Assembly: GCA_029194535.1 (NCBI GenBank)
Contig: JARFXR010000001.1
Span: 1,992,721-2,056,720 of the forward strand
Source of the DNA: Nitrospira sp.
Lineage (GTDB): Bacteria > Nitrospirota > Nitrospiria > Nitrospirales > Nitrospiraceae
DNA length: 64,000 bases
Direction of reading: 5' to 3'
The notes under the pieces were generated by a model. The model saw nothing but the letters and a program-made list of their open reading frames with translations, was not told the DNA's origin and did not search any database. Shown here piece after piece: positions 1 through 64,000 of this stretch; the first letter of the stretch is position 1; every line of letters begins with the position of its first letter. A program made the translations under genes and the position numbers.

Positions 1-2072
1 TTCTGCTCCTCCAGGATCTTCAGAGTGATCTCTCGAGGGACCTCCTCATAGCGAGCCAGCTCCATCACATAGCTCCCTCCGCCCCCGGTCAACGCATTGA
101 GCGTAGTGGTGTAGGTCATGAGTTCGGACAGGGGGACCAACGCCTTGACCAACTCGGCATGCCCTCGCGCCTCCACGTGCTGAATCCTACCCCGCCGGGC
201 GTTGAGATCGCCGATCACGGCTCCGATATGGTCGGCCGGCGCGTCGATTTCCACGTTCATCACCGGTTCCAGAAGAACAGGATGGGCCGTCTCCATTGCT
301 TTCTTGAAGGCCATGGAAGCCGCGATCTTGAACGACATCTCTGAGGAATCGACGACATGGTATGACCCGTCATAGACCGCCACACGGATGTCGACGACGG
401 GAAATCCCGCAAGCGTGCCGTGATGCATGGCCTCCACGACGCCTTTTTCGACGGCGGGAACGAAGTTTCTTGGGATGACGCCTCCCACGATCCGGTTTTG
501 GAACGAAAAGCCTGTTCCTCTGGCGGTCGGGACAATCTCCAGCCAGCAGTCGCCGTATTGACCGTGGCCGCCGGTCTGCTTCTTGTACTTGCCTTGCGCC
601 TGCGCCGTGCCGCGGATCGTCTCCCGGTATGGGATCTTTGGGGTATGAATGACGACATCGGCTCCATACTTGCGATGTAATTTTTCCAGAGCCAGATCGA
701 GATGGAGCTGTCCCATGCCGCTCAGGACCATCTCTTTCGTGTCCGCGTTTCGTGAAAAATCGAGCGTCGGGTCCTCTTCGATCAACTTGTGGAGGCCAAG
801 ACTGACCTTGTCGATGTCGGCGCCCGATTTTGGTTCGACCGCGAACGACAACACGGGACGCGGAAGGGCCGGCCAAGAATAGCGAACCGGATCTCGCTCC
901 TCGCACAGGGTATCCCCCGTTTGGGCGTCCTTCAGTTTTCCGATGGCGATGATCTCCCCTGCTGTGGCCGATGGTACCGCCATGTGCTTTTTTCCGAGTA
1001 GCGTATACAAATGACCGCATTTCTCTTTGATCTGTTTCGATCCGTTATAAACGGTGGAGTCGGTCTGCAAGACTCCTGAGACGATACGGACGTAAGACAG
1101 GCGTCCGACAAACGGATCGATGAGGGTCTTGAAGATGAATCCCGAAAAGGACGCTCGATGGGGATTGGACGCGGCGGCCTCTGCACCGGCGAGTTGGTCC
1201 CCGTCGGTGACAGGCACCGCCTGCGGCCGTTCTTCCGGCGATGGAAGCCATTCCTTGATGGCCGCCAGCAAGGGGGCGACCCCGACGTTTCTCAACGCCG
1301 AACCGCTGTACAGCGGAACCAATCCGGTCTTGTGCACGCCGATCCGGATACCGGTCGCCAAGTCGCTGGCCGTCAGCTCTCCTGCAGAGAGGTATCGCTC
1401 CAACAATTGGTCGTCCATGTCGGCGACGGCCTCTTGCAGGCGTCTCAAGCCCTCGGTGGCCTGAGGCTGTATTATTTCAGATACGGCGCAGGTTTCGCAT
1501 TTGGGGCTGTCGGCCTTGGAGCGGAGGACCGTTTGCCCGAGGAGGTCGACGACTGCTTCCATCACCCCTTCGTGATAGAGGGGCAGCGTCATGGGTATGG
1601 GACTGACGTCGAGGTCCCGCCGGCAAGCCGCCAACAGGTCGTCTAGCGGCTTCGAATGGTTCTCGGGTTCATTGATGAACAACAAACATGGGAGATGTCG
1701 CTCCCGGACGCGGGCCCAGAGCCGAATCAGTTCGCTGCGGATGCCGGTGTCGGGATTCAGCACGACGATGACGGCATCTGCGGCTTCAAGCGCGGTCAGC
1801 GGTTCGCCCAGGAGGCTTAACGAGCCGGGTGTGTCCAGGAGCGTGATGGAGGTCTGATTCCACGCGAATCGGAGGAGACCGGTGCTCACGGAGCTGCGGT
1901 GGTGCTGCTCCTCGGGTTCGAAGTCCGATATGGTCGAACCTTGGGCAATCGTGCCAAGTTTGGAGACGGCCCCGGCGCAGAAGAGCAGTGCCTCCGTGAG
2001 TGACGTTTTTCCTGCTCCCCGGCTCCCGATCACAGCCACATTCCTGAGAGACGCGGTCTGCTGCTCGTTCAT
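1..2072 (-). CDS. Divergent elongation factor G-like GTPase (FusA2-type), 3' end outside window
   Basis: Translational GTPase related to EF-G. The frame stays open from an ATG at 2072 to the window edge (about 690 codons), so nearly the full length of an EF-G is present and only the extreme C-terminus is missing. The P-loop GSRGAGKTS (residues 16-24) is intact. The switch II motif reads DTPGS (80-84), where canonical EF-G has DTPGH, so the catalytic His is Ser. The G4 motif reads NEPE (134-137) instead of NKxD. Domains III-V are recognisable, including the GQYGDC and GGVIPRNF regions. The changes suggest an EF-G paralogue with altered GTP use rather than the housekeeping translocase. The role is unknown; a ribosome-associated accessory function is inferred. 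Confidence 0.88.
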   Translation of the reverse strand, partial: MNEQQTASLRNVAVIGSRGAGKTSLTEALLFCAGAVSKLGTIAQGSTISDFEPEEQHHRSSVSTGLLRFAWNQTSITLLDTPGSLSLLGEPLTALEAADAVIVVLNPDTGIRSELIRLWARVRERHLPCLLFINEPENHSKPLDDLLAACRRDLDVSPIPMTLPLYHEGVMEAVVDLLGQTVLRSKADSPKCETCAVSEIIQPQATEGLRRLQEAVADMDDQLLERYLSAGELTASDLATGIRIGVHKTGLVPLYSGSALRNVGVAPLLAAIKEWLPSPEERPQAVPVTDGDQLAGAEAAASNPHRASFSGFIFKTLIDPFVGRLSYVRIVSGVLQTDSTVYNGSKQIKEKCGHLYTLLGKKHMAVPSATAGEIIAIGKLKDAQTGDTLCEERDPVRYSWPALPRPVLSFAVEPKSGADIDKVSLGLHKLIEEDPTLDFSRNADTKEMVLSGMGQLHLDLALEKLHRKYGADVVIHTPKIPYRETIRGTAQAQGKYKKQTGGHGQYGDCWLEIVPTARGTGFSFQNRIVGGVIPRNFVPAVEKGVVEAMHHGTLAGFPVVDIRVAVYDGSYHVVDSSEMSFKIAASMAFKKAMETAHPVLLEPVMNVEIDAPADHIGAVIGDLNARRGRIQHVEARGHAELVKALVPLSELMTYTTTLNALTGGGGSYVMELARYEEVPREITLKILEEQ

Positions 2073-2122
2073 GAGGCCCTCCTCTGGTTTGCCGGAAGTC
2101 TCTGGGCTTCCGGAGAGATGCG

Positions 2123-2845
2123 TTACAGTTCGATAGCCTCCTCTGGCGTCAGGTCAGCCTTACCGGATCGATGCAGCCATCCTTGATCGGCAAAACTGAC
2201 ATAGTGTCCGTCACCGATGACGAGATGGTCAAGTACGCGAATCCCGAGGATCTCCCCGGCTGCGACCAGTCTGGCCGTGAGCTGTCGGTCTTCCCGGCTG
2301 GGAGTGGGATCGCCGCTCGGATGATTATGCAGGAAGATCACCGCTGCCGCGGACTCCTTCACGGCCAGCGAGAATACCTCGCGGGGGTGGACGATGCTGA
2401 GGGTCAGACTGCCTTCCGAGACCGTGGCCTCCCGCACAATACTGTGTTTCGCGTCCAAGAGCACAATCTTAAAAATTTCGTGACGGAGATCCCGCAGGCT
2501 GGAATGAAAGTGGTTGAACAGATCTCGGCTAGAAGAAATCCTCGTACCTTTCGACAGGGGCAACGCCATCGCTCGCCGGCCCAGCTCCAGCGCGGCCTTG
2601 AGTTGCGCAGCCTTCGCCTCACCGATGCCGGGGACGGCGCACAGCTCCTCAAGTCCGCACCGGGCCAACCCGTTGAGTCCACCCACACGGTGCAGCACGT
2701 CCATGCCGACTTCGACGGCGGTGGACCGGTGTCGGCCCACCCGCAGCAGTATAGCCAGGAGCTGTGCATCGGTCAGGGCGGCTGCGCCCCGAGCCAAGAG
2801 TCGTTCGCGGGGGCGTTCAGCCTCCGGCCAGTGCGAGATACTCAT
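2123..2845 (-). CDS. radC: RadC-family JAB/MPN protein
   Basis: RadC family protein of about 240 residues. The N-terminal half carries a helix-hairpin-helix-like part (VPGIGEAKAAQLKAALEL). The C-terminal JAB/MPN domain has the metalloprotease-like motif HNHPSGDPTPS followed by D, as expected for the HxH-x7-S-x2-D metal site. The family was named for DNA repair, but its biochemical role is unsettled. The frame extends upstream to 2905. I chose the ATG at 2845 because the protein then begins MSISHWPEAERPRERL, the usual RadC N-terminus. It lies 50 bp upstream of the EF-G-like gene on the same strand. Confidence 0.9.
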   Translation of the reverse strand: MSISHWPEAERPRERLLARGAAALTDAQLLAILLRVGRHRSTAVEVGMDVLHRVGGLNGLARCGLEELCAVPGIGEAKAAQLKAALELGRRAMALPLSKGTRISSSRDLFNHFHSSLRDLRHEIFKIVLLDAKHSIVREATVSEGSLTLSIVHPREVFSLAVKESAAAVIFLHNHPSGDPTPSREDRQLTARLVAAGEILGIRVLDHLVIGDGHYVSFADQGWLHRSGKADLTPEEAIEL

Positions 2846-3060
2846 GCCTGTCGTTCCCGTCAGCATTTCCTGTATTTCCGCTTTTCCCGAACAAAAATAT
2901 GACACGGTGAACGTTTTTGTACCGGAAAAAGACTCCTTGGATCCCCCTTGGTGGCAAATACGTAGCAGCTAAGGTGTTGAAATTACGTATGGCGACCATG
3001 TGGTGTAGCTCTTGCTTAGCCAGGCCGGCAGCTGTGCATGTCATCACCTGGGAGGGATCG

Positions 3061-3243
3061 ATGGAATGTCCGAAGTGCAAAGGCCTCATGATGCTGGAGC
3101 GGTTCTCAGATTTCTTCCTGATTTTTTACGCCTGGAAATGCATCAACTGCGGCGCCATCATCGATCGCACGATTTCGAATAATCGGCGCAAGAGCCTCGC
3201 GGCACGCGATGCGCAACCGAGCACGCCGGTGGCGGCTCGATAG
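3061..3243 (+). CDS. Small zinc-ribbon protein
   Basis: Sixty-residue protein with two CxxC knuckles (CPKC near residue 3 and CINC near residue 28) separated by a hydrophobic aromatic stretch, followed by a basic tail. This is a compact zinc ribbon. The reading frame is open further upstream, but the ATG at 3061 is preceded by GGGAGG with good spacing and starts right at the first knuckle (MECPKCKG). The function is not recognisable; such ribbons bind nucleic acid or act as protein adaptors. It is divergent from radC and stands alone. Confidence 0.7.
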   Translation: MECPKCKGLMMLERFSDFFLIFYAWKCINCGAIIDRTISNNRRKSLAARDAQPSTPVAAR

Positions 3244-3520
3244 CGATTCGGTATCCTCGTAGTGGCGAGAGCGATCGAACGGTTGTCCTTCCGCCCTGGC
3301 GTCTCTCGCCGCCTAGGTCGGCCCCACGCCCGCGAATTATAGTCAGCCACGCATATCTCGTCAAAATAGCAGCAATCATCTAAATCGAATTTTGGCCATG
3401 ACTCTGCAATAGGAGAACTGGTTCGTTCTGGGGATTCCCGCGCAGTGCTCGCTCCTTGACCCCTTCAAAAACGCTATGTTAGAGTCATTCGCTCCTGAGC
3501 GTCCTCTCACCTAATTGACT

Positions 3521-4093
3521 ATGCGCATCATAGCCGGCTCCCACCGAGGTCGACGCTTGTGTGGGCCACAAGGGACGACGCTGCGTCCCACCTCTGATAA
3601 GGTGCGCGAGGCGCTGTTTTCCATTCTCGACCTTCGGGTACCGGGCGGCCGCCTTCTCGATCTGTATGCGGGAACCGGGGCGGTCGGGATCGAAGCGATC
3701 AGCCGTGGGGCGGAGGCGGTGACCTTTGTGGAATGTGATCCGCGCGCACTGCAAGTGCTGCGAAAGAATCTCGCGGTCTGCGGCTTTGAGGATCAGGGAG
3801 ATGTCAAGGCCGGTCGTACGCAGGACTTCCTGGCTCGGCCTGATTGGTGGGATGGGCCCTATAACGTCGTCTTCGCCGACCCCCCATACGCCGATACGCA
3901 GGCGATCGAAACATTGCGGATGGTGTGGGCGACGGAGCTTCTCGTGGAGGACGGTCTGATGGTCATTGAGCAGAATGCTAAATCGGTGTTGCCGACGTCA
4001 TTTCCTGGCGCAGCATTGATTCGGCGATATGTGTATGGCGATACCGCTCTGCTGCTCTATGGCGCGGCGCCGCGTCAACGGGCGTCGGCATGA
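3521..4093 (+). CDS. rsmD: 16S rRNA (guanine966-N2)-methyltransferase RsmD
   Basis: RsmD-type methyltransferase of 190 residues that methylates G966 of 16S rRNA. Visible motifs are the N-terminal MRIIAGSHRGRRL, the SAM-binding LLDLYAGTGAVGIEA (about 45-60) and the catalytic ADPPY (about 124). The start is placed at the ATG at 3521; a TTG two codons earlier is possible. No strong ribosome-binding site is visible. The stop overlaps the start of coaD by four bases (ATGA), a common arrangement for this pair, so translation is probably coupled. Confidence 0.93.
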   Translation: MRIIAGSHRGRRLCGPQGTTLRPTSDKVREALFSILDLRVPGGRLLDLYAGTGAVGIEAISRGAEAVTFVECDPRALQVLRKNLAVCGFEDQGDVKAGRTQDFLARPDWWDGPYNVVFADPPYADTQAIETLRMVWATELLVEDGLMVIEQNAKSVLPTSFPGAALIRRYVYGDTALLLYGAAPRQRASA

Positions 4094-4578
4094 AGATCGG
4101 CATCTATCCGGGCACCTTCGATCCGATCACCCACGGGCATACGGACATCATTACCCGCAGCCTGCGCGTGTTCGACAAGGTGGTCGTGGCCGTCGCGCCG
4201 AATCCGACCAAGCATCCGCTCTTCGATATGGCGGAGCGCGTCGAGATGGTGAGGTTGGTCATGAAGGATCTCGGGCAGGTCGAGGTCGTGACATTTGACG
4301 GACTCCTGGTGGACTATGTTCAGCAGTCCGGCGCGCATGCGATCATTCGAGGGTTGCGCGCCATTTCAGATTTCGAGCATGAATTCCAGATGGCGCTAGT
4401 CAATCGCAAACTAGCCAAGCGGGTCGAAACGGTGTTCTTGATGCCCAGCGAGGAATATTCGTATCTCTCATCGACGATCATCAAGGATATCGCGATGCAT
4501 GGCGGACCACTGACCGCGTTTCTTCATCCGGAGGTGGCGCGGCGCCTCCAGACACGTATAGGGAGCCTGAGACCATGA
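4090..4578 (+). CDS. coaD: Phosphopantetheine adenylyltransferase
   Basis: CoaD transfers an adenylyl group from ATP to 4'-phosphopantetheine, the penultimate step of coenzyme A synthesis, in the cytoplasm. The 162-residue length is typical. The nucleotidyltransferase signature GTFDPITHGH is at residues 8-17, RGLRAISDFEHEFQMA is in the middle, and YSYLSSTIIK near residue 123 is the second phosphate-binding motif. It overlaps rsmD upstream and the aminotransferase gene downstream by four bases each, so the three genes form a tight operon. Confidence 0.96.
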   Translation: MKIGIYPGTFDPITHGHTDIITRSLRVFDKVVVAVAPNPTKHPLFDMAERVEMVRLVMKDLGQVEVVTFDGLLVDYVQQSGAHAIIRGLRAISDFEHEFQMALVNRKLAKRVETVFLMPSEEYSYLSSTIIKDIAMHGGPLTAFLHPEVARRLQTRIGSLRP

Positions 4579-5768
4579 AGCTGGCCTCCCGCGTCGGCCG
4601 CATCGCTCCCTCCCCTACGTTGGCCATGGCCGCGACGGCGAAGGCCATGGCGGCCCAAGGAATCGATGTCATCGACTTTTCGACCGGTGAACCTGACTTT
4701 GATACGCCGGAAACCGTAAAATCTGCCGCCGAGGCGGCAATTCGTGCCGGGTTTACCAAATACACGCCGTCGTCCGGAACCGATGAATTGCGCGGCGCCG
4801 TCGTCGACAAACTGCAACGTGAGCTGGGGCTTCGGTACGAGAAATCTCAGATCCTGATCTCTTGCGGAGCCAAACATTCCTTGTATAACGTGGCCGAAGC
4901 GCTATTGGAAGCGGGAGACGAGATCATCATCCCCACCCCCTACTGGGTCTCGTATTCCGATCAGGCACTCCTCAATGACGCCACGGCTGTGCTGCTTCCC
5001 ACCAGGGAAGAAGACGCCTACGCGATCCGTGCAACGGAACTCGAGCGGCTGGTCACGCCCCGGACGAAAGCGATCATCGTCAACAGCCCGTGCAATCCGA
5101 CTGGTGCGACCTATGGCCGAGCGACCTTGGAAGCCATCGCCGCGATTGCGCTTCGGCATGATTTGCTGGTGATCTCGGACGAGATCTACGAAAAAATCAT
5201 CTACGACGGGACCGTCCACATCAGCATCGCGACACTCGGCGCGGACATCGCCGCCCGTACGATCATCATCAACGGAGTGTCCAAGGCCTATGCCATGACG
5301 GGATGGCGAATCGGGTATGCGGCGGGCCCCCGAGACCTGATCGCGGCGATGGGAAACATTCAAAGCCAGAGTACGTCGAATCCCTGCTCAATTTCCCAAA
5401 AGGCCGCGGTGGCCGCGTTGCGTGACGGCGATGACTTCACCGCGCGGATGGTCGTGGAGTTCGATCAGCGGAGGCGGGTGATTGTGGAGGGGTTGAACGG
5501 CATACGTGGTGTCTCGTGCCGGATGCCGACCGGCGCATTCTATGCCTTTCCCAATGTCTCGGGCGTCTTGGGCAGGCGCGGGCCCGATGGTATTGTCAAG
5601 ACCCCGACGGATCTGGCCAACTATTTACTGAAGACCGCGCATATCGCCGTCGTGCCGGGCGAGCCGTTCGGCAGTCAGGCTCATGTCCGTCTGTCCTACG
5701 CTACGGGTATGGACACAATCAAACGGGGCTTGGAACGGCTTGACAATACCTTGGCGCAACTTACCTGA
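4575..5768 (+). CDS. Class I/II aminotransferase, aspartate aminotransferase-like
   Basis: Fold-type I PLP enzyme of 397 residues, most like bacterial subgroup I-gamma aspartate aminotransferases (aspartate + 2-oxoglutarate to oxaloacetate + glutamate). The PLP-lysine motif SKAYAMTGWRIGY lies at about residue 236. NSPCNPTGATY supplies the cofactor-ring contact, and the substrate-carboxylate Arg lies near the C-terminus in HVRLSYATG. The start overlaps the coaD stop (ATGA). Exact substrate preference, for example an added prephenate aminotransferase activity, cannot be judged from sequence alone. Confidence 0.92.
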   Translation: MKLASRVGRIAPSPTLAMAATAKAMAAQGIDVIDFSTGEPDFDTPETVKSAAEAAIRAGFTKYTPSSGTDELRGAVVDKLQRELGLRYEKSQILISCGAKHSLYNVAEALLEAGDEIIIPTPYWVSYSDQALLNDATAVLLPTREEDAYAIRATELERLVTPRTKAIIVNSPCNPTGATYGRATLEAIAAIALRHDLLVISDEIYEKIIYDGTVHISIATLGADIAARTIIINGVSKAYAMTGWRIGYAAGPRDLIAAMGNIQSQSTSNPCSISQKAAVAALRDGDDFTARMVVEFDQRRRVIVEGLNGIRGVSCRMPTGAFYAFPNVSGVLGRRGPDGIVKTPTDLANYLLKTAHIAVVPGEPFGSQAHVRLSYATGMDTIKRGLERLDNTLAQLT

Positions 5769-5804
5769 GCGTTGAGCTGTTCGATCGAGCAAAGGAGGAA
5801 TATC

Positions 5805-6188
5805 GTGCCGATTTATGAGTATCTGTGCGAAGGATGTGCGTACAAGTTCGAAGTGAAACAGAGTATCAAGGAGGATCCGATTGCCGCCTGTGATCGTTGC
5901 GGTAAACCGGTGAAGCGGTTGATTTCTTCTCCGGCCATCATGTTCAAGGGCAGCGGCTGGTATGTGACCGACTATTCGGACAAGCTGAAACCGCCGTCAG
6001 GAGGAGAGCCGGCCGCGCCTGCGTCGTCGGACCAAAAAGAACCGTCACCTGCGGCCGCCTCGTCAGCGACTGCGACCGCTTCTCCTTCGACGAACACGTC
6101 GACTGCGGCACCGACTTCGACGGCTAGCTCCAATTCCAGTTCCACTCCCACGTCCGCGACGTCTCCCGCCACGACCTCGTCAAAATAA
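5805..6188 (+). CDS. FmdB-family zinc-ribbon protein with Ser/Thr/Ala-rich tail
   Basis: FmdB/CxxC-CxxC-SSSS family putative regulatory protein. The start is a GTG at 5805 because a perfect AAAGGAGG (5791-5798) sits seven bases upstream and the product then begins MPIYEYLCEGC, the family hallmark. The two CxxC knuckles (residues 8-11 and 31-34) form a zinc ribbon over the first 60 residues. From about residue 65 the protein becomes a low-complexity Pro/Ala/Ser/Thr tail, much longer than the short Ser-rich end of typical members. The molecular role of the family is not established. It is 36 bp downstream of the aminotransferase gene. Confidence 0.85.
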   Translation: MPIYEYLCEGCAYKFEVKQSIKEDPIAACDRCGKPVKRLISSPAIMFKGSGWYVTDYSDKLKPPSGGEPAAPASSDQKEPSPAAASSATATASPSTNTSTAAPTSTASSNSSSTPTSATSPATTSSK

Positions 6189-6201
6189 TCCGTCGCCTCC
6201 T

Positions 6202-6633
6202 CTACTGTCGCTTGACGGCCGCCTTGGCGGCCGGTCGTTTCTTAGCCGACGTCTTGACCGCCGTTTTGGGTCTCGCCTTGGCCTGCCCTTTGACCGGGGT
6301 GACTTTGCCTCCCGCCGCTTTCGACGTCCTGTTGAGCCGTTCCTGCAGAGCCGTCACGCTGTTTTGGAGGCTGGCGATCATAGTGCTCTTGTCGCGGTTC
6401 GCGCGGCTGAGATCGTCGACCTGGGCTTGCAAGTCATCCTTCACCTTGGTGATGGACGCCAGCTGCGTCTGCAGTTGGGCCTTCTCGGCGGTGACGGTCT
6501 GCAGTTCCGAACGAAGCTGCTCAATCTGGGTTTGGAGCGCCGGTGGCCAGTAGTCGCAGCCGGCCAGGGTCAGCGTGCAACCGATGGCCAGTACCGCCAT
6601 TCCCTGCTTCATCACCCGAGTCGCCATTGTCAT
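6202..6633 (-). CDS. Coiled-coil lipoprotein with basic Lys/Ala-rich tail
   Basis: 143-residue lipoprotein. The signal peptide ends at a lipobox LTLAGC followed by Asp, and Asp at +2 favours inner-membrane retention in enterobacteria. Residues about 30-100 are a heptad-rich coiled coil (QIEQLRSELQTVTAEKAQLQ and onward). The last 35 residues are almost only Lys, Ala, Arg, Pro and Thr, like a histone H1-type tail. The start at 6633 is supported by GGAGGAGAGG just upstream. The reading frame continues upstream through the tsaC region, but that part is antisense-like noise. The function is unknown; it may crosslink to an anionic surface such as the cell wall or nucleic acid. Confidence 0.72.
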   Translation of the reverse strand: MTMATRVMKQGMAVLAIGCTLTLAGCDYWPPALQTQIEQLRSELQTVTAEKAQLQTQLASITKVKDDLQAQVDDLSRANRDKSTMIASLQNSVTALQERLNRTSKAAGGKVTPVKGQAKARPKTAVKTSAKKRPAAKAAVKRQ

Positions 6634-6680
6634 GCCTCTCCTCCTCCGTACGTTGCTGCGATCGTTGCCGTGGCTGTGGT

Positions 6681-7328
6681 CTAAGCGGTCAGCGCAATCT
6701 CGTGTGTCTGTAACACGTTCCGTATCGTCTGTCGAGGGATCGCGCCTTCTCGAACAAGTCGGACCGGATCCCGGACGTCCACGACGGTGGATGGTAGGCC
6801 GCCCGGCGTCCTGCCCGCGTCCAGGATCATATCGATCTCGTGACCCAACTCCCGTTGCACCTGCTCGGCAGTGGTCGACGGCGGACCGCCGGACCGGTTC
6901 GCGCTCGTACCGGTCACCGGGCCGGTCTGCTTCAGGAGTTCCGTGAGCGGAAAACAGGGGCTGAGTCGCACGCCCACCAGCCCGCTTCCCGCAGTGAGGT
7001 TGTGGGGAAGTGATGGATGGGCCGGCAGTAGAATGGTCAGGGCGCCGGGCCAGAATGCTTCCGCGAGTATGCGTCCGACGCGTGGCATATTGGCCACCAG
7101 CAGGGGAAGTTGGTCGATGTCGCCGATGAGCACCAGGATTGGCTTGCTGTCCTCTCGGTTCTTGACCTGCAGCAAGCGATCGACAGCGCCGGCATCGAAC
7201 GGACTTGTGCCGAGACCGTAGTAGGTCTCGGTCGGCACGGCGATCAAGCCTCGGTTCTGAATGACCGAACGAACGGAGGGGGCGAGAACCGGTAACGTGC
7301 TCAGGGACAGTGGATGAACGGTGGCCAT
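6681..7328 (-). CDS. tsaC: Threonylcarbamoyl-AMP synthase (Sua5/YciO/YrdC)
   Basis: YrdC-domain enzyme of 215 residues that makes threonylcarbamoyl-AMP from threonine, bicarbonate and ATP, the first step of the tRNA t6A37 modification. Seen: GLIAVPTETYYGLG near the N-terminus, KNREDSKPILVLIGD, the proline-rich FWPGALTILLPA, and TGTSANRSGGPP. It lacks the extra C-terminal Sua5 domain, so it is the short TsaC form. The ATG at 7328 was chosen; a TTG at 7349 overlapping the purD stop is the alternative. tsaB, which acts in the next step, is in the same window at 17786. Confidence 0.9.
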   Translation of the reverse strand: MATVHPLSLSTLPVLAPSVRSVIQNRGLIAVPTETYYGLGTSPFDAGAVDRLLQVKNREDSKPILVLIGDIDQLPLLVANMPRVGRILAEAFWPGALTILLPAHPSLPHNLTAGSGLVGVRLSPCFPLTELLKQTGPVTGTSANRSGGPPSTTAEQVQRELGHEIDMILDAGRTPGGLPSTVVDVRDPVRLVREGAIPRQTIRNVLQTHEIALTA

Positions 7329-7345
7329 GAGCCGACAAGAGATGC

Positions 7346-8626
7346 TCAACGCGATGTGCGAGGGCTCAATGCCCGATGGGCGATGTCTCGACGGTAGTGG
7401 CAGCCTTCAAACGACAGCGCGTGGACGGCGCGATAGGCCGTCTGTTGAGCCGCCGCGATGTCGGAGCCCAAGCCGGTAATACCCAAGACACGTCCGCCGG
7501 CGGTCACGACTGCTTGCTGATCGAAGGCTGTTCCCGCGTGGAAAACGACGGCGTGTTCCGTGGACGGTTCCGTCAAACCCTGAATCGGAACCCCGGTTCG
7601 GTATGGGCCGGGATACCCCGCCGACGTCATCACGACACAGACGGCCGCGTCTTCGCGCCATTCGACATCGAGCTGATCCAGTCGATGTTCCACGACTGCT
7701 TCAATCACCGTGAGCAAATCGGTTTTCAGCAGCGGCAGCACCACTTGGGCCTCCGGGTCGCCCATCCGGGCATTGAACTCCAGCACATACGGCATGCCCT
7801 TGACGACCATCAGCCCGGCGTACAGGACACCCTGGAACGGGGAGCCCATTTTGGAGAGATGGGCCACGATCGGCTCCAGGACCTGCCGCCGTACCTGATC
7901 CCGAAGCTCCGGTGTGCCGAGCGGCGCGGGCGCGTAGGCGCCCATCCCTCCTGTGTTCAGGCCGGTGTCCCCGTCGCCGACCCGCTTATGATCCTGGGCC
8001 GGCGGCATCGGCACGATCGTGCGGCCGTCGGTAAAGGCCATGATCGTCAACTCTTCTCCAGCCAGAAACTCCTCGATCAGGACTTCCTTTCCAGCCGCCC
8101 CGAAGACAGCCTTCTCCATGCAATCGACGATCGCCTGCCGCGCCTGCTCGCGTGTCGTGGCGATGATGACGCCTTTGCCTTGCGCGAGACCGTCCGCCTT
8201 GATCACCAGAGGAAGCGGCTGTCCGTCGGCGTAGGCGCGGGCCGCCGCCGTGTCGGTAAAGCTCTCCGCACGTGCGGTGGGGATTCCGGCCCGTTGCATG
8301 AGAGCTTTGGAGAAACTCTTGCTGGCTTCCAGGCGCGCTGCATTTTTGGTCGGACCGAATACTTTCAAACGATGTTTGCGAAACTCGTCGGCGATGCCCA
8401 TAGCGAGCGGCGCTTCCGGTCCTACGACCGTCAAATCGACCTGGTTGCGGACGACGAAGTCTTTCAGGGCTTGGATGTCATCGGCCGCGATCGGCACACA
8501 GGTTGCGCGCGATGCAATACCGGCGTTCCCGGGGGCGCAAAAAATAGCGGGCTTCCGCTGACTCTGCCCGAGTTTCCACACGATGGCATGTTCGCGTCCC
8601 CCGCTTCCGACGACGAGAATATTCAC
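7346..8626 (-). CDS. purD: Phosphoribosylamine-glycine ligase
   Basis: PurD (GAR synthetase) joins glycine to phosphoribosylamine using ATP in de novo purine synthesis. The 426-residue length is normal. The N-terminal Rossmann part MNILVVGSGGREHA, the ATP-grasp loop VIKADGLAQGKGV and the metal-binding EFNARMGDPEAQVVLP are all present. The start is a GTG at 8626 because no ATG is in frame; ribosome-binding sequence is weak. It lies downstream of purH on the same strand with about 150 bp between them, so co-transcription is likely. Confidence 0.96.
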   Translation of the reverse strand: MNILVVGSGGREHAIVWKLGQSQRKPAIFCAPGNAGIASRATCVPIAADDIQALKDFVVRNQVDLTVVGPEAPLAMGIADEFRKHRLKVFGPTKNAARLEASKSFSKALMQRAGIPTARAESFTDTAAARAYADGQPLPLVIKADGLAQGKGVIIATTREQARQAIVDCMEKAVFGAAGKEVLIEEFLAGEELTIMAFTDGRTIVPMPPAQDHKRVGDGDTGLNTGGMGAYAPAPLGTPELRDQVRRQVLEPIVAHLSKMGSPFQGVLYAGLMVVKGMPYVLEFNARMGDPEAQVVLPLLKTDLLTVIEAVVEHRLDQLDVEWREDAAVCVVMTSAGYPGPYRTGVPIQGLTEPSTEHAVVFHAGTAFDQQAVVTAGGRVLGITGLGSDIAAAQQTAYRAVHALSFEGCHYRRDIAHRALSPRTSR

Positions 8627-8772
8627 GAAGGTTCACCATACGATCCGGGGAAAGGAGAATTCAAACGGTCGCGGAAGGATGTGTGTCTGCGGAGCGCCGA
8701 CCTGTGTGCCGGAAGGCGTATCGACGCGCTGTGCGACAGGAGCCTCAGGTTGGAGCGTCGTCTCGACATCCG

Positions 8773-10323
8773 TCAGTGGCGGAAGTGGCGCATGCCCGTA
8801 AGGATCATCGCCAAACCGTGCTCATCCGCGGCCTTGATAATTTCCGCATCGCGAATGGACCCCCCGGGTTGAATGACGGCGGTGATGCCGGCCTGCGCCG
8901 CCGCGTCAAGTCCGTCCCGGAATGGAAAGAAGGCGTCCGACGCCATGACGCAGCCTTTGACGGGCATCTGCGCCTTCATCGCAGCCAGCTTGACGCTGTC
9001 CACTCGGCTCATCTGGCCGGCGCCGATCCCCACCGTCTGGCCGGGCTTGGCATAGATGATGGCGTTGGATTTGACGTGTTTACAGACCTTCCAGGCGAAG
9101 GCGCAGGCCGCATACTCTTCATCGCCGGGCGTGCGGACCGTGGGAACCGGGAGCGATCGCAGATCCGTGAGTACGCCCAGATCGCGATCCTGTACGATCA
9201 GGCCGCCGACCAGCTTTTTCAAGTCATAGCCCTCTTGTTTCACTCCTACAAGAGGGCCGACATCGAGGAGCCGAAGATCTTTCTTGCGCTTGAGTTCGAC
9301 CAGAGCGTCGTCAGCGAATCCAGGCGCCACGACGACCTCCACGAACGTTGAGGTGATTTCCTTGGCTGCCGCGAGATCCACGGGCCGGTTGAAGGCGATG
9401 ACACCTCCAAAGGCCGAAACCGGGTCGGTCTCGCGCGCTTTAACATAGGCCTCTACCGGCGTGGTGCCCAAGGCGACGCCGCAGGGATTGTTGTGCTTGA
9501 TGATCGCGACCGCCGTCTCCTCGTACTCCTTGGCCAATTCCAGCGCGGAATTCGCATCGAGGAAATTGTTATACGACATGGCCTTTCCGTGAAGGATCTT
9601 GCCGCGCGAGACGGACGGCTCCTGGGAGTGGAGTTCGCGATAGAAGGCGCCCTGCTGATGGGGATTTTCTCCGTACCGGAGCGTTTCCGCCAACTCGTAT
9701 TGCAGCGACAATATCTGCGGAAACTTGACGGCGCCACGAACCTGCTTTTCAAGATAGCCGGCGATCACGCTGTCATAGCGCGCCGTATGCTGGAACACTT
9801 TCATGGCCAGCTCGCGGCGGAGCGGCCCCGTATCGCCGGCGCTCTTGACCGCCTCCAGCACGCGCGGATAGTCGGCGGGATCGACGACGACGAAGACGTC
9901 TTCATGGTTCTTGGCGGCCGACCGCAGCATCGAAGGGCCGCCGATGTCGATATTCTCGATGGCTTCGTCGAACGGGCAATGGGGTTTGGAGATGGCGGCC
10001 TCGAAGGGATAGAGGTTGACGACGACGACGTCGATGGGACCGATGTTGTGTTGCTTCATTTGGTCGACGTGCGCGGGGAGTGAGCGGCGCCCCAGCAGGC
10101 CGCCGTGAATTTTCGGATGCAGTGTCTTCACTCGGCCGTCGAGGATCTCCGGCGAGCCGGTATAGGCGGCCACGTCGGTGACCTTGACGCCGGCGTCGCG
10201 TAACGCCTTGGCCGTGCCCCCTGTCGAAAGGATCTCGGCGCCCGAGGCTTCGAGCCCCCTGGCTAAGTCCACGATCCCGGTCTTGTCCGATACGCTGATC
10301 AATGCCCGCTTGATGCTGGCCAT
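8773..10323 (-). CDS. purH: Bifunctional AICAR formyltransferase / IMP cyclohydrolase
   Basis: PurH catalyses the last two steps of IMP synthesis. At 516 residues it has the usual length. The N-terminal MGS-like cyclohydrolase domain (RALISVSDKTGIVDLARGLE) precedes the formyltransferase domain with the catalytic KHNNPCGVA motif (Lys-His) and the C-terminal GSIRDAEIIKAADEHGLAMILTG-type end. The ATG at 10323 is preceded by AAGGAG at eight bases, which rules out the longer upstream frame. It sits upstream of purD. Confidence 0.96.
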   Translation of the reverse strand: MASIKRALISVSDKTGIVDLARGLEASGAEILSTGGTAKALRDAGVKVTDVAAYTGSPEILDGRVKTLHPKIHGGLLGRRSLPAHVDQMKQHNIGPIDVVVVNLYPFEAAISKPHCPFDEAIENIDIGGPSMLRSAAKNHEDVFVVVDPADYPRVLEAVKSAGDTGPLRRELAMKVFQHTARYDSVIAGYLEKQVRGAVKFPQILSLQYELAETLRYGENPHQQGAFYRELHSQEPSVSRGKILHGKAMSYNNFLDANSALELAKEYEETAVAIIKHNNPCGVALGTTPVEAYVKARETDPVSAFGGVIAFNRPVDLAAAKEITSTFVEVVVAPGFADDALVELKRKKDLRLLDVGPLVGVKQEGYDLKKLVGGLIVQDRDLGVLTDLRSLPVPTVRTPGDEEYAACAFAWKVCKHVKSNAIIYAKPGQTVGIGAGQMSRVDSVKLAAMKAQMPVKGCVMASDAFFPFRDGLDAAAQAGITAVIQPGGSIRDAEIIKAADEHGLAMILTGMRHFRH

Positions 10324-10497
10324 GGTCTGACTCCTTGGAATTGCCCTCTGAAGTGGTGCATGCGTGGGAAGGTGCACGGAGAATAGCAAAGGGAAGTCCG
10401 GAACTTCAAGACGGCCCGCCGGGGCGCCACCATCCACTACATTGCATTTCGAGCTGCCGCTGTCGAGTGGTTGTGGCTGTGGCCGTGACTCGGTAAG

Positions 10498-11487
10498 ATG
10501 CCATCACCACTTATGAGCGAGCCCCGCCCCCTCCTCTACCTTTCCCGCCTCTTGCCGGAACCGGTGATGGCGGCGATCCGCGAACGCTACCGGCTGCTGG
10601 CGGAACCGGAAGAGGCTCCGCCGTCACCTGCTACGATACGGGAGGGATTGCACGAGGCAGTCGCCGCCATCGTCACGTTATCCGAGCGCATCGACGCGCA
10701 GAGCTTGGCGAGGGCAGCCCGGCTGCAGGTCTTGGCTAACTATGCGGTCGGCTACAACAACATCGATCTCGCTGCGGCTCGAAACCGCGGAGTCATCGTG
10801 ACGAATACTCCGGATGTCCTGACCGACGCCACTGCGGACTTGACCTGGGCGCTCATCCTGGCCACAGCCCGTCGGGTCGTGGAAGGCGACGCACTCGTGC
10901 GGGCGGGAACCTGGACCGGCTGGACGGCCACGCAGCTCTTGGGCGCCGAAGTCGCCGGTCGGACGCTGGGCCTCATCGGGATGGGGCGAATCGGGCAGGC
11001 GGTGGCCCACCGTGCCGTCGGATTTCGCATGCCGGTGCGCTATTACAGTCGGCGTCCTCTCCTCGTCTCGCCGCCCGGCGCGCAATGGGAATCTGTCTCC
11101 CTGCCCGACCTGCTGCGTGAGTCGGATTTTGTGTCGATCCATGTGCCGCTGACCGAGGAGACGCGACACCTTATCGGGACGTCGGAACTGGCGGAGATGC
11201 GGCGGACGGCGATCCTTATCAATACCGCCCGAGGCCCGATCGTGGACGAAGCGGCGTTGGTCGAGGTGTTGGGGCGCCGTGCAATCGCCGGGGCAGGCGT
11301 CGACGTCTATGAGGACGAACCCCGTGTGCATCCCGGCCTGCGCTCGTTGCCGCAGGTCGTGTTGCTGCCGCATCTCGGGTCGGCGACCTGGTTTGCTCGG
11401 GTGCAGATGGGCTTGATCTGTCTGCGCAATGTGGACGCGGTTCTGGCCGGCCGGCCGGCGCCGAATCCCGTGACCGCACCCGGTTAG
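10498..11487 (+). CDS. D-isomer 2-hydroxyacid dehydrogenase (glyoxylate/hydroxypyruvate reductase-like)
   Basis: NAD(P)-dependent D-2-hydroxyacid dehydrogenase of up to 329 residues. Seen: GLIGMGRIGQAVAHRA, the dinucleotide-binding GxGxxG, near residue 160; the catalytic Arg in NTARGPIVDE; the Glu in YEDEP; and the His in LLPHLGSAT. The family interconverts 2-keto and D-2-hydroxy acids; GyaR-type glyoxylate reductases are the closest in feel. An ATG at 10513 is an alternative start. It is divergent from purH and converges with the TPR gene, with the last four bases overlapping. Confidence 0.88.
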   Translation: MPSPLMSEPRPLLYLSRLLPEPVMAAIRERYRLLAEPEEAPPSPATIREGLHEAVAAIVTLSERIDAQSLARAARLQVLANYAVGYNNIDLAAARNRGVIVTNTPDVLTDATADLTWALILATARRVVEGDALVRAGTWTGWTATQLLGAEVAGRTLGLIGMGRIGQAVAHRAVGFRMPVRYYSRRPLLVSPPGAQWESVSLPDLLRESDFVSIHVPLTEETRHLIGTSELAEMRRTAILINTARGPIVDEAALVEVLGRRAIAGAGVDVYEDEPRVHPGLRSLPQVVLLPHLGSATWFARVQMGLICLRNVDAVLAGRPAPNPVTAPG

Positions 11488-13691
11488 CTGGCGTATCCGA
11501 AGGCTTTGGCGGCGGAATGAGAAACGGGATGCTCCGTGCGGATCGAAGACAATCGCTCAGGAACGTCGTGGAAGGTGGGGATGGACTCGAACATCGTGAC
11601 GGCCTGCTCCCACTGAGCCTGTTGTTCGTAGAGCAGTCCCAGTTCGTACCGAATGGCCTGCCCCTTGGCCCCTTGGCAGCGAGAATCCGTCAGCAGCCGC
11701 TCCAGTTGCGTGCTCGCGGCGTCGGCCCGTCCGCGCTCCTTCAAACAGACGGCGGTCATAAGACAGGAGTCCAGGAACACGGCCGGCGACTGCATGGCGA
11801 CGGAGAATTCTTCCTGGGCCTCATCGAGCAGCCCCATGTTCTTGTACGCCACGCCAAGTGTGTAATGCACCTCCGGGTCGAGCACGTCGGCCACCTCTTC
11901 GGGGGCTTCTACCGGTGCGGCGTCCTGCTGTTCATTACGCGTGAGGAACAGGGGCGCCAACTTTACGACAAGAGGATGAGCCGGGACCAGTGTGTTGAGC
12001 TTGAGATACAGGGCCGTGAGCGGTGCGGTGTCGCACTCGGGCGAGGCGGCCAATTGCAGCTCCATCGCCCGAGCATAGTGTAATGCGGCGGCGGCCCCGT
12101 CACCCTTGCGTTCGAAGAGGCGGCCCAGCAATTCCCGCAGCTCGGCATCATCCGGCGCTTTGCCGACCAGTCGATTCAGCCATAGCTCCGCTTCCATGAC
12201 CTGTCCCGCCTCCAGGTAGGAGCGAAGTTGAGCGTCTCGCGTGAGGAGCGGAGTCGCAGCGGCCGCTTCAGGCGCCTGCTGGTCCGAACCGGATGGCGCG
12301 GGCCCGGCGGCGTTCGCGCGTGCCGAGGCAGCGGGCGGCACGTCGGGGACCGGAACCGCCTCGTCCGTGGACGCGAAGCGGAACCCCGGCTCGCCGGAAC
12401 TCCGAGCCGTCGTTCCTCGCGCATTGTCCGGCTCCGCGCCTGCAAGGGTGAATACGTCAGGTGCCGGTGCGGCCTGGTCGGCTCGTGAATCGAGGGATTC
12501 AGCGGCGGGAGGCGCATCGTGCAGCAACGTTTCCAAACGGTGAACGACCGGGCTATCCGGAACGAGCCCCTTGATCTTTTGAAAAATTTCCTCGTGCAAC
12601 GTGGGTATACCCGGCTCCGGATGCTCGAGGAGCACTTCCACCGCCTTGCCGTAGTGCAGCACGGCCGTGGACAGATCTCCCTGTTCCTCGTACAGCTCCC
12701 CATGCAGCTCCAGGAGCGGAACCGAATTGGGCTCGACGGCCAGAAATTCCTGAATCAGTGCCTCCGCCTGCGGATATTCCTGGGCACGTAGCGCCGCACC
12801 GGCCAGAAAACGGTATTCGCCCAGCGCGATCTGAAGCTGACCCTGATGCAGGTGTAATCGGGCCAGCAACTGACAGACCTGAGGGTTTCCCGGTTCCTTC
12901 GAGAGGAGCTGGTTGAGAATCGCTTCCGCGCCCGCAAATTGCTTTTCCTCGATGCGTCGCCTGGCTTCCGCCAGGAGGTCCATCGGCTCGAGCGATTTTC
13001 CCGTCGCTGGAATCGACGCGCTGCTCCGGGCGAACCGGGTCGGGTCGCCGCCCGATTTCTCGAAATGCTCGATGAATTGTGCGGCTTCGCTGTTGGCCGG
13101 ATCGATACGCAAGACCGACTGATACGCTTCCTTGGCCTCACTGTAGCGCTGCTGAGCGGAGCGTTCACGACCGAGCTGCAGGTAGACCTTTGTCGCCTCG
13201 TCCTGCATGTTTTCCTGCACGCACAACTCGGCGACCCGCTGCTGCGCATCGAGATTCGACGGGTCTTGACTGACGATTTTTTTGTAGACCTCGAGCGCCT
13301 CCTTGGACTTGCGTTCCTTGAGATAGTACTTGCCCAGCGTCAGGTAGTCCTGCACCGCGCTGCTCAGGAGCCCCCGCTCGGCATTGAGATCGCCGAGGTA
13401 TCGGTAGATGTCGTAGCGGGACGGATCGAGCTTGAGGACTTTCTTATAGGTGGCGATGGCCTTGAGGGTCGCGCCTTCCGCTCGAAACGCGTTCGCGGCC
13501 TGCAGAAAAGCCGACACAGCCTCGCCGGGGGCGTTCCGCTTCAGATGGAGCTCACCGATGGAATTGTAGATGCTCCCATCGGCGGGCGATTCGGCCGACA
13601 GCTTTTTCCATTCGGTGATGGCGGCGTCGAACTGACCTTTCGACGCGAACAGTTGGGCGCTGTGCAACACTTTGCTGCGGTCGATGCCCAA
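11484..13691 (-). CDS. Large TPR-repeat protein
   Basis: 735-residue protein built of tetratricopeptide repeats in two blocks, roughly residues 10-230 and 480-720, separated by a Pro/Ala-rich linker (about 380-470). There is no signal peptide or membrane segment, so it is probably cytoplasmic. The start is assigned to TTG at 13691: GGAGGT lies five bases upstream and the product begins MGIDRSKVLHSAQ, directly at the first TPR helix. The frame upstream of this has no plausible signal. TPR proteins of this kind act as scaffolds; no specific partner is indicated. The gene converges with the dehydrogenase gene. Confidence 0.82.
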   Translation of the reverse strand: MGIDRSKVLHSAQLFASKGQFDAAITEWKKLSAESPADGSIYNSIGELHLKRNAPGEAVSAFLQAANAFRAEGATLKAIATYKKVLKLDPSRYDIYRYLGDLNAERGLLSSAVQDYLTLGKYYLKERKSKEALEVYKKIVSQDPSNLDAQQRVAELCVQENMQDEATKVYLQLGRERSAQQRYSEAKEAYQSVLRIDPANSEAAQFIEHFEKSGGDPTRFARSSASIPATGKSLEPMDLLAEARRRIEEKQFAGAEAILNQLLSKEPGNPQVCQLLARLHLHQGQLQIALGEYRFLAGAALRAQEYPQAEALIQEFLAVEPNSVPLLELHGELYEEQGDLSTAVLHYGKAVEVLLEHPEPGIPTLHEEIFQKIKGLVPDSPVVHRLETLLHDAPPAAESLDSRADQAAPAPDVFTLAGAEPDNARGTTARSSGEPGFRFASTDEAVPVPDVPPAASARANAAGPAPSGSDQQAPEAAAATPLLTRDAQLRSYLEAGQVMEAELWLNRLVGKAPDDAELRELLGRLFERKGDGAAAALHYARAMELQLAASPECDTAPLTALYLKLNTLVPAHPLVVKLAPLFLTRNEQQDAAPVEAPEEVADVLDPEVHYTLGVAYKNMGLLDEAQEEFSVAMQSPAVFLDSCLMTAVCLKERGRADAASTQLERLLTDSRCQGAKGQAIRYELGLLYEQQAQWEQAVTMFESIPTFHDVPERLSSIRTEHPVSHSAAKAFGYAS

Positions 13692-13808
13692 GGTGGACCT
13701 CCATGTGGCTGACCAGGAAACGCTAACAGCGAGCCCATTTCTTGTCAACGAAATCAGCCGAATACGTGGAAGTTCCTTCGGTCCGATCCGGCGCAGGAAG
13801 GAGCAGAT

Positions 13809-14504
13809 CTACCTAAGGGGGGATGCCGTGACCACCGCGGCGGGGAGACGGTCGATATCAATGACGAGTTCGTCCTTGTTGTTCGCGAGCAGCGTGTCCA
13901 GAAAGCTGCTGTTCTGGACGATGACGGCGTCCGGCGGTTGGAAGAAGAGGTCGAAGCCCTTGGCGGCCGTGGGGCGCATGGGGTACCGCCGGTCGTAGAT
14001 CATGCCGTACGCGGGAATGCCGTAGACGATCTGCCAGTTGCCCAGCAGTACGTGCATCTCCGATTCCCGCACGTACAGCCCGCCGGTGGTGATCACGCGC
14101 TTGGCCGACGTTTGCGGCTGGCTCAGATAAAACGTGATGCGCTCGTTGTACGCCGCGGCGGCGAAGGCCTCCGCAATCTGCGGCGCGAGGATCGTAATTT
14201 CTTCATCCCGAAAGGCGGGCACCAGCGGGGCTTCGCCCTGAATCCACTTTTGCAACCAGATGCGGTGCTCCTGCACCTTCATGCCGGTGAGGATGCGGGC
14301 AATCTCCTCCGAGGTAAAGGTCCGGGGATGTGAATGGTGACCCGGGGACCATTCGGGCAACACGGCGTCATCCAGCTCCAGACGGACATAGTTGACCGGG
14401 TCTTCGTAGACGGTGCGGTACGGAGTCTGCGGAATGGTGCATCCGGACAGACAGAGGCAGGTCAAGGTTAAGGCTGAGAGAAAACGGATGTTGAAATGAA
14501 GCAT
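13809..14504 (-). CDS. Predicted lipoprotein, unknown function
   Basis: Protein of 231 residues from the ATG at 14504. The hydrophobic signal ends in the lipobox LCLSGC (about residue 22), so it is a lipoprotein. The mature part is mixed alpha/beta with motifs such as YVRLELDDAVLPEWSPG and a C-terminal segment DELVIDIDRLPAAVV. I recognise no domain. A TTG at 14534 overlapping the cyclophilin stop would add ten charged residues and is less likely. It follows the peptidyl-prolyl isomerase gene by 26 bp and probably shares its transcript. Confidence 0.72.
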   Translation of the reverse strand: MLHFNIRFLSALTLTCLCLSGCTIPQTPYRTVYEDPVNYVRLELDDAVLPEWSPGHHSHPRTFTSEEIARILTGMKVQEHRIWLQKWIQGEAPLVPAFRDEEITILAPQIAEAFAAAAYNERITFYLSQPQTSAKRVITTGGLYVRESEMHVLLGNWQIVYGIPAYGMIYDRRYPMRPTAAKGFDLFFQPPDAVIVQNSSFLDTLLANNKDELVIDIDRLPAAVVTASPLR

Positions 14505-14530
14505 CTCCGGTCTCAACCTGAACCGTAGCC

Positions 14531-15049
14531 TCAACCTTCGCTGATCGTGACCGTCATCTCGATCCGATCCAGCGGATTATCGCGGCCGTCCCGCTTCACG
14601 CTGACGACCTTGTCCGCCACGTCCATGCCGCTGACGACTTCGCCGAAGGCCGTGTATTGCCAGTCTAAGAAGTTGGCGTCGGCGACACAAATGAAGAATT
14701 GGGAGCCTGCGCTGTCCGGGTCGTTGGCACGGGCCATGGAGAGAATCCCCCGCTTGTGCGGCGTACTGTTGAACTCCGCCTTGATACGGTAGCCGGGTCC
14801 GCCGGTGCCGTGCGAGGCTCGGTCGGCGTGCTTGCTGTTGGGGTCGCCCCCCTGGATCATGAAGCCCGGAATGACGCGGTGGAAGGTGGTGCCGTTGTAA
14901 AACCCCTTCTCGGCCAGGTCCATGAAGTTTCTCACATGACCGGGAGCGACATTGTGAAACAACTTCAGCACGATTTCTCCCAGCGGCTGTCCTTTGCTCG
15001 TCACCGCAATCGTGGCCCGGGTCTTCTCGGTTGCCTCTGACATCGTCAT
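14531..15049 (-). CDS. Cyclophilin-type peptidyl-prolyl cis-trans isomerase
   Basis: 172-residue cyclophilin that accelerates Xaa-Pro isomerisation. Family motifs: FYNGTTFHRVIPGFMIQGGDP with the catalytic Arg, MARANDPDSAGSQFFIC, and the Trp in LDWQYTAFGEVVSGMDV. There is no signal peptide, so it is cytoplasmic, unlike PpiA. The start at 15049 follows AAAGGA; the ATG two codons later is equally compatible. The downstream gene is a lipoprotein, and upstream is the propeller protein with a 16-bp gap, consistent with one operon. Confidence 0.92.
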   Translation of the reverse strand: MTMSEATEKTRATIAVTSKGQPLGEIVLKLFHNVAPGHVRNFMDLAEKGFYNGTTFHRVIPGFMIQGGDPNSKHADRASHGTGGPGYRIKAEFNSTPHKRGILSMARANDPDSAGSQFFICVADANFLDWQYTAFGEVVSGMDVADKVVSVKRDGRDNPLDRIEMTVTISEG

Positions 15050-15065
15050 GTGTCCTTTCCTGTGG

Positions 15066-16115
15066 TTAGCGAAAGAGGAAGGGCGGCGGTGCCGTCCCTC
15101 CCTCGAGTCCGTGATTGATCGCGGCCCAGGTCCGTCCGTCGTCGTCGCTACGGAAGGCTCCGGCATTGGTGCCGGCGTAGAGAGAGCCGGAGGTCGATTC
15201 GATCAGCACCTGAACGGCCATGCTGGTCAGTCCCTTGTTGAGCGGGGTCCATTGACGGCCCTTGTCGACGGTCTTGAAGACGCCGTGGCCGGTGGCGACG
15301 AAGAGGCCTCGACTGTTGAACACGATCCCTCGAATCGAGTCGTTCGGCAACGCTCGGCTGATCGGCCGCCACGTCGCGCCCGCATCTTGACTCCGAAAGA
15401 CGCCGCCGTCGAACGTCCCGGCATAGATCGCACCGTCTGGGTCGATGGTCAATACCCGGATGAAATTCTCAACCATACCTTCATGGTCTTTCAGGCCATG
15501 ATGCAGGCGTACCCAGCCGTTCGAATTGGCTTTGAACCGCAGCACGCCCTTTCCGGACGTGCCGGCGTAGAGCGTGCCGTCCGGCGCCTGCGCCAGCGCA
15601 TGGACCAGAATCTCGTCGAGCCCCGTCGTGACGACCGCCCAGCGGTCGTCGCCTCTACCAAGACGATAGGCTCCGTCGGCGGTTCCCGCATACAGCACGT
15701 CCCCGACCGGAAGCAGGGTCTTGATCTCATGTCGCCTAAGCCCGTCGTTGACGGATTGCCATGTCTTCCCGTGATCCCGTGTCCGGAATACCCCTCCGCG
15801 AAAGGTACCGGCGTAGACCGTCCCGTCTTTCGAGGTTGCCAGCGAGAGGATGAACGGGTCGCTGATGCCCTCCCCCGATTTGGTCCAGGTCGCGCCGCGA
15901 TCTTCGCTGCGGAATAGTCCGAGCCCGAACGACCCGGCGTAGAGCGACTGATCCCCGGTTGCCGTGAGCGCCTGAATGCTGGCCGCTTGACGGTCCGGGA
16001 GCTGTTGGTGCGAACCGCCTGGTTGCGGTCCCTGTTGCGCCGTCGCCGGGAGGGCCAACCCCACCAGCGCGGCGAGCCAGAGAAATCGCAAGGGACGACA
16101 GGCAGTGGAGTTCAT
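15066..16115 (-). CDS. Secreted beta-propeller protein with BNR/YCF48-like repeats
   Basis: 349-residue exported protein. A signal peptide (MNSTACRPLRFLWLAALVGL, then ALPATAQ) precedes about six repeats of the form LYAGTFGxGVFRSxDxGATWxxxxxGL. This is the Asp-box (S/TxDxGxTW) signature of seven-bladed sialidase-like or photosynthesis-assembly propellers. Such folds serve as binding platforms; no catalytic residues can be assigned. The start at 16115 is supported by AGGTGG five bases upstream. It lies between tatC and the cyclophilin gene on the same strand, so it may be in the tatC operon. Confidence 0.83.
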   Translation of the reverse strand: MNSTACRPLRFLWLAALVGLALPATAQQGPQPGGSHQQLPDRQAASIQALTATGDQSLYAGSFGLGLFRSEDRGATWTKSGEGISDPFILSLATSKDGTVYAGTFRGGVFRTRDHGKTWQSVNDGLRRHEIKTLLPVGDVLYAGTADGAYRLGRGDDRWAVVTTGLDEILVHALAQAPDGTLYAGTSGKGVLRFKANSNGWVRLHHGLKDHEGMVENFIRVLTIDPDGAIYAGTFDGGVFRSQDAGATWRPISRALPNDSIRGIVFNSRGLFVATGHGVFKTVDKGRQWTPLNKGLTSMAVQVLIESTSGSLYAGTNAGAFRSDDDGRTWAAINHGLEGGTAPPPFLFR

Positions 16116-16128
16116 GGTGCCACCTGTA

Positions 16129-16899
16129 CTAGCGAACGCGATGCCCCGCCGTTCCAACGGGAAGATCCGGATCGAGCGGCAGGCTCATATCCGTCGGCGC
16201 ACGCCCAAAGAGCTTCGCACCGATGATGCCGACTTCATACAGTATCATGAGCGGCACTGCCATGAGCAGCATGGTGAACAGGGTCGCATCGGGAGTCACG
16301 ACGGCGGAGATGATCAACGAGCCCAGAATGGCGTGCTTGCGGTAGGCCGCCAAGACCTGCGCCGACACGACGCCGACCCGCGCCAGGATCGTCAGAATCA
16401 GTGGTAACTCGAAAGCGCAGCCGAACGTGAGGAGGAACTTGACGTTGAAGTCGATATAGGTGCCCACGCTCAGCTGGGGTGTGATGTCGCGGTCCATTCC
16501 GAAGCTGACGAAAAAATCGATGACCAGCGGCAGGATGACCAGGTTACAGAAGACTAGGCCGAGCGCAAAGAGCGCGCCGGCCAGGAGGAAAACCGGAACG
16601 CCCCAGCGCTGCTCCTGAGGGAGCAGCGCCGGTTCGACGAATTTCCAAAACTGGTAAAAGACGACAGGGAGGCTGGCGAGCACGGCCGCCAAAAACGACA
16701 CCTTGATCGAAGCGAACAGCGCTTCCGTCGGCCCGTAAAACACCAGCTGGTTGGGAAAGGGACGATTCAACCAGGCGACCATCTCCGCGGAGAACGTGAA
16801 GGCGACAGCGAGCGCCACCAGAATCGTGGCGCCGATGATGAGCAGACGTTTCTTGACGGTCTGAATGTGGGCGGCCAGCGGATGGATGCTTGGGGCCAT
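16129..16899 (-). CDS. tatC: Twin-arginine translocase subunit TatC
   Basis: TatC, the receptor of the Tat pathway that exports folded proteins, 256 residues. Six hydrophobic segments are visible, as are the family region FYQFWKFVEPALLPQEQRW and the conserved FELPLILTILARVGVV in the fourth helix. The N-terminal motif usually written HLxELRxR is altered to HIQTVKKRL. No tatA/tatB gene is next to it in this window. It begins the run with the propeller, cyclophilin and lipoprotein genes. Confidence 0.92.
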   Translation of the reverse strand: MAPSIHPLAAHIQTVKKRLLIIGATILVALAVAFTFSAEMVAWLNRPFPNQLVFYGPTEALFASIKVSFLAAVLASLPVVFYQFWKFVEPALLPQEQRWGVPVFLLAGALFALGLVFCNLVILPLVIDFFVSFGMDRDITPQLSVGTYIDFNVKFLLTFGCAFELPLILTILARVGVVSAQVLAAYRKHAILGSLIISAVVTPDATLFTMLLMAVPLMILYEVGIIGAKLFGRAPTDMSLPLDPDLPVGTAGHRVR

Positions 16900-16951
16900 A
16901 GGTGTGGACTCTGCGGCTGTGATCGGTCCGTCGGACGCTCACGTGCCTCTG

Positions 16952-17194
16952 CTAATGCGCGGTCGCCTGTAGACCGTGATCGCGATACATGCGGATCATC
17001 TCGGCCATCTTGTCTTTCTTCGCGAGCTTTTCTTTTTGCAGCTGCTTCTTGGATAACTCCTCGGCCGGAGTGAGGACGTGGCGTTTTTGCAGATCGTTGA
17101 GTTCCAGGTCGAGGCGGTGGTGGGACTCCTCCAGTTCACGGAATTCTGTGTTGGATTGGCGGAGCCGTTCCATGATCACATTGTCCGTCAGCAT
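16952..17194 (-). CDS. YdcH-like (DUF465) small coiled-coil protein
   Basis: 80-residue, highly charged alpha-helical protein of the YdcH/DUF465 type: ETxxRELEESHHRLDLELNDLQKRHVLTPAEELSKKQLQKEKLAKKDKMAEMIR in outline, with the conserved HHxLD core and the KKxKLxxKDxM end. CAGGAGGTG lies seven bases upstream of the ATG. It overlaps the end of rimI by a few bases, so translation is probably coupled. The function of the family is unknown. Confidence 0.82.
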   Translation of the reverse strand: MLTDNVIMERLRQSNTEFRELEESHHRLDLELNDLQKRHVLTPAEELSKKQLQKEKLAKKDKMAEMIRMYRDHGLQATAH

Positions 17195-17757
17195 GTCGCA
17201 CCTCCTGGTTTGAGTGGCTGCTCCGGGGATGGTTGACCTCCCGTCTGATCCCCTGCATGGGCGCGGACCACCGCTTCCGCCGCAAGGGGGTCCAGCTCCA
17301 TCAGCACCGCGTCTTCGGGCGGCGCCGAATAGTAGCTCGGCCTGAGGCCGGTCTGTCGAAATCCCAGATTCTGATAGAGGGTTTGTGCCGCGCCGTTCGA
17401 GGCGCGAACTTCGAGTACCGCCCGCACGGCTGACTGGAGCGCGCCGGCTTGAAGGGCTGCGGTGACCAAGGAAGTGGCGATCCCCTGACGCCGCATCGAT
17501 TCAATGACCGCGAGGTTCATCAACCGGACTTCCTCAAAGACAATCCAAAAACACAGATACCCGACAATGGCTGACGGGGCTCCTCCTTCGGCGGTCGCCC
17601 GCCGGGCGACGAGAAAATGAGCGAAGGGGTTGCCGCTCATTTCTGCTTCCATCATTTTGCGCGTCCAGGGGGCCGAGAAGCAAGCTTCTTCGATCGCCAA
17701 AATGTCGGGCAGGTCGGCATGTGTGGCCGGCAGAATTTCGCTTGTAGAACCCGCCAT
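17188..17757 (-). CDS. rimI: Ribosomal protein-alanine N-acetyltransferase (RimI, GNAT)
   Basis: GNAT acetyltransferase of 189 residues, called RimI from its position beside tsaB and from motifs: EEACFSAPWTRKMMEAEM at the N-terminus, MNLAVIESMRRQGIATSLV (the acetyl-CoA-binding R/QxxGxG/A), and LEVRASNGAAQTLYQNLGF followed by RPSYY. RimI acetylates the N-terminus of ribosomal protein S18 in E. coli. The start at 17757 is chosen because upstream residues do not resemble the family. A further 30 low-complexity residues extend the C-terminus. Confidence 0.87.
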   Translation of the reverse strand: MAGSTSEILPATHADLPDILAIEEACFSAPWTRKMMEAEMSGNPFAHFLVARRATAEGGAPSAIVGYLCFWIVFEEVRLMNLAVIESMRRQGIATSLVTAALQAGALQSAVRAVLEVRASNGAAQTLYQNLGFRQTGLRPSYYSAPPEDAVLMELDPLAAEAVVRAHAGDQTGGQPSPEQPLKPGGATC

Positions 17758-17785
17758 GTGCGTCGTCGTCCTCGCAGATGTGTCG

Positions 17786-18538
17786 TTATCGTGGCGCCAG
17801 TTTACGGGCCAGTTTGGCCCGTCGCCGGGCCAGCGGGGATAGTCCTCCCGATTCGTCATATTTCACTTCAGCCTCCGGCCGTTGCACATAGAGCGGACTG
17901 ATGCCGAGGCCAGCCAGCTCACCTCGACGCAGCTTGTCGAGCCCGGCGAGACCCACGGAAACGGCCGAGGGGGTCGCGCTCGGGTTAGGAGTCTCGATCA
18001 GGGTGCGGATCTGGTCGGGACAGGCTTCCCGGACGGCCGCGCCTTCGGTGGCCCACCCTTCCCCGTACAGCATCGTCCGTTCGCTCAAGGAGGCGGCCAG
18101 TTGGGCGGCAGTTCCGGTGCGTTCTGCGACGAGTCGGTCCAGTCGATCGCCTCGCCAACGAAACTTCGCCCAATAGACCTCGCCGCGCCTGCTGTTGACG
18201 ATCGGACAGAGGGCTATGTCGGCTCCACGGAAATTCCAGGCCATGCCTTCGAGCGTCGGCACCGCCGCCAAGGGCAGTCCGGTGATCGTCCTGAACCCGA
18301 GGAGCGTGGCCAAGCCGACGCGAAGGCCGGTAAAAGAGCCCGGTCCGATGGAGACGGCCAGACCGTCGAGCTGCGTGAGGGACAATCCCGTGCGTGCAAA
18401 CAGTCTGCGGACGGCCGGCAGCAGCAGTCGAGAATGGGAGCCGCGGGCTTCCTGTTCTTCCAGGGCCAGGACCGCCTCGTTCTCCAAGAGCGCCACACTC
18501 TGCCATGCGGTCGCCGTATCCACTGCCAGGATCTTCAT
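17786..18538 (-). CDS. tsaB: tRNA threonylcarbamoyladenosine biosynthesis protein TsaB
   Basis: TsaB, the ASKHA-fold partner of TsaD and TsaE in t6A37 formation on tRNA, 250 residues. Seen: MKILAVDTATAWQSVAL at the N-terminus, GSHSRLLLPAVRRLF, the hallmark GPGSFTGLRVGLATLLGF and the NSRRGEVYWAKF segment. It is followed by rimI after a 28-bp gap, the classic tsaB-rimI pairing. tsaC lies 10 kb away; tsaD and tsaE are not in the window. Confidence 0.93.
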   Translation of the reverse strand: MKILAVDTATAWQSVALLENEAVLALEEQEARGSHSRLLLPAVRRLFARTGLSLTQLDGLAVSIGPGSFTGLRVGLATLLGFRTITGLPLAAVPTLEGMAWNFRGADIALCPIVNSRRGEVYWAKFRWRGDRLDRLVAERTGTAAQLAASLSERTMLYGEGWATEGAAVREACPDQIRTLIETPNPSATPSAVSVGLAGLDKLRRGELAGLGISPLYVQRPEAEVKYDESGGLSPLARRRAKLARKLAPR

Positions 18539-18560
18539 GGGGGGACCGTTCCGTCTCCGT

Positions 18561-19409
18561 TTATCCTCGGCCCAACTCGGCTGGCTTGAGCGGCTGATTG
18601 GGAACCAGTTCGTGAAACGTGATCTGCACGCTTCCCTCCCCGCGACCGTCCTCGAGCGAGATCTTGAAGGGGCGCAGCAGCCGGTCTTCCGCGGAGCCCG
18701 AGGAAACGATCTGGACTGCTTCCGTTCCCACGGGACGGAAATCGTCATAGCGAATCGACGCATCCACACCGCCGGAGTCCGTGAGCCGTTCCGCTTTGAC
18801 GACCAAGAGTCTTTGCCGGTCGAACCACAACCGGCGCCGCAAGCCGTTCCCTCCGTTGGTTAACGGGCCGAAGACGTCCAGCCGGTAGCGATCGCCGTCC
18901 TCGGACAGGGTGACGGTTTCGGAAGGCGCCACCGCGTCGGTTCCTAACACCCCGCTCATCGCCCAGACGCTCAGTTGAAAGGGGCGCGCCAGTTTTCCCA
19001 TCTCGCTCGTGTCGGAGCCGTTGCCGGACAGCACCCGTCCCATCGTAGGAAGCCGCAGCGTAAACTGATCGTCCGATTGCAAAAACTCGAAGAGTTCGCC
19101 GCCGATCGGAGTAAATCCGCGCAGACGGAGGGCGTTCGGCCGCTCATAGTAGAGCGTCCCCTCGATGCGGGTCGTGATCGGCAGGATCCCGCCGCGAACC
19201 TTGGCGCTGAACAGCCCCTTCAAGCTCTGCAGGGCCGCTTCGCGCTGCTGCAACAACGCGGTCAACTCTTCCGCCGTGGCCTGCCTGAGGGGCGGCGTAT
19301 CTTTCGCGCCCCACAGTGCGCATCCGGCAATGAGCATCGAGGTGAGGGCCAGCAGCAGCGCGGAGACGATGCAATGAGAGAGGGGTCTTCGAGGATGTGC
19401 GACGCTCAT
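18561..19409 (-). CDS. LolB-like outer-membrane lipoprotein (DUF4292-like)
   Basis: 282-residue lipoprotein with the lipobox SMLIAGC near residue 30. The mature part begins with a helix of the type LTALLQQREAALQSLKGLFSAKV and then beta strands (GGILPITTRIEGTLYYERPNALRLRGF), the pattern of LolA/LolB-fold proteins that shield lipoprotein acyl chains. A role in lipoprotein sorting or surface-polymer handling is inferred only from fold. It sits between radA and tsaB with gaps of 9 and 22 bp, so the four genes are likely one operon. Confidence 0.75.
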   Translation of the reverse strand: MSVAHPRRPLSHCIVSALLLALTSMLIAGCALWGAKDTPPLRQATAEELTALLQQREAALQSLKGLFSAKVRGGILPITTRIEGTLYYERPNALRLRGFTPIGGELFEFLQSDDQFTLRLPTMGRVLSGNGSDTSEMGKLARPFQLSVWAMSGVLGTDAVAPSETVTLSEDGDRYRLDVFGPLTNGGNGLRRRLWFDRQRLLVVKAERLTDSGGVDASIRYDDFRPVGTEAVQIVSSGSAEDRLLRPFKISLEDGRGEGSVQITFHELVPNQPLKPAELGRG

Positions 19410-19418
19410 GGACGGGTC

Positions 19419-20780
19419 TTACGCCAGGACGACATCCAGCGCCTCCCGTACATCGGCGATGCCGACGAGTTCGATGCCATCCACTCCGTCCAGTTTCGAC
19501 AAGTTCCGCTCCGGCAACAACGCCCGCTTGAATCCCATCTTGGCCGCCTCACGGAGCCGTGACTCCGCCTGGCTGATTGCCCGCACTTCTCCACCGAGCC
19601 CCACTTCACCGAGGATGAGCAAGCCGGGCTCCACCGGCACTTCCCGCAGACTCGAGGTCACGGCGCTGACGATGCCGAGATCGATGGCGGGTTCATCGAT
19701 GTGCATGCCGCCGACGACGTTGACGTAGACGTCCTGACCGGATAGATGGACGCCCAACCGCTTGTCCATCACGGCCAGCAGCAGGGAGACCCGGTTGAGA
19801 TCGACGCCGTTGGTCATGCGTTTGGGCATCGGATAACTTGTGGGCGTGACCAGAGCCTGCAGCTCCACAAGGATGGGCCTGCTTCCTTCGAGACTCGATA
19901 CGACCACGGATCCGGTGCTGCGCTGAGATCGTTCGGCCAGGAACAACTCCGACGGATTGTTTACTTCCTCCAGCCCGGCATCCTTCATTTCGAAGACGCC
20001 GATCTCATTGGTAGACCCGAAGCGGTTCTTCACGGCGCGGAGAATTCGGTAGCTGTGTCCTTTGTCTCCTTCGAAATACAACACCGTATCGACAATGTGC
20101 TCGAGCAGGCGCGGGCCCGCAATCGCTCCGTCCTTGGTGACGTGCCCGATGATGAACACCGGGACGCCGGCGCGCTTCGCAAACCACATGAGCTGGCCGG
20201 CCACCTCCTGGACCTGGCTGATGCTGCCGGGGGCCGACGTCATCTGCTCCGTGTAGACCGTCTGGATCGAGTCGACGACCACCGCGGCCGGGCCGATCTC
20301 CTGAACGGCCTTCAAAATCTGCTCCAGGGACGTCTCGGCCAGAATCAACAAGTGTGGATGCTCCACGCCCAATCGCTGCCCCCGCATCTTGATCTGGCGG
20401 GGCGACTCCTCTCCGGACACGTAGAGGACCGGCTGGGTCGGAGAAGCTAGCCGAGGCAAGGCTTGCAGCAGCAGCGTGGTCTTGCCGATACCCGGATCCC
20501 CGCCGATCAGGATGACGGCGCCGGGAATCACGCCGCCGCCCAGCACGCGATCGAACTCGCCGATTCGGGTCAGTCGCCGGTTCTCGCCGACCACCTCGAT
20601 ATCGGCGATCGGGGTTGCCCGAGCCGGGGCGACGGTCAGCGCGGCCGGCCGGCCTTTGCCGGTCGGTGCCTGCCGCTCCTCTTTCATGGTGTTCCAGCCG
20701 CCGCAATCGGGACAGCGGCCCATCCATCGAGGCGACTGGTGGCCGCAGGCCTGACAGGAGAACAGGGTTTTGGCTTTCAT
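19419..20780 (-). CDS. radA: DNA repair protein RadA
   Basis: RadA (Sms), a RecA-like ATPase that drives branch migration in recombination, 453 residues. In order: the N-terminal C4 zinc finger (CQACG and CPDCGGW), Walker A GGDPGIGKTTLLLQ, the RadA-specific KNRFG in AVKNRFGSTNE, and a C-terminal Lon-protease-like domain with VNVVGGMHIDEPAIDLGIV. The ATG at 20780 is used; a TTG at 20795 is also in frame. It heads the radA-lipoprotein-tsaB-rimI run. Confidence 0.95.
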   Translation of the reverse strand: MKAKTLFSCQACGHQSPRWMGRCPDCGGWNTMKEERQAPTGKGRPAALTVAPARATPIADIEVVGENRRLTRIGEFDRVLGGGVIPGAVILIGGDPGIGKTTLLLQALPRLASPTQPVLYVSGEESPRQIKMRGQRLGVEHPHLLILAETSLEQILKAVQEIGPAAVVVDSIQTVYTEQMTSAPGSISQVQEVAGQLMWFAKRAGVPVFIIGHVTKDGAIAGPRLLEHIVDTVLYFEGDKGHSYRILRAVKNRFGSTNEIGVFEMKDAGLEEVNNPSELFLAERSQRSTGSVVVSSLEGSRPILVELQALVTPTSYPMPKRMTNGVDLNRVSLLLAVMDKRLGVHLSGQDVYVNVVGGMHIDEPAIDLGIVSAVTSSLREVPVEPGLLILGEVGLGGEVRAISQAESRLREAAKMGFKRALLPERNLSKLDGVDGIELVGIADVREALDVVLA

Positions 20781-20870
20781 CAGGAAGGGATCCAACTCAA
20801 GATGTGAAGGTATCTTAATGGATGGGGATGCGGAAGGGAAGGACTCGGGCTACCCGATAGTGCGCGCTCG

Positions 20871-21626
20871 CTAGAGTCGCAAGCCGAAGAAGATGGCCGC
20901 GTCTGTGCGGGCGCCGTTAGGCGCGGCGGCGGTCAACCGAGGGGGCGTGAGCGTGAAAAGCGCGATCCCCTGGAAGGTCGATCCGGCGAAGAAGCAGGGG
21001 GCTCCGCCGAAAACGATGCTCTGATTGAAGGCGTTCCCACGAATCCTGGGTGTGGCCGTGCCGGTAAACGTGCAGCCGTTCGCCTCCGTTCCGGCAAAGG
21101 GACCGCTGCCCGTCACGGTGATGTTGGCCGATTGCACCCCACCGGAACTCCCGGCCTGACCGAAGTAGAAACCGGCTACGACGGCGAGAGTTGGGTTGGT
21201 GGTATAGGTCGTATCGAAGGTGCTCGTGAACGTCACGACTGCACCTCCGGCGTAGGTGATGGTGGCGTTCAGGAAGCGGCGGTTCTCGTACGTGGCTGAA
21301 ATGGTCGCGTCCAGCGCGCTGGCTCCGATGCGGAAGTCTTTCGCGTTGCCGGAGGTGAACGTGCTGTCGCTGGAGGTCCCGGTGCCCTGGATGACCCCGG
21401 CGATTTGGGTAGGATTTGCGGCGGCCGAATAGAAAAAGTAATAAGTCCCGTCGTCGAGCACTACGCCGGTCAGGGTTTGATTGGTATTCGTGCTGCCGGT
21501 CCAGAATCCTTCGGCCGAACTCGCTGCGGGGGGCGGCCCCGGTTCGGGCTCCCCACATCCGTGGAGCGTCAGCAGGCTCACGAGCCCGAGTATGCTGATC
21601 AGCGGACGACAGGCGACTCTTTGCAT
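20871..21626 (-). CDS. Predicted lipoprotein, beta-rich, unknown function
   Basis: 251-residue lipoprotein from the ATG at 21626. The lipobox is TLHGC (about residue 24), followed by a Pro-rich linker (EPEPGPPPAASSA). The mature chain is dominated by Gly, Thr, Ser and aromatic residues in alternating patterns (EGFWTGSTNTNQTLTGVVLDDGTYYFFYS), which predicts an all-beta sandwich or small barrel with two halves. No domain is recognised. It is separated from radA by 90 bp and lies just downstream of the tRNA-Leu gene on the same strand. Confidence 0.68.
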   Translation of the reverse strand: MQRVACRPLISILGLVSLLTLHGCGEPEPGPPPAASSAEGFWTGSTNTNQTLTGVVLDDGTYYFFYSAAANPTQIAGVIQGTGTSSDSTFTSGNAKDFRIGASALDATISATYENRRFLNATITYAGGAVVTFTSTFDTTYTTNPTLAVVAGFYFGQAGSSGGVQSANITVTGSGPFAGTEANGCTFTGTATPRIRGNAFNQSIVFGGAPCFFAGSTFQGIALFTLTPPRLTAAAPNGARTDAAIFFGLRL

Positions 21627-21706
21627 CGCGATCTGACTCCCGGCTGAAGCATGGTCATGAACAATGTGGGCTGGACCTCGTATCATGCGAGGCGCAGTGA
21701 ATACAT

Positions 21707-21793
21707 TGGTGCGGGAGGAGGGAATCGAACCCTCAAACCCTTACGGGTACAGGATTTTAAGTCCTGTGCGTTTGCCGATTTCGCCACTCCCGC
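21707..21793 (-). tRNA. tRNA-Leu, anticodon TAA
   Basis: Reading the minus strand, the acceptor stem GCGGGAG pairs with CTCCCGC, and the D arm, anticodon arm, a variable arm (ACCCGTAAGGGT) and the TGGTTCGA-like T arm (GGGTTCGATTCCC) fold normally. The anticodon loop is CTTAAAA, giving anticodon TAA (plus-strand 21757-21759). The long variable arm marks a class II tRNA, and CCA is encoded at the 3' end. Total length is 87 nt. A short stem CCTCG/CGAGG follows downstream, without an obvious T-run. Confidence 0.97.
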
Positions 21794-22016
21794 GCGGCCT
21801 GACGGCTGCGGTCAGGGACGAGCCGCGAAACTCTAGCATTGAGGTCGGGAGGTTTCAAGCAATCTAGGTCGTGGTTGATCGGCGGAACGCAGGCGCGGGA
21901 AGACCACGCACCAACGGCCTGTGCCGTTGTCAGCAGCAGGCCATTGGCGCTCGTATGCAGTTGTCGGTGCCCGGGAGATGCTTCGATCCCTTCTCGACTG
22001 TTTCCTCCGCGATTCG

Positions 22017-22253
22017 TTAGGCCGCTTCCACCATCGGCCGTTTCGTACGATCCACGACCTCCTGGATGCCGGACTTGATCGCGCGACTCCAGCGGGTGGC
22101 CTGCACCTGCGCCTTCTTGGCGTACCGGTTAAGTTCACGCCGCGTTTCCGCTCCCGTCTGAGGCGCAAACAGGAGTCCGATCCCCGCGCCGATGGCCGCG
22201 CTTCCCGCCACCATCGCCGCCATTTTCACCGCCTGCTTTCCCTGCTCTGACAT
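22017..22253 (-). CDS. YtxH-like membrane-associated protein
   Basis: 78-residue protein of the YtxH type: an N-terminal hydrophobic glycine-rich segment (AAMVAGSAAIGAGIGLLFAPQTG) with the family's FAPxxGxETRRELN turn, then a basic amphipathic helix. AAGGAGG lies seven bases before the ATG. YtxH-like proteins are general-stress-type membrane-associated proteins with no known activity. Confidence 0.8.
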   Translation of the reverse strand: MSEQGKQAVKMAAMVAGSAAIGAGIGLLFAPQTGAETRRELNRYAKKAQVQATRWSRAIKSGIQEVVDRTKRPMVEAA

Positions 22254-22522
22254 GGTAGACCTCCTTGCATCGGTTAAGGTTCAATGGGTCGGTGCCACAG
22301 TGCCGACATCCTGTCCGGTCGTTTCGCATCAACCGTGCCAGCGGAGAATCAGGCCTGTTCTAGAGGATTTTGTTGCCCAGCGCAGCCACGACTAATCCGC
22401 TTCTAATTTTGGGTAGCGTTTTTCTGACACAAGGCAACACAGTCGTGATGGAAAGCCAACAACCGACGCGGTCGTTTCGTCGAGATGGCGTTGCAGGCCG
22501 CGGGGCTGCACCGCAGCGTTGC

Positions 22523-22551
22523 TTGCATTGGGCCCATCGCTCACATATCAT
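22523..22551 (+). promoter_or_regulatory. lgt: Candidate promoter upstream of lgt
   Basis: Within the 327-bp gene-free stretch 22254-22580 I see a plausible sigma70-type promoter: TTGCAT (22523-22528), a 17-bp spacer and TATCAT (22546-22551), about 30 bp before the lgt start. The rest of the stretch shows no gene or repeat. The -35 element matches only three of six consensus bases. Confidence 0.35.
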
Positions 22552-22580
22552 CCGGCTCATCCACGTCACATGAGGCAGCA

Positions 22581-23417
22581 ATGAACCGGTTGGACGCGAT
22601 TCCCTACCCGCACATCGATCCTGTGTTTCTCGAGTTGGGCCCACTGCAGTTTCGATGGTACGGGCTTATGTACCTGCTCGGGCTCACGATCGCCTATTTC
22701 GTGATTCGTCAGAAGGTGCAGGCGCAAGGCTTGGGGCTGACGAAGGATCAAGTCTATGACATGGTGGTTTGGGCGGCCTTTGGGGTCTTCATCGGCGGGC
22801 GATTCGGGTATGTGCTGTTTTACAACCTCCCCTACTATCTCGAGTATCCCAGCAAGATTCTCGCGGTCTGGGAGGGAGGGATGTCGTTCCACGGAGGCTT
22901 GATCGGCACGATCGTCGCGTTGATCTGGTTCGGAAAGCGCCACGGGATTTCCATCTACACCATCGCTGACATGGCGGCCTCCGTCACCCCGATCGGACTC
23001 GGTCTCGGCCGGCTCGGGAATTTCATTAACGGTGAGCTCTTCGGTCGCCCGACCGACGTGGAGTGGTGTATGGTGTTTCCCGCAGGCGGACCGGCCTGCC
23101 GGCACCCGTCGCAGCTCTACGAGCTGGCGCTGGAAGGTGTGCTCCTGTTCTCGGTTTTGTGGGTGATCGGACGAAGACCCACACCGCCCGGCACCACCTT
23201 TTGGAGTTTTATCACGGGCTATGGACTCTGCCGGCTGCTGGCGGAACTGTTTCGAGAACCGGACGCCCACATCGGCTTCATTTTCGGCGCCCTCTCCATG
23301 GGACAAGTGCTTTCTTTGCCGATGGTGATCATCGGAAGCTTCATGCTTGCATTGGGATACCAGCGGCAAGCGTTGGCGCGCCGTGAGCAACCGGCGGGAA
23401 AGATCGCTACAGGATAA
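22581..23417 (+). CDS. lgt: Prolipoprotein diacylglyceryl transferase
   Basis: Lgt, an inner-membrane enzyme that transfers diacylglycerol from phosphatidylglycerol to the lipobox Cys of prolipoproteins. 278 residues, about seven membrane segments. The conserved active-site region reads GRLGNFINGELFGRPTD with the essential Arg and Asn, and WEGGMSFHGGLIG carries the conserved His region. GAGG precedes the ATG at 22581. The upstream open frame to 22485 has no family similarity. The window encodes many substrate lipoproteins. Confidence 0.96.
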   Translation: MNRLDAIPYPHIDPVFLELGPLQFRWYGLMYLLGLTIAYFVIRQKVQAQGLGLTKDQVYDMVVWAAFGVFIGGRFGYVLFYNLPYYLEYPSKILAVWEGGMSFHGGLIGTIVALIWFGKRHGISIYTIADMAASVTPIGLGLGRLGNFINGELFGRPTDVEWCMVFPAGGPACRHPSQLYELALEGVLLFSVLWVIGRRPTPPGTTFWSFITGYGLCRLLAELFREPDAHIGFIFGALSMGQVLSLPMVIIGSFMLALGYQRQALARREQPAGKIATG

Positions 23418-23442
23418 GGTTCAGACTCAACCTCAACCTTCC

Positions 23443-23826
23443 CTAATACGGCATCTCGTCGTCGTCCAAGCCGACGTGGTGTCCCAGCTCATGCACGACC
23501 GTGTCGCGGATCTCCTGCCTGACCTCGTCCGGAGTCCTGCAGAGCCGGAGAATGGGACCTCGGTAAATCGCAATACGCGGCGGCTGTTGGCCGCCCGGCT
23601 GAAAGAACGATTCCTCGCTGAGCGGCACGCCCTGGTAGAGACCGAGAAGGTCGTCTTTCGAATCGAGGTCGAGATCGGCCAGGACTTCGGCGGGCGGTTC
23701 TTCTTCCACCACGACGGACACTTCTTCCGCCAGCTTGGCATAGCGGGCCGGCAGGTCGCGGAGCGCCTCTTGCACCAACCGGTCAAAGGCCTCGGGGGAG
23801 ACCCGACCTGAGCCTCGCGCTCCCAT
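23443..23826 (-). CDS. Metallopeptidase-like zincin (PF06262-type)
   Basis: 127-residue protein ending in HELGHHVGLDDDEMP, the HExxH zinc motif plus a conserved acidic tail of the minimal zincin family. FxxxVQEALRDLPARYAKLAEEVSVVVEEEP is the typical N-terminal helix and strand. Its peptidase activity and substrate are unproven. The start is the ATG at 23826; the upstream TPR gene ends 3 bp before it, suggesting translational coupling. It converges with lgt across 25 bp. Confidence 0.85.
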   Translation of the reverse strand: MGARGSGRVSPEAFDRLVQEALRDLPARYAKLAEEVSVVVEEEPPAEVLADLDLDSKDDLLGLYQGVPLSEESFFQPGGQQPPRIAIYRGPILRLCRTPDEVRQEIRDTVVHELGHHVGLDDDEMPY

Positions 23827-23828
23827 CG

Positions 23829-24245
23829 TCAATAGCCCTTGTGTGACGGATCTTGAAACGTGGATCGCTCAAGGTCGTGCCCGAATCCGCCGGCTCGGTC
23901 GTGAAAGATCGGTGAGTCCCAGATCACCGTGTTGCCGGGCGCCAGGTTGGCCGCCTCGACGTAGTGCTTTCTCGCCTCGGCCTGCTTTCCCTGATGATCG
24001 AGCGTGACGGCGAGGTTATAGTGCGCCTCGGCCAACGAGGGCTCGAACGACACGACCTCTCGAAACACCTTTTCGGCACCGGTCCAATCGTGGGAGGCGA
24101 ACAGCGCATTGCCCCGCTCGAGTTGCGCCTTGATTTCCGCGTTGGTGCCGGCGGGCGCGGAAAGCATGGTTGCGGGAGGATGCGGCATCGAGCTCGCGCA
24201 TCCGCCCAGCAGAATCAGAGCCATCAGCCACAGCACCACGGACAT
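23829..24245 (-). CDS. TPR-containing small lipoprotein
   Basis: 138-residue lipoprotein with the lipobox ILLGGC at residues about 11-16. It carries about two tetratricopeptide repeats (AQLERGNALFASHDWTGAEKVF; AEAHYNLAVTLDHQGKQAEA). CAGGAGG precedes the ATG. The last 30 residues are an aromatic and charged tail. It probably works as a binding adaptor in the envelope. It lies between addA and the zincin gene, all on the minus strand. Confidence 0.8.
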   Translation of the reverse strand: MSVVLWLMALILLGGCASSMPHPPATMLSAPAGTNAEIKAQLERGNALFASHDWTGAEKVFREVVSFEPSLAEAHYNLAVTLDHQGKQAEARKHYVEAANLAPGNTVIWDSPIFHDRAGGFGHDLERSTFQDPSHKGY

Positions 24246-24257
24246 GAGGGCCTCCTG

Positions 24258-27200
24258 TTATCCGTTGAGTTCCACGGCAATCCCCGTCCGAAGGAAAATG
24301 AATTGGAAGCCGGCGATCGGTTGTCCCAGGCCACGTTCCGCCGCAGCGCGATAGACCGATGCCTGATGGGTATATTGCCGGGCGCGGTCAACCGCTTCCT
24401 CCCGCTCGATACGGTCTGTTTTATAGTCCGCGAGCCAGATCCGTCCGTCAAGTCGGTAGATGATGTCGATAACTCCTTCCATCACCTGTCTGTCCTCCCA
24501 AGGCATCACGAACGGCACTTCGCGGCCCAAGATGGTTCCAGAGCGGAGCCGCTCATAGGGTTCCGATTTGCCGAACCTCGCGAGCAGCTCACGGAGCGAC
24601 TCGGTCAGCTCCGGGATCAACGCCTGTTCGTCCGGTCTCGAGATTGTCCGCAACGCCGGACCGATGTGATCCAGCATCCGGTCGACCGGTTCGTTGAAGT
24701 CCCAGCGTTCCAGAATCCGGTGGGCCAGGACCCCAACCAGACGAGCGAGCCGGCGCCCCTGGCCGTTGGAAACGGGACGACCCTCTGCGACGCTCTGCCG
24801 ACTGCTCAATTCCGTTGGGGTCACATGCCAATGGAGTCCGCGCGCGTTCATCCATCGAGCCGCCCGCCCGTCCCACAGTCCGGCGACGGCCTGCGGATCG
24901 ACGAGAGACGGCTCTGACCTCCTCGCCAGGGACCGCTTCGGCCATAGTCGGTCGGGCGCGTGAACCACGCGATGAGGAATCTCGCTCGTGCCGATCTTCA
25001 CGTGTCGGGTCGCGGCGCCGCCCAGCTCTCCTTCGCCGATTTCTTGGAGCAGGTCCAAGACATTCTCGCCGGCGGATCGCTCCGTCACGCTCCCCGAGAG
25101 CACCAGTAGATCCTTGGCTCTGGTCATGCCGACATAGAGGACGCGGCGCCGTTCCGCTTCCTCACGCGCCGAGACTTTCTCGCGGATCAGCACGGATCCG
25201 AATGTGCCATGTTCCCCGAGCGACAGTCCATAAGCCCCACTCGACCAATCGTAGACCACCATCGGTTTCGACCGCTCGCGACCGCTTCCCTGGTGTAGCC
25301 CCGGCAGGAGCACAACGGGGAACTCAAGCCCCTTGGCCTTATGGATCGTCAGGATCTGGATCGCATCGGAATTCTCCTCAGCCAAAGGACTTTCCGCTTC
25401 GTCCGGCTGATCCTCCAATCGCGCCACCATGAGATCTACGAACGAGCTGAACGTCAAATGCGGTCGATCGGACAGGGACGCGGCCGTCTGTTTTACCTTG
25501 AGCAGATTCGCCACGGCCTGTTCCCCGTGGAGTGAGGCGGCTGCCAGTTCGAGCAGAGGCAGACGGTCGAACACTAATTGGATCACCTCGGCCAATGAGA
25601 CCGTTGCCGCGTCCCGACGGAGCCGGACCAACCGGCGATACAAAAGCCGCACCGGTGCCGAGCGCGGATGGGACCAGGCCTGCAGTCCGGCCTCGTTCAA
25701 ACCCTCGAGCAGTCCCGCACTGTGCATCGCGTAGAGGTCCGAATCGGTGCAGCCGCCGAGCGGCGATCGCAGTACTCCCGCGAGCGCCGGACGGTCGTAC
25801 GGATGGTCCAGCACGCGCAGCACATTGACCAGGTCGATCACTTCCTGACGGCGGTAAAAGTGTTTCTCTCCTTCGATGACGTAGGGGATGCCGTGCCGGC
25901 GCAAGGCGTCGAGATAGGCGTCGGCCTGGGTGAGCCGACGAAACAGCAGCGCCACATGCCCTGCCTTCATGTGAGGATGACTCAAGAGCTCGTCCTTGAG
26001 CCAGCGGGCCAAGGCTTCTCCCTCCGCCCTGGCTGCTTCCTCCGCATCGAAGGCGTCGTTCTCTTCATTGGGGGCCACTATTCGGAAACGGACTCCGGGA
26101 TCCACAAGAGTCGGCGAGCGTTGCGGGTGTGCCTCCAACCGAACGTTGGCGGGTTGAATGAGCGGGCGACGTTCGAAGAGACGGTCGAAGACGTCATTGA
26201 CCGGACTCAGAACCGCCGCGTCGCTGCGGAAATTCGTCGTAAGCGTGCTGAGCAGACCTCCATCGGTCTCGATCTTCTCGACCACTCGGTCGAAGGCCTC
26301 GATGTCGGCACGGCGGAAGGCGTAGATCGACTGCTTCGGGTCCCCGACGATGAAGAGCTTGCCCGGCTCGAGCGCGATGTCGCGCCAATCGATCGCATGG
26401 TGCCCCGCCTGTTCAGAGACGGCTAGGATGATGTCGTACTGCACCGGATCGGTGTCTTGAAATTCGTCGACAAGCACGGCGCGGTAGTCGCGCTTCACCC
26501 GTTCGCGCACCGCACGATGGTTCCAGAGGAGCCGTCGGGCCCGCGCGAGCAGGCCGTCGAACGAGAGCCAGCCGTTGGCTGAAAACGATGCGCGGATCGA
26601 CCGGATCAGCGGCGCAATAATATGCAACAATGTGATGAAGTATTGATGGTCAACATTGAGGAATTGCTGGGAAGTTTTGATGATCGATGCCGCTTCAGCG
26701 AAATCGGGTTTTCCCCATCCGGCGACCGCGCTGCCGACTTCTTTGCTCAGACAATCCCGTACGTCCGGTTGCAATGTTTGCACGGCCCCGGCTCCCTGTC
26801 CCGCCAATCGAGTCAGGAACGATCCGGCGGCGGCGAGCATCTGCTCGATCTTGCGTCGCTTCGGACGATCATGAGCCTCCAGGAGCACGAGTGCTCGGGA
26901 GGCGAGTTGACGAAGCCGGTCGATGAGTATCGGATTGAGCCAAGGGGCGCTCAGTTGCGCCTCGACCGCGTCCACGTCGATCAATTCGCTTGACAGCGAG
27001 CGAGCCAAATTTCGGAGCGACTCGAGATCGGCCGCCGCCAGAATCATCCGCCAGTCCTCATGATGAGCGCCCTTCCGACCCAGTTCCTGATCGATCCACA
27101 GATCCCAGGCTTCCGTAAAGTGTTCGTCAAACCGCTGGCCGTCGTCTTCCTGAAAGGCCGGGTCCACACCGCTTTCCAACGGATGCAGCCGGAGCAGGTG

Positions 27201-27614
27201 AGCCGCAAAGCTGTGCAAGGTGCCGATTTGGGCCTTTTCCAAGTCCTGTAACGCCGCTTCGGCCCGCGTGACGATCTCACGCTCGTCGAGACAATAGCGG
27301 ACTTGCAGCTGACGGATCGAGACGGCGCCTCCGTCGCTCGCTCGATGACTCCCGATCTCGGGACGAGCCAGAGCCGTCAATCGCTCCCGCAGACGCACCT
27401 TCATCTCCGTGGCCGCTTTGTTCGTGAAGGTCAGGGCGACCATCTGTGTCATGGCGATCGGATCAGGCTCCTTCATCAGGAGGTGAATCAGGCGATTCAC
27501 CAGCAACGTCGTCTTCCCGGTGCCCGCCCCTGCCACCACGACGACGTTGCGGTCGAAGGTGGTTTCCGCTGATTCCCGCGCCTGTCGATCCGGAATCATG
27601 GTGTCACTGGGCAT
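24258..27614 (-). CDS. AddA/RecB-like UvrD-family helicase-nuclease
   Basis: 1118-residue superfamily 1A helicase with a C-terminal RecB-type nuclease domain. Motifs in order: Walker A AGAGTGKTTLLVNRL (about 30), ALTFTNKAATEMK, Walker B LVDEFQDTDPVQYD, GDPKQSIYAFRRAD, TTNFRSD, TIHKAKGLEFPVVLLPG and YVGMTRAKDLL. The nuclease core is EGVIDIIYRLDGRIWLADYKTD near residue 1060, where D and the D-x-K match the PD-(D/E)xK site. It overlaps the AddB-like gene by 11 bp. Together they should process double-strand breaks for recombination, like AddAB. Confidence 0.92.
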   Translation of the reverse strand: MPSDTMIPDRQARESAETTFDRNVVVVAGAGTGKTTLLVNRLIHLLMKEPDPIAMTQMVALTFTNKAATEMKVRLRERLTALARPEIGSHRASDGGAVSIRQLQVRYCLDEREIVTRAEAALQDLEKAQIGTLHSFAAHLLRLHPLESGVDPAFQEDDGQRFDEHFTEAWDLWIDQELGRKGAHHEDWRMILAAADLESLRNLARSLSSELIDVDAVEAQLSAPWLNPILIDRLRQLASRALVLLEAHDRPKRRKIEQMLAAAGSFLTRLAGQGAGAVQTLQPDVRDCLSKEVGSAVAGWGKPDFAEAASIIKTSQQFLNVDHQYFITLLHIIAPLIRSIRASFSANGWLSFDGLLARARRLLWNHRAVRERVKRDYRAVLVDEFQDTDPVQYDIILAVSEQAGHHAIDWRDIALEPGKLFIVGDPKQSIYAFRRADIEAFDRVVEKIETDGGLLSTLTTNFRSDAAVLSPVNDVFDRLFERRPLIQPANVRLEAHPQRSPTLVDPGVRFRIVAPNEENDAFDAEEAARAEGEALARWLKDELLSHPHMKAGHVALLFRRLTQADAYLDALRRHGIPYVIEGEKHFYRRQEVIDLVNVLRVLDHPYDRPALAGVLRSPLGGCTDSDLYAMHSAGLLEGLNEAGLQAWSHPRSAPVRLLYRRLVRLRRDAATVSLAEVIQLVFDRLPLLELAAASLHGEQAVANLLKVKQTAASLSDRPHLTFSSFVDLMVARLEDQPDEAESPLAEENSDAIQILTIHKAKGLEFPVVLLPGLHQGSGRERSKPMVVYDWSSGAYGLSLGEHGTFGSVLIREKVSAREEAERRRVLYVGMTRAKDLLVLSGSVTERSAGENVLDLLQEIGEGELGGAATRHVKIGTSEIPHRVVHAPDRLWPKRSLARRSEPSLVDPQAVAGLWDGRAARWMNARGLHWHVTPTELSSRQSVAEGRPVSNGQGRRLARLVGVLAHRILERWDFNEPVDRMLDHIGPALRTISRPDEQALIPELTESLRELLARFGKSEPYERLRSGTILGREVPFVMPWEDRQVMEGVIDIIYRLDGRIWLADYKTDRIEREEAVDRARQYTHQASVYRAAAERGLGQPIAGFQFIFLRTGIAVELNG

Positions 27615-30600
27615 CGTTCACCCGAATCGTGCGAAGCGCCGCGAGTTGCTTCGGTTCAGGCGCTCGGTGCGCGCGCCACCAGGTGGGCGCATGTTCGCGT
27701 CGGCAGAGCACCCGATACGGACAAGGCGTGCAGTAGCCCCCCGGCAGGATGAAGTACCGGCCGTTCTTTATGCCGTCGACCAACTGGGTGAGGGTCCGGC
27801 GAATCAGCGCGCCGGCCTCCGACGACCAGGCGCGCTCATCGAAGCTGCGCGTCGCGATCGGCGTTGACCATTTGGGAGCCAGAAAAAAGAATCGGACCTC
27901 TCGCGCCTTCCCTCCGCCCGGAAAATCCAGTCCTGTGTAAAGCGGAGGTTGGAGCCGAGACCCACGGACGGCGGATTGGAGGAGATGCCGGTCATCCGCT
28001 TTCATCACGCTGCTGCTCTTGAATTTGTAGTCGATGATCCGCAACGCGCCGGATGTATTGTGCCGGTCGATCCGGTCTACGCGGCCGTGGATTTTTATGG
28101 GAGCGACGCCGTCGCCGCGCTCAGACTGGAGAGTCCCCTCCGCCTCCACTTCAAAGGCGACGGGAGCGAATCCTTCGTCCGTCAGTGCGCGCGAATCCAA
28201 CTCGACCGCCGCCGCGATCAGGTCGACCATTGCGGCTTTTGCCAATTCCCACAACAGATAGTGACCCGTGCGATGACGCGAGGCGCAGTCGGCCGCCGCC
28301 TCTTCGACCGCGGCGACAATAGACCGGTGGATGGCGTCGCTCGGAAGTTCGTTCAGCGGCCAACCGGCGGCCAGGAGAGATTCGTACCCACGGCGGAGCG
28401 CGCCGTGGCACAGGGTGCCGAGCAGCAGCGCATCCGGTTCCTGCGCAACCGGGAGTCGAACCGGTTCGAGCTTCAAGACATCCACCGCGAAATATTGAAA
28501 TGGACAACGTGCGTACCGTTCAAGCGGTGTCGGGGCCAGCCCACGCTGTACGGACCGAAGCCAGTGGGATTCCAACGGGCCGGTCACCCCGTCGTACTGC
28601 GTCAAGGGAGCCCGGTCGTCCTCGAGGTGTTCCAGCGCTTCGGTTGCATGACGAAACAGGTCCGCGTCGCCTTGGACGGATTGCAGGAGTTCGGCCGGGT
28701 CCTCTCCGTTCAAGGCCATCCACTGCGCCAGGTCGGTGGGCGGGAGCATATGCCGCATCGCGGGTTTCTGCGCGATCAGATCGGTCAGACGCCGGGGGAG
28801 GATCTCCATCGTCTGCGGTTCAAGGCCTGAGAGACGAGCGATGTCCCAGAGGTAGAGAGAAGGAGCCAGCGCACGGCCGGCCTCGTCGGCCCGCTGGAAC
28901 GACAGGTACAGCCGGGAGCCGGCCGCCCGGCAGAGCAGGGCGAACAGGAGCGACTCTTCGTCGTATCCGGCCAGTTTTTCATCGATCTTGAATCCGAGCG
29001 TGGCGTCCAGCACGCGACGATGCCGATCTCGGAGAAAGGCGTCTTCCCGGATATAGCGGGGAAACACTTTGTCGTTGAGACCGAGGATGAACAGCGCCTT
29101 GAACGGAAGACCGCGGGCGGCCATGGCGTCGAGCACCATCACGCCCGTCGGCGCCGGCTGATCCGGCGCTATCGTGACCCGTCCGAGCGCGTGTGTGAGC
29201 AACTCCACAAATTCGACCCAGGTCAGTGTGTCGGCAATCGGTTCCAACTCGCCGAGCGAAGCCCACGCGCACTCGATGCCTTCCCAGGCCGCCTGGAGGC
29301 GAACCGCTCCGGAATCCAGATCGCCGTCTGACCCGTCCTCCGGACGACGCAAGTGCCCCATGGCCAGCGGCCGGAAGGCGTCGAGCAGCTGAGCGACGGT
29401 CCCTCGCTGCGGCAGCGCCGCGCAGGCGTCGAGGAGCGGAGCCACGACCCGCCACAAATGTCCGATCACGTCCGGCGGGATATCCGGCGGCAGGGGCAGG
29501 CCGTTCTCTTCATCCTCTCCGTCCGGTTCAACCGGCGACCGACCAGCCTGTTCCAATCTTGCCCATTCCTCTCGTCCCCTCGTGATCTGCAGGGCCGGGA
29601 CGAGGAGTTTCCACAGTTCCGGACGATAGGAGGACGAACGGTCTTGATTCGCGGTGGTGACGAACAGCGGCGATGTCACCAGATCGAGCATGGTGGCGCG
29701 GTAGAAGTCGTTCGTCGGCAACGTAGCCAATTCGATCAGCGCCTTGCACAAGGGCTCCTGAATGAGCGGGCGCCCCACCGTCGCGGTGAAGGGAACACGG
29801 TGGCGATCGAAGACGGATTGCAGTTGGGGACGGTAGGGATCAAGGGTTCTGGCCACGACGCCGATCTCGTCGAACCGGTACCCGTTCGTCTCGACCAGCT
29901 CGAGGATCGTGCGGCAGGTCACGGCCAGCTCCTGCTCGAGGCCGATCACGCTGCGGACCGACAGGGCGGGAGAAGCAGGGTCGCGCCGGCCGGAGCCGCG
30001 GATCTCAGTGAGGGCGACGGGAGTCGTCACCAGTCGTTGGATGTGCCGTTCGAAGAACCGCCGCGCGAAGGTGAACGAACGGTCCTCCTCGAGGGGAAAG
30101 AACAGCGTAGCCGGCGCGGCGGCGGTCACCTTTTCGAACAGCGACAGTTGGATTTGTGTCAGGTCGTAGAAGCCGTAATAGAAGACCTGGCGGAGCGAGC
30201 CGAGGAATGGAGAGGCCGGCACGAACGGGAGCAGCGACTCTGCGAGATCGTCCGGGGTCCCGACCTCGAGCGTCCGTCCGACTTCCTTCACGGCGCGGTA
30301 GAGGGTGAACAGGGCCTGGAGCCAATCCCGGTCGTCCTCGTCGAAGCAGCCTTCGCCGACCCCGCGTTGCGCGTCGGTCGGATCGACCCCTGCGTCTTTC
30401 AGGTCACGGATCGAGGACCAGAGGGCAGCCCACGTTCCGGACGAATGGCCGATCTGCTGCAATGCGGTCAGTCCGGAGAGCCGGCTCCTGACAAGGTGCC
30501 GCACCAACTGCTCGAAGAACAGATCGTCGACGACCAGCGGTGGAACGGTGTCGCCTCTACTGATCACCTCGTCGGCGAGCCGCAGCGCCAGTTGATGGAA

Positions 30601-30795
30601 GGTGAAAAAATGAACATTCAGGAGTGAAAGCCGTCGTTCCAGGGAGAGCACACGCCGAAGCCGATCGAGCAAGGGTGTCGAGGGCACGAGCACGGCAACC
30701 GGCGCGAACGGATCGGCGGCCTTGGCCTGTTGAAGGTGCTCGACAAACGTGGATTCAAGATGCGGGTGAAACGAACCGGTGACGACCTTCAGCAT
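27604..30795 (-). CDS. AddB-like PD-(D/E)xK nuclease subunit
   Basis: 1063-residue partner of the AddA-like helicase. The C-terminal nuclease core is GRVDRIDRHNTSGALRIIDYKFK (about 890-912). Four cysteines expected for the Fe-S staple are visible: one in ARCPFQYFA (about 765) and three in YCTPCPYRVLC (about 1020-1030). The N-terminal P-loop of B. subtilis AddB is absent; the equivalent place reads VVTGSFHPHLE, so it is probably not an active ATPase and resembles RecC in that respect. Helicase-like folds are still visible in between (FKALFILGLNDKVFPRY). There is no clear ribosome-binding site at the start. Confidence 0.87.
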   Translation of the reverse strand: MLKVVTGSFHPHLESTFVEHLQQAKAADPFAPVAVLVPSTPLLDRLRRVLSLERRLSLLNVHFFTFHQLALRLADEVISRGDTVPPLVVDDLFFEQLVRHLVRSRLSGLTALQQIGHSSGTWAALWSSIRDLKDAGVDPTDAQRGVGEGCFDEDDRDWLQALFTLYRAVKEVGRTLEVGTPDDLAESLLPFVPASPFLGSLRQVFYYGFYDLTQIQLSLFEKVTAAAPATLFFPLEEDRSFTFARRFFERHIQRLVTTPVALTEIRGSGRRDPASPALSVRSVIGLEQELAVTCRTILELVETNGYRFDEIGVVARTLDPYRPQLQSVFDRHRVPFTATVGRPLIQEPLCKALIELATLPTNDFYRATMLDLVTSPLFVTTANQDRSSSYRPELWKLLVPALQITRGREEWARLEQAGRSPVEPDGEDEENGLPLPPDIPPDVIGHLWRVVAPLLDACAALPQRGTVAQLLDAFRPLAMGHLRRPEDGSDGDLDSGAVRLQAAWEGIECAWASLGELEPIADTLTWVEFVELLTHALGRVTIAPDQPAPTGVMVLDAMAARGLPFKALFILGLNDKVFPRYIREDAFLRDRHRRVLDATLGFKIDEKLAGYDEESLLFALLCRAAGSRLYLSFQRADEAGRALAPSLYLWDIARLSGLEPQTMEILPRRLTDLIAQKPAMRHMLPPTDLAQWMALNGEDPAELLQSVQGDADLFRHATEALEHLEDDRAPLTQYDGVTGPLESHWLRSVQRGLAPTPLERYARCPFQYFAVDVLKLEPVRLPVAQEPDALLLGTLCHGALRRGYESLLAAGWPLNELPSDAIHRSIVAAVEEAAADCASRHRTGHYLLWELAKAAMVDLIAAAVELDSRALTDEGFAPVAFEVEAEGTLQSERGDGVAPIKIHGRVDRIDRHNTSGALRIIDYKFKSSSVMKADDRHLLQSAVRGSRLQPPLYTGLDFPGGGKAREVRFFFLAPKWSTPIATRSFDERAWSSEAGALIRRTLTQLVDGIKNGRYFILPGGYCTPCPYRVLCRREHAPTWWRAHRAPEPKQLAALRTIRVNDAQ

Positions 30796-30863
30796 GAGGG
30801 AATGGAAGCATCTCGAGCCATTGAAGCGCCGGCCCTGCCGCGTTCGTGGCGTGAGAGCCGCGG

Positions 30864-31022
30864 TCAGCCGGTTTCCGGCCCGAGCAGCTCGCCGTTACAG
30901 TCGACGCAGGCCCAATCCCCGTCGATAAAGGACATGGGATCTCCGCAGATCGGACAATCAGGCGGCGGACCCTTGTCGAGCGTGGGCAGGATGGGTAACT
31001 CGAAATCGTCTTCATCCACCAT
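30864..31022 (-). CDS. Small zinc-ribbon protein
   Basis: 52-residue protein with two CxxC knuckles (CPIC and CVDC) separated by 14 residues, with an acidic N-terminus (MVDEDDFELPILPTL). The ATG at 31022 has GGAAG about seven bases upstream. A GTG at 31055 that overlaps the thioredoxin stop would give 63 residues. I do not recognise a family; the fold is a zinc ribbon. It lies between the AddB gene and the thioredoxin gene on the same strand. Confidence 0.6.
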   Translation of the reverse strand: MVDEDDFELPILPTLDKGPPPDCPICGDPMSFIDGDWACVDCNGELLGPETG

Positions 31023-31051
31023 GGATCCAACTTCCGGAGGGGCGGTGATCC

Positions 31052-31318
31052 TCACCCTTCCCGCGGACGCATTTTGAGCTGCAGGGCCTTTTCCGCGCTC
31101 TCTCTGCTGGGTACGCCGACGAACGTCAAGCGGCCGTCAATGATGGTGGCCGGGACCGCCCGCACTGCGTGACGACCGGCCAGCTCCTGGCCGTCCGGCG
31201 TGGTGATGTCCACTTCACGATAGGAAAAGCTGTACTTTACGCGCAGCTGTTTCCACAGGCTCTTGGCCGAGGGACAGGCGCCGCAACTGGGTGATACGAG
31301 CAAGGTGATGTTCGGCAT
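31052..31318 (-). CDS. Thioredoxin/glutaredoxin-fold protein
   Basis: 88-residue protein with the thioredoxin-fold redox motif CGAC (residues 12-15) after strand NITLLVS, and the cis-Pro loop VRAVPATII near residue 57. This length and motif fit small redox proteins of the glutaredoxin-like DUF/thioredoxin_3 type. It probably handles disulphides in the cytoplasm, since no signal peptide is seen. It is upstream of the zinc-ribbon gene with a 1-4 base overlap if the GTG start is used. Confidence 0.82.
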   Translation of the reverse strand: MPNITLLVSPSCGACPSAKSLWKQLRVKYSFSYREVDITTPDGQELAGRHAVRAVPATIIDGRLTFVGVPSRESAEKALQLKMRPREG

Positions 31319-31426
31319 CGCGGGCGAATCTTAACATCCGGCGAAAAGAAGGTTCAAGGCGCAGCGCCGTCACGGGTCCGGTCGGGTCGCGATTGGGAGG
31401 CCGTACCGGCCGATCAGATCAGGCCC

Positions 31427-32533
31427 TCAGTCGAGCCAGTCCTTTTCCTTGAGCTTGCGGGGGAGATACTTCTTGGTGAGATACTGGAAGTCTTTATTCG
31501 CCAGGGCGTCGAGCTCGTACTTCAACCCGCTCGTGAGCATCCGTTTGATTTCCACCTGCCAGGCCGGTTTCTGGAACCATTGATAGTTCATGAGCTCCTT
31601 GGCCCTGGCGATATCTTTCTCATTCAGCTTGATGCCGACATTTCTTGGTAATTCATAGTGCTCGGGATCAGCACTCGACAATCCCATGAACTTTGCTTTA
31701 GGGATCGCCATCCGCTGGCTCTCGAACGCCAGGTTGATGGACCCCTGCTTGACGACGGAATAGATGTAGTACCCCCAGGGGTCGTTATCGACCAGGACAT
31801 AGACCGGTAGTTTGTATTCCTCATGGAGCCGTCTCGCCAGTCTCCGGACGCCGCGAGGCGGTTGGCCGTTCCCGGTCAGCAAGACACAATTATAACGACG
31901 CCAGAACTTGTCCTCCGACAGACGGTTCCACTGGGTGCCCTTCTCGACCAGCAGCACGAAATCAGCCGTGCACCGGCGGATCTCCAGATACTCCGGCTCT
32001 ACAATCGAGGGTACCGAGTACCCGCCTTTTCCCAGCTTGGAGCAATCGACGCGATCTCCGTCGTCGCCGAAGACGACGGGGCCCACGATGCTCCCGCTGT
32101 TCTCCGCCCGCACGTGCAGCTCTTCACGCAGGGCGGCGAGGGACACTTCCAGATCCTCGATGACCGGGTCCGACTCGTCCTGCGTGTCGAACGTATTTTC
32201 ATGCGAGTCTTTGATCGTGTGCTTCGTCCGGTAGTAGATCTCTCTGAGCGACGTGGTCAGGTCCGCCCGCTGCAGTTCCGCCAGGGCGTCCGCCACGAGC
32301 ACGGTCTGCATGAACTTCTTCGCCATACCGACGTTGAAGAACGAGCGCGCCTGCTTCTTGTCGCCCATCTCGATCAAGCCCTTGCGCTGGTTGAACGAGA
32401 CGTTGGAGAGCGCGCGGATGGGGATGGAGAAGGTCGGATCTTTCGAGCGCTCCGCGGCGCCGACCACGACGTCGGCGAGCCCGATCAGTTTCCGTTCGAC
32501 CGCAGTCGTCTTCTGCTTGCTGTGGGCGGCCAT
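31427..32533 (-). CDS. top6A: DNA topoisomerase VI subunit A (Top6A/Spo11)
   Basis: Type IIB topoisomerase catalytic subunit, 368 residues, cleaving both DNA strands through a tyrosine. The winged-helix region SLREIYYRTKHT gives the active-site Tyr (100 or 101). The Toprim metal site is visible as LLVEKGTQW (Glu197) and VYVLVDNDPWGYYIY (D249, D251). The start overlaps almost directly with the end of top6B: AGGAAAG at the end of that gene is its ribosome-binding site, and there are only 3 bp between. Type IIB enzymes are typical of archaea and plants and are scattered in bacteria. Confidence 0.95.
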   Translation of the reverse strand: MAAHSKQKTTAVERKLIGLADVVVGAAERSKDPTFSIPIRALSNVSFNQRKGLIEMGDKKQARSFFNVGMAKKFMQTVLVADALAELQRADLTTSLREIYYRTKHTIKDSHENTFDTQDESDPVIEDLEVSLAALREELHVRAENSGSIVGPVVFGDDGDRVDCSKLGKGGYSVPSIVEPEYLEIRRCTADFVLLVEKGTQWNRLSEDKFWRRYNCVLLTGNGQPPRGVRRLARRLHEEYKLPVYVLVDNDPWGYYIYSVVKQGSINLAFESQRMAIPKAKFMGLSSADPEHYELPRNVGIKLNEKDIARAKELMNYQWFQKPAWQVEIKRMLTSGLKYELDALANKDFQYLTKKYLPRKLKEKDWLD

Positions 32534-32536
32534 GAA

Positions 32537-34612
32537 TTATTTCTTTCCTCGTGATCTGGAATGAGCCGGCTTCGTTGATCTCTTGGAAGGCGTCGGCTTG
32601 TCGAACAGCGGCATTTGCGGAGCAGGCTGCCTCCTCGGCCCATCGGCTCCGGTCTTGGGCTGCTTCGTCTTGGTCGCCCGTGCCGGCGCCGGTGTTGCCG
32701 ACGACGGTACATCGCCGAGCAGATTCGGCTCAACGGGGACCGCAACGGAGTCGGTCTCGATTTGCGATGCCACCGCCACGTCCCCTTCGACGCCCTCCGC
32801 CGTGACGATGATCGAATGCGGGAGACCCTCCGGACCGCCGCCCGTCTTGCCCAGGGCTTCGTCGGTTTTGAGGCCCCCGGTGCGGGACGTGGCGATCTTT
32901 TGCAGTTGGGCTTTCAATTTTGCTTTCGGCAGCGTGCCGCCTTTCAGGCGGTCGCAGGCCTCGACGACTTCCTCGATATAGAGTTCGAAGATATTTCGGC
33001 GTCGATATTCGCTCGCCGCCCGTTCGCGCCGGCGCAGGAACAGGCCCAGGCGCCTGCCGCATTCCCGGAGGGCCAGGGTGATTTCCTTCTGGATCTCGTC
33101 GTAGTCGGCTATGGCTTCCTTCGATTCGCTGGTGAAGGGCACCCACACCGAGGCCATGTGGACGAAGATCACCATCGGCCCGCCCGGCAGGGCGCCGCGT
33201 GACTGGGAGACGCCGTAATTCTTCCACGTCGTGCTGAGCACCGCTTTGAACGTCGAACAGGCGGACTGTTGGTAGAGCAGCGGGACGCGGTTCGCGTAGC
33301 GGATGACCCGGGCGAGTTCCGAATCTTCTTCCTCATGCTCCCCTTCCGCTTTCGGCATGGCGGGCGCTTGCGGTTTCTGTTGATCCGCCGGCCTGGTGCC
33401 ATAGGCCAAGCCCGCCTCAATGAGAAAGGGATTGCCGCGGTAGACGGCGGGGGGCCGGCTCACCGCCGTGTAGAACTCGCCCTTGATTTGCTTGTAGAGG
33501 CCGGACAAGATCGCCTTCTCGCCGATCGGCGAGATGCAATTTGTCGGCGGCGCCATGATCTTCGTCTCTTGAATGGTCCGATACAGGGTTTCGGCCGCTG
33601 GACCCTTCAGACCGCGCGGCGTCAGATGGGGCGAGACCTTGGCGGCTTTGCAGATGTCCTCGGCGAGCTGCGGAGAGACCCGGCAGAAGTCGCTGCTCAG
33701 AAATCCCGCGACCCCGTGGCTCTTGGTATCCTGCAGCATCTTCAAGAACATGCCGAACTCGATGCCGTAGGGGTGCGGCTTGATCTCTCGCGGTGACGGC
33801 GGCAGCTCGTGGTACGTCCGCGGATACTCCTTCGTCTCCCCTTCCGGCGTGTGGTAGATCAGCTTGACGTGTGGATTGGCGATTGAGGTCTGTTCCAGCC
33901 ATTCGTCCACCGACGCCCGGCCCTTCTGGTACTTCCCCTCGACTTCGAGCGCGACCTCGGTGCCCTGGGACTGGTGCCAATCGATCTGCTTGTTCTCATG
34001 GACGAGCGGCTCATTCTTCTTGGTGTCGATCTGGACTTCGAAAAAATGCGCGGCGGCGCGGGGGCCTGTGCGGGAGATGATTTTCACCGGTTTGCCGGTG
34101 GTGAGCTGGCCGTACATGCCGGCGGCGGAAATGCCGATCCCCTGCTGGCCGCGGCTCATGCGCATGCGGTGAAATTTGGAGCCGTAGAGCAGCTTCGCGA
34201 AGATGCGGGGAATCTGCTGGCGGACGATGCCCGGACCGTTGTCGGTCACGGTGATGCGGAACCGGGTCGCCTGGCTCGCGGGCGGTGTCGCGCCGTTCGT
34301 CGGCACGACTTCCAGGCGAACGGTGACGTCCGGCAGGATGCCGGCTTCTTCGCTCGCGTCGAGCGCGTTGTCGACGGCTTCCTTCACGCAGGTCAGCAGG
34401 GATTTTCTTGGACTGTCGAAGCCGAGCAGATGGCGGTTCTTGGTAAAGAATTCCGAGACGGAGATCTCCCGCTGGCGCGCGCCCATCTCGACCGCGGTCA
34501 CCTGCTGCACGGGTTTCGTGGAGGAGGCGTTTTTCTGGACGGCTGCTTCAGGAGATCGCGACGCGGAGGGAGCGGATCCGACAACCGGAGCGGACGCTGT
34601 CTGTTTCGGCAT
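32537..34612 (-). CDS. top6B: DNA topoisomerase VI subunit B with extended C-terminal tail
   Basis: ATPase subunit of topoisomerase VI, 691 residues, longer than the roughly 530-620 typical of archaea. The GHKL ATPase motifs are EAVDNALDASEEAGI (N82), TVTDNGPGI (D124) and SRGQQGIGISAAGMYG (G-rich lid). A transducer domain follows. The last 110 residues are low complexity and basic; residues 666-670 read QMPLF, followed by a Lys/Arg-rich end. QxxLF is the shape of bacterial sliding-clamp-binding peptides. The start at 34612 follows GAGAGGGTGA. It is the first gene of the pair. Confidence 0.95.
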   Translation of the reverse strand: MPKQTASAPVVGSAPSASRSPEAAVQKNASSTKPVQQVTAVEMGARQREISVSEFFTKNRHLLGFDSPRKSLLTCVKEAVDNALDASEEAGILPDVTVRLEVVPTNGATPPASQATRFRITVTDNGPGIVRQQIPRIFAKLLYGSKFHRMRMSRGQQGIGISAAGMYGQLTTGKPVKIISRTGPRAAAHFFEVQIDTKKNEPLVHENKQIDWHQSQGTEVALEVEGKYQKGRASVDEWLEQTSIANPHVKLIYHTPEGETKEYPRTYHELPPSPREIKPHPYGIEFGMFLKMLQDTKSHGVAGFLSSDFCRVSPQLAEDICKAAKVSPHLTPRGLKGPAAETLYRTIQETKIMAPPTNCISPIGEKAILSGLYKQIKGEFYTAVSRPPAVYRGNPFLIEAGLAYGTRPADQQKPQAPAMPKAEGEHEEEDSELARVIRYANRVPLLYQQSACSTFKAVLSTTWKNYGVSQSRGALPGGPMVIFVHMASVWVPFTSESKEAIADYDEIQKEITLALRECGRRLGLFLRRRERAASEYRRRNIFELYIEEVVEACDRLKGGTLPKAKLKAQLQKIATSRTGGLKTDEALGKTGGGPEGLPHSIIVTAEGVEGDVAVASQIETDSVAVPVEPNLLGDVPSSATPAPARATKTKQPKTGADGPRRQPAPQMPLFDKPTPSKRSTKPAHSRSRGKK

Positions 34613-35114
34613 TCACCCTCTCAAGATTAATTGCGCTGTGTTGTGGTACCACAAAACACAATGAGAGGCAAATTGCCGCGCCTTCTCCCGTCGTCCATTT
34701 CCCATTTTTGAATGGAGCTGAGGCGGTGGATGCACGGGCGAGGCGTACTCTTCTTCTGTACGTCGAACCCGGAAGCGACACGCGAACGAAGCCGGCGAGC
34801 CTTTTCAGCGGCTGGTTTAGGGTGGGAGGAGCACGCACCTACCGAGAGTCAGCAGGTACGGCGGAGGTCTTGGGAGGATTTTAGGCTTCCCAGTACAAGC
34901 TGGGCCTGCACACCACCCTCAGCGCTCGACCCCCTTTTGAACCATATTCCCCCGGGGCGTTCACTCCTCCCACCCCAGCACGATAGGCTTCGGTCACAGG
35001 TGAGTCAAGCAAACTAATGTCGGTTGTATCTCCCTCTTGTCCGGCGTGCGAAGGAGGCCTAAAATTCCGTGGTCGGGGTCGTCCGTTCGCCCACCCTTAG
35101 CCAAGGAGGACGTC
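34613..35114. other. Gene-free stretch upstream of the topoisomerase VI operon
   Basis: About 500 bp between divergent genes. It holds a degenerate copy of a structured repeat (34737-34820). The remainder, including GC-rich tracts near 34900-35000, shows no convincing gene. The ribosome-binding site AAGGAGG for the GYD gene lies at its right end. Confidence 0.6.
34737..34820. repeat. Degenerate copy of structured intergenic repeat
   Basis: The core reads GAGGCGTACT, then a T/C loop, then GTACGTCGA, which folds as GCGTAC/GTACGT. It ends in GCCGGCGAGCCTTTTCAGCGG and GGTTTAG. The order and bases match the full-length element at 62665-62790 (hairpin CGTAC/GTACG, then a right end GCCGCTGGCGGAC with CAACAGCCTGCTA), with many substitutions. 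Confidence 0.55.
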
Positions 35115-35420
35115 ATGCCTACGTACGTCAGTCTCGTAAAATTCACCCAGCACGGGCTCCAAACCATGAGGGACAAGGGTATCGAGCGGGCTGAAATGGT
35201 CAGAAAGCACGCGCAGGGTCTCGGCGGGAAACTCGTGCAAGCGTACTATTGTCTGGGGGAATACGACGTCGTGGCCGTCTGGGACTTTCCCGATAACAAG
35301 ACGGCCATGAAAGCGGCGGTGTTGAACGCCTCAATGGGACACATTCAGATCACGACGATGCCGGCGGTCAATCGAGACGAATGGAAAGCCTTGTTGAAGG
35401 AGACGATCGGCAAGCGATGA
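35115..35420 (+). CDS. GYD-domain protein
   Basis: 101-residue protein of the GYD family (PF08734-like): PTYVSLVKFTQHGLQTMRDK at the start, then GGKLVQAYYCLGEYDVVAVWDFPD, which contains the family's G-x-Y-D centre. Its fold is a dimeric ferredoxin-like alpha-beta barrel related to AsnC/Lrp C-terminal domains. The function is unknown. AAGGAGG precedes the ATG at 35115. The stop overlaps the ATG of the methyltransferase gene (ATGA). Confidence 0.88.
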   Translation: MPTYVSLVKFTQHGLQTMRDKGIERAEMVRKHAQGLGGKLVQAYYCLGEYDVVAVWDFPDNKTAMKAAVLNASMGHIQITTMPAVNRDEWKALLKETIGKR

Positions 35421-36127
35421 GGATCTCCGTCAACACCCCGCTGAAGTCCGGGCCGTCGCTCGCGGCAGCGGCCGGCCAGGCTCTGGTTCTCGGCATCGTG
35501 CTGTCGTGGGTGCCGGCGACGGCGGAGCCGCCTCATGGCCGGCAGTCGACCTCGGGCGTGTTGGAGTATCTCGATCGACTCGACCGGCCGGAGCGGGATC
35601 AGGATCAGAAGCCGGCGCAGGTCGTTGAGACGTTGGACCTGAAGCCGGGCATGGCCGTGGCCGATCTGGGGTCCGGGTCCGGCTATTTTACCCGCCGGTT
35701 CGTCGAAGCCGTCACCGAGGCGGGTAAGGTTTATGCGATTGATATCGAGCCGGAGGCCCTCAAGTATGTGGAGGAGAGCCTCGTCCAGATGCGCCGGCCC
35801 TACACAGTGGAATTCCTCCTCGCGCGTCCCGACAACCCGAAGCTCCCCGACGAATCGGTCGATCTGATCTTTGTTTGCAACACCTACCACCATCTGGAAA
35901 ACCGATCCGTCTACTTCCGCAACACCAAATCCGCCCTCAGGCGGGGAGGTCGGATCGCGATCGTCGATTTCTTTCACGACGAGCGATCAGGGGATCTCGG
36001 CTTCAGCAAACGACATCTGGTTCCACGCCATGCAGTCGTGGAGGAGATGGCCGCCGCCGGATACGACCTTGCGGGGGAGCATACCTTCCTCTCGAAACAG
36101 TACTTTCTCATCTTCGCTCCGCGCTGA
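35417..36127 (+). CDS. SAM-dependent methyltransferase with signal-peptide-like N-terminus
   Basis: 236-residue class I methyltransferase. Rossmann motif I is AVADLGSGSGYFTRRF (about 80); the acidic loop YAIDIEPEAL and FVCNTYHHLENRSVYF follow. Before the domain, residues 10-38 form a basic start, hydrophobic core and a small-residue site (LVLGIVLSWVPATAEPP), i.e. a Sec-type signal peptide by appearance. SAM is cytoplasmic, so an exported enzyme would be odd; either this is a membrane anchor, or the N-terminus is not cleaved. The substrate is unknown. The start overlaps the GYD stop. Confidence 0.85.
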   Translation: MRISVNTPLKSGPSLAAAAGQALVLGIVLSWVPATAEPPHGRQSTSGVLEYLDRLDRPERDQDQKPAQVVETLDLKPGMAVADLGSGSGYFTRRFVEAVTEAGKVYAIDIEPEALKYVEESLVQMRRPYTVEFLLARPDNPKLPDESVDLIFVCNTYHHLENRSVYFRNTKSALRRGGRIAIVDFFHDERSGDLGFSKRHLVPRHAVVEEMAAAGYDLAGEHTFLSKQYFLIFAPR

Positions 36128-36228
36128 TCGACGTTTGCGCACATGTGGCGGCTGTGTGCGGCGTCAAGACCTGATACCGGCAGGTCGCCGACCGCGAGCT
36201 GCGGCCAGCGGGACCAGCCGATCGATCG

Positions 36229-37197
36229 TCACCAGGCGTACGCTTCCGGCGCGGGACCGCCGGGGCCGGGGAAGATCTTGTCAAGCCGCTCCAACGTCTC
36301 CCGGCTCAAGGTGAGCGTCAGCGCCCGCATGCTCTCGTTCAACTGATCCATCGTGCGCGGGCCGATGATCGGGGCGGTGACGACCTCTTGATGCAGCAGC
36401 CAGGCCAGCGCCACATCGGCGGGACGTTCGCCGAGTTGTCTGCACAATGAGTCGTAGGCTTCGAGCTTGGGACGATGGGAGTCGATGTCCTTTTGGATCT
36501 CCGGGTCGGCGCGTCGGCCCGTCGTCGCCGGCTCGAGGGCCCCCGCCAACATCCCGCGCGCGAGGGGGCTCCAGGGAAGCAGGCCGATCCCATAGACTTC
36601 GCAAGCCGGGATCACTTCCAGTTCGATCGTCCGCTCGGTCAGGTTGTACAGACTCTGCTCGGAGACGAGACCGAAAAAATGGCGACTACGGGCCAGCTCT
36701 TGTGCCTGGGCGAGATGCCAACCGGCGAAGTTGCTGCTGCCGACATAGAGCACCTTGCCTTCCTTGACGAGCTGTTCCATGGCCTGCCAGATTTCATCCC
36801 ACGGAGTGTCCCGATCGATGTGATGCATCTGATACAGGTCGATGCAGTCCGTCTGGAGCCGGCGCAGGCTGGCCTCGCAGGCTCGCTTGATATGGAGCGC
36901 CGATAGCCTGGATTGGTTCGGTCGGTCGCCCATGCGGCCGTAGACTTTCGTCGCCAAGACGATCTGATCGCGCCGGCCTCCCTGCGCCAGCCAGCGTCCG
37001 ACGATCTGCTCCGTCCAGCCCTCTCCTGTTTTCCATCCGTAGACATTCGCCGTATCGAAAAAATTAATGCCGAGTTCGAGCGCGCGGTCCATCATGGCAA
37101 AACTGTCCGCCTCGCTCGCCTGGGGCCCAAAATTCATCGTGCCGAGGCAGAGACGACTGACCTTGACGCCCGAGCGGCCGAGCTGAACGTACTGCAT
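36229..37197 (-). CDS. Aldo/keto reductase
   Basis: 322-residue NAD(P)H-dependent aldo/keto reductase, YajO/Tas-like. Catalytic tetrad: D and Y in FFDTANVYGWKTGEG, Lys in VLATKVYG, and His in YQMHHIDRDTP. GLLPWSPLARGMLAG is the cofactor loop. Carbonyl substrates cannot be predicted. The start at 37197 is preceded by AGGGAACC; the 13 residues upstream of it in the same frame are not family-like. Confidence 0.9.
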   Translation of the reverse strand: MQYVQLGRSGVKVSRLCLGTMNFGPQASEADSFAMMDRALELGINFFDTANVYGWKTGEGWTEQIVGRWLAQGGRRDQIVLATKVYGRMGDRPNQSRLSALHIKRACEASLRRLQTDCIDLYQMHHIDRDTPWDEIWQAMEQLVKEGKVLYVGSSNFAGWHLAQAQELARSRHFFGLVSEQSLYNLTERTIELEVIPACEVYGIGLLPWSPLARGMLAGALEPATTGRRADPEIQKDIDSHRPKLEAYDSLCRQLGERPADVALAWLLHQEVVTAPIIGPRTMDQLNESMRALTLTLSRETLERLDKIFPGPGGPAPEAYAW

Positions 37198-37339
37198 GGT
37201 TCCCTGCTCCCTCATGACCGGTGCGGAGCCTATCACAAATGGAACGAGCGGAGCACGAGGTGGTTGACCCCAATCACGGACTGTTGGGTATACGAACCAG
37301 ATTCAGCGCGGAGGAGGGAGGCAGGAATTCAGCAGGAGA

Positions 37340-37759
37340 TTAGAAGGGGATGCGGATCCCCATCTGGAATTCGTTGGGCGCCACGCTTTGACCGAAATGA
37401 CCGTGTAATCCCTGATCGGAACCGGCTGCCGGAGACCGCTGTAAAGAACGATCCAGATCGGTGGCGTACCCGCTCCCGAACCCCGCACCGACGTACGGCA
37501 ACAACGTTTGACCGCCGATCGAATAGCGACCGCTGATCGACGGAATGTCTCGAAAGACGGAGGACGACGTCGTCCCCTGGTCAGGCATCGGTCGCCCCGC
37601 ACTGCCGATTACACCGGCACTCGTCCCCAATGCCTCGGGGCCGAGCGGCACGAGCTCTCCGTCGATCGTCATCGTGCGGCTCGAATCGGCGGCGGCAACG
37701 ACCGACCACAGAAGCAAGGCGGAACAGCATGTTGAAGCAAGGATGGATAGGGGTTTCAT
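37340..37759 (-). CDS. Exported protein, outer-membrane-like, unknown function
   Basis: 139-residue exported protein from the ATG at 37759. A signal peptide (MKPLSILASTCCSALLLWSV, then VAAADS) precedes a Gly/Ser-rich mature region. It ends in MGIRIPF: a C-terminal aromatic residue after alternating hydrophobic residues, as in outer-membrane beta-barrel strands. With so few strands it may be part of a multimeric barrel or just a periplasmic protein. No family recognised. It is isolated. Confidence 0.6.
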   Translation of the reverse strand: MKPLSILASTCCSALLLWSVVAAADSSRTMTIDGELVPLGPEALGTSAGVIGSAGRPMPDQGTTSSSVFRDIPSISGRYSIGGQTLLPYVGAGFGSGYATDLDRSLQRSPAAGSDQGLHGHFGQSVAPNEFQMGIRIPF

Positions 37760-37978
37760 CGTGTGGCTACGCAGGGCGGTCCTCAATATGCTCACTCTAA
37801 CAAAATGAGGTTCGCGATAGACAAGATACAAGAAACGCGCCAGGCATTTCTTCCCTCGTCATCATGCTGTTGCACGACGACGCCTGCTCCCCGTCTCATT
37901 TTGTCGCCACTCGATGTGTCATCCGCGCGTCACGACTCCTCCTCTTCGACCTATTCGATGGATTGTCGAGTGCCACGG

Positions 37979-38710
37979 CTAGTCCTTGCTGATTTCGTAG
38001 CTCAGCGTGACCGTCGCTTCGACTTTCATTTCCCCGGACGCAAGGGGGATGTCTCCGCCTCCGCTATCCGCCGCCATCATCGCGCGTCCTGCATAGGGTG
38101 CCGGACGGATGAACTGAATCCCTTCGGTCACGTGCATGAAGCGCACGAGTTTGAGATTTAACGCGTCGCTTAAGGTCGCGGCTTTTTCGCGGGCCTTTCC
38201 TGCCGCGACCTTGAGCGCCTGCAGGCGCGCCGGCTGCTCGTCGCGCAAGCCCCAATGCAATCCTTGAAAGAGGTTGGCGCCTGCGGCCGAGGTTTCTTCT
38301 ATCACCGCCGCGACTTTCTGCAGGTCGCGGATCTCGACCGTGACACGGTTACTCACCGTATAGCCGACGATCTCCGGGGCCGGCGCCGGCGCGTCCACAG
38401 GATGCTTGCTCGGAGGCCGGTACTGTGGCGTGACGTTGAACGACGAGGTTTGAATGCGATCCTTGTCGATCTTCAACTGCTGCAGCCGGTCCATCACCTT
38501 CTGCATCACTGCGCCGTTCAGACGCTGGGCCTCGGACAAGGACTTGGCGGCCGTCTCCATGCCCAATGTGACGAAGGCCGTATCGGGCTGGACGGTCACG
38601 ATGCCGGTACCGTTGACCGTCAGAGTCGGGACGTCCGGTGCAGTTCCACCGCCGGCCTGGGCGGCGACGGGAACGATCATCAACGCGAATAGAAACATAC
38701 GCAGTCGCAT
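37979..38710 (-). CDS. SIMPL-domain (DUF541) exported protein
   Basis: 243-residue SIMPL/DUF541 protein like E. coli YggE. A signal peptide precedes the domain start LTVNGTGIVTVQPDTAFVTLGMET. GYTVSNRVTVEIRDLQKVAAVIEE is the middle, and KAREKAATLSDALNLKLVRF with the C-terminal METVEATVTLSYEI strand closes it. YggE is tied to lowered oxidative stress in E. coli; the biochemical role is unknown. AAGGAGG lies just before the ATG. Confidence 0.9.
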   Translation of the reverse strand: MRLRMFLFALMIVPVAAQAGGGTAPDVPTLTVNGTGIVTVQPDTAFVTLGMETAAKSLSEAQRLNGAVMQKVMDRLQQLKIDKDRIQTSSFNVTPQYRPPSKHPVDAPAPAPEIVGYTVSNRVTVEIRDLQKVAAVIEETSAAGANLFQGLHWGLRDEQPARLQALKVAAGKAREKAATLSDALNLKLVRFMHVTEGIQFIRPAPYAGRAMMAADSGGGDIPLASGEMKVEATVTLSYEISKD

Positions 38711-39212
38711 GGCCCTCCTTTCTTCTGTGGCATCGCCTCGCTCTCGTTGAGGCGATGATTCGGTTGTGGCAGGCTAGGCCCTCTATTCGACCCTGTCAAG
38801 AAGGAGCAGATGAACGGGAAAACGGCAGATTATAATGAGCCCCGCACATCAGAAGATCCGGCATGAAAACGCTCAGTCCCCATCTTCTGTGGATAATTCT
38901 GTGTACAAGTGGCCGCGAGAGGTGAGCGGAGTGTGCGCTGGACGCCTCATCGATCAAATTGCCTATTTTTTGGGCATAGGTGTCATCTGAGACGTGCCAC
39001 TATTTGTAGTGGTCGAATCGAGCGATCCTGTATGTTTTACACATTTCTAGCCACCGTCGTCATACAAGGGACTGCGCGACAGCGGCCGGCGCCGGTGACA
39101 TTCGGCCCTAGACTTCAATATCCACAGCCACAGGGTTTTGCTGGGGATTGCGAGGCAAATCGGCTGAGTTACGCGTGGTTGTCACAGGCGGGATCGAAAC
39201 AGGAAAACGGCT
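38711..39212. other. Gene-free stretch between SIMPL gene and small lipoprotein gene
   Basis: About 500 bp. Frames on both strands up to 138 codons are open, but none has a ribosome-binding site, domain or plausible codon pattern. A palindrome CCGGCGCCGG lies near 39089. I see no promoter or terminator I would defend. Confidence 0.5.
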
Positions 39213-39371
39213 CTATTGTACCGGCCTGCCGGACGAGGCCAGTGAGGCTGGTTCTTCGGGCGAAACGGCGGGAGTCATCACCGGTTGTGGGATCGGGCGA
39301 TCGGGATGGCAGCTGGAGAGCGTAAGAAGAAGAATCAGAAGCAACGCATGAACCTCATATCGCTTGGCCAT
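39213..39371 (-). CDS. Small lipoprotein (52 residues)
   Basis: Short frame on the minus strand: ATG at 39371 and TAG at 39213-39215. The product starts MAKRYEVHALLLILLLTLSSC, a compact signal peptide with the lipobox LSSC. The mature part is about 30 residues and Pro/Ser/Ala-rich with no fold. It looks like an entericidin-like or anchor-type mini-lipoprotein. There is no good ribosome-binding site, which lowers confidence. Confidence 0.5.
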   Translation of the reverse strand: MAKRYEVHALLLILLLTLSSCHPDRPIPQPVMTPAVSPEEPASLASSGRPVQ

Positions 39372-39632
39372 ACTTTGGAATGAGCGGGAATCTAGGAAAT
39401 AGTAGGACGAGCGTACTACTTATTCGGACAGTGACGCAAGCGCCTGGATCATCGCCGCGTGAGTGCCATGTGGGCGACGCCTGTTTTCCAGGCCTGTGGC
39501 ACAACCGTGATTTATCGGGTGACTTAAATAGGGACTGGCCGTTCAAGCATGTGGAATCTCATTGCGATTTAGGCTACCGTGCGGGAAACCGTCGATTGCC
39601 ACAAGTCAGTGTCGCGTGATTCAACGAGCAAA

Positions 39633-40355
39633 ATGAGTTGGGAATCATCTATGGACCGTGAGTTTCCTGGGGCTGTGCCACAGGACCGCTTCGTCGCCCA
39701 CTCGTCTGAGCAACTGAACAGGCACGGATTTCGGGCGGAAAATACGATCGCGTTTGCCAGCGTCTGTCGCGACGAGGTCGCCTTCTCCCTGGCAGAAGAG
39801 GTAGAGAAAACGTGGGGAGAGATATTCATGTTTTCCAGCCTCGGCGGAATGCTGACTCTGGGGAAGACCGGGTTCTTGGCCGCTCAGCAGCATGCTCCGA
39901 TTGAACATGGCCGAGAGCGATATGTCTATTACGCTTTGCCTCACATCGCGATCGATGCTCAGGGAAAGTTCGGGATCTATTTTCGTCCCGGTCGCCAGAA
40001 GCCCTCCCACGCCTGCGGGGCTTTGGTGGCCTTTCAACACGAACTTGAGACAGGGTCTCTCGAATTGGCGCTCGATCCTGATGACCTGGAGCAAAGCGTT
40101 CTCAAACAACATCTGCTGCGCAAGCTCCGGTACGGCGACGTCCCGAATCTACCATCGCTGACCAGAATCGCCCATACGGTCATCCTTGAAGAGCTCGAGC
40201 GGATGATTCGGCTGACTGTCGATCCCGCGCGAAGCGATTATGGCGTGTTCACCGGGATTCAGATCCATGGCCCTGACGGCCGACACTTTGTGTGGCCGTG
40301 GACGGCCTGTGTGGTGGTAAACGGAAAACAGGAAAGCCTACCGGGTGGTACGTGA
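39633..40355 (+). CDS. LCIB-type carbonic anhydrase-like protein
   Basis: 240-residue protein resembling the limiting-CO2-inducible B (LCIB) family, a zinc-dependent carbonic anhydrase-like group first known from algae. Seen: FASVCRDEV (Cys45, Asp47), FSSLGGMLTLGKTGFLAAQQHAP, LPHIAID (His104) and SHACGALVAF (Cys128). The family is reported to bind zinc by two Cys and one His, which these three residues match in order and spacing. There is no signal peptide, so it is cytoplasmic. The role would be CO2/bicarbonate interconversion, useful for an autotroph. The start is uncertain; ATGs at 39633 and 39651 are both possible. Confidence 0.8.
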   Translation: MSWESSMDREFPGAVPQDRFVAHSSEQLNRHGFRAENTIAFASVCRDEVAFSLAEEVEKTWGEIFMFSSLGGMLTLGKTGFLAAQQHAPIEHGRERYVYYALPHIAIDAQGKFGIYFRPGRQKPSHACGALVAFQHELETGSLELALDPDDLEQSVLKQHLLRKLRYGDVPNLPSLTRIAHTVILEELERMIRLTVDPARSDYGVFTGIQIHGPDGRHFVWPWTACVVVNGKQESLPGGT

Positions 40356-40427
40356 TAACGGGGTATAGGACTCTCTCATCACAAGCCAGGATCTCGGCCC
40401 TTGACGGGCCTTGCGGAACCTTGACGA

Positions 40428-40787
40428 TTACTCGGGAAGAGGCTTGTCTAAATCTTCTTTCGTGAGCTTGCCTTCCTCGAGCTTGATGGTGTTCTCAATC
40501 GCCTCGCTCAACGATTCTCCATATCCAAAAACTCGGTAGCTGACATAGGCCGCGAAGCAGGCTGTCGCCAATTCGGCGACGCCGACCAGCATGGCGGCCC
40601 CGAGACCCACGGCGAAACCGGGGATTACTCCTTTGCCCGGAAAAGCGTGAAACAGTTGCCGGGTTCCTTGACCCACCGCTTCCCAGGCTCCTTCCATAGC
40701 CTGAGACGCCCCCTTGCCAATTTCGGCAGCAGAGTCGGTCCATGAAACCGATCTTGTTTCAATCGTGTCAGTTGTGCTCTCTTGCAT
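40428..40787 (-). CDS. Small membrane protein of the metal-compartment locus
   Basis: 119-residue protein with a polar N-terminal half and one long glycine- and alanine-rich hydrophobic stretch (GVIPGFAVGLGAAMLVGVAELATACFAAYVSYRVFGYG; about 55-92), then a charged end. GGAGG five bases before the ATG at 40787 fixes the start. No family is recognised. Glycine-rich membrane helices of this kind can pack against each other in a protein-dense bilayer. Its place next to the HMA-ATPase cluster is the reason for the grouping. Confidence 0.6.
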   Translation of the reverse strand: MQESTTDTIETRSVSWTDSAAEIGKGASQAMEGAWEAVGQGTRQLFHAFPGKGVIPGFAVGLGAAMLVGVAELATACFAAYVSYRVFGYGESLSEAIENTIKLEEGKLTKEDLDKPLPE

Positions 40788-40877
40788 GTCCGCCTCCATA
40801 AGAGAACCATTAAGAGACCGTTTCTGACGGCTACTCTAACTGAAATTCAATGGGCTTGTAAATTGGCCTACGCAATA

Positions 40878-41066
40878 ATGAGGGGAGAGCTTGAGAAAGA
40901 TCGGATTCATTGCGTTCAGGTTCTTGGAGGAGGCCTCTATTTAGTGATTACCGACTAATTGGAGGTCGGTGGGCGGTTCCAGGATTTTGTGGCCGAGGCC
41001 AAAGCTGATCTGGCTCAGAAGAATGGTAAGCCGGGATCCGGATCAACGACGGAGGAGCAAGCCTGA
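40878..41066 (+). pseudogene. Truncated/interrupted paralogue of the small DUF5132-like protein
   Basis: In one reading frame from an ATG at 40878 the sequence runs through a TAA at 40956-40958 to TGA at 41064-41066. The part before the stop contains VLGGGLYL, and after it VGGRFQDFVAEAKADLAQKNG. These match, in order, IKGGMYLF and AGEQFKDLVAEAKADLAKQNG of the intact protein at 45268-45489. So this is a decayed copy, about 4 kb away and on the opposite strand, with a nonsense change and small deletions. Confidence 0.72.
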
Positions 41067-41189
41067 GTAGCATTGCGTTTGTACCGTCCATCCCCCTGCC
41101 TCGTGGGATTTCCCAACGACAATGCGTCAATAATTCAAAATAGTCTTACAGGTGGAGTGAGCGAGAAATGAGCTCAAGAACTCACCCGA

Positions 41190-41843
41190 TTAAATTTCTT
41201 GATGAGTGCGGCGATCTTGGGATCGAGACAGGCGGGTTAATAGGATGAGGTCTCGCAACGGGAGGACGAGCCAGAAAAGGAGCGCGACCTCAATGCTCAG
41301 GAAGGACAGAACAATACTCCCTAGCGCGACTCCAGGACCTGTATAGGCTGTCCACCAAGGGATTTCAGCCCAGGTTCCGTCCGATTCCTTGTTTCGCCAT
41401 TCTTCTCTTGCCAGCACGTAATGTCCGAGCACGGTCAGCGACAATGACGACAATCCAAGATTGGAAGAAAAGATGATCGCGGCGATGCGATCGCCCTCAT
41501 AATGGCCGATCAAGGAAGCCGCGTAGGGCGTCAGCGAAATAAAGAACAGATGGACAAGGTTCAACCCCAGAGCCCATTCGTCACACAGGACCGCCGACTG
41601 GAAGATCCGGTGATGATTGACCCAGAAGCGGGCGATCAGAAGAAATCCGACGGTGTAGGCGACAAAGTTGGGAACTTGCTGGACCAAGTCCTGCGTCAGC
41701 TCGGAATCGGTGATCCCTGGAACTTCCGGAACTTTGAGATCCAACACGAGCAGGGTGAGGGCGATCGCATACACGCCATCCGAAACGGCGCAGAGGCGTT
41801 CATGTGTGTGCGAGCGTTTCAGAAACAGGTGCAGGGTTTTCAC
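41190..41843 (-). CDS. TMEM175-like (DUF1211) potassium channel
   Basis: 217-residue membrane protein of the bacterial TMEM175 family, lysosome-type K+ channels. The hallmark is RLCAVSDGVYAIALTLLVLDLKVPEV in helix 1 (FSDGVFAIAxTLLVLD in the family); ARFWVNHHRIF is the second conserved piece. Bacterial members are leak-like K+ channels. Start is GTG at 41843, 22 bp downstream of the HMA-like gene, so co-transcription with the ATPase locus is probable. Charge balancing for metal import would be a natural but unproven reason for its presence. Confidence 0.87.
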   Translation of the reverse strand: MKTLHLFLKRSHTHERLCAVSDGVYAIALTLLVLDLKVPEVPGITDSELTQDLVQQVPNFVAYTVGFLLIARFWVNHHRIFQSAVLCDEWALGLNLVHLFFISLTPYAASLIGHYEGDRIAAIIFSSNLGLSSLSLTVLGHYVLAREEWRNKESDGTWAEIPWWTAYTGPGVALGSIVLSFLSIEVALLFWLVLPLRDLILLTRLSRSQDRRTHQEI

Positions 41844-41865
41844 AAGCAGTCGTCAGCCTCGACGG

Positions 41866-42534
41866 TCACGGCACCTTGCAAACAGAATTCTCCGCTTTCG
41901 TTTTAGGAACCTGCGCGCTAGCTCCAGACCCGTCTCCTGCTTTCGAGATGCCGGCCTTGGCAAAAAAGTAACTTCCCAAGATCAGGAACGGGATACCTGG
42001 AACCAGGGGCACCGGTACCAGAATGGCTCCCACAATCATGCTCACATATCCCGCCGTCCAATAGCCAGATTTGGCCTGTTCGCCTGTCTGAACCGCGCCA
42101 TTGGAATCAGAACTGTCGTAGGTCTTCAGGAATCGCCACGGTTGCAGCCAGTCCCTTGACGACGAGCCGGCTGCATGCGCGTCGTCAGCCGAGGTAGCCG
42201 AGGCGCTTCGCTCGAGATCTTCGTGAGTACGACTTTCAAGGAACCTGCGCAGCGACTGCGAGTTCCACAACGTCGGTTCGTACACCACCGTCACGCTGTT
42301 GCATCCCGTGTTGACCGCGACCTCAATGACGCCGGTTTGACCTGAGAGCAACGCTTGAAGGCCCTTCCCCAGCTGAGAGTAGGCCTTGAGCGCCGGTACG
42401 CGGAGCCGGATACGACCTGGAAGAGAATGGATGACACGAGTGGCGGCCAAAGGTGTGTCAGACTCAGGCGCGAGGGAGTGATTGCTCTCCCTGTCAGCCG
42501 GCACATCGGATGCGCTCAAATCCTCGATGGCCAT
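41866..42534 (-). CDS. HMA-like R-motif domain with C-terminal membrane hairpin (FezC-like candidate)
   Basis: 222-residue protein. Residues 33-100 form a degenerate heavy-metal-associated-like domain without CxxC that starts VIHSLPGRIRLRVPALKAYS, nearly the same as both N-terminal domains of the ATPase encoded just upstream. After a Ser/Ala linker, a membrane hairpin follows (GYVSMIVGAILVPVPLVPGI, PFLILGSYFF; about 157-193). The shared PGRxRLR motif is the type I associate with Fez ferrosome proteins. It may dock to the ATPase or build the compartment membrane. It is 13 bp from the ATPase stop. Confidence 0.7.
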   Translation of the reverse strand: MAIEDLSASDVPADRESNHSLAPESDTPLAATRVIHSLPGRIRLRVPALKAYSQLGKGLQALLSGQTGVIEVAVNTGCNSVTVVYEPTLWNSQSLRRFLESRTHEDLERSASATSADDAHAAGSSSRDWLQPWRFLKTYDSSDSNGAVQTGEQAKSGYWTAGYVSMIVGAILVPVPLVPGIPFLILGSYFFAKAGISKAGDGSGASAQVPKTKAENSVCKVP

Positions 42535-42547
42535 TTGTATGACCTGA

Positions 42548-45106
42548 TCATCCGGCGAGGATCACCTTCTCATCCACAGGAGCGGGTAAGGGCCTTACGG
42601 TTTCACGCGCCGTGCAGATGACCTTGACGGGCCGCTGTTCCATGATTGGACGGAGGCCGTTCATCGTCGCGATGATCGCCGAGCCGTTGCTGAGCAAGGT
42701 GGCTCCGATCGGTCCGAGTAGGCCGATGACGGCCAGGCCGAGGGCGATTGTGTTGGGAATGGAGATAATTTTCCAGTTTTGCTGGATCAACGACACGGTT
42801 TCTCGTCCGATGTCGATCGCGAGCGGAACCTTCCAAAGACCACCATGCAAGAGGACCACCGGAGCCGTTTCCCTGGCCGCCTCCGTCCCGCCTTCGACCG
42901 CGATGCCCACATCGGCATATGCCAGCATCGGGGAATCGTTGATCCCATCCCCGACCACGGCCACCTTGTAACCCTGTGATTGGAGGCGCTCGACCGTTTT
43001 GGACTTTTCGCCCGGGAACACCTCCGCCTCGTATTCCGTGATGCCGATCTCTTCGGCAACCTGCCGCGCGACATCTTTGTGATCACCCGTCAGCATGACG
43101 ATGTGCTTGATGCCGCGTTCGCGCAGCGCCTGGACGACCTCTTGCGCTTCCGGTCGCAAGGGATCAGAGATCGCGAGGAGACCGATGATCGATCCGTCCC
43201 GCGCGACACAGAGCGGCGAGACCGCACGTCGCTGCAGATCCGCGATGCGCTCTCCCGCGTCCGATGAGAAGGTCACGCCGCGTTGCGTCATGAACCGAGG
43301 ACTGCCGACAAGGATGACTGCGCCGTTGACAAGGGCCTCGACTCCGAGGCCCAAGGTATACTCCGAAGCCGTGCGCTCAGGAATCGTCAGACGTCTCGTC
43401 TCAGCCGCCCGAACAACGGCGTCGGCCACGGGATGTGTCAGGCGCAGCTCTGCCGAGGCGGCCAAAGCCAAGACCTCGTCGGAGGTCCAGGATTCAAACG
43501 GCACCACCTCGATGACATCCGGATGCCCTGTGGTGAGCGTGCCGGTCTTGTCGAAGACGACCGCATCGACTTCTGCCAGAGTTTCGAGGTGCCGCCCTCC
43601 TTTGATCAGAATACCGTTCCGGATCGCCTTCGTCATGGCGGACAGCACCGTTGTCGGTGCGGCGATTCGAATCCCGGTTCCGTAATCGACGATCAGCACC
43701 GCGGCCGCACCGGGGATCCCGCCGCCGCCGGCTGCGGCGAACGCGCCGCCCAGGAAGCTGTAGGGCACAAGATCATTCGCCCACTTGACGGCGTAATTCT
43801 GTATTTTGGTTTCGCGAGCCGGCGCAGCCTCGACGAGACGTAGAATCTGGCCCGCCTCGGTTTCGTTTCCGATGCGCTCGGCGCAAATATACAGCTTTCC
43901 TTCTCGAACGACCGTCGCGGCGTACACGAGGCTACCCTCTTCCTTCTCAACCGGGACCGATTCACCGGTAAGAGCGGCCTGGTCCACCAGGGCTTTGCCG
44001 CTGAGCACCGTGCCATCCACGGCAATGCGCTCACCCGGATAGACAACCACTGTCTCGCCGAGCCGAACCTCCGTCACGTTGACACGTATTTTTTGACCGT
44101 CCCGCACCACCCAGGCTTCGATGTTCTGATAGCCCAGGATCTCCTCGATCGCCTTCTTGGAACGCATCATCGTCAGGTCTCGTATCCAGTCGGCGACGTT
44201 GATCAGCCAGACCATGAAAAGAGCCATGGGGAAGTTGGCTTGCACGACGAGTAAGGAGGTGGCCGAAGCATCGAGCACATCCACGTTCAGCTTGCCGTCT
44301 TCCGACAGCGAGCGATGAGCCCGTTTCAGCATCGGCAATGCGCTAGCCACGAGTAAGACCGGGAGCAACGGAGCCGCCAGGGGTTCCAGCAACAGTGCGA
44401 GGCCGATCCCGGCGCTGGAATACCACAGTTCATTACCGGAGGTTTCCCCTTCAGCAGCCGCTCGACCCGATCTCGTTCCGGTGGACTGATACGCGGAGAC
44501 TTGCTCTACGCCCAACCCCCGTAGCCACGCACAGAGACGCTCGGACGTCCAGAGCGAGGGATCGTACGAGACGGTGACGCTCGCGGACCATTCGCTCACG
44601 CTCACTTCGGTGACCCCGGGTTGATCATGGAGGATCCGCTCCATCCCTTGAGACAGGTCGGAGGAAGTCTTGAGCGCGGGGACCCGCAAGCGCACTCGGT
44701 CTTGAAGACTGTGCACGATACTCGTATCGGCCAGTGTTCCGATGCCACCGACAGAACCGGGGCCGGTCTCGTGAGGGGAAGAATCACATTGAGGGGCCTG
44801 CTTGTCGTCCTGCGGCCGAGCAGTGAGGGAGTTGACTGTCAGACCGCCGAACGTCTGCGGCGCGACGCCCAACGCCGAAGCCATGGATCGCCAGACACCC
44901 GCAGACAAGGTAGTGGGCGAATCAAACTGAACGACGAGACTGCCGATACTCGGACTGAGTGATACTTCTCGCACGGAGGGGATGGACTGGAGGCTCTGTT
45001 CGATGTGTTGCGCGTATTGGCGATTCCTCTTGAGTCGATCCACGCGGAGCCGCACACGCCCTGGTGACGTATGGATCACAGCCACCGTCGTCTGTTCGAC
45101 CGCCAT
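42548..45106 (-). CDS. P1B-type heavy-metal ATPase with two degenerate HMA domains (FezB-like candidate)
   Basis: 852-residue P-type ATPase. Two N-terminal HMA-like domains (about 8-80 and 128-200) lack CxxC and begin with IHTSPGRVRLRV and VHSLQDRVRLRV. The catalytic core has TGES (380-383), phosphorylation loop FDKTGTLTTG (Asp519) and hinge GDGINDSPML. The transmembrane metal site, CPC or SPC in Cu/Zn pumps, reads DYGTGIRIAAP (474-484), with no cysteine. So it is a divergent P1B pump, most like the group that feeds iron into ferrosomes; the transported ion is not decided by sequence. Confidence 0.85.
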   Translation of the reverse strand: MAVEQTTVAVIHTSPGRVRLRVDRLKRNRQYAQHIEQSLQSIPSVREVSLSPSIGSLVVQFDSPTTLSAGVWRSMASALGVAPQTFGGLTVNSLTARPQDDKQAPQCDSSPHETGPGSVGGIGTLADTSIVHSLQDRVRLRVPALKTSSDLSQGMERILHDQPGVTEVSVSEWSASVTVSYDPSLWTSERLCAWLRGLGVEQVSAYQSTGTRSGRAAAEGETSGNELWYSSAGIGLALLLEPLAAPLLPVLLVASALPMLKRAHRSLSEDGKLNVDVLDASATSLLVVQANFPMALFMVWLINVADWIRDLTMMRSKKAIEEILGYQNIEAWVVRDGQKIRVNVTEVRLGETVVVYPGERIAVDGTVLSGKALVDQAALTGESVPVEKEEGSLVYAATVVREGKLYICAERIGNETEAGQILRLVEAAPARETKIQNYAVKWANDLVPYSFLGGAFAAAGGGGIPGAAAVLIVDYGTGIRIAAPTTVLSAMTKAIRNGILIKGGRHLETLAEVDAVVFDKTGTLTTGHPDVIEVVPFESWTSDEVLALAASAELRLTHPVADAVVRAAETRRLTIPERTASEYTLGLGVEALVNGAVILVGSPRFMTQRGVTFSSDAGERIADLQRRAVSPLCVARDGSIIGLLAISDPLRPEAQEVVQALRERGIKHIVMLTGDHKDVARQVAEEIGITEYEAEVFPGEKSKTVERLQSQGYKVAVVGDGINDSPMLAYADVGIAVEGGTEAARETAPVVLLHGGLWKVPLAIDIGRETVSLIQQNWKIISIPNTIALGLAVIGLLGPIGATLLSNGSAIIATMNGLRPIMEQRPVKVICTARETVRPLPAPVDEKVILAG

Positions 45107-45267
45107 GAATCAGTTCTCCTTCCCTCACTGCCCGGTCCGTCCTGTGCTGGGTACCAGTCTTCCTCGGCAACAGAGATTCCCCCCAAGCGGCGATGCCAGG
45201 CCGCATGTGGTTCCCTCTCAGCGTACATTCTCGACATCGCCGGCCACGATGACGCGATTTTTGACCG

Positions 45268-45489
45268 TCACGGTGCTGATTCGTCGTCCTCGACGTCAGG
45301 CTCTTTTGGTTGGGGCTCACCGTTCTGTTTGGCCAGATCGGCCTTGGCTTCAGCGACAAGATCTTTGAACTGCTCTCCTGCTTCGGAGGCCGCTTCGGAG
45401 ACCGAATCGAACAGATACATCCCTCCCTTGATCAGTTCCTTGGCCAAGGGACGCAATGCCGATCCTATGCCTGAAAGAAAATCCGTCAT
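45268..45489 (-). CDS. Small DUF5132-like amphipathic protein (73 residues)
   Basis: 73-residue protein without a signal peptide, with GAGGAGAAA ahead of its ATG. The core LAKELIKGGMYLFDSVSE followed by FKDLVAEAKADLA is an amphipathic helix pair, and the tail is acidic. It is a paralogue of the 89-residue protein at 45704 (LAREVIKGGL followed by LVQEARAEL) and of the pseudogene at 40878. It lacks the N-terminal membrane segment of its longer paralogue. The family (DUF5132-like by my reading) has no known activity. Confidence 0.68.
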   Translation of the reverse strand: MTDFLSGIGSALRPLAKELIKGGMYLFDSVSEAASEAGEQFKDLVAEAKADLAKQNGEPQPKEPDVEDDESAP

Positions 45490-45626
45490 CGGTGTTTCTC
45501 CTCTGCATGCGCTTCATGCCGATGACCGGACACGGGGTCTCCCCCCTGCACCGGTTCCACAGCGCCGGCATGCCTTCAGGGCCGTTGGCTTTCCCCAGAA
45601 CACCCCTTATCTTTTCACACCCTCAG

Positions 45627-45690
45627 GTGTAGGTGCTTGCCGCCAGCGGTCAAACTATGGTTTTCGACCATGCGGTTGGCGGTCCTACAC
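45627..45690. other. 64-nt nested palindrome between the two DUF5132-like genes
   Basis: The arms GTGTAGG (45627-45633) and CCTACAC (45684-45690) enclose CCGCCA/TGGCGG and then ATGGT/ACCAT, each perfectly complementary. It can form one stem with small internal loops, or serve as a dyad for a DNA-binding protein. No T-run follows on either strand, so it is not a standard terminator. Confidence 0.6.
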
Positions 45691-45703
45691 TCCTGCCGGC
45701 TCT

Positions 45704-45973
45704 CTATTTATGTGCCCCGGTTTTCGCCGGCACCGACGCCGCAGTCGAGGTTGATTTTAGTTCCGCCCTCGCCTCTTGTACCAGATCGCTGAGGACGTTC
45801 CCGCTTTCGGAGAATAACGACGCGGCGGAATCCTGAATCACCAATCCGCCCTTGATCACCTCGCGCGCGAGGCTACGGAGAAGCGAGGCGGGGCCTTCAA
45901 CTAATTTCGGAACAGCCTGGGCGATGACTGCACCAGCGACGACTCCGACCACTCCGGTGATGATCGCTTCCAT
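45704..45973 (-). CDS. DUF5132-like membrane protein (89 residues)
   Basis: 89-residue protein starting at the ATG at 45973 with AAGGAGG seven bases upstream. One N-terminal membrane helix (IITGVVGVVAGAVIAQAV) is followed by the amphipathic stretch SLAREVIKGGLVIQDSAASLF and ending DLVQEARAELKS. A Lys/Ser/Thr-rich tail completes it. It shares its helix with two other small genes here. DUF5132 genes, as I recall, are often next to P1B-type ATPases; I cannot confirm this from the window. Confidence 0.72.
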   Translation of the reverse strand: MEAIITGVVGVVAGAVIAQAVPKLVEGPASLLRSLAREVIKGGLVIQDSAASLFSESGNVLSDLVQEARAELKSTSTAASVPAKTGAHK

Positions 45974-46131
45974 GAGATACCTCCTTGCCAGCTCTATCGG
46001 ATTGGATTCAATCAATGCTGACGAATGAGACGGTAGAATAGTAGCCTACTGAAGACTTCGGATGCAATCCTACGCGGATTCATTCGGGAACCATGCACTG
46101 ATCCACAGACTCGATACTCGCCAAATTCAGT

Positions 46132-46160
46132 TTCTTCGCCAACTCTGAATCGGATACAAT
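46132..46160 (+). promoter_or_regulatory. Candidate promoter for parA-like gene
   Basis: A -10-like TACAAT (46155-46160; five of six consensus bases) lies 22 bp before the parA-like start. The region 17 bp further upstream (TTCTTC) is a poor -35. The intergenic region 45974-46181 must also hold the promoter for the divergent DUF5132-like gene. Confidence 0.25.
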
Positions 46161-46181
46161 GCCGCACCGAGAGGGCGCAGC

Positions 46182-46970
46182 ATGAGACGAGTCATTGCCG
46201 TAATCAATCAAAAGGGCGGGAGCGGCAAAACCACGACAGCCGTGAATCTGGCCGCGGCCCTAGGAAAGCAGGATCGCCGAGTGCTCGTTCTGGACCTCGA
46301 TCCGCAAGCCTCCGCTTCCAACTGGCTCGGCATCAAGGACGGGGGGCGAGGATTGCTCGATGTCTTGACCGACGGACTTGCCATCGAGAGGCTGGTTCAA
46401 CCAACGACTGCAGAGGGGGTTGACGTGATCCCCTCCTCGCCGGCATTGGTCGGAGCCGAAAAAGCCCTAGCCGCAGAAATCGGAGCGGAAACGGCATTGC
46501 GGCGGAGTCTTGCAACGCTGGAAGGGCCGTGGCACTACATCCTGATCGATTGTCCTCCCACGCTGGGCATTCTGGCGACCAATGCATTAGTGGCAGCCGA
46601 GGAAGTACTGGTGCCCGTGGAGTGCCATGTCATGGGGCTTGGTGGACTTGCTCGGCTGATGCAAGCCGTCGACATAATCAAGGTAAGGCTGAACTCCACC
46701 ATCCGATTTGCAGGCATCGTCGCCTGCCGAGTCGATGCGCGCACCCGTCATGCGCAGGACGTGGTCGAGCAACTGCGCATCCGTTTCGGCCCCCTCGTGT
46801 ATGAAACGACGATCCGGGAGAATGTTCGTCTTGCGGAATGTCCCTCATTCGGCCAACCCATTACCGCCTATGACCCCTTCTGTTCCGGCTCGGCCGACTA
46901 TCAGAAGTTGGCCAGCGATGTCAGGAGCCAGGAGAATCGATTCATTGCATCAACAACCAGTCTTGCATGA
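46182..46970 (+). CDS. ParA/MinD-family partitioning ATPase
   Basis: 262-residue ParA-type ATPase. The deviant Walker A is KGGSGKTTTAVNLA (residues 11-24), Walker A' is LVLDLDPQASASNWLG, and the switch ILIDCPPTLGILATNALVAA is typical. ParA ATPases form gradients on the nucleoid that move plasmids, chromosomes or protein organelles. No ParB gene or parS is visible; the next gene encodes a small basic protein with a C-terminal membrane helix that may be its partner. It is divergent from the DUF5132-like gene of the ATPase cluster. Confidence 0.9.
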   Translation: MRRVIAVINQKGGSGKTTTAVNLAAALGKQDRRVLVLDLDPQASASNWLGIKDGGRGLLDVLTDGLAIERLVQPTTAEGVDVIPSSPALVGAEKALAAEIGAETALRRSLATLEGPWHYILIDCPPTLGILATNALVAAEEVLVPVECHVMGLGGLARLMQAVDIIKVRLNSTIRFAGIVACRVDARTRHAQDVVEQLRIRFGPLVYETTIRENVRLAECPSFGQPITAYDPFCSGSADYQKLASDVRSQENRFIASTTSLA

Positions 46971-47005
46971 ACGGTCGTGTACCGTCACGAAAGTAAAGGG
47001 AGCAC

Positions 47006-47326
47006 ATGGCCAAACGCAGAACAATCCGAGACAATCCGCTCGACGCAATCGCGCCGGCTTCTACCGCGGGCCAAGGCGACGAGCCTTCTGCGGAGACGAA
47101 GTTCCGGTCCGCCGGCCGAGTCTCCGCCACCAAGACCCCTCAAGCAGCGAGGCCCGCTTCAATCGCGGCCAATCCTGAGAACACCGCGGCTCCCTCTGCC
47201 CATTCCATCCGAACAACATCTGCGGCTCAAGGCGATCTCCTCAGGCGAATAGAGTCCGTGGAGGAGAAGAACGAATTGATGAAATGGTTGGTCTACGGAG
47301 CCATCGGGCTCGCCTTATTGTTGTGA
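47006..47326 (+). CDS. Small basic protein with C-terminal membrane anchor, likely ParA partner
   Basis: 106-residue protein. It begins MAKRRTIRDNPLDAIAP, has a Pro/Ala/Ser-rich disordered middle, then a short helix (GDLLRRIESVEEKNELMK) and ends in a hydrophobic segment (WLVYGAIGLALLL). AAAGGGAG precedes its ATG, 35 bp after the ParA stop. A basic N-terminus that could touch a ParA ATPase and a tail anchor in a membrane is what a cargo adaptor would look like. No sequence family is recognised, so the role is inferred from position and build. Confidence 0.65.
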   Translation: MAKRRTIRDNPLDAIAPASTAGQGDEPSAETKFRSAGRVSATKTPQAARPASIAANPENTAAPSAHSIRTTSAAQGDLLRRIESVEEKNELMKWLVYGAIGLALLL

Positions 47327-47451
47327 GCACCCACTCAGCCTCTCCGCGACGGGCTGCAGCAATCCGGTAGGCCGGGCTTGCTCCCCGCATCAGCAATGAG
47401 CCGAACCCCTCATCACCTCCGCTAAACCGTCCCGGTTTATCTCCCTATGCC

Positions 47452-48510
47452 TCAGGCCGGTAAAAAGAAAAATCCGATGCCGAACATCAGGTAAATGGAC
47501 ACCAACATGACGCCCTCCATCCAATGGCACTCGCCGTCGGCTGTGAGGCGACTGACGACGGCGACGGTGAGGGCGATCGCGATAATTTCAAAGTACGTGA
47601 AATGGAGGTTCATGGGTTGTCCGACCACGTAGCCGAAGAACACGAGAGCCGGCGCGACGAACAACGCCACCTGCGTGCTTGCGCCGACCGCAATTCCAAA
47701 CGCCAAATCCATCTGGTCGTTCCTGGCAAATCGCACGGCATTCATCGCTTCTGCGGCATTGCCGATGAGGGCCAGGAAAATCACGCCTGCAAAGATCGGA
47801 GTGAATCCAATTGCGGCGGAGGCTGGTTCGATCGCCCCGACCAGTATTTCACTCATGATGGCAATCAGCACCGTGACTCCCGCGAGAACGGCGATGGTCT
47901 TGCCCTTGCCCCAACGGCCTTCCTCCTCTTCGACTTGTGTTGTGGTCGGTCCGAACGCACCCGGCTCGGTTTCGATGAGCTGCCGATGGGTTTTGAGCGT
48001 GAACACCAAACTCGCGATGTAGGCGAGAAAGAGGACGAGCGAGATTTCCGTGCTCACTTCACGCTCCTTCCCGGTGGCAAAATGAAAGAGTGCCGGGATG
48101 AGCAGGCCGATTGCTGCCACGAACAGCAGTCCTCCGTTCACGCCTGCAACCGTCTTATTGAACTTTTGGCGGACACGCCCCCACCCTCCGACGATCATCG
48201 ACAGGCCAAGTGAGAACAACAAATTTCCGAGAATTGATCCGGTGATGGACGCCTTCACGACATCACTCAGTCCCTCCTTCAGGGCGAAGCCGGAGATAAT
48301 GAGTTCCGGCGCGTTCCCGAGGGAGGCGCTCATCAATCCGCCGATGGTGGCTCCGACATAAATCGACAGCTGCTCCGTCGCCTGCCCCATCAATCCGGCC
48401 AGCGGGACGATGGCGAGCGCGGAGGCACAAAAGACGGCAATGGGGTTGGCCTCGTACCAGTCCAACGCCAGCGCGACCGGGATGAACACCAGCAACAGAT
48501 TCAGACCCAT
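47452..48510 (-). CDS. CAX-type Ca2+/H+ (cation/proton) antiporter
   Basis: 352-residue CaCA-superfamily exchanger of the CAX family. The two alpha-repeats are clear: GGLMSASLGNAPELIISGFALKEG and FLALIGNAAEAMNAVRFARND, with the GNAPE and GNAAE acidic motifs. About eleven membrane segments. It exports Ca2+ or other divalent cations against protons. The TolC-like gene lies 22 bp upstream on the same strand. Why an antiporter and an outer-membrane factor share a transcript is unclear. Confidence 0.93.
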   Translation of the reverse strand: MGLNLLLVFIPVALALDWYEANPIAVFCASALAIVPLAGLMGQATEQLSIYVGATIGGLMSASLGNAPELIISGFALKEGLSDVVKASITGSILGNLLFSLGLSMIVGGWGRVRQKFNKTVAGVNGGLLFVAAIGLLIPALFHFATGKEREVSTEISLVLFLAYIASLVFTLKTHRQLIETEPGAFGPTTTQVEEEEGRWGKGKTIAVLAGVTVLIAIMSEILVGAIEPASAAIGFTPIFAGVIFLALIGNAAEAMNAVRFARNDQMDLAFGIAVGASTQVALFVAPALVFFGYVVGQPMNLHFTYFEIIAIALTVAVVSRLTADGECHWMEGVMLVSIYLMFGIGFFFLPA

Positions 48511-48532
48511 TGTCCGTCCTGTTCCGTGGGCA

Positions 48533-49948
48533 TCAGAGCATGAGATTGCGCCCGGTCGATCGTTCGAGCCGCAACAAATTTTCGTAGTAACCGAAGAGCG
48601 CTTCTAAATGACTGATCTCCGTGTCACCGTAAGAGCGACGCGCGTTTTCCAAATCCAGGATGCCGATGTCGTTCTTGGCATAGCCTTCCTGCGCTGATTG
48701 GAATACCGTGGTGGCCCGATCGATGGCCCCGCTTGTCGCATCGACAAGTCTCTTTGCGTGTAGGATGTTGCGATAGGCGACACCGACTTCGTTTTGGATC
48801 TGAACCAGAGCCTTTTCCACCTCGGCTTCGGCCGCTCGTGTAGCCACTTCGGCTTCCACGATACCGCCTTGATTCCGGTTGAAAACCGGAAGGGGCACAC
48901 TCAGGCCGAACGCCCATTGCTGCTGGTTGTCTGGACCGTGAGGGCCTTGAACCGCATATCCGAGTTGTGCCGTCACGTTGGGATACGGGATCACTCTGGC
49001 CAGTTGCAACTCAGTCTTTCGTTTGTCACGAACGAGCCGTAGCGCCCGAATGTCGGGCCGATTTTCGGATGCGTACTGCATCAGCTCGGCAAGATTCAAC
49101 TCCAAAGCGCGGTAGATGAGGGGGGTTTCCAAATCGAGCTCGACATCCGGGGACAGTCGCAACATGACTCGGAGGTCGCCCGACGCATCCTCAACCCGTT
49201 GCAGATCGCGCAGCACCTCGGCTTCAGTATTCACAGTCAACAATCCCAGCCTGGTCCGCTCCAGTTCCGACGTGAATTGCTTTTTCTTATCCGGTTGAAG
49301 CAGTTTGACGAGGATGTTCAAGGCACGTTGGTCGATAGTCAGATGCCCGCGTTGCCGTTGCAGGCGAAAATAATTATCCTTGAGCGTGAAACCCAATTGC
49401 CGAACGGCGTCTTCAAACCGGGCCTCGACGGATAGCGCCTCCAATTCGGCCGCACGTATTCTGTAGCCTCTTTTGCCGGCAACCTCGAAAAGCTGACTGA
49501 CGCTCGGGCCGACGGCGCCGCATGTGCTCATGTGACAACCCTGAGTATAGGAACTCAGTGTGTTGACAGCCAGCGTGGGGTTGGGAAAAAGGCGTGCGGT
49601 GATTTGTCGTCCTTTCGCGGCATCGATTCCGTAATGGGCAATGATAAGATCGAGGTTCTGCTTGAGAAACAGGGCCATCGCCTCGTCAAGCGAGAGTTGC
49701 ATGAAATTCGTTGAGGGAGGAAACGGTCCCCGCTTCGGTGTCAGCTCCGGGTACTGGTCCTGCTTGAAAAGACCTTTGAGTATCTGCTCGATCCAGCTAT
49801 CGGCCGTTTCCGTGAAATTCGCGGCCCGCACCGGAGCATCCACAACCAACACCGACGAGGCGATAGCCACCAGGAACACCGAGAGCACTGTCGTCTGAAG
49901 GATGCAACATCGGATCTTTGCAAATCCGGGTCTGCGCTGATCGTTCAT
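48533..49948 (-). CDS. TolC-family outer-membrane factor (CzcC-like)
   Basis: 471-residue outer-membrane efflux protein. A signal peptide (hydrophobic TTVLSVFLVAIASSVLVVDA) precedes two OEP repeats rich in coiled coil; the second has NRPDIRALRLVRDKRKTELQLARV and VFNRNQGGIVEAEVATRAAEAEV. This fits the CzcC/CusC group that completes metal efflux pumps. The inner-membrane and adaptor partners are not in the window. GGAGG is seven bases upstream of the start. It precedes the CAX gene. Confidence 0.88.
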   Translation of the reverse strand: MNDQRRPGFAKIRCCILQTTVLSVFLVAIASSVLVVDAPVRAANFTETADSWIEQILKGLFKQDQYPELTPKRGPFPPSTNFMQLSLDEAMALFLKQNLDLIIAHYGIDAAKGRQITARLFPNPTLAVNTLSSYTQGCHMSTCGAVGPSVSQLFEVAGKRGYRIRAAELEALSVEARFEDAVRQLGFTLKDNYFRLQRQRGHLTIDQRALNILVKLLQPDKKKQFTSELERTRLGLLTVNTEAEVLRDLQRVEDASGDLRVMLRLSPDVELDLETPLIYRALELNLAELMQYASENRPDIRALRLVRDKRKTELQLARVIPYPNVTAQLGYAVQGPHGPDNQQQWAFGLSVPLPVFNRNQGGIVEAEVATRAAEAEVEKALVQIQNEVGVAYRNILHAKRLVDATSGAIDRATTVFQSAQEGYAKNDIGILDLENARRSYGDTEISHLEALFGYYENLLRLERSTGRNLML

Positions 49949-50098
49949 GCGTTACCTCCTCCACCGCCGGCATGAATGGAAATGGCGCTAACGATAGCAC
50001 AGCCAGCACGGGTGGTGAAGAGATCTTGTCGCCTGAAGGACGACCGTGATATACGCCTGCGAGCGAATCAGTGCGCAAAACTTCTTCGAGGTGTGTGC

Positions 50099-51025
50099 GT
50101 GAGGTTGCACGGCACTCTGTACGAGATCACGGATATCACGTCGTTCGTGCGGCAGTACGTCACCAACAGATCTCAACCGAGCGCGGACAGTATGAGTGCT
50201 GTTTCAAACGCACGGGTCAATCTCAACCTCCCGCTCAACCGTTCGAACCAAGCCGGTCGATTCCCCCCATCTGTCGCAGAGTCAATCACTGATGGCTCCG
50301 GCCGATTTGAGTTGGATGTCTCGATGTCCTCTGGTGCTTCCATCTTTCTGTCCGCATCGGTCCAGGCGGAGGACTCTGAGCGCACGGGACACGAGCAGCA
50401 CCCCGGCTGTTGGTACCGCTCCTCCCCGTTTGCGCTCGGATCCATCGACCGCATACAGCAGGATATCTATATCGCTCGTATCGCCGTTCCACGCGAGGCC
50501 GGTTTTTCGCAAGCCCAATTGGCCGCCGCTCTGGCTGAAACGCAGAAAGAAGTCGCAGATCTTGAGTGGATCAAGGGCAGGATCAGATCTGACGGGATCA
50601 CGCTGAGCTGCGGCGGGAAAGGCGCCAAGGCGTCAGGCAGGCTCATGCTCAATCCTCACAGGTCCGACGATCTGTCCAAAAGCTTGGACCACTCGGTCGA
50701 AGATTTTCACCTGGAGCTGCCAGGCCCGGCTTGGTTGGTCGGTCTCGTGATCTCAAAGGATGCTGTTGAGGCTTCCCTCCGAACCGGCCTTGCTGATCTT
50801 GCCGGCGAGATCAGCAGGCAACTGAAGCTGAGCGCGATCAACCTGTTTTCCGCTCGGCTCCAGCCGTCGGATCCGGCAGCGCTCGACAGGGTTGTGTCGG
50901 AGGCCACACTCTCATTCAGTCGTCTTCACTACGAGGCCATTCCCGTCGCCGGACCATCGAAAGCGTCCCGCACGATAGTGGGTGAGGCATGCTTCGGATT
51001 TCCCGGATCGATTGGGACAGAGTAG
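50099..51025 (+). CDS. Protein with carboxypeptidase-regulatory-like domain, unknown function
   Basis: 308-residue protein from a GTG at 50099, chosen because GAGGTG lies about five to eight bases upstream. The N-terminal 100 residues fit an Ig/prealbumin-like carboxypeptidase regulatory fold: GTLYEIT, then NARVNLNLPL, then SITDGSGRFELDVSM. The rest is helical with no known domain. There is no signal peptide at this start. The frame extends upstream to 49976. It may function in the envelope if a signal exists; I do not name a role. Confidence 0.5.
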   Translation: MRLHGTLYEITDITSFVRQYVTNRSQPSADSMSAVSNARVNLNLPLNRSNQAGRFPPSVAESITDGSGRFELDVSMSSGASIFLSASVQAEDSERTGHEQHPGCWYRSSPFALGSIDRIQQDIYIARIAVPREAGFSQAQLAAALAETQKEVADLEWIKGRIRSDGITLSCGGKGAKASGRLMLNPHRSDDLSKSLDHSVEDFHLELPGPAWLVGLVISKDAVEASLRTGLADLAGEISRQLKLSAINLFSARLQPSDPAALDRVVSEATLSFSRLHYEAIPVAGPSKASRTIVGEACFGFPGSIGTE

Positions 51026-51050
51026 ACAGGATGCTCATGGCTTGCCCCTC

Positions 51051-52298
51051 TTACATCTTGCTGAAAAGCATCGCGACGGCATAGAGGAGAAGGCCGATCA
51101 TCCCCCCGACCACTGTTCCGTTGATGCGAATGAATTGCAGATCTTTGCCGACCTCTCGCTCGATCGTTTCCACCATGTGCGCGATAGACCAATCGCGGAC
51201 CGTGTTGGTGACGAGTTCGCCGATTCTGTCTCGGTGCCTCGTGGCAAGATCGACCACCAGATTCTGTAACCCCTCTTGAAATAATCTCACGACGTCCTCA
51301 TCTCGCTTGAGCGTGTCGCCGAGACCGGCCAATGCTGCATCGAGATAGGCGCGGGTCTCCGAATGCTCCTGCTTCAAATCCACGAGCAGCCAGTGCTTCA
51401 GGCGGTGCCAGGAATGGTCGATGACCTGCAGCAGAATAGGAGATGTCAACAACTCCTTGATCGCCGTGACCTGCTGCGACCCATCGTGAGAGGATACGAA
51501 CCACTGCTCCGCGCTCTGCCTCACGGAATCGTCCGGATGATCCTGCACGTCCCGTAACACCGAGCGAAACCACCCGATCATCCGCCTGGCGACTCGCTTG
51601 TCGAGATGCACCAAGCTGAGCAATCGCGACCAAGGCAGTTTCTGAGCGACCATGTTGGACAAGGGATCTCGATGCCTATCGACATATTCGATGGCGAGGG
51701 CCAGCGCGTCGTTGAATAACCGATCGCGTTGGAGGCTGTGCAAGACACTCGAAACGAGCTGTCGCGTCAGCGGCGCCACCGTCAGACCATCGAGCAACCT
51801 GGTCGCAAGGTGACGGATGAACCGCTGCACGGCCGCATCCTCAGAAACTTCGAGCATGCGGGCCAGCAAGCCGGCGAGTTCCTGGGTGAGCGCCTCTCTC
51901 CGCCGTGGATCGACGAGCACTGCCGTCAATTCTTCCGGAATGTGCCACGACTCCACCAGTCTGCCGATAGCCTCCGGGGTGACCAGCTTGCGTTGAGTCA
52001 GACTTCCAATACTCGAGGCGATGCGATCCTTGTTGCGCGGGATGATTTCGGTGTGTGGGATGGGCAATCCCATGGGTCGCTTGAACAGCGCCGTGACGGC
52101 ATACCAGTCGGCAAGCGCACCGATCATGGCCGCTTCAGCAAACGCGCGGAGCCAGCCCAGCATCGGATATCGCTGTTCGCCCAAGAGCGCGACGAAGAAC
52201 AACACCGCCATGAACAGCAGAAGTCCCGTCGCGAGCAGTCGTGTACGCCGAAACGCGGCCGAGGGGTCGTCCCCGATCATCGGATAGTCGCCGTCCAT
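51051..52298 (-). CDS. DUF445/YjiN-like membrane protein
   Basis: 415-residue DUF445 family protein. After a signal-like N-terminal helix (LLATGLLLFMAVLFFVALLG) comes the family signature ADWYAVTALFKRPMGLPIPHTEIIPRNKDRI, and a second hydrophobic end (GTVVGGMIGLLLYAVAMLFS) closes the chain. The role is unknown; a large soluble helical domain lies between the membrane segments. The start at 52298 is chosen because GAGG sits six bases upstream; the frame is open to 52637 but that part is not family-like. Confidence 0.85.
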   Translation of the reverse strand: MDGDYPMIGDDPSAAFRRTRLLATGLLLFMAVLFFVALLGEQRYPMLGWLRAFAEAAMIGALADWYAVTALFKRPMGLPIPHTEIIPRNKDRIASSIGSLTQRKLVTPEAIGRLVESWHIPEELTAVLVDPRRREALTQELAGLLARMLEVSEDAAVQRFIRHLATRLLDGLTVAPLTRQLVSSVLHSLQRDRLFNDALALAIEYVDRHRDPLSNMVAQKLPWSRLLSLVHLDKRVARRMIGWFRSVLRDVQDHPDDSVRQSAEQWFVSSHDGSQQVTAIKELLTSPILLQVIDHSWHRLKHWLLVDLKQEHSETRAYLDAALAGLGDTLKRDEDVVRLFQEGLQNLVVDLATRHRDRIGELVTNTVRDWSIAHMVETIEREVGKDLQFIRINGTVVGGMIGLLLYAVAMLFSKM

Positions 52299-52858
52299 TG
52301 GAGACCTCATCATCTCGATGTCGAAGGACCCTACCACAGTGTCGGGTGCAGTTCGACCGTAGCCTGGTGCGGGGCGAGGGATATTCTCGGTGGCTCCGTC
52401 ACCTCGGATTGCCGAGCACCTGCCGAAGCACTTCTGCCTCATGCCGAGACCCGGTTCAAACAAGCAGCGAAGCGCCTTCGCCGCACGAAGTCGTTCGAGC
52501 TTGACCATCTCAGCTGTGAAACGGAGCAAGTCCACCACAGCGCGACCAGGCGATCCGGGTTCAGCGGTCGGCCACGGCGGGGAGAAGGGCGGAATTGTGA
52601 TGACTCGACCGGCGACAAACGTCGAACTGCTGTACAAGTCCGGCGCAGCCGTCTACCGTATACATCCATGAGCCGGGGCATACGGCAGGTTTCAGTCCAC
52701 CGGCCGGTGGCGGGACGAACGGTGGAATTCTGAAAGTTTCCCACAGGACCGAGGTCGGGTGGTCGGATCGGCCGTCCGGACCAGTGATGAGAAGCAATGG
52801 CACTGTCTTTGCTTTCTCCAGTCAGACTAGGTGTGTTGAGAAGGAGGCATAAGGAGGC
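52299..52858. other. Gene-free stretch between DUF445 and OmpA genes
   Basis: About 560 bp. Frames here are open for up to 190 codons but on both strands at once and without ribosome-binding sites or recognisable domains. A duplicated 10-bp AAGGAGGCAT (52841-52860) ends the stretch at the OmpA start. Confidence 0.5.
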
Positions 52859-52861
52859 ATG

Positions 52862-53431
52862 ATGAAAAAGTCCACCGAGATCGCGCTGATGGGGATTCTG
52901 GCTGTGACGGTTTTGAGCCTGCAGGCTTGCAGCAGTCTCTATGGATCCGGCACCGGTGACGAACAGGCATCTCGTAGAGAGCGGATCGACGAGCCTGTCA
53001 TTAAGCACATCGCGCCGGCCGATCCGAGCACGGCTTCCCGGCGGTCCGGTCCGACGATGCGCGCGGAGTTGGCGGCCAGAAATGACACGGGGATGTCCAA
53101 GGGCTCACTGCTGGACGTGCTGTTCGATTTCGACCGGTACACGATTCGACCCGACGCGGTTCCGGTGCTGGAGGCCAACGCCAAGCGCCTGCGTCGGGAG
53201 GGAGTCGCGGGCCTGCTGCTTGAAGGACGGGGAGACGAAATCGGAACCGCCGCCTACAACATGGTGTTGGGGGAAATGCGCGCCAGAAACGTGAAACATT
53301 ACCTCGAGGACCTCGGATTAGACGTCGAGGTCGATACGACCAGCTACGGAAAGGACCGCCCCCTATGCTTCCGGCACGATGAGGATTGCATGCAGGTCAA
53401 CCGGAGCGTGCATTTCGTCGTCAAACCGTAG
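52862..53431 (+). CDS. OmpA/Pal-like peptidoglycan-associated lipoprotein
   Basis: 189-residue lipoprotein with the lipobox SLQAC. The OmpA C-domain starts LDVLFDFDRYTIRPDAVPVLEANAKRL, then EGRGDEIGTAAYNMVLGEMRARNVKHYLEDLGL and SYGKDRPLC, the pattern of Pal/OprL that binds diaminopimelate of peptidoglycan. Two tandem AAGGAGGCAT copies precede two ATGs (52859, 52862); spacing favours the second. No tolB neighbour is seen, so this is an accessory Pal-type protein. Confidence 0.87.
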   Translation: MKKSTEIALMGILAVTVLSLQACSSLYGSGTGDEQASRRERIDEPVIKHIAPADPSTASRRSGPTMRAELAARNDTGMSKGSLLDVLFDFDRYTIRPDAVPVLEANAKRLRREGVAGLLLEGRGDEIGTAAYNMVLGEMRARNVKHYLEDLGLDVEVDTTSYGKDRPLCFRHDEDCMQVNRSVHFVVKP

Positions 53432-53461
53432 GCCTGCCGTCAGCGGTCTTTTCTCCTTCCC

Positions 53462-53998
53462 TCAGTTCGGTCCTCCTACATCCTCGCCGACGAACGACAG
53501 GTGGGCGAGCGCGGGGCGTTCCGCCATCGCGGTCTGCAACACCTTGAGCAGTGTGATCGCCGTCGCGTCCTCCGGTCCGACCAGGCTTTGATACCGCTCT
53601 TGGACGAGCGCGAAGAATGCCGGCTGCGCCTCCTCCGGTACCCCGAGCAGCGTCGCCAGCGACGCCAGATGTTCGCCTGTCCCACGAGCCATGTCCTCGG
53701 CCAGACGATCGAAGGCATGACTGGCGATGTTGATGTGCTTGTTTTTCATAATCACGCCGTCGTTGCTGCAGCCGGATGTGCCGGAGGAGATGCCGAACGT
53801 CTGGCTGCCGAACGTGGCGTTCGTCGTGGCCATCATCACCTGGGGCGCGATCTGCTTTGGATTCCCATAGTCCGTCCAGGCGAGCTTACCCAGACCGCAC
53901 CCCGGACCGTTGTCCGAAACGCTTGCCGCGCGCGCTTCGTGCTGGAACAGCAGCGCACATAAACACAACACTACAGATCCTATCGCTCGGAATTTCAT
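53462..53998 (-). CDS. DUF3015-family exported protein
   Basis: 178-residue exported protein from the ATG at 53998, GGGGAGG upstream. A signal peptide precedes DNGPGCGLGKLAWTDYGNPKQIAPQVMMATTNATFGSQTFGISSGTSGC in outline, the DUF3015 core with two conserved Cys. The role is unknown. It converges with the OmpA gene. Confidence 0.85.
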   Translation of the reverse strand: MKFRAIGSVVLCLCALLFQHEARAASVSDNGPGCGLGKLAWTDYGNPKQIAPQVMMATTNATFGSQTFGISSGTSGCSNDGVIMKNKHINIASHAFDRLAEDMARGTGEHLASLATLLGVPEEAQPAFFALVQERYQSLVGPEDATAITLLKVLQTAMAERPALAHLSFVGEDVGGPN

Positions 53999-54339
53999 AG
54001 ATGCCTCCCCGCTCCTGGTGAATCGGTTGATCACCGTCAGATTAGCGCAGCCTCCTTGCTAGTCAAGAAAACACGTGAGCCTGCCGGGCTTCCCAAGGTG
54101 GACAGGCTGTCTTGTTCCGGACAATCCGTACTTTCGACTCTGTTTCACCGGCAGAACCTGGTCGTCCGGATCGAAGCCCGGGAGACTGAGCACCGGCGCA
54201 ATCGAGCGGAAATCATCGGATCGTGCCCGCGTATGGGCTGGAACCGGTCTCAGCCGGTCTTGGCATCGCCTATGCGGGGGGTGATAGCATGAACACAGCA
54301 GGAAAATGGTGGGCGTCACCTTGATGGCGAGGTGCGCAC
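53999..54339. other. Gene-free stretch upstream of the BON gene
   Basis: About 340 bp. Frames of 60-95 codons exist on both strands but overlap each other and have no start signals. GAGGTG at the right end belongs to the BON gene. I see no repeat in it. Confidence 0.45.
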
Positions 54340-54678
54340 ATGACACTCCGACAGAAGCGGACGCTGTGGCGGCCGATTCGATGGGTGATGGCGATGGTCG
54401 CAGGCTGCACGCTGGCGATGCTGGCGGCCTGCGAGACTCCTCGCGCGACGTCCGATCGATACTTCGACGACGGCGAGATCACCCTCGCCATCGAGTCGAG
54501 GTTCGCTTACGAGAAGGTCGTCGATCCTTCGCGAGTCGAGGTCGAGACCAGGAACGGCCTGGTTCACCTGCGTGGCACGGTCGAGACGGCGGATCAACGC
54601 ACACGAGCAGGAAAAGTGGCGTCGCAAGTCACCGGGGTCACGCGCGTCGACAACGAGTTGGAAATCTACCGCCGCTAG
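54340..54678 (+). CDS. BON-domain lipoprotein
   Basis: 112-residue lipoprotein, lipobox MLAAC near residue 30. The BON domain is single: DDGEITLAIESRFAYEKVVDPSRVEVETRNGLVHLRGTVETADQRTRAGKVASQVTGVTRVDNEL in outline, with the conserved Gly in VHLRGTV. BON domains bind phospholipid surfaces, as in OsmY or DolP. GAGGTG sits about seven bases before the ATG. The likely role is outer-membrane or periplasmic stress protection. Confidence 0.87.
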   Translation: MTLRQKRTLWRPIRWVMAMVAGCTLAMLAACETPRATSDRYFDDGEITLAIESRFAYEKVVDPSRVEVETRNGLVHLRGTVETADQRTRAGKVASQVTGVTRVDNELEIYRR

Positions 54679-54762
54679 CGGCCGGTCCGGAAGAAGGCCG
54701 GCTGAGAAGCATCTCTCAGCCGGAGCGAGTTTGGCGGTGTTGGTGACCCGTGGATCCGTCTC

Positions 54763-54972
54763 GCCCGCATTATTCATGACGGTTCGTCGCGAAATCGCGG
54801 AGCTGCGTCGCGAGACCGGCGCGCGGAGCCGTGAGGGAGGAAGGCATACTCGTGCAGTATGTCGACCGACCGAGCGGCGAGGCCGCCGGCCTGCGTGGCG
54901 AAACTCCGCACGCAGGCTTGTCGCAGCAGCGGATCGGCGATTGCAGTAGAAGCGCTCATGAATAATGCGGGC
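54763..54972. repeat. MITE-like element, 210 bp, with perfect 17-bp terminal inverted repeats
   Basis: The ends GCCCGCATTATTCATGA (54763-54779) and TCATGAATAATGCGGGC (54956-54972) are perfect inverted copies. Inside are three hairpins: CATACT/AGTATG near 54845, GGCCG/CGGCC near 54880, and CCTGCGTG/CACGCAGG with a ten-base loop near 54890-54916. There is no coding content. It abuts the stop codon of the downstream gene. This structure is that of a non-autonomous mobile repeat. Confidence 0.78.
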
Positions 54973-55445
54973 TAGGGAGAGCCGGCTCGTTCTTTGCGAT
55001 CCCAAAACTGAATCTGCTTTCCAGCCGGCGCCCCGAGATTCGATTCCGGATAATCCGTCTCCACCCTGATGAGCTTCTCGTCCGCGGAGAGTTCCGCCTT
55101 GGAGACGCCGATTTCCTTTCCGCCGAATTTAATGATGTTGAGCGTGTGGCGGCCGTCCACCCTGCTGATGCCCATCGTTTGTTTTGAGGGCTTACCGTCG
55201 ATCAAAACCGGCACATCCCTGCCGTCGAGCGAGGTGACGATCGTTGTATCGCTGGCCCCCGGCGCGCCCGGACCCACGACTTTGTAGGTGATCTTCCAGC
55301 CCGACGTCATTTCCTCGATCTTCATCGTGAGCTGGCCGCCCGGCTGATTTTCCCGGAGCACCCAGGTACCCGTCCATGCCGCGTTCTCGGCGCCGGCCGG
55401 TGATCCGAAACCAAGAACGAGCAGTAGGAACGCGACACGTTTCAT
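54972..55445 (-). CDS. Exported protein, unknown function
   Basis: 157-residue exported protein. A signal peptide (MKRVAFLLLVLGFGSPAGA) precedes a single all-beta domain: WTGTWVLRENQPGGQLTMKI, ITYKVVGPGAP, HTLNIIKFGGKEIGVSKAELSADEKLIRVETDY. The WTGTWxL and lipocalin-like strands suggest a small beta-barrel binding domain, unproven. Its TAG stop is the first three bases outside or touching the inverted-repeat element at 54763-54972. Confidence 0.68.
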   Translation of the reverse strand: MKRVAFLLLVLGFGSPAGAENAAWTGTWVLRENQPGGQLTMKIEEMTSGWKITYKVVGPGAPGASDTTIVTSLDGRDVPVLIDGKPSKQTMGISRVDGRHTLNIIKFGGKEIGVSKAELSADEKLIRVETDYPESNLGAPAGKQIQFWDRKERAGSP

Positions 55446-55559
55446 GAGAGCCTCGCTTTCTGGCGACCACGGCCGCGGAGAACCGTCACTTTCACATACT
55501 CCCGGCCGGCGGTCAAAGTATATGTCTGCCGAGCCGTGACTGAAAAGCCCCTGTTCTCA

Positions 55560-56813
55560 TTATTCATCCACCGACGGTCGTATGAGCAACAACCCGTAAC
55601 CGGCGGCGAAAAGCAGATACGCGCCGCTCCAAGCTGCGGCCGACAGTTGGAGGACCGTATGGGTCAGCGCCGTCGGCGCTTCTACCTGTGGGACGAGAAT
55701 GCGCACCATGGCGCCCATGTTGACCAGCAGATAGATGGCGACCGTCAGCGCGCCGGCCCGCTTCGGTCGTCCCGTATGTCCCAGGCTCGCGCGGGTCATG
55801 ACGGCGAGAGTCATGGTACCGACCGCGCCTGTGGTCAACGTATGCAGGGCGTTGGCCTGAGGTATCCCCGCCCCGAGCAGCGTGCCTCCGAGCACGAGCA
55901 GGGAGCACACGAGCCACCCGTATCCGACGTGAAGGATGAGGACCAGCGGCTCCGTGCGGCCCGCCCACCCGCGCCAGCGCCGGAGGCGCGCAAGATTCAT
56001 GACACCGGCGGCCATGAACGCCCATCCGGCTATAACGGCGTCGGGACTGGCGATCCACAGGGCGGCGGCGATCAGGATCGATAACATCGAGAGGACGTCG
56101 AAGCGCGAAAACTCCGCCGGCAGCGTTGCGGTGCCGGACTGCGCCAGAAATTCGCGGGTCAAAGTCGGCGTGATCCGTCCGCCGATGACCGTCAACAGGA
56201 GCATGACCAGGGCGAGGACGAGCCGCTCCGACAAGTCGGTCGGCAGGCCGCGCAGGGCGGTCGCATGAAACAATACATTCGCTGCGGCGTAGAGGCTGAT
56301 GATGATCGCGATAGGCGTGTGTGCCCAAGCGGACGCGGCGATCAGTTCTCGCCAGAGCAGCGAGGCCAGGAAGATCAGAAATGAGGCATCGAGGGCGGCA
56401 ACGGCGAGCGGAGAAAGAATCGGTACCGCCAGGCCCAGACGGCCCGTCACCCATAAGAGCCACAGGCCAAGGAGCGGGATGCCGCGCAGCGGCGCGCGTC
56501 CGGTCCAGTTCGGGACCGCAGTCAGCAGAAAGCCCGCGATGACGGCCGACAGAAAGCCGAAGAGCATCTCGTGGACGTGCCAATCCCGCGGAGGATAGAG
56601 GAAGGAGGCGCTGCCGGTTCCGGCAAACAGCAGAGCCCAGATCGGCACGGCCAGGCCGGCAAACAGCGAAGCCGACAGAAAAAACGGTCGGAATCCGTAC
56701 GACAGAACAGGGGGGCCGCCGTAAGGCGGGAACGAGGGTTCCTCATCCGCGTCTGCCGCGGGGACCGATGTGCTCGCTTGGACAGTGAGGAGTTTCGACG
56801 ACACGGGCTGCAT
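55560..56813 (-). CDS. nnrS: NnrS-family heme-copper membrane protein
   Basis: 417-residue NnrS protein with about twelve membrane helices. Seen: PPVLSYGFRPFFLSASLFA near the N-terminus, RDWHVHEMLFGFLSAVIAGFLLTAVPNWTG (family His residues), and GGRITPTLTREFLA. NnrS proteins are linked to nitric-oxide metabolism and resistance to nitrosative stress. It is divergent from the cis/trans isomerase gene, with about 220 bp between the starts, consistent with shared regulation. Confidence 0.92.
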   Translation of the reverse strand: MQPVSSKLLTVQASTSVPAADADEEPSFPPYGGPPVLSYGFRPFFLSASLFAGLAVPIWALLFAGTGSASFLYPPRDWHVHEMLFGFLSAVIAGFLLTAVPNWTGRAPLRGIPLLGLWLLWVTGRLGLAVPILSPLAVAALDASFLIFLASLLWRELIAASAWAHTPIAIIISLYAAANVLFHATALRGLPTDLSERLVLALVMLLLTVIGGRITPTLTREFLAQSGTATLPAEFSRFDVLSMLSILIAAALWIASPDAVIAGWAFMAAGVMNLARLRRWRGWAGRTEPLVLILHVGYGWLVCSLLVLGGTLLGAGIPQANALHTLTTGAVGTMTLAVMTRASLGHTGRPKRAGALTVAIYLLVNMGAMVRILVPQVEAPTALTHTVLQLSAAAWSGAYLLFAAGYGLLLIRPSVDE

Positions 56814-57032
56814 GATTTTCCTTGGCGCGTACGGACTTTGTCAATGGTCCGGCACCGCCGTCGCTTCGTTCGACATCGCTCGCGCGCCATGGCGCTCGCA
56901 CGAGGGACCGCTTCTGCGCCTCGTTGTGCTAGAGTAATCGGCCTGATGTCCGAACAACGACGGAGACCGATGAGCGGGACCAGGTTCAACGGCCGCCATG
57001 CCGAAGGCGAAAGCGTGGGTATGGTTCGCAAC

Positions 57033-59399
57033 ATGGAGAACGGGCGTCGAATGGTGCTCAGCGCCTGGATCGTGACGATGGTGTTGCTGGCACTGAGCGG
57101 CTGCGCCCGATCCGGTCCGTCGAAGCAGGCTGCGGTCCCGGCACCATTGCCTTCGAGCTCGGCGGGGATCGCGACGGTGGATTATTGGCGGGACGTGCAG
57201 CCGATTCTGGAACGCCGCTGCGTCGTGTGCCATGGCTGCTACGACGCGCCCTGCCAGTTGAACCTGACCGCGTATGAGGGACTGGCACGCGGGGCCAATA
57301 AGAAACCGGTCTATGACGCCATGCGGCTCCTCACGGCGGAGCCGACCAGACTGTTCGAGGATGCCGGCACGGTCGCGGCCTGGCGCGACAAGAAATTCTT
57401 CCCGGTCCTGCAGGAAGATGGGAAGGCGACCGAGGAGCAGCGGCGCGCCGGCGTCTTCGCGCGCATGTTGGCGCTCAAGCGGACGCACCCGCTGCCGGAC
57501 CACCCCATTTTGTCAGACAGCTTCGATCTGTCGCTCGATCGGGACCAGCAATGTCCCACCGACAGCCAGTTCGATGCGTTCGCCCAAAAGTATCCCCTCT
57601 GGGGCATGCCCTACGGCTTGCCCGGCCTGATCGACGACGAGTATTACACGCTCATCCGATGGATCCAGCAGGGAGCCCCGTATCGCGTTCCTGATCCGCT
57701 TCCGCCCGCGGTCACGACGCAGGTCGATGAATGGGAAGCCTTCCTCAACGGCGAGACTCCGAAGCAGGCCCTCATGAGTCGCTACCTGTACGAGCATCTG
57801 CACCTGACCCATCTCTATTTCGACGGGTCTCCGGATCGGCAATGGTTCCGCCTCGTTCGGTCGCGCACGGCGCCAGGCCGGCCGATCGACCAGATCGCGA
57901 CGCGCCGGCCTTATGACGATCCCGGTGTGGCCAGAGTCTATTACCGCCTCGAACCGGTGCATGCCGGGCTTCTCGCCAAAACGCACATTCCCTACGGGCT
58001 GAGCCGGGCGCGGAAGCTACGGTTCACCGAGTTGTTCCTCGACGCACCGTTCGAGGTCCGTTCGCTTCCCGGCTATGAGCCAGGGGTCGCCTCCAACCCC
58101 TTCATCGCCTTCCGTGACCTGCCGGTCCGGTCGCGTTACAAGTTTCTCCTGGATGACGCGCAGACCTTCGTCATGCAGTTCATCAAGGGGCCGGTCTGCC
58201 GGGGACAGGTCGCGCTGAACGTGATCGACGATCGGTTCTGGATATTCTTCATCGATCCGGACAGCGTCGCGCTCGACGGCAAGGACGCGTATCTGGCCGA
58301 AACGAGCGACTATCTGTATCTGCCGACGGCCGAAGGGACAAGCCGGCTCGGCCTGGTTTCCTGGATGAAGTACTCCCGCATGCAGAATGAGTTTCTCAAG
58401 GCGAAGCAGGCTTATCTTGAATCGCTCGACCTCAAGGGCGAAGCGGCCGGATTGGCGTTCATCTGGAACGGCCGTGGACAGAATCGGAACGCTGCTCTGA
58501 CCGTGTTCCGTCATGCGGACAGCGCTTCTGTCGTTCAGGGCCTGGTCGGCGACGATCCGAAAACCGCCTGGCTCATATCCTATGACCTGTTTGAGCGGAT
58601 CTACTATCTGCTCGTTGCGGGCTTTGACGTCTACGGTTTCTCGGGCCACCAACTCGATACGCGGCTGTACATGGATTTTCTCCGAATGGAGGGAGAATCC
58701 AATTTTCTCCTGCTTCTACCCATCAAGGACCGGGAGCGAGAACGGGATTTTTGGTATCGGGACGCGCATGAGTCGGTGAAGGACTACGTTTTGGGGCGCC
58801 ACATCAACGTCGGGAAGGAAAGCGGGATCCGGTATCAGACGGACCGGCCCAAGCACGAGCTGTTCGACATGCTGGGCCGGCACCTCACCGGCGCGTTGAA
58901 CCAGGCGTATGACGTGGCGGGCGAGAAAGACTCCGATGTGCGTGAACCACTGCAGGGATTGTCCAAGATCAAGGGGCAGACGCTACAGTGGATGCCGGAA
59001 GTCGCTCTGCTCACCGTGACGGACGACCCGGACGGAGCCGGGCGCGAGGACCGACTCTACACACTGCTGCACGACAACGGGTTCAGCAATATCGCCTCGC
59101 TCTTCAATACGGAATCTCGCCGCCTGCCCGATGAAGACGGGATCACCGTGGCGCGAGGACTCATCGGCGCCTATCCCAACGCCTTCTATCGGGTGAAGCG
59201 GCAGGACCTGCTGGAGTTCATCGCCATGGTGGCCTCGCTCGGCGGCGAAGAGGACTATCGCAAGCTCGCTGAACGATTCGCCCTGCGCCGTACCAACCGG
59301 GAGTTCTGGCACCATAGCGACGTGATCCATGAAACCTACCGCCGCACCGACCCCGTCGATGCGGGATCGTTGGACTACAACAGGCTGGAAAACCGGTAA
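57033..59399 (+). CDS. cti: Fatty acid cis/trans isomerase (Cti)
   Basis: About 788-residue periplasmic enzyme that converts cis to trans double bonds in membrane fatty acids, a fast response to solvents or heat. The N-terminus has a lipobox-like LALSGC and then the c-type heme motif CVVCH (about 70). A second conserved Cys pair follows (CYDAPCQLNLT). The length matches Cti. The start is uncertain: ATGs at 56946, 56970 (best ribosome site, GGAG), 57033 and 57051 are all in frame; 57033 gives a normal signal peptide. Confidence 0.88.
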   Translation: MENGRRMVLSAWIVTMVLLALSGCARSGPSKQAAVPAPLPSSSAGIATVDYWRDVQPILERRCVVCHGCYDAPCQLNLTAYEGLARGANKKPVYDAMRLLTAEPTRLFEDAGTVAAWRDKKFFPVLQEDGKATEEQRRAGVFARMLALKRTHPLPDHPILSDSFDLSLDRDQQCPTDSQFDAFAQKYPLWGMPYGLPGLIDDEYYTLIRWIQQGAPYRVPDPLPPAVTTQVDEWEAFLNGETPKQALMSRYLYEHLHLTHLYFDGSPDRQWFRLVRSRTAPGRPIDQIATRRPYDDPGVARVYYRLEPVHAGLLAKTHIPYGLSRARKLRFTELFLDAPFEVRSLPGYEPGVASNPFIAFRDLPVRSRYKFLLDDAQTFVMQFIKGPVCRGQVALNVIDDRFWIFFIDPDSVALDGKDAYLAETSDYLYLPTAEGTSRLGLVSWMKYSRMQNEFLKAKQAYLESLDLKGEAAGLAFIWNGRGQNRNAALTVFRHADSASVVQGLVGDDPKTAWLISYDLFERIYYLLVAGFDVYGFSGHQLDTRLYMDFLRMEGESNFLLLLPIKDRERERDFWYRDAHESVKDYVLGRHINVGKESGIRYQTDRPKHELFDMLGRHLTGALNQAYDVAGEKDSDVREPLQGLSKIKGQTLQWMPEVALLTVTDDPDGAGREDRLYTLLHDNGFSNIASLFNTESRRLPDEDGITVARGLIGAYPNAFYRVKRQDLLEFIAMVASLGGEEDYRKLAERFALRRTNREFWHHSDVIHETYRRTDPVDAGSLDYNRLENR

Positions 59400-59412
59400 G
59401 CCCCTGGCGGCT

Positions 59413-60048
59413 CTAGCCCGCATTAGAACGTTTTTCTCGTCGGGTGGGCGTCATGTCGGGAGGGGCCGGCAAGGTGAGGCGGTCGCTCAGACGCATATAG
59501 GCATGGGCCAGCTCCGGGTCTGAGAGATTCAGCAGGTCGAAACTCTGTAGGCGGTCCCAGCGATAGGTGTAGATGCCGATTACGTCCAGCGTGTATTGGC
59601 GGATCGCCTCCCTCCTGCGCGGCCGATCCTCCTCACTGGCGTCATGGGTGCCGGTCCGACTGTCCGGCGCGAAGGTGCCGCTGACCGCGGCTCCGAGCGG
59701 AGATGGAATTCCGACTCTGCTGCCTTCCTGTTTCTCTAGGTGTTCCTTTAAGTGGGTTTCGATGTCCTTCACCGAACCGGCGGCGCTGGTCAGGCCCACC
59801 CTCCATTGATCCTCCAGATAGCGTGACCGGTCCAATTCCTCACGCGCATAGACGGCCTGCTCCAGGGCCGCATCCTCCTCTCCCGTGTCAAACCGGGCCG
59901 CGGCCTTCAAAAGGAACTCCCCGCAGCGTTGCAGCGCCAGGTGCGAACACCCGAGCAGGTATTGACTGATCTCGTTGGTCTTGGTCGAGGAACAGTAGGG
60001 ACAGGGCCGACCCTTTCCGGAATGACGCAGGAACGAGTCATGGAACAT
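59413..60048 (-). CDS. Cytoplasmic protein with CPYC knuckle, unknown function
   Basis: 211-residue protein, no signal peptide. An N-terminal CPYC sequence and a later Cys give a possible partial zinc site; a helical region (LLGCSHLALQRCGEFLLKAAARFDTGEEDAALEQA) is followed by a disordered charged middle and a helical end. No family is recognised. It converges on the Cti gene. The last three residues and the stop are encoded within CTAGCCCGCATTA, a 13-bp match to one end of the element at 54763. Confidence 0.6.
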   Translation of the reverse strand: MFHDSFLRHSGKGRPCPYCSSTKTNEISQYLLGCSHLALQRCGEFLLKAAARFDTGEEDAALEQAVYAREELDRSRYLEDQWRVGLTSAAGSVKDIETHLKEHLEKQEGSRVGIPSPLGAAVSGTFAPDSRTGTHDASEEDRPRRREAIRQYTLDVIGIYTYRWDRLQSFDLLNLSDPELAHAYMRLSDRLTLPAPPDMTPTRREKRSNAG

Positions 60049-60299
60049 GGGAAGTTACCTTATCGATCGGTCCCAGTCAGTGCTGATACCGAAAGTGTGA
60101 GGAGAACACACCCGGAATGTGGTAACAAGCTAACACGTGCAACTCCAATGCCCTTGATCTGAAGTGGAGGTTCCTCTTGGGAACCGAGAGAAATCAGCGG
60201 GAATGTGGATGACGATGATGTGGCGTACTACGTGGAGGATGCAGGAGACGAGAATATTTTGATTCAGCGAGGATCTATTCTGATTCTATGAGCAAAGAC

Positions 60300-61334
60300 T
60301 CAGTGAGGAGCCGGCGGCGTGAAGATCTCGTGCAGATTGCTGAAAGAGCCGCCAGGGGTTGGACCTCCATCGATGACATGGATCCCTCCCTCGAGCCCGG
60401 CGGCTCCCAGACCATGTCGTCCGGTCGGCATCGGGGCCATCGCTTGCCACGTGCGCCTCACCGGATCGAATGCCTCATTCTCGCGGAACGTGCCCTCGGG
60501 ACCTTCCCCTCCGAACACATAGAGCTTGTCTTTGAGCGAGACTGCCGCGATCCCGCTCCGAGCGGTCGGCAGCGGCGGGGCCGTCTCCCATCGATCCAAG
60601 GCAGGATCGTAGCTCTCTGTGACGGCGAGGTTCCGCTGATAGTCCCCGTTGAGCCGACCTCCGATCGCATAGATCTTCCCACCAAGTGTGGTGACAGCCA
60701 GATGGTCTCGGGGGGTCGGCAACGACGCCCGAGACACCCACCGGTCGCTGGCCGGATCGTAGGCCTCGACCGCTGCGCTGTTGCCCTTCTCGCCGAAGCC
60801 TCCGACCGCGTAGAGCGTTCCGCCGAACTCCGTCACCGCCAAAGCTCCGCGGGCGGTCGGCATGGGTGTCCGCTCGGTCCAGATGTCCGTGCCAGGATCA
60901 TAGGCATAGACGGAGGCGACCGGTTGCCAGACGCTCAGGCCCGATTGCCTGTAGCCGCCGATTACGTACACGATGCCGCCGGCTACTCCAATGCCCACGT
61001 GGTGCAGTCCCATCGGCATGGAGGTTTTTGCCGTCCATCGATCCGATGCAGGGTCGTATTCCTCGAGCGCTGACGTGATCGCCAGTTTGGTGAGGTTACC
61101 CAAACCGGGCGGCTCGAATCCTCCCACGACGTAAATCTTGCCGTTCACCGTGGCGGCGACCGCCTCCGTCCGTTTCAGTGGGGCCGGAGCGGCCGTTCGC
61201 CAGGTGCCTTGGCCCGGTTCCGGCCTGGCCGGTTCCGCCGCCGGTTGCGTGATCGCCGGCCACGCCAGGAGACAGAACATGACAAGGCAGCCATGTGCCC
61301 AAGCGGCTGGTATGGCTCGTTCCCTCAATTGCAC
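60300..61334 (-). CDS. Secreted Kelch-repeat protein
   Basis: 344-residue exported protein with a signal-like N-terminus (MFCLLAWPAITQPAAE) and six Kelch repeats, each with a double-Gly (VVGG, VIGG, AVGG, AIGG, VFGG, VIDGG) followed by YDP and a Trp, making a six-bladed propeller. Starts at GTG 61334, directly after the TAA of the upstream gene and with GAGG seven bases before, so the two are translated together. Probably a binding scaffold in the envelope; no enzyme motif. Confidence 0.83.
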   Translation of the reverse strand: MQLRERAIPAAWAHGCLVMFCLLAWPAITQPAAEPARPEPGQGTWRTAAPAPLKRTEAVAATVNGKIYVVGGFEPPGLGNLTKLAITSALEEYDPASDRWTAKTSMPMGLHHVGIGVAGGIVYVIGGYRQSGLSVWQPVASVYAYDPGTDIWTERTPMPTARGALAVTEFGGTLYAVGGFGEKGNSAAVEAYDPASDRWVSRASLPTPRDHLAVTTLGGKIYAIGGRLNGDYQRNLAVTESYDPALDRWETAPPLPTARSGIAAVSLKDKLYVFGGEGPEGTFRENEAFDPVRRTWQAMAPMPTGRHGLGAAGLEGGIHVIDGGPTPGGSFSNLHEIFTPPAPH

Positions 61335-61742
61335 TTAGTATCCTCTGCTCGATCCTCCGCCGCGGCCCATGCGGTCGAGCGGCAGGGCATCGTATCGTTG
61401 CTTCAGGTCGGGATGCGCGTCGAGAAAGCTCTTCACGCCGGCTTCGTCGGCGAACACTTCCTTGCTGCGCGCGCGGTACTCCTCGACGGTCAAGTCATAC
61501 TTCGCCAGGACCTTGCCGAGCTTGGCATTGATGTCCGCCCGCATGTCCTGCATCTGTTCGGGCGAGGGCCGTTGCCCCGGGCCGTTGCTCCCCCCGCCGG
61601 CGAAATAGTTGGTCATCATCTCCCCGATCTCGATGCGGGCTTTCACAAATTTCTCCACGTCCGCCGGGTCGGCCGCCCAGCCCGATCCGGTCCACAAGAA
61701 TGCACATAACGCCAAACCGATCGCCCGATGCATGACCGTCAT
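61335..61742 (-). CDS. Small exported helical protein, unknown function
   Basis: 135-residue exported protein. A signal peptide (MHRAIGLALCAFLWTGSGWA) precedes a helical region (ADVEKFVKARIEIGEMMTNYF) and a Gly/Pro-rich loop, then KLGKVLAKYDLTVEEYRARSKEVF. It ends in a Gly/Arg tail (MGRGGGSSRGY). I do not recognise a domain. GAGGGATTC precedes the ATG at 61742. It is coupled to the Kelch gene and may form a secreted pair with it. Confidence 0.68.
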   Translation of the reverse strand: MTVMHRAIGLALCAFLWTGSGWAADPADVEKFVKARIEIGEMMTNYFAGGGSNGPGQRPSPEQMQDMRADINAKLGKVLAKYDLTVEEYRARSKEVFADEAGVKSFLDAHPDLKQRYDALPLDRMGRGGGSSRGY

Positions 61743-62047
61743 GAATCCCTCACGTTCAATGAATGGTTGATAATCTCGTCGTCCGATCCCTGCGGCAATC
61801 CATGCCCTGTGCGGACCACATCAGGAATGGGCGACGAGTGCATCTTACAGGGTTCGGTTCGGTGAAGGAAGAACAGGGGGAGATCACTAGTTTTTACGCC
61901 GCCGTGTTTGCGAGATACTAAAAGCTTTCGCCTTCCCCATTGGAGGGGGATCAGCCCCCTCGCCTTAGGGAAAGGCAAAACGAAGGTGACGGTCGTATCG
62001 TCAACTGCACGCGGTACTCGTTACGGGTACACAAGAAGGTGACGCAG
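61743..62047. other. Stretch between the Kelch-operon and PilZ genes
   Basis: About 300 bp holding the leader of the PilZ gene. Its only structure is the nested stem-loop at 61927-61984. No gene is visible. Confidence 0.5.
61927..61984 (+). promoter_or_regulatory. Nested stem-loop in the 5' leader of the PilZ gene
   Basis: Outer pairs TTCG/CGAA and CCTT/AAGG, then CCC/GGG, then an inner stem GAGGGG/CCCCTC (61943-61948 with 61956-61961). An AAAA bulge sits on the 3' side. It lies about 63 bases before the PilZ start. I tested it by eye against c-di-GMP-I and other common riboswitch shapes and found no match. Confidence 0.45.
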
Positions 62048-62557
62048 ATGAACACCACTCCACTCGATGTGACGGTCAAACTGGAGGAGCCGGATTCAGC
62101 TCAACAAAGAGCTATGGAGACATTGGCGCAAGACGGGCACGAGAGACAGAGTGGATCTCATGCACAGGACGGAGATGGGGATGGGGATGGGATGGATCGG
62201 CGGGGCGCCGAACGGGCGCCGGTGGATTGCCCGGTGAGCTTCACGTCGGAAGAAATCCATGGGTCCGTGGCCCAGGTCAAAGGGACGCTCATCGACCTCT
62301 CCAAGACCGGCTGCCAGGTCGCAAGCCTCACACCGCCCTATCGAGGCAGCCAAATCACGCTCATTCTCTATCTCCCGGATGGAGGGCCTCCACTGCGACT
62401 CATCGGGACCACGGTGCGTCATGTCGGTTGCCGTACGTTCGGTGCCGAGTTCCTCTCCGTCACGCCGGAAGAACGACGGCGTCTCCAGATCATCATCTTC
62501 AAACATCTGACATGGTCGGTGTTCTCGCTTAGGCGGCCGGCTTTCCGGTTCGCCTGA
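62048..62557 (+). CDS. PilZ-domain protein
   Basis: 169-residue protein. A disordered acidic N-terminus (about 60 residues) precedes a PilZ domain: the c-di-GMP-binding region RRGAERAPVDCPVSF gives an R-rich start (RxxxR) and IDLSKTGCQVAS is the D/NxSxxG motif. These residues bind c-di-GMP, so it is likely a c-di-GMP effector. Start at 62048 has AAGAAGG at about nine bases. The upstream open frame is not family-like. Confidence 0.85.
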   Translation: MNTTPLDVTVKLEEPDSAQQRAMETLAQDGHERQSGSHAQDGDGDGDGMDRRGAERAPVDCPVSFTSEEIHGSVAQVKGTLIDLSKTGCQVASLTPPYRGSQITLILYLPDGGPPLRLIGTTVRHVGCRTFGAEFLSVTPEERRRLQIIIFKHLTWSVFSLRRPAFRFA

Positions 62558-63135
62558 GCCTCCGCCGCCTCTCACTGCTCCGTACCCTAACAGTGTTGAC
62601 AAACTGTGTGATGACCTCGGAAATGGAGTCGTGCCTGAGGTCACGGACGCCATCCGCATGCCCTGCAGGCTGTTCAGAAAGGCCGTCCAGCAAGGCCGCA
62701 GCGAGTGAAGAGGCGAAGCGTACTCTTTGCCGTACGTTGAGCCTCTGAGCGATGCGAGAACGCCGCTGGCGGACTTTGCCAACAGCCTGCTAATCCGAGT
62801 CAGTATTCCGCCGCATGAGCGCGAGAATCGACCACCCTCAGGCGCTGGGAAGGTCTCAGCGTAAATCAAGCCATGAGCTTGAAGGGGGAAATGACTGTAA
62901 GGGGTGAGGCCAATAACTCTGAGCGATTTCGCTCAGCGTGGCATGAGCGAAAATGTCTGAGGTGTGTCGGGAGCCAAACGCCTAAAGGGTCGACTGCCCA
63001 TAATCATATGGAACTACAGCCGTTCACTCGGTCTGCTCACCATCCAGTCGCAGGACCGCGATTTGCACACGACTAGCACAGTTGATCGATTGTGAGTGTA
63101 GACACTCACGCATTGCTCGAACCTGGGAGGGTGAT
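62558..63135. other. Gene-free stretch with structured repeat
   Basis: About 580 bp. The main content is the full repeat element at 62665-62790. A TTGACA at 62596 has no matching -10. The part from 62870 to 63075 holds a 67-codon frame without a start signal that I do not accept as a gene. Confidence 0.55.
62665..62790. repeat. Structured repeat element, 126 bp, with 10-bp inverted ends
   Basis: Ends GCAGGCTGTT (62665-62674) and AACAGCCTGC (62781-62790) are perfect inverted copies, extended by AAGGCCGTCCAGC and its weak match GCTGGCGGACTTT. In the centre, GAGGC/GCCTC encloses CGTAC/GTACG, a perfect hairpin (62711-62746). Its right end recurs nearly unchanged at 63932-63964 and more loosely at 34790-34820. 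The hairpin core resembles that in the 54763 element. Confidence 0.72.
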
Positions 63136-63336
63136 ATGGACCAACACACTGCTGCCGATCAGATTCTCGAAGCGGTGAGAGCCCATCCGGACTGCGCCTT
63201 GGGACAATTGATCCGTAGCCTGCCTGAGTTGAGCTGGTTCGAAGTGTTTCACGAAGTCGATCGTATGGGCCGTACCGGTCGGCTCAAGCTGAGCCGGAAC
63301 AGTTTGGGCTTGGCGACCACGCTTCGCGCTCAGTGA
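63136..63336 (+). CDS. Small winged-helix-like protein
   Basis: 66-residue protein: DQILEAVRAHPDCALGQLIRSLPELSWFEVFHEVDRMGRTGRLKLS. The helix-helix-helix-strand order with a final Gly-Arg-Leu wing is that of a small winged-helix DNA-binding domain. I recall similar small proteins as common in Nitrospira, which is memory and not evidence from the window. GGGAGG lies eight bases ahead of the ATG at 63136. Target unknown. Confidence 0.7.
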   Translation: MDQHTAADQILEAVRAHPDCALGQLIRSLPELSWFEVFHEVDRMGRTGRLKLSRNSLGLATTLRAQ

Positions 63337-63414
63337 CCGCACTCCAATCCAAGACGGCGGAGTTTCGGTTCAGCCTGCCTACTCTCGAGTCGTCAAGAAA
63401 GGAATGGATCCACG

Positions 63415-63762
63415 ATGATGCTTCTCATCAGCCTCCTGGTCAGTCTGGTTCTTACGTTGGCAGTTGGAGCCTGCTCCGTCCCGTCGGCTCACGGTCAGAT
63501 GGTGGCGCAATCGTCCTCGGGAGGCGACTCCAGTGGGAGAGCGGCCGGTCTGGGCCAAATCGGCGGCAAGAATCTCGCCGACATGACCAGCTTCGAGGCG
63601 ACGATCAATTATCTCAATCGAAGGGCCGAGGAAGACGAACAGGAGCGGGCCGACAGAGACAAGCGGATGCGCGCGATCGGCATCTACGGCAACACGACCC
63701 AGGGCGGGGAATCCTACTTCAACCGTCTCCGTTACCAGTCTGCCGCGGGTGGTGCAAGATAG
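63415..63762 (+). CDS. Small lipoprotein or exported protein
   Basis: 115-residue protein with a hydrophobic start and the lipobox-like LAVGAC (residue about 20), then Ser/Gly-rich linker and a charged helix (SFEATINYLNRRAEEDEQERADRDKRM). No family recognised. It lies 78 bp downstream of the winged-helix gene and its 3' end overlaps an opposite-strand frame. Confidence 0.6.
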   Translation: MMLLISLLVSLVLTLAVGACSVPSAHGQMVAQSSSGGDSSGRAAGLGQIGGKNLADMTSFEATINYLNRRAEEDEQERADRDKRMRAIGIYGNTTQGGESYFNRLRYQSAAGGAR

Positions 63763-63932
63763 AGTCCGGGGATATCCATCCAAACCGCTCCACTCTTCGG
63801 CCGCACCATCGATAGGACTTCGTCGAGGAGACTGCTCAATCGTTCATTGTCTTTGAGATACCGTCTGGCTCGCCGCCTGTCTCGTCCGAACGTTATAACC
63901 GCCTGTTCGAGCCCCCGGTACGAGGTGACCAC
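63732..63932 (-). CDS. Doubtful short reading frame, 66 residues
   Basis: Minus-strand frame with a basic helical stretch (RDRRRARRYLKDNERLSSLLDEVL) that could be part of a real protein, but the C-terminal 11 residues lie antisense to the lipoprotein gene and the start sits at the edge of a repeat fragment (63932). There is no ribosome-binding site. It could be the remnant of a gene disrupted by the repeat. Confidence 0.3.
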   Translation of the reverse strand: MVTSYRGLEQAVITFGRDRRRARRYLKDNERLSSLLDEVLSMVRPKSGAVWMDIPGLYLAPPAADW

Positions 63933-63964
63933 GCCGCTGGCGGACTTTGTCAGCAGCCTGCTAG
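63932..63964. repeat. Partial copy of the 62665 repeat (right end)
   Basis: ACGCCGCTGGCGGACTTTGT followed by CAGCAGCCTGCTAG matches 62760-62792 with only about three differences. The left part of the element is not found upstream, so it is either a truncated copy or the seam of another element that continues to the window end (GTGGTGTCCCGTAAG). Confidence 0.6.
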
Positions 63965-64000
63965 TGTGGTGTCCCGTAAGTTCCTGTAATAATCCGTTCA

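Follow-up and report, generated by a model that had tools for sequence, protein, structure and literature searches.

A candidate calcium-handling membrane module of Nitrospira, with a pump from the sister clade of FezB-type ATPases

A locus in the genome of Nitrospira sp. encodes a P1B-type ATPase whose clade has the FezB-type pumps as its direct sister group, together with small membrane proteins, calcium- and carbonate-related neighbours, and a ParA-family ATPase with its candidate partner. The locus lies within the window, the whole stretch of 64,000 nucleotides that was analysed (contig JARFXR010000001.1), and its products may form or organise a membrane compartment that handles calcium. 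The reading proposed here, plausible though short of probable, is that of a sister module of fez that handles divalent cations, Ca2+ being the most likely one, and whose membrane cargo would be positioned by ParA in some lineages. It starts from the observed gene content, synteny, clade position, ParA co-occurrence, and lack of Cys and His at the modelled membrane positions of the pump. The original prediction had placed the locus with the ferrosomes; kinship with that system stands, since the pump clades are sisters and the arginine-motif HMA_2 domain is common to both, but this is not a fez locus.

Gene content and layout

Open reading frames and profile matches confirmed the predicted genes as real, with the corrections given below. 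The pump (852 aa; 42548..45106, minus strand) was identified by TIGR01525 (502 bits), its tree and TM4/TM6 alignment, and its P1B fold, and carries two N-terminal HMA_2 domains; both had been expected to open with a PGRVRLRV-type motif, but the second repeat begins HSLQDRVRLRV instead of PGR. The adjacent gene (41866..42534, minus strand) encodes a 222-aa protein which, as foreseen, joins a related HMA_2 domain (PF19991, 32.7 bits) to a C-terminal DUF454-like membrane hairpin. A structural model of this protein matches HMA domains over residues 39-104 (Z up to 9.6, rmsd 1.8 over 66 residues) and is of low confidence past about residue 115. The TMEM175-type K+ channel (217 aa; 41190..41843, minus strand) was also correctly recognised, with PF06736 at 92 bits against a cut-off of 25.

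Three small proteins encoded on the minus strand had been considered related, which holds for two of them. The 73-aa amphipathic protein at 45268..45489 (PF17195, 40.7 bits) and the protein with a glycine-rich membrane segment at 45704..45973 (PF17195, 22.8 bits, narrowly missing the cut-off of 25) both belong to DUF5132. The 103-aa open reading frame of the latter extends to 46015, although its start is more likely at 45973, because a Shine-Dalgarno-like GGAGGT precedes the ATG and homologues begin MEA.... The third, a conserved 123-aa membrane protein (40428..40799), forms a separate family that matches no Pfam entry, has homologues at the locus in eight relatives and is marked by the motif FFHxxPGxG...YRxFxYGESLxEAIExTIKFExGKL; it was rejected as a DUF5132 relative for want of any DUF5132 similarity. 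No relevant paper on DUF5132 or PF19991 was found in the literature searched.

On the plus strand, the gene for a ParA-family ATPase of a locus-specific type (262 aa; 46182..46970; PF13614, 167 bits) is followed by that for a candidate partner of 106 aa (47006..47326), which comes after ParA in six loci. The conserved unit exceeds the span originally predicted, as it also includes an LCIB-type beta carbonic anhydrase (258 aa; 39579..40355, plus strand; PF18599, 179 bits), a CAX Ca2+/H+ exchanger (352 aa; 47452..48510, minus strand; TIGR00378, 330 bits, cut-off 211) and a TolC-family outer-membrane efflux protein (471 aa; 48533..49948, minus strand; PF02321, 144 bits). Synteny of TolC is kept in L023 and L142, and homologues occur in L028, L035 and L037. 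The same order and content of genes is seen again in further genera, as well as in another family, and thus the grouping is not due to chance. Repeats across the locus amounted to short, chance-like matches.

Clade position and membrane site of the pump

In a tree of 42 proteins, the window pump fell in a clade of its own, characterised by D[YF]GTG in TM4. Its sister, with support of 99-100/97-99, is the clade of FezB-type pumps (TM4 D[YF][SA]C, TM6 HN), and CPC pumps fell outside. The FezB-type clade is anchored in this tree by FezC-like neighbours (L046, L152), not by experimentally tested FezB sequences. Forcing the window group into that clade was rejected (AU p 6.7e-11), so that the predicted identity of the ATPase as FezB was not upheld. 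In the TM4/TM6 alignment the window pump shows DYGTG and SNGS, its clade mostly [SN]NGS in TM6, and all FezB-type rows HN, the TM6 motif of P1B-6 pumps (PMC9374683). A membrane site lacking Cys had been proposed and was verified: the five Cys residues (107, 192, 408, 633 and 831) all lie outside TM4, and in the structural model neither Cys nor His appears at the membrane positions. It counts against the proposed reading that none of the characterised pumps of the P1B family is known to us to have an oxygen-only site.

HMA_2 with the arginine motif occurs in the window pump, in the 222-aa protein and in the FezC-type proteins of L046 and L152. In a cyanobacterial cluster that also encodes a DFGTG pump and DUF5132, HMA_2 is joined to a diacylglycerol kinase, which ties the domain to membrane lipid, and DUF5132 and HMA_2 were found as well next to HMA_2-fused P2A Ca2+-ATPase-like pumps.

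Calcium neighbours and the ParA pair

Judged by gene context, the neighbours of window-clade pumps point to calcium or another divalent cation and to carbonate, not to iron; FezB-type loci hold FeoA, siderophore or iron-ABC genes. CAX is present in 10 of 17 window-clade loci versus none of 12 FezB-type loci (Fisher p 0.001, kinship ignored), and is missing beside L024, L038, L140, L141, L162 and L163. These gaps, and the ability of CAX proteins to carry other divalent ions, count against the proposed reading. The idea of a common Nitrospira gene lying nearby by chance was discarded, as it is another CAX copy (about 57% identical) that is common, the locus-type copy being restricted to carriers (G000, G001, G021 and G057 among 61 relatives). 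A second CaCA exchanger adjoins three distant Nitrospirota loci, and CorA lies beside ParA in L037 and L156. The LCIB-type carbonic anhydrase is encoded next to the ATPase in L023, L028, L032, L034, L035, L037 and L142, eight loci with the window; it is missing from the entire G021 genome, and was dismissed as a module-exclusive marker on account of its presence in 38 of 246 genomes, many of them without HMA_2. A calcium exchanger and a carbonic anhydrase, supportive although non-defining features of intracellular calcium carbonate (iACC), are thus both linked to the module. A literature search found no report of calcium inclusions in Nitrospira, nor do we know of a calcium mineral in this genus.

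The main rival explanation does without an organelle and sees an efflux platform at the plasma membrane: DUF5132 proteins would cluster the pump in the inner membrane, TolC and CAX would complete an export route for divalent cations, and ParA would only space or place the clusters. Although somewhat unlikely, it draws on the TolC gene, located 22 bp upstream of CAX, and on the small membrane proteins that flank the pump. In mycobacterial effluxosomes, likewise, PacL proteins, small membrane proteins encoded beside the pump gene, cluster the P1B-family pump CtpC (PMC9374683), and foci arise in the membrane with no vesicle involved (PMC9374683, PMC13043812); CtpC, however, has a CPC motif, DUF1490 and zinc, whereas the window locus has DYGTG in place of CPC and, among its proteins, no match to DUF1490 or DUF6110. 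Moreover, the locus genes examined include neither a periplasmic adaptor nor an RND gene, export needs neither a carbonic anhydrase nor TMEM175, and organelles are made by the sister clade.

Genome comparison indicates that the ParA pair is a genuine but optional partner of the pump locus. Locus-type ParA occurs in 4 of 246 Nitrospirota genomes, in each case with the ATPase locus beside it (4/4, shared ancestry uncorrected), and in 3 of 61 relatives, again all with the ATPase locus; the predicted co-occurrence was therefore confirmed, but in a subset of ATPase carriers only. The ParA of carriers scores 450-506 bits against the locus-type model and the background copy of relatives about 215-255 bits, which led to rejection of the locus ParA as the background chromosomal ParA/Soj. 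The deviant Walker A motif (KGGxGKT) is present, KGGSGKTT being invariant in four aligned orthologues. The 106-aa protein, predicted as a small, basic, tail-anchored protein, does have a conserved basic N-terminus (MxKRxTIxxNPLD in six loci), followed by a linker, a short helix and a short hydrophobic C-terminus. ParA is missing from a complete genome of the same genus (G001) which keeps the rest of the locus, and hence positioning is not essential.

This absence, extending to distant relatives, and the shifting location of ParA, which flanks the TolC/CAX block on one side or the other depending on lineage, would suit an independent passenger, for instance an old plasmid partition remnant unrelated to the pump locus. 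Such an origin is improbable, as all four carriers have ParA at the pump locus, the linkage is kept in two arrangements across two families, and ParA divergence parallels that of the ATPase (identity correlation over six loci r 0.97; 15 pairs, non-independent); furthermore, no consensus parS was found within the window, and the partner, with its hydrophobic C-terminus, is not ParB. The pair resembles the McdAB system of carboxysome positioning, in which a ParA and a small partner, basic at its N-terminus and probably disordered, are also encoded beside cargo genes (PMC13052382). It differs in that the window ParA is nearer to Soj (181 bits against the solved structure) than to McdA (58 bits), and in the partner's hydrophobic C-terminus, which suggests a membrane cargo.

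Related systems and proposed working

That the locus is a true ferrosome locus, an iron store with a diverged FezB, is very improbable in spite of the sister relation and of an arginine-motif HMA_2 carried, as in ferrosomes (FezB P1B-6 ATPase, FezC), by both the pump and a membrane protein encoded nearby: strict fez assignment was ruled out by the tree, by the motif (TM4 without Cys, TM6 without HN) and by the missing FezC, a DUF4405-like cytochrome (PMC10979944) with no match among the locus proteins and two weak matches on another contig of the genome. The conserved neighbours include no iron gene, and no site within 3 mismatches of the E. coli Fur box, which may differ from that of Nitrospira, was found in the window. 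In another Nitrospirota genome (L152), HMA_2+DUF4405 occurs in a fez-like operon of its own. The window locus has instead DUF5132, the ParA pair and calcium/carbonate neighbours.

The CoBaHMA family, which includes calcyanin of intracellular calcium carbonate formation, comprises HMA-like domains with no Cys pair, conserved basic residues, and calcium and lipid-kinase links. The HMA_2 of the window shares these traits, but the main component of its locus is a pump. No paper with CoBaHMA was found in the literature searched.

For the divalent-cation module we infer an ion, a transport direction, a vesicle, lipid docking and positioning as follows. The D[YF]GTG pump, by means of an oxygen-only membrane site, would clear the ion from the cytosol and deliver it to a vesicle or a patch of membrane. 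The arginine-motif HMA_2 domains of the pump and the 222-aa protein would act as docking domains, for anionic lipid or for one another, instead of binding soft metals, and DUF5132 and the 123-aa proteins may cluster or curve the membrane. CAX would exchange Ca2+ for H+, TMEM175 would carry a K+ current in compensation, and the LCIB-type carbonic anhydrase would provide bicarbonate/carbonate or balance pH, a role that makes a calcium-carbonate store possible. The 106-aa protein would sit with its C-terminus on the cargo and stimulate ParA with its basic N-terminus, thereby spreading the cargo across the nucleoid. The fullest form of this proposal is unlikely. In it, Nitrospira and relatives would have a further lipid-bounded metal organelle, the second among bacteria: a store of calcium, possibly as calcium carbonate, made by a sister of the ferrosome machinery and spaced by a dedicated ParA through a membrane-anchored adaptor.

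If the proposal is true, the locus would offer a candidate ParA system for membrane cargo and, to our knowledge, the first ParA system known for a lipid-bounded organelle. The ferrosome would then belong, as one branch, to a larger family of metal modules built around pumps, the two sister branches differing in the Cys and His of the membrane site and hence probably in the ion they handle. The locus would also open a genetic route to intracellular calcium stores beyond the cyanobacteria, where the marker gene known so far was not found; the cyanobacterial calcyanin gene ccyA is reported to be absent from magnetotactic iACC formers (PMC11773610).

Gene content and layout of the locus

The open reading frames of the original prediction were found in the window at the positions it gave. 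Pfam and NCBIfam place the 852-aa pump (42548-45106, minus strand) in the heavy-metal P-type ATPase subfamily, with two N-terminal HMA_2 domains, and further assign a 222-aa HMA_2 plus DUF454-like protein (41866-42534, minus strand), a TMEM175 channel, two DUF5132 proteins and a ParA ATPase. Neither the 123-aa nor the 106-aa protein had a family match in Pfam. Two of the three small proteins described as related are so, the third being unrelated, and the PGR-type start claimed for both pump repeats fails in the second, which has QDR.

The conserved unit is wider than first described, extending to an LCIB-type beta carbonic anhydrase on one flank (39579-40355, plus strand) and to a CAX Ca2+/H+ exchanger and TolC on the other (47452-49948, minus strand). 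Minus-strand gaps measure 22 bp (TolC-CAX), 13 bp (ATPase to 222-aa gene) and 22 bp (222-aa gene to TMEM175), and ParA (46182-46970, plus strand) with the 106-aa gene (47006-47326, plus strand) lies in opposite orientation between CAX and a DUF5132 gene. In G001, a genome of the same genus without the ParA pair, TolC, CAX, both DUF5132 genes, the ATPase, the HMA_2 gene and TMEM175 are co-directional; a sulfatase and an alginate-export-like porin split its TMEM175 gene from the LCIB and 123-aa genes (locus L023, 12767-16269). In G057, from another family, two transposase-like genes that resemble IS3 by eye separate the CAX/LCIB half from the TolC-ParA half (L156, 217-1382).

Residues 39-104 of the modelled 222-aa protein match HMA domains (Z up to 9.6, rmsd 1.8, 66 residues), and its arginine motif is predicted to lie near the Cys-pair site of copper-binding HMA domains. 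HMA_2 domains of this arginine-motif kind are presumably those named CoBaHMA, reportedly first seen in calcyanin of cyanobacteria forming calcium carbonate, with anionic-lipid binding proposed. The cyanobacterium Gloeothece PCC 7822 has a cluster (L163, 8899-17440) with a DFGTG pump, DUF5132, a 522-aa HMA_2 protein and a fusion of HMA_2 with a diacylglycerol-kinase-type lipid kinase.

The pump and its relatives

A tree of 44 pumps resolved three separate groups, named by their TM4 motifs D[YF]GTG (17, including the window pump), D[YF][SA]C (12) and CPC (15), each cut off by a branch with nearly full support, and joined the first two with support of 100/99. Adding plasmid-borne pumps of named organisms gave the same outcome, the window's clade gaining those of Gloeothece (DFGTG) and Deinococcus (DFASG). 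The D[YF][SA]C clade was labelled FezB-type from gene neighbours rather than from experimentally tested FezB sequences: two of its pumps, from Ectothiorhodospira (L046) and a Nitrospirota genome (L152), adjoin HMA_2 proteins with a weak DUF4405 match, as would suit FezC, a DUF4405-like cytochrome (PMC10979944). Other members adjoin FeoA-domain proteins, siderophore receptors or an iron ABC transporter. A constraint placing the window subgroup's five pumps inside this clade cost 168 log units (AU p 6.7e-11), partly because it splits the D[YF]GTG clade. The ATPase, originally proposed as FezB, is placed outside the FezB-type clade and is, to judge from its sequence, a sister of FezB and not FezB itself.

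In the TM4/TM6 alignment every FezB-type row carries a TM4 Cys as well as HN in TM6, the latter a trait given for P1B-6 pumps (PMC9374683). Rows of the window clade show Thr at TM4 and [SN]NGS at TM6, except for that of Deinococcus, with Ser and HG. The predicted model of the window pump has the P1B fold, and its membrane site, in a model based on TM4 and TM6, offers oxygen ligands only; we infer that such a site would suit a hard cation more than it would Fe2+, Cu+ or Zn2+. To our knowledge, oxygen-only pumps of the P1B family are uncharacterised.

Several related clusters were seen elsewhere. In Desulfovibrionaceae (L039-L043), HMA_2-type pumps that differ in TM4 motif (CPC, DYSC, DFAC) stand two or three to an array, accompanied by small HMA_2 proteins and a FeoA-domain protein. 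A plasmid of Azospirillum brasilense carries what looks like a fez operon (L166, 5100-9139): six genes, for HMA2, four small proteins and a FezB-type pump, next to an iron ABC transporter. Other Nitrospirota lineages (L137, L138, L139, L147, L154) have HMA_2-fused P2A Ca2+-ATPase-like pumps of about 1040 aa, adjoining DUF5132, a stand-alone HMA_2 protein and an S-adenosylmethionine-synthetase-like gene (judged from N-terminal sequence).

Distribution and the ParA pair

HMA_2 is sparse, occurring in 7 of 61 relatives and 41 of 246 sampled Nitrospirota genomes. The window-type locus is also present in G001, G021, G057 and G236, the last from a different genus within the window's family; a collection scan found it in named Nitrospira/Nitrospirales genomes too (L032, L034, L035, L037). 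G236 holds two module copies (L141, L142), with ParA, CAX and LCIB at one only.

A ParA search model built from four locus proteins gave matches of 450-506 bits in exactly four of the 246 Nitrospirota genomes, all with the ATPase at the same place, so that the predicted co-occurrence of the ParA pair with the ATPase holds; the background ParA copy of most relatives scored about 215-255 bits. ParA identity tracks ATPase identity over six loci (r 0.97, 15 non-independent pairs). The gene after ParA always starts with MxKRxTIxxNPLD and has a short hydrophobic C-terminal segment, a weak membrane anchor in the window's 106-aa copy. On these grounds the pair is a real, though optional, component of the locus. 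Among solved structures, those nearest to this ParA belong to a Soj-type segregation protein and a ParA family protein. Carboxysomes are spaced by McdAB, in which a ParA works with a partner whose N-terminal region is basic (PMC13052382); for the window's pair we would naturally infer a similar role on a putative membrane cargo.

Calcium and iron neighbours

The neighbourhood of the window clade points to calcium, not iron. At 330 bits, the locus CAX exceeds its curated cut-off of 211; among 61 relatives its close orthologues are confined to G000, G001, G021 and G057, and a paralogue about 57% identical is common. Ten of the 17 window-clade loci carry CAX, as against none of the 12 FezB-type loci (Fisher p 0.001, uncorrected for ancestry), and in three loci of distant Nitrospirota (L144, L151, L153) the pump gene adjoins CAX and a second CaCA exchanger. 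LCIB-type carbonic anhydrase lies beside the pump locus in eight loci, the window counted, and is present in Nitrospirota without the module as well; CorA adjoins the ParA pair in L037 and L156. DUF5132, by a profile drawn from part of the window-clade set, was detected in 17/17 window-clade, 2/12 FezB-type and 6/7 P2A loci. In further Nitrospirota clusters, DUF5132 and HMA_2 accompany an HMA_2-fused pump that matches a P2A Ca2+-ATPase best in NCBIfam, below cut-off. Intracellular calcium carbonate has been reported in another Nitrospirota lineage (PMC12710302), and the chemistry is therefore known in the phylum, from that other lineage.

The chief alternative is a plasma-membrane efflux platform, for which PacL/CtpC effluxosomes are a precedent; we consider it rather unlikely. 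With the pump outside the FezB-type clade, a true iron ferrosome is improbable. Our preferred reading, itself tentative, is that the locus may be a sister of the ferrosome module, of calcium type, that works on a putative membrane cargo.
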